Shown here in pieces: positions 1-6,195 of a DNA stretch of 6,195 nucleotides. The stretch spans positions 1-6,195 of the forward strand of contig JAKACS010000206.1 of assembly GCA_021821235.1 (NCBI GenBank), read 5' to 3'. Source of the stretch: Bacillota bacterium. GTDB lineage: Bacteria > Bacillota > Bacilli > Bacillales_B > DSM-18226. The position numbers and the translations under genes are program-made. Below the pieces are notes generated by a model. That model had not been told where the DNA came from. It did no database searches and saw only the letters and a program-made list of their open reading frames with translations. Each line of letters starts with the position of its first letter. The first letter of the stretch is position 1.

Positions 1-1
1 T

Positions 2-166
2 TCTCATTTAGCATCAATAAACGTCTCGGTAGGACAAACCGTTAATCAAGGCAGCAAGATTGCGATTATGGGTTCAACCGGATATTCAACAGGCATTCAT
101 CTTGACTTTGAAGTCTATCAAAATGGCAAACTATTAAATCCAATCGATGTTCTGCCAAAACGCTAA
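2..166 (+). CDS. M23-family (LysM/peptidase_M23-like) metallopeptidase, C-terminal 54 residues
   Basis: Partial gene, cut by the left edge and ending at TAA 164-166. The 54 visible residues start SHLASINVSVGQTVNQGSKI and continue through GSTGYSTGIHLDFEV to NPIDVLPKR. This is the typical end of the M23 (LytM/lysostaphin) beta-sheet domain, which cleaves peptide cross-links in peptidoglycan outside the cell. In the family the last motif is normally HLHFEV: the first His is catalytic and the second binds zinc. Here it reads HLDFEV, so the usual zinc-ligand His is an Asp. The first His is kept. The domain could still bind metal through Asp, or it could be a non-catalytic scaffold; the other ligands (HxxxD) lie off the window. 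A terminator follows, so it is probably a separate unit from the cupredoxin gene. Confidence 0.85.
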   Translation, partial: SHLASINVSVGQTVNQGSKIAIMGSTGYSTGIHLDFEVYQNGKLLNPIDVLPKR

Positions 167-180
167 AAGCTTGAATACAT

Positions 181-219
181 AAGAAATGGCGGCTGTGCAA
201 TCGGCCGCCACATTCTTTT
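181..219 (+). terminator. Probable intrinsic terminator of the M23 gene
   Basis: TGGCGGC (187-193) pairs with GCCGCCA (204-210) around a 10-nt loop. The stem continues as AAGAA (181-185) with TTCTT (213-217) across a small internal loop. A short T run (216-219) follows. It lies 14 bp after the M23 stop codon. The T tract is short, so efficiency is uncertain. Confidence 0.65.
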
Positions 220-236
220 AGTGTAAAAAGTTGGTG

Positions 237-270
237 GATAGGAACGGCTACATTGTTCCGCATCCCTATC
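237..270 (+). repeat. Imperfect inverted repeat upstream of the cupredoxin promoter
   Basis: GGAAC (241-245) pairs with GTTCC (255-259) around a 9-nt loop, and GATA (237-240) can pair with TATC (267-270) if GCATCCC bulges out. There is no T tract, so it is not a clear terminator. It lies between the M23 terminator and the direct-repeat promoter and could be a second transcript end or a protein site. I recognise no known motif. Confidence 0.3.
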
Positions 271-296
271 TATCACTTAAAAAATGGATTTTCGCA

Positions 297-352
297 TTCT
301 TATGTCATTCTTAGTTCTGCTTCAGCTAAAATTCAGAAACAATGCTTAAAAT
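297..352 (+). promoter_or_regulatory. Promoter with four tandem half-sites, upstream of the cupredoxin gene
   Basis: Half-sites are TTCTTA (297-302), TTCTTA (308-313), TTCAGC (321-326) and TTCAGA (332-337). Spacing within each pair is exactly 11 bp and between the pairs 13 bp. A -10-like TAAAAT lies at 347-352, nine bases after the last half-site. No good -35 exists at the right distance, which suits an activator-dependent promoter. The same arrangement, with the same offsets, lies before lgt (4743-4798). Direct repeats about one helical turn apart are the usual target form for OmpR/PhoB-family regulators, and one is encoded at 1793-2470. Binding is inferred. Confidence 0.6.
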
Positions 353-412
353 GGATCGAAAGATTTTTTTTTACAATCTATGTACGAAAAATCTGAAATG
401 CAGGTGCATATT

Positions 413-416
413 GGAG
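413..416 (+). promoter_or_regulatory. Ribosome binding site that sets the cupredoxin start at GTG 425
   Basis: GGAG at 413-416 sits 8 nt before GTG 425. The in-frame ATG at 380 is preceded only by a T run and ACAATCT, with no Shine-Dalgarno sequence. The GTG start also gives a conventional N terminus: a short Lys-rich stretch and then a membrane helix. Confidence 0.75.
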
Positions 417-424
417 ATGATTTC

Positions 425-841
425 GTGAAAAAAATAAAAGTTAAAAAATATGGGTTGGAATTGATGTTTGTCGTCATTGTGATCGCGGCTATTATTCCAA
501 TCGTTTTTGATGCAGTTGCGAATGTTAAAAATCAGGGGAAAAAGCAAGGAACACGCGTCGAAATTTCGATGTCAGGATTTACGCCGCCGGTTATTCGGGC
601 AAAGGCTGGAGAAAAAATAACGATTCAATTGGTGAATCCAGATAATTCACAGCACTCGGATGGAGGCGGATGGCATCAATTTGCCATTGATGAACTAAAA
701 ATAGATGATAAACTGCCACCTGAATCGACAAAAACGATTCAATTAAAAGTGGATCAACCTGGTGAATATGTGTTTTATTGTGATGTGTGCTGCGGAGGGA
801 AAGAAAACCCATCCATGCAAGGTAAATTAATTATTACATAA
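425..841 (+). CDS. Membrane-anchored cupredoxin-domain protein with a CuA-like Cys cluster
   Basis: Predicted 138-residue protein from GTG 425; an ATG at 380 would add 15 residues but has no ribosome binding site. Residues 1-9 are Lys-rich and 11-32 form one hydrophobic helix with no lipobox Cys, so it is an N-terminal anchor with the rest outside. Residues about 43-138 look like a cupredoxin beta-barrel: GFTPPVIRAKAGE, then WHQF with H84, and the C-terminal FYCDVCCGGKENPSMQG. C119 and C123 have the CxxxC spacing of the CuA site of cytochrome oxidase subunit II, with an extra C122 and M131 downstream. The His that normally lies between the second Cys and the Met is absent; K126/E127 stand near that place. 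It may be a copper carrier, a variant redox site or an envelope copper buffer. The ccdA-like gene starts 14 bp later and is probably co-transcribed. Family call is firm; function is not. Confidence 0.85.
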   Translation: MKKIKVKKYGLELMFVVIVIAAIIPIVFDAVANVKNQGKKQGTRVEISMSGFTPPVIRAKAGEKITIQLVNPDNSQHSDGGGWHQFAIDELKIDDKLPPESTKTIQLKVDQPGEYVFYCDVCCGGKENPSMQGKLIIT

Positions 842-855
842 TCGGGGTAGACAAA

Positions 856-1677
856 ATGAAACTACCATTAAAAACCATTATCACCTACCTGCTTCTGTTT
901 TTTTTGTTTTTTTTCTTTGCCCTCTTGTTTAATCAAAAAGTGATCGCGGCAAATATTGCGGTAACATCCAGCATTATTCTATTAATGGGACTTATGCTGG
1001 TGGCTGGGATATTAGATGGTTTTAACCCATGTGCATTTAGCACATTGCTGTTATGGGTCGGATATTTGCTTAACCGTTTTGGAGCTGAGATAGAAAACGA
1101 TCAAACCATTGCAGAACAAAGAAAAAATATACTTAGTTATGCATTTATTTATGCTTTTGGGATTTTTTTTATTTATTTCCTTTTAGGAGCAGGAATGATC
1201 GAATTTCTTCGGATATCTTCCATCCAAACAAAGATAATCCTTCAAATCGCTGGATTGGCAGTAGTGGTATTAGGCGTTTTGATGTTACGGGATTCGTTTT
1301 TCACACAGTCAAAAGCATTGATTAAAATGCCTGCATTTTTACACCCGCTCTATAAGAAGTTTAGTAAACCGGCTTCAAAATTTGGCAGCTTTTTAAGCGG
1401 GATCGTTATTGGGCTCTGTAGTGTGCCTTGTGGGGGAGCTATTTATATGGCTGTCTTAATTATTATCCAATCAAAGCCTTTCACAATGAAGTATCCTCTG
1501 TTATTGATTTATAATATTGGCTTTATTTTTCCCGTTGTTCTGCTTGCATTCCTGCTTTCAAATAAAAAACTTTTGCAGACAATCAGCCAAGACTTCATCA
1601 TGATACGAAAGAGATTAAGAATTATTATTGGGATAGTGACGATTTTATTGGGATATATTTCGATTGTTTTGGCATGA
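856..1677 (+). CDS. CcdA/DsbD-family integral membrane thiol-reductant transporter
   Basis: A 273-residue, very hydrophobic protein with about seven helices (roughly 8-30, 36-57, 92-112, 126-145, 176-200, 213-235, 254-272). Two family motifs are visible: GFNPCAF with C59, and GLCSVPCGGAIY with C188 and C192. In CcdA/DsbD proteins a Cys in each of two helices forms the redox pair that carries electrons from cytoplasmic thioredoxin to thioredoxin-like or apo-protein thiols outside; C59 and C192 are the likely pair. It is longer than B. subtilis CcdA, mainly at the N terminus. No ResA-like thioredoxin is in the window. Its neighbour is a cupredoxin with three clustered cysteines, the likeliest thing for it to keep reduced (inference). 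The start ATG has only a weak GGGG site at 844-847, so coupling to the upstream gene is likely. Two runs of eight T lie in the first helix. Confidence 0.85.
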   Translation: MKLPLKTIITYLLLFFLFFFFALLFNQKVIAANIAVTSSIILLMGLMLVAGILDGFNPCAFSTLLLWVGYLLNRFGAEIENDQTIAEQRKNILSYAFIYAFGIFFIYFLLGAGMIEFLRISSIQTKIILQIAGLAVVVLGVLMLRDSFFTQSKALIKMPAFLHPLYKKFSKPASKFGSFLSGIVIGLCSVPCGGAIYMAVLIIIQSKPFTMKYPLLLIYNIGFIFPVVLLAFLLSNKKLLQTISQDFIMIRKRLRIIIGIVTILLGYISIVLA

Positions 1678-1690
1678 GGTTAACGAAAAG

Positions 1691-1719
1691 TTGTATTAGA
1701 GCAAGAATATAAAATACAA
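1691..1719 (+). repeat. Inverted repeat between ccdA-like and response-regulator genes
   Basis: TTGTATT (1691-1697) and AATACAA (1713-1719) are perfect complements separated by 15 nt. They are flanked by AAGTTG (1688-1693, overlapping) and CAACTT (1733-1738), and T-rich DNA follows at 1739-1755. It could be a weak end-of-operon hairpin or an operator just above the regulator promoter. The sequence does not decide between these. Confidence 0.35.
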
Positions 1720-1742
1720 TCTTTGAAATAGGCAACTTATTT

Positions 1743-1763
1743 TTCTTTCGTTTTTAATATAAT
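1743..1763 (+). promoter_or_regulatory. Probable promoter of the two-component operon
   Basis: A perfect TATAAT lies at 1758-1763, followed by AGGGAGG (1779-1785) 7 nt before ATG 1793. No convincing -35 is found 16-18 bp upstream. TTCTTT (1743-1748) sits nine bases before the -10, the same place as the last half-site in the cupredoxin and lgt promoters, but no second half-site is found 11 bp further up. Autoregulation is therefore possible but weakly supported. Confidence 0.5.
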
Positions 1764-1792
1764 GATAGTATGAAAGTTAGGGAGGAATACAA

Positions 1793-2470
1793 ATGGGTGG
1801 AAAAATTCTCGTTGTTGACGATGACCAAAAAATCACAACGATGATGAAAAGAGGGCTTACTTTTGAAGGGTTTGATGTAGATGCTGCAAATAGCGGCAGG
1901 GAGTGCTTGATGAAAGTGTTGGAGAATTCTCCCGACTTGGTTATTTTAGATGTAATGATGCCCGATATGGATGGGCTGGAAGTGTGCAGGAGATTAAGAA
2001 AGGATGGGAGTATTCCAATTTTGATGGTGACAGGAAGGGATTCTGTAACCGATCGAGTGGAGGGGCTTGAAACCGGGGCAGATGACTATCTAATCAAGCC
2101 GTTTGCATTCGAAGAGCTGGTTGCCCGCGTGAGGGCGCTGCTAAGAAGGACAGAAACAGCGGCCAATCCGGCGGATACGCTCCATTTTGTTGATTTAACG
2201 CTTGATCTTGCGGCCTATTCAGCAATAAGGAACAATCGTCCAATCGAATTGTCGACAACGGAATTTAATTTGTTAAAACTATTTATGCAAAATCCAAAAA
2301 GGGTTTTGTCCCGTGATTTGATTATGGAAAAGGTTTGGGGATACGATTTTCAGGTGGAATCGAATGTTTTAGAAGTGTATGTCGGCTACTTAAGGCATAA
2401 ATTGGAACTAAATTCAGAGCCAAGATTGATCCATACCGTTCGCGGTACAGGGTATGTATTGAGGGAGTGA
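1793..2470 (+). CDS. OmpR/PhoB-family response regulator
   Basis: A 225-residue DNA-binding response regulator of normal family length. The receiver domain (about 3-118) has the acidic triad D9-D10-D11 region (VVDDDQ), phospho-acceptor D53 in ILDVMMPDMDG, T80 in MVTGRD and K102 in LIKPF. The C-terminal winged helix (about 128-223) shows the usual TEFNLLKLF, VWGYDF, YVGYLRHKL and HTVRGTGYVLR motifs. All activity residues are present. The sensor kinase starts 4 bp after the stop, so the two form a cognate pair. Start is supported by AGGGAGG at 1779-1785. Direct-repeat boxes before the cupredoxin and lgt genes are candidate targets. By context it may act like the CopR/CusR copper regulators, but the sequence alone does not prove the signal. 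Confidence 0.95.
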   Translation: MGGKILVVDDDQKITTMMKRGLTFEGFDVDAANSGRECLMKVLENSPDLVILDVMMPDMDGLEVCRRLRKDGSIPILMVTGRDSVTDRVEGLETGADDYLIKPFAFEELVARVRALLRRTETAANPADTLHFVDLTLDLAAYSAIRNNRPIELSTTEFNLLKLFMQNPKRVLSRDLIMEKVWGYDFQVESNVLEVYVGYLRHKLELNSEPRLIHTVRGTGYVLRE

Positions 2471-2474
2471 GGGA

Positions 2475-3854
2475 ATGCCAATACGTTTACGGTTAACGCT
2501 TTGGAACAGTGCCATTTTTGGTACCATTTTGGCGCTTATTATTTCCCTCATTTATTATGCTCATTATCGATCACATTACCAAGACGTTGATACAATGCTC
2601 AGCACGATTACATCCCATGTGCACGAAGAATTGAATAAGCAATTGAGCAGTGGAAAGAAACTTGAGAATATTCAAGTATCTGCAGATGAGCTGGGCGTCA
2701 ATCAAGTCGCAGTAATGATTCGGAATCAATCTGGCCAACTGATGGAAACGAATGACCATCCATTTTTTAAAAATCATCAGCCGGAATGGGTGAAGCCAGG
2801 GTCAACAAGCAAGTCTTTTATGATGATAAAGGATAATAAGGGGAAAAGAATTCGCGTATTGACAACAGCAGTCCACCAAAATGGTAAAACAGTGGGTTAC
2901 ATTCAAACACTCTACCCGTTGCAGGAACTGGATCAGTCACTGTTAAAGTTCCAATGGCTTGTGATTGCCTTGACGGTCTTTAGCCTCATTCTTGCCTCGA
3001 TTGCTGCCTGGTTTTTAGTAAAGAAGACATTGTCAAGGGTGGACTTAGTCCGAAAAACGGCGAAGGCCATCGCAGTTTCTCAAGATTTTCAGCAGCGAGT
3101 GATGCACACCGGCCCATCCGATGAACTTGGCAAATTGGCAGAAACGTTTAACAGTATGCTTGACAGTCTCGAGAAGGCCTACACCAATCAGAAAAGGTTC
3201 CTCTCGGATGCCTCACATGAATTACGGGCACCGCTGACAACGATCCGGGGCAATCTCGATATTTTGACAAAAGTGAAAAATATCCCTGAAGGCGAAAAGG
3301 CGGAGATTTTGACGGACATTCGAAACGAGGCCATTCGGATGTCAAAGCTTGTTTCCGATTTGCTTTCACTGGCAAGAGTCGAAGCAGGACAGGTCGGGAA
3401 CAAAAAGGTTGTTTGCCTGTCGGCGATTACAAAAGGAGTGCTTGCGGAAATTGTCTCATGGGAGAAAACAATTACAGTTGAATCCGAAATGGATGAGAAT
3501 GTTTGTGTTTGGGGCGAGGAAGATTCTCTCAAGCAGTTGATGATCATCCTAATTGAAAATGCGATAAAATATTCTCCGCTAAATGGTTCGATTCTTGTGA
3601 AGATTACGAAGGAAAACGAAAAAGCAGTAATCGTCGTGAAAGATTCCGGCATTGGAATTGAGGAAAGCGAGCTGTCGCAAATTTTTGAACGCTTCTATCG
3701 CACTGACGCTGCGAGGAGACATTCCCAAGATGGCACAGGCCTTGGTCTTGCGATTGCAAAATCGATTGTGGAAGAAAATCAAGGAACGATTTTCGTAAAA
3801 AGCAGGGTTCGTGAAGGGACAGAATTCAAAATTTTGTTCCCGCTCCTTAAGTAG
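2475..3854 (+). CDS. Sensor histidine kinase with HAMP domain, partner of the upstream regulator
   Basis: A 459-residue membrane kinase. Helix 1 is at about 11-29 and helix 2 at about 160-183, bounding an extracytoplasmic sensor of about 130 residues. A HAMP linker follows (about 184-237), then HisKA with phospho-acceptor H248 in SDASHELRAPLTTIRGN. The ATPase domain has the N box (N362 in ENAIKYSP), G1 (D390 in DSGIGI), F box (FERFYR) and G2 (GTGLGLAIA from G420). All catalytic motifs are intact. The sensor loop has no Cys but has several His (30, 34, 48, 50, 95, 101, 134) and Met residues. That is compatible with metal sensing but is not a recognised signature. It shares the operon with the regulator: TGA 2468-2470 and GGGA come just before ATG. 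The gene's last bases may also carry part of the prsW control region. Confidence 0.95.
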   Translation: MPIRLRLTLWNSAIFGTILALIISLIYYAHYRSHYQDVDTMLSTITSHVHEELNKQLSSGKKLENIQVSADELGVNQVAVMIRNQSGQLMETNDHPFFKNHQPEWVKPGSTSKSFMMIKDNKGKRIRVLTTAVHQNGKTVGYIQTLYPLQELDQSLLKFQWLVIALTVFSLILASIAAWFLVKKTLSRVDLVRKTAKAIAVSQDFQQRVMHTGPSDELGKLAETFNSMLDSLEKAYTNQKRFLSDASHELRAPLTTIRGNLDILTKVKNIPEGEKAEILTDIRNEAIRMSKLVSDLLSLARVEAGQVGNKKVVCLSAITKGVLAEIVSWEKTITVESEMDENVCVWGEEDSLKQLMIILIENAIKYSPLNGSILVKITKENEKAVIVVKDSGIGIEESELSQIFERFYRTDAARRHSQDGTGLGLAIAKSIVEENQGTIFVKSRVREGTEFKILFPLLK

Positions 3855-3898
3855 TCTGAATAAAAATTCACAAAAACTCCATAAAAGTAGTTTATGAT
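3844..3898 (+). promoter_or_regulatory. Candidate prsW promoter with degenerate tandem half-sites
   Basis: TCCTTA (3844-3849) and TCTGAA (3855-3860) are 11 bp apart, as are TTCACA (3867-3872) and TCCATA (3878-3883). A -10-like TATGAT lies at 3893-3898, again nine bases after the last half-site. The layout matches the cupredoxin and lgt promoters apart from one base fewer between the pairs, but the hexamers match less well. The first pair overlaps or abuts the kinase stop codon. Control by the same regulator is plausible but weak. Confidence 0.4.
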
Positions 3899-3907
3899 AA
3901 TGCAAAT

Positions 3908-3957
3908 GTTCGATATATTAGGATAGAAGCCTATCGTACGCTCGAACTTTATTTTTT
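3908..3957 (+). terminator. Nested hairpin with T tract between kinase and prsW genes
   Basis: GTTCGA (3908-3913) is complementary to TCGAAC (3942-3947). Inside, GATAG (3922-3926) pairs with CTATC (3931-3935) around AAGC. TTTATTTTTT (3948-3957) follows directly, giving the look of an intrinsic terminator for the two-component operon. It ends at the base before the prsW ribosome binding site. If prsW uses the promoter at 3893-3898, this hairpin begins at or near its 5' RNA end and could act as an attenuator. Confidence 0.5.
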
Positions 3958-3973
3958 GGAGAGAGGGATAGAG

Positions 3974-4672
3974 ATGTTATCAATTTTACTTGCTGGGACA
4001 GCGCCGGGGATGGCTTTGTTGAGTTACTTTTATTTGAAAGACAAGTATGAGCCGGAGCCAGTGTTATTAGTGGTTCGCACCTTTCTTTTCGGAGCCTTGT
4101 TAATCCTTCCGGCAGCTTTTATTGAATATGTGCTGAACAGTGAAAACATAGGCAGTTCGGATTTAAGCAGTTCCTTTCTTACTTCCGGAATGCTTGAAGA
4201 ATCGTTTAAATGGATTGTTCTCTTTTTTTCGGCATACCGGCATGTTGAATTTGACGAACCTTTTGATGGCATTGTGTATGGAACATCGGTTTCGTTAGGT
4301 TTTGCTACGGCTGAAAATATTATGTATTTGCTTTCAAATGGAGTGGAATTCGCGCTGAATCGAGCACTGTTCCCAGTCTCAAGCCATGCCTTGTTTGGCG
4401 TGATCATGGGCTATTATCTAAGCAGGGCAAAATTTGCAGCCAAATCAAAATGGGCATGGATTGTATTGTCCATCGCCGTTCCATCCATCTTGCACGGCAT
4501 CTTTAACTATATTTTAATCAAGGAAACTTCCTGGCTGACAGTTATGGTTGGTTATATGATCTTTTTGTGGTGGTTTGCGATGAAAAAAATCCATATTGCT
4601 GAGCTACTAAGCAAAGCGCATTTTAGTAAACAGTATGGCATTCGAAAAGCACTTAACTCAACATTGGCTTGA
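3974..4672 (+). CDS. prsW: PrsW-family glutamic-type intramembrane protease
   Basis: A 232-residue multi-pass membrane protein, close to the roughly 218 residues of B. subtilis PrsW. In-frame TTG at 3956 lies inside the T tract and ribosome binding site, so ATG 3974 is chosen; GGAGAGAGGG (3958-3967) is 6 nt upstream. Family motifs are intact: early YEPEP (25-29), E75-E76 in LEESFKW, FDEPFDGIVYG (93-103), GFATAEN (109-115), SSHALFGVIMGYYL (136-149) and H174 in LHGIFNY. The paired Glu and this His match the residues known to be needed in PrsW. B. subtilis PrsW makes the first cut in the anti-sigma factor RsiW under envelope stress. No anti-sigma gene is in this window, so the substrate here is unknown. 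A strong terminator follows, making it a single-gene unit or the end of a read-through transcript. Confidence 0.93.
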   Translation: MLSILLAGTAPGMALLSYFYLKDKYEPEPVLLVVRTFLFGALLILPAAFIEYVLNSENIGSSDLSSSFLTSGMLEESFKWIVLFFSAYRHVEFDEPFDGIVYGTSVSLGFATAENIMYLLSNGVEFALNRALFPVSSHALFGVIMGYYLSRAKFAAKSKWAWIVLSIAVPSILHGIFNYILIKETSWLTVMVGYMIFLWWFAMKKIHIAELLSKAHFSKQYGIRKALNSTLA

Positions 4673-4675
4673 TCG

Positions 4676-4708
4676 AAGAGGACGAATCGGATTCGTCCTC
4701 TTTATTTT
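4676..4708 (+). terminator. Strong intrinsic terminator after prsW
   Basis: A perfect 12-bp stem, AAGAGGACGAAT (4676-4687) with ATTCGTCCTCTT (4691-4702), has a 3-nt CGG loop and a TTTATTTT tail (4701-4708). It begins 3 bp after the prsW stop codon and separates prsW from the lgt promoter. Confidence 0.93.
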
Positions 4709-4742
4709 GGGGAAGCCATTCTTGCACGATTTTTCGTTAAAG

Positions 4743-4798
4743 TTCTTATGCTGTTCTTATCATCAATTCAGTTTGTTCTTAGAATGGATTGTTAAATT
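4743..4798 (+). promoter_or_regulatory. Promoter with four tandem half-sites, upstream of lgt
   Basis: Half-sites are TTCTTA (4743-4748), TTCTTA (4754-4759), TTCAGT (4767-4772) and CTTAGA (4778-4783), with a -10-like TAAATT at 4793-4798. Offsets 0, 11, 24, 35 and 50 are identical to those at 297-352. A further TTCTTA (4776-4781) overlaps the fourth site. There is no clear -35, as expected if an activator is required. The region lies directly after the prsW terminator and faces lgt. A single response regulator acting on both promoters is the simplest reading. Confidence 0.6.
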
Positions 4799-4932
4799 TA
4801 AAACAAAGATTTATCTGCATGAAATCGATTTTCCCGAAAGCGAGGATGTTATTTGGATGATATTTTTCTCAGGTTAGACAGCCAACTGGCTATTGTTTTT
4901 AAAAAGATCGATAGAAATGAGGAATTGTCTCG
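4799..4932 (+). other. Long 5' leader of lgt
   Basis: If transcription starts near 4804, the lgt leader is about 130 nt with no supported gene. A short hairpin AGCC-AACT-GGCT (4880-4891) is followed by ATTGTTTTT, a weak terminator-like element. ATCGAT occurs at 4824-4829 and 4907-4912 and could pair across the leader. A six-codon frame from ATG 4857 has only a distant GAGG. The lgt ribosome binding site is GAGGA (4919-4923). I recognise no known riboswitch. Confidence 0.35.
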
Positions 4933-5760
4933 ATGATACCTATTTTTAGTATTGGCCCCATTACTTTTTATTTTTTCGGCTTAATGATTGCAATTGGTGC
5001 ATTGACAGGCCTTTATTTTTTAACGACTGAAGCCAAAAGGCAGGGTCTTAACCATGAAGCGTTAATGGAAATTGCTGTTTATTCCGTCATCGGCGGGATC
5101 CTTGGGGCGAGGATTGTGTATATCCTTGTATATGATCCTTCCTATTATTTAGCAAACCCAATGAAAGTATTTGCGATCAGTGAAGGCGGGCTTTCGATCC
5201 ATGGTGGCATTTTAGGCGGAGTATTGGTTGGTTTATGGCTATTGAGAAGGCGTGGAATTCCAATTTGGCAAACATTAGACATCGTTGCCCCTGCGATTAT
5301 TCTAGCGCAAGGAATTAGCCGAATTGGCTGTGACGTATTCGGCGGGCCGATTTCCCGCAGTTTGCCTTGGGGGGTAGAGGTAAACGGCGAGTACCTTCAT
5401 CCAGCCCAAGCATATGAATTTCTTTTAGACTATTTAATGTTTGGCTACTTGTGGCTGCGATTGAGGAAACCTGCCTATAGAGGGCAAGTTTTTATTCATT
5501 ATTTGATTGGGTATATGATCATTCGCGGAATTGTCGAGTTTACCCGTGTAAATCCGATCGTATTTGGGCCATTCAGTGTCAGCCATGTTTTAAGTTTAAT
5601 TGGCATCCTTTTCGGGATCGTTTTAATTTGGTTTCGTCGAAAAAGTCCAGCCGTGAACGAGGGAGTTGTTTTAAAAAAGAGCGATTATGTAAAAACATCG
5701 CTAACGGTGTTGATCTTAATGATCATCTCATTAGTGATTTACTACACCATTCGCGGCTAA
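4933..5760 (+). CDS. lgt: Divergent prolipoprotein diacylglyceryl transferase (Lgt) family protein
   Basis: A 275-residue polytopic membrane protein of normal Lgt length. Lgt moves diacylglycerol from phosphatidylglycerol to the lipobox Cys of prolipoproteins. Visible family features are the N-terminal GPITFYFFGLM, GARIVYI (58-64), H90 in SIHGGILGG (the essential His of Lgt), the HPAQAYE motif (156-162) and RGIVEFTR (198-205). The signature loop is altered: canonical GRIGNFINGE reads SRIGCDVFGGP (129-139), so the Arg is kept (R130) but the conserved Asn is C133 and the Glu is G138. It is thus probably an accessory paralog with changed specificity, not the housekeeping enzyme. Lgt copies of this kind are known from Firmicutes copper-resistance regions, as I recall. 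ATG 4933 has GAGGA 9 nt upstream. The His-rich gene follows after 58 bp without a terminator, so co-transcription is likely. Confidence 0.88.
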   Translation: MIPIFSIGPITFYFFGLMIAIGALTGLYFLTTEAKRQGLNHEALMEIAVYSVIGGILGARIVYILVYDPSYYLANPMKVFAISEGGLSIHGGILGGVLVGLWLLRRRGIPIWQTLDIVAPAIILAQGISRIGCDVFGGPISRSLPWGVEVNGEYLHPAQAYEFLLDYLMFGYLWLRLRKPAYRGQVFIHYLIGYMIIRGIVEFTRVNPIVFGPFSVSHVLSLIGILFGIVLIWFRRKSPAVNEGVVLKKSDYVKTSLTVLILMIISLVIYYTIRG

Positions 5761-5818
5761 AGTCCTTATTGAGCAAAGTGAGATATACTGAAGTTAAAAT
5801 AGAGGAAGGAATGAGGAC

Positions 5819-6007
5819 ATGCTAAAAAAATTTGCCATCCCTATACTCATTGCCTTAGTGATTGTATTTATTTTAGCACTGCTGGGAAAATGGACATGGA
5901 TTTTATGGGGAATCATCCTTCTCCATCCGTTAATGCATGTATTTGGCCATAACCATTCAGGATCCCATAATCATGCTAAAAACAAGGATACTCATCATCA
6001 TCATTAA
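5819..6007 (+). CDS. Small His-rich membrane protein, DUF2933-like
   Basis: A 62-residue protein. Two short hydrophobic segments (about 5-22 and 25-39) are split by GKW, followed by the LLHPLMHVFGHNH block and a His-rich tail ending in four His. Ten of the last 27 residues are His (36, 40, 44, 46, 50, 52, 59-62), with M39 among them. The P-L-M-H-x-F/L-x-H pattern after a two-helix hairpin resembles the DUF2933 family, small proteins often found beside copper genes. Its function is not known. The tail could bind Cu, Zn or Ni and act as a metal buffer or donor at the membrane. AGGAAGGA (5803-5810) lies 8 nt before the ATG. No good promoter is seen in the 58-bp gap, so it is probably transcribed with lgt. 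Confidence 0.75.
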   Translation: MLKKFAIPILIALVIVFILALLGKWTWILWGIILLHPLMHVFGHNHSGSHNHAKNKDTHHHH

Positions 6008-6035
6008 TTCGAATGAAAAAAAATTATCTTGACGC

Positions 6036-6064
6036 TTGCATACTATACCAGGGTATACTATAAT
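6036..6064 (+). promoter_or_regulatory. sigA-type promoter of the csoR-like gene
   Basis: TTGCAT (6036-6041) and TATAAT (6059-6064) are separated by exactly 17 bp. An alternative pairing, TTGACG (6029-6034) with TATACT (6054-6059), has a 19-bp spacer and is less likely. AAGGAGGT (6071-6078) lies 7 nt before ATG 6086. The spacer is filled by a palindrome, so repression by blocking polymerase is expected. Confidence 0.8.
6044..6057. promoter_or_regulatory. Palindromic operator, probably for the CsoR-like repressor
   Basis: TATACC (6044-6049) and GGTATA (6052-6057) are perfect complements around AG, wholly within the promoter spacer. CsoR-family operators are typically ATACC/GGTAT palindromes with G/C runs near the centre. 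This one fits that form but has shorter G/C runs than the known copper sites. It lies before the CsoR-like gene itself, so autoregulation is likely. Confidence 0.65.
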
Positions 6065-6085
6065 AAAGTCAAGGAGGTAAAACAA

Positions 6086-6195
6086 ATGGCATCCGAATTA
6101 CAAAATGATCCACTTGATGATGGAAACTATTTTTCCTTTTTGGAGGAACAAAAAAGTACCCATTCTGAAAAAGTGAAACAAAACCTCGTATCACG
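6086..6195 (+). CDS. csoR: Probable CsoR-family metal/thiol-sensing repressor, N-terminal fragment
   Basis: Partial gene: 36 codons, cut by the right edge. It begins MASELQNDPLDDGNYFSFLE and continues to STHSEKVKQNLVS followed by the first two bases of an Arg codon (CG). A variable acidic N terminus followed by HSEKxKxxLxxR is how CsoR-family proteins usually begin, just before their RLxRIEGQxRGI helix. The metal-binding Cys-His-Cys residues would lie downstream and are not visible, so copper CsoR, persulfide CstR or formaldehyde FrmR types cannot be told apart. The call also rests on the ATACC/GGTAT-type operator overlapping its promoter and on the metal-related neighbours. A copper ATPase and chaperone often follow such a gene. 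Confidence 0.6.
   Translation, partial: MASELQNDPLDDGNYFSFLEEQKSTHSEKVKQNLVS

Follow-up and report, generated by a model that had tools for sequence, protein, structure and literature searches.

A four-half-site promoter layout that accompanies an OmpR-family response regulator in six lineages of Bacillota and probably marks a regulon for copper handling in the envelope

The stretch of DNA analysed here (6,195 bp, hereafter the window) begins with the 3' end of a gene that, by eye, resembles those of M23 peptidases. It is followed by a gene coding for a membrane-anchored protein with a cupredoxin domain (425–841, + strand; PF13473, 8.4e-18), for which the GTG at 425 is the likely start since its nearest homologues are 138 aa long (the closest, from Neobacillus sp. 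SM06, is 94% identical over 138 aa). A CcdA/DsbD-like membrane protein (856–1677, +), which we take to resemble CcdA and which had no match in Pfam, is encoded from 14 bp past the cupredoxin gene; its orthologs in the relatives G001 and G003 (71% and 68% identical, respectively; see below) likewise lie directly 3' of a cupredoxin gene. Next come genes for an OmpR/PhoB-family response regulator (RR; 1793–2470, +), with both a receiver (PF00072, 9.9e-33) and a winged-helix Trans_reg_C domain (PF00486, 2e-28), for its cognate sensor histidine kinase (2475–3854, +; HAMP, HisKA and HATPase_c domains), for a PrsW intramembrane protease (3956–4672, +; NF033739, above cut-off), for an Lgt homologue (4933–5760, +; TIGR00544, 142.1 bits vs. 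a cut-off of 118.9) and for a small His-rich membrane protein (5819–6007, +) that had no match in Pfam and whose G001 homologue is a DUF2933 protein. A last gene, starting at 6086, resembles by eye the CsoR-family gene found at the same place in G001, and the promoter-like stretch just 5' of it holds a perfect inverted repeat (TATACC-AG-GGTATA, 6044–6057), presumably a CsoR-type operator by its looks. The RR scored under the curated cut-off in all 25 NCBIfam models listed (the best 25 of 103 matched); an identity as a PhoB/PhoP phosphate regulator (TIGR02154, 228.5 bits vs. a cut-off of 296.2) or as a CopR/CzcR/SilR heavy-metal regulator (TIGR01387, 231.1 vs. 279.2 bits) was not supported. In the sensor region of the kinase, H30 and H48-x2-EE are kept in six of six aligned orthologs and are possible metal ligands.

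The original prediction had claimed that two promoters of the window, P1 and P2, have the same arrangement of four half-sites (boxes), and direct reading of both confirmed this, with boxes at offsets 0, 11, 24 and 35 and a TANNNT −10 at offset 50. P1 (297–352, +) consists of TTCTTA (297–302), TTCTTA (308–313), TTCAGC (321–326), TTCAGA (332–337) and the −10 TAAAAT (347–352), and P2 (4743–4798, +) of TTCTTA (4743–4748), TTCTTA (4754–4759), TTCAGT (4767–4772), CTTAGA (4778–4783) and the −10 TAAATT (4793–4798). Counted from the first base of box 1, P1 lies 128 bp 5' of the cupredoxin start and P2 lies 190 bp 5' of lgt; P2 probably also serves the small His-rich gene 3' of lgt. TTCTTA-N5-TTCTTA without mismatch occurs at two places in the window, which are P1 and P2; allowing 2 mismatches adds two more. 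Aligned with each other, the 56-mers share 33 of their 56 bases, 26 of the 30 that make up the boxes and the −10 and only 7 of the remaining 26; in agreement with the original prediction, P1 and P2 are therefore no plain duplication. Against a 57-bp weight matrix derived with the window sequences left out, P1 scored 42.3 and P2 29.5, compared with −3.5 for the next position of the window, a maximum of −3.2 in the reversed window sequence and a maximum of 12.4 in 600 random windows (order-2 Markov). The shared layout is not due to chance. The PrsW gene has no box of its own, as P1 and P2 are the only positions in the window that exceed −3.5 in this profile. In an alignment of 25 sites the fourth box reads YTNA (offset 35 is T or C in all 25, T36 is kept in 24 and A38 in 24), and CTTAGA of P2 is therefore a normal fourth box. 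The table of 25 sites was picked by hand: four sites with 4 mismatches were kept by eye (G576 3877 and 12388, G003 42946, G916 16126), and others with 4 mismatches were omitted (G001 15906 and 31267; G003 19424, 44098 with a profile score of 14.6, 46547 and 52880; G916 943), as were matches displaced by 11 bp within a site already in the table, and G145, being no RR neighbourhood. A promoter and terminator scan of the window gave about as many sites as shuffled sequences (18 vs. 16.2 and 4 vs. 4.8, respectively); it misses P1 and P2 with their offset-50 −10 because both are without a −35.

A scan of genome contigs with the cupredoxin alignment returned 49 loci, three of them close: L001 from Bacillus sp. 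522_BSPC (G001), L002 from Paraliobacillus quinghaiensis (G002) and L003 from Bacillus canaveralius (G003). In G001, an lgt ortholog, the cupredoxin, a copper P-type ATPase, the RR (79–80% identical) and the kinase are encoded on one 36.6-kb contig with six sites (≤3 mismatches), and G003 has six sites (≤3 mismatches) inside 40 kb around its RR. Paraliobacillus has the cupredoxin and lgt genes, but its RRs do not exceed 43% identity, and L002 contains neither a convincing box nor an exact two-box match; its whole genome gave 6 hits vs. 5 in the reversed control. Its cupredoxin/lgt pair is accompanied, in place of the RR, by a gene that by eye is BlaI/CopY-like (L002:10364–10804), possibly a regulator replacement. 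Among 193 family genomes, the RR (E ≤ 1e-75) and the cupredoxin (E ≤ 1e-15) co-occur in the same two, G001 and G003. Searched for with ≤1 mismatch, the box pattern was matched 25 times, in 20 of the 193 genomes; 5 of the hits lie in G001 and G003, and the other 20 are at background level (31 for the reversed control, hand tally). One of these 20, in G009, is probably real: it lies directly 3' of an interrupted lgt on an 8-kb contig with an ATPase-like ORF (by eye), in a draft genome that gave no RR at E ≤ 1e-75. At the level of the class, 42 of 398 genomes had an RR match at E ≤ 1e-75, and the neighbourhoods of eight of these were examined (G001, G576, G588, G916, G876, G845, G580 and G597), including all four with an RR at least 67% identical; G1067, G982 and G948 were added from a family search (4 of 275 genomes at E ≤ 1e-88). 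At the level of the order, an RR match at E ≤ 1e-80 came from 1 of 397 genomes; no further RR turned up in the orders of G588 (14 genomes) and G576 (6 genomes), and a plasmid search gave no match to the cupredoxin and a best RR match of 60% identity.

The expected conservation of the boxes with orthologs of the regulator was found: boxes lay near the RR in all eight sequences with an RR at least 67% identical to that of the window (the window, G001, G003, G576, G588, G916, G1067 and G982), and hits in family genomes without the RR stayed at background. G916, G1067 and G982 have common sites and thus count as one lineage, so that the eight sequences represent six. The pairing of half-sites 11 bp apart, proposed to suit dimers of an OmpR-family regulator, is kept near the orthologs in all eight (0/11 and 24/35). 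With RRs of 53–63% identity (G948, G876, G845, G580, G597), none of the five fetched stretches contained a hit at ≤4 mismatches. In a leave-one-genome-out profile the 20 profile sites scored 24.6–48.7, and the best positions in the three of the five box-less stretches that were profiled scored −12.7 (G948), −6.3 (G876) and −10.1 (G845). Genome-wide scans that ignored the RR placed 4 of the 6 hits with ≤2 mismatches in G001, including the best three, on the 36.6-kb contig of the RR, and 6 of 12 hits in G003 within 40 kb of it. The single best hit in G576, one of two joint best in G588 and the two best in each of G1067 and G982 were also beside the RR; the scan of G916 was weak (1 of 11 hits beside the RR, all with 3 mismatches, p 0.07), and that of G948 gave no hit beside the RR. 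The corresponding clustering probabilities, calculated post hoc, ranged from 3e-10 (G003) to 0.07 (G916). Of the window proteins, the RR and the kinase alone had a match in every one of the five clusters compared (blastp E ≤ 1e-6, half length). Taken with the layout and the fixed −10 described below, this linkage in six lineages supports the original idea of one regulon of the adjacent OmpR-family regulator, and the box is very probably the control site of the neighbouring RR, as judged from sequence comparison. The word local holds in part: boxes do lie beside the RR, but target membership varies and G576 has two more boxes with a −10 about 170 kb from its RR (L208:9607 and L208:12488, the second preceding a YHS gene), so that the regulon is not strictly local there.

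Directly 5' of the RR gene no box was found in the window, G001, G003, G576 or G588, and autoregulation through such a box is unsupported in these five; in G916 a box lies about 500 bp 5' of the RR gene, with an equivalent in G1067 and G982. Box-bearing RRs have the recognition helix SNVLEVYxGYLR[HRS]K, and the five box-less homologues have A[MLN]LRQ, a difference that would agree with a changed DNA specificity but follows phylogeny. HT in the wing is not exclusive to the box-bearing RRs, being present in box-less G580. Among 120 listed RR relatives, 96 have GYLR, 22 RYLR and 2 AMLR.

The position of the −10 was analysed with hits chosen on boxes 1–3 only (all with ≤3 mismatches in eight RR neighbourhoods, n = 22, three of which are one identical site common to G916, G1067 and G982). 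TANNNT stood at exactly offset 50 in 21 of the 22; with the window, in which this offset had first been noticed, left out, the figure is 19 of 20. At the 66 other offsets the mean number was 0.53 and the highest 4. One site, G576 19015, matches in three boxes, has no −10 at offset 50 and has a profile score of 4.1. With ≤4 mismatches, the −10 was present in 28 of 35 hits. Among the loci of the pattern search (87 delivered, 2 of them unscored; G009 was counted as near since it adjoins lgt), the offset-50 −10 occurred in 17 of 17 near the RR and 2 of 68 far from it, and box 4 (T36 and A38) in 17 of 17 and 10 of 68, respectively. Box 4 and −10 were found together in one far locus (1/68), L169, which lies 5' of a YHS gene in G576. 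A recognisable −35 (at least 4 of 6 positions of TTGACA, spacers 16–18) was present in none of 20 sites. In PhoB-dependent promoters, the pho box replaces the −35 at a fixed step before the −10; the sites studied here likewise lack a −35 and keep a fixed distance between boxes and −10, as is typical of PhoB-like (class II) promoters. Divergent four-box sites stand back to back in intergenic DNA of G003 (40234, − strand, and 40250, + strand) and G001 (35240, −, and 35270, +); three of these four have the offset-50 −10, and the fourth (G001 35240) has a profile score of 21.5.

Several kinds of gene start about 70–190 bp after a box (counted from the first base of box 1). Besides the window, a cupredoxin gene follows a box in G003 (182 bp), and in G001 the box lies 501 bp 5' of the cupredoxin gene with a small His-rich ORF between. 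Other genes found after boxes within this range code for copper P-type ATPases (G001, G576), a YHS protein and then an ATPase (G003, G588), a multicopper oxidase (G576), DUF2933-like His-rich proteins (G001, G576, G588), small His-rich ORFs (G001, G003) and a cysteine-synthase-like enzyme (G003). The ATPases of G001, G576 and G588 were identified by TIGR01511, and that of G003 is an 83% identical homologue. Homologues of the small His-rich protein of the window begin 68–87 bp after a box in G001, G576 and G588. Since copper genes thus stand behind boxes in relatives, as expected of a copper regulon, the boxes most likely mark a regulon for copper, or for envelope functions linked to copper. 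Boxes are also followed, at these or greater distances, by genes with no obvious part in copper handling, namely those of an MFS transporter (G003), of a Na/H exchanger and of LemA (G001) and a MarR-family gene (G916), and one G003 box has a CsoR-family gene 508 bp on. A box was found 3' of the kinase gene (11–379 bp) in G001, G576, G588 and G916; G003 has none there, and in the window the PrsW gene stands between the kinase gene and P2. In G001, no good box was seen 5' of the lgt ortholog, and one lies just 3' of it, as in G009. Among the clusters examined, lgt stands directly behind a box with a −10 only in the window; an lgt-like gene of G576 follows the odd site 19015.

The geometry, the missing −35 and the fixed −10 point to activation by two RR dimers at a σA promoter. 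We consider it likely, from sequence evidence, that the P1/P2 element is an activator-dependent σA-type promoter of the two-component system encoded between the two sites, and that its regulon serves copper handling in the envelope. Phosphorylated RR would bind the four direct half-sites (consensus YTCTTA-N5-TTCTYA-N7-YTCAGN-N5-YTNAG) as two tandem dimers, the proximal of which would cover the −35 region, devoid of TTGACA, and end 9 bp before the −10. From this position it could touch the sigma subunit as PhoB does at the pho box; we infer from the geometry that the contact is with sigma region 4. Genes activated here would be the cupredoxin/CcdA-like pair as well as lgt and the gene of the small His-rich protein, and in relatives those of the copper P-type ATPase, YHS protein, multicopper oxidase and cysteine-synthase-like enzyme. 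Copper would be the signal for the RR, judging by the identity of the targets. The promoter can be classed as an OmpR-family tandem-repeat promoter of unusually rigid layout with a plausible role in copper handling. A more tentative reading, less likely than not, is that of a copper-responsive two-component regulon not previously described, of patchy occurrence in Bacillaceae and beyond them in Bacillota, whose promoter has four half-sites in rigid spacing and into which an Lgt homologue would have been recruited here to sustain lipoprotein lipidation under copper stress.

A rather unlikely but arguable reading has the RR activating through the box in response to envelope or lipoprotein stress, in the manner of MprA, with copper as one trigger only. 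TTCTTA lies within the motif of C. glutamicum MprA, the regulon of which concerns the cell envelope (PMC12113857); lgt is among the targets in the window, PrsW is in its cluster, and LemA, Na/H exchanger, MFS transporter and cysteine-synthase-like genes are found downstream of boxes in relatives. Copper P-type ATPases, however, follow boxes in four lineages (G001, G003, G576, G588), YHS, multicopper oxidase and cupredoxin genes do so in at least one lineage each, and CsoR-family genes belong to the G001 and G003 clusters, all of which favours copper. The overlap of boxes 3 and 4 with the −35 and spacer would also suit an RR that represses P1 and P2 by covering the −35 region, an improbable arrangement given that 0 of 20 sites have a −35 at spacers 16–18 and that a rigid distance from box to −10 is a requirement of activation via sigma contact.

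That a different regulator of the cluster uses the box (a CsoR-family repressor, another two-component system or an alternative sigma factor) is very improbable. Some clusters do contain CsoR-family genes and further two-component systems, but of the proteins in the window just the RR and kinase recur in all five, and the G001 proteins with matches in at least three clusters included no further regulator (same blastp thresholds). CsoR operators are inverted repeats, whereas the box consists of direct repeats 11 bp apart, and TANNNT is a σA-type −10. Moreover, Paraliobacillus, which has cupredoxin and lgt but an RR of at most 43% identity, is the relative without an exact two-box match in L002 and with 6 genome hits vs. 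5 in the control. As for a likeness of P1 and P2 by chance or by promoter duplication, AT-rich intergenic DNA does yield TTC-rich matches, but random windows reached 12.4 at most (vs. 42.3 and 29.5), 7 of 26 identical non-box positions speak against duplication, and the layout is kept in six lineages; with the fixed −10 in addition, we regard this explanation as practically ruled out.

The claim that the box is not a described one is correct in part. The MprA motif of C. glutamicum is TKTTAAGAAM, whose reverse complement, KTTCTTAAMA, contains TTCTTA (PMC12113857); the agreement concerns the half-site, not the layout, and some RR relatives are labelled MprA by JGI. MprA differs in having one loose 10-bp motif and an envelope regulon in an actinobacterium, with no four-site layout described in the part of the paper available (PMC12113857). 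The four-site box with its fixed −10 was not recognised among the papers listed, on the basis of titles and the beginnings of abstracts, and the term "MprA box" was not found in the search. Pho boxes of PhoB/PhoP in E. coli and B. subtilis are alike in being tandem 11-nt direct repeats bound head to tail by an OmpR-family RR with sigma contact (PMC4415409); their repeat is CTGTCAT, whereas here it is TTCTTA/TTCAG with a 13-bp step between dimers. CopRS of C. glutamicum, too, is a two-component activator of a local copper cluster with a direct repeat at an 11-bp step, but its site, TGAAGATTT-n2-TGAAGATTT, is apparently single in the text available, lies 266–285 bp 5' of one mapped start and is actinobacterial (PMC3140484). 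The CiaR-like box of another Bacillus RR, NTTAAG-N5-TTTAAG (PMC4938410), has the same 11-bp step and a different half-site. The best PDB sequence matches to the RR, and so its closest relatives with solved structures, are PhoP and PrrA of Mycobacterium tuberculosis, which have a similar recognition helix (SYLRRK in PhoP, GYLRRK in PrrA) and HT in the wing; M. tuberculosis PhoP differs in its repeat consensus, ACKKKYARC, and in a third repeat at variable distance, as far as the accessible portion of PMC3413638 describes. Listeria lit2 resembles lgt of the window in being the gene of a lipoprotein-modifying enzyme in a copper-inducible copper-resistance operon, but Lit2 is an enzyme other than Lgt, producing lyso lipoproteins from diacyl ones, and the excerpt available describes no two-component control (PMC7387801).

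For a Bacillota regulator without an operator found in the literature, the boxes provide a concrete, testable site and a list of targets in six lineages, and they form a natural series of sites for studying how OmpR-family dimers replace the −35 contact. A published proposal holds that copper blocks the Lgt reaction of E. coli (PMC6538781), and lgt as a target would link this block with the lipoprotein enzyme in the copper operon of Listeria (PMC7387801). If Lgt here were both copper-induced and copper-tolerant, the reason for lipoprotein enzymes in copper clusters would become directly testable. Lgt homologues are encoded in the copper clusters of several lineages (window 4933–5760, G001 16309–17136, G576 19146–19991, G916 311–1096 and L002:4110–4943), with G002 and G009 among the clusters that have one. 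Those of the window and G001 read RIGC-DVFGG where canonical Lgt reads RIGNFxNGE, and their activity is therefore uncertain. The cupredoxin family is marked by an invariant CDxCCGG..NPxMQG stretch and by H99. This comes close to the CuA pattern, with no His at the CuA spacing, and may form an unusual copper site.
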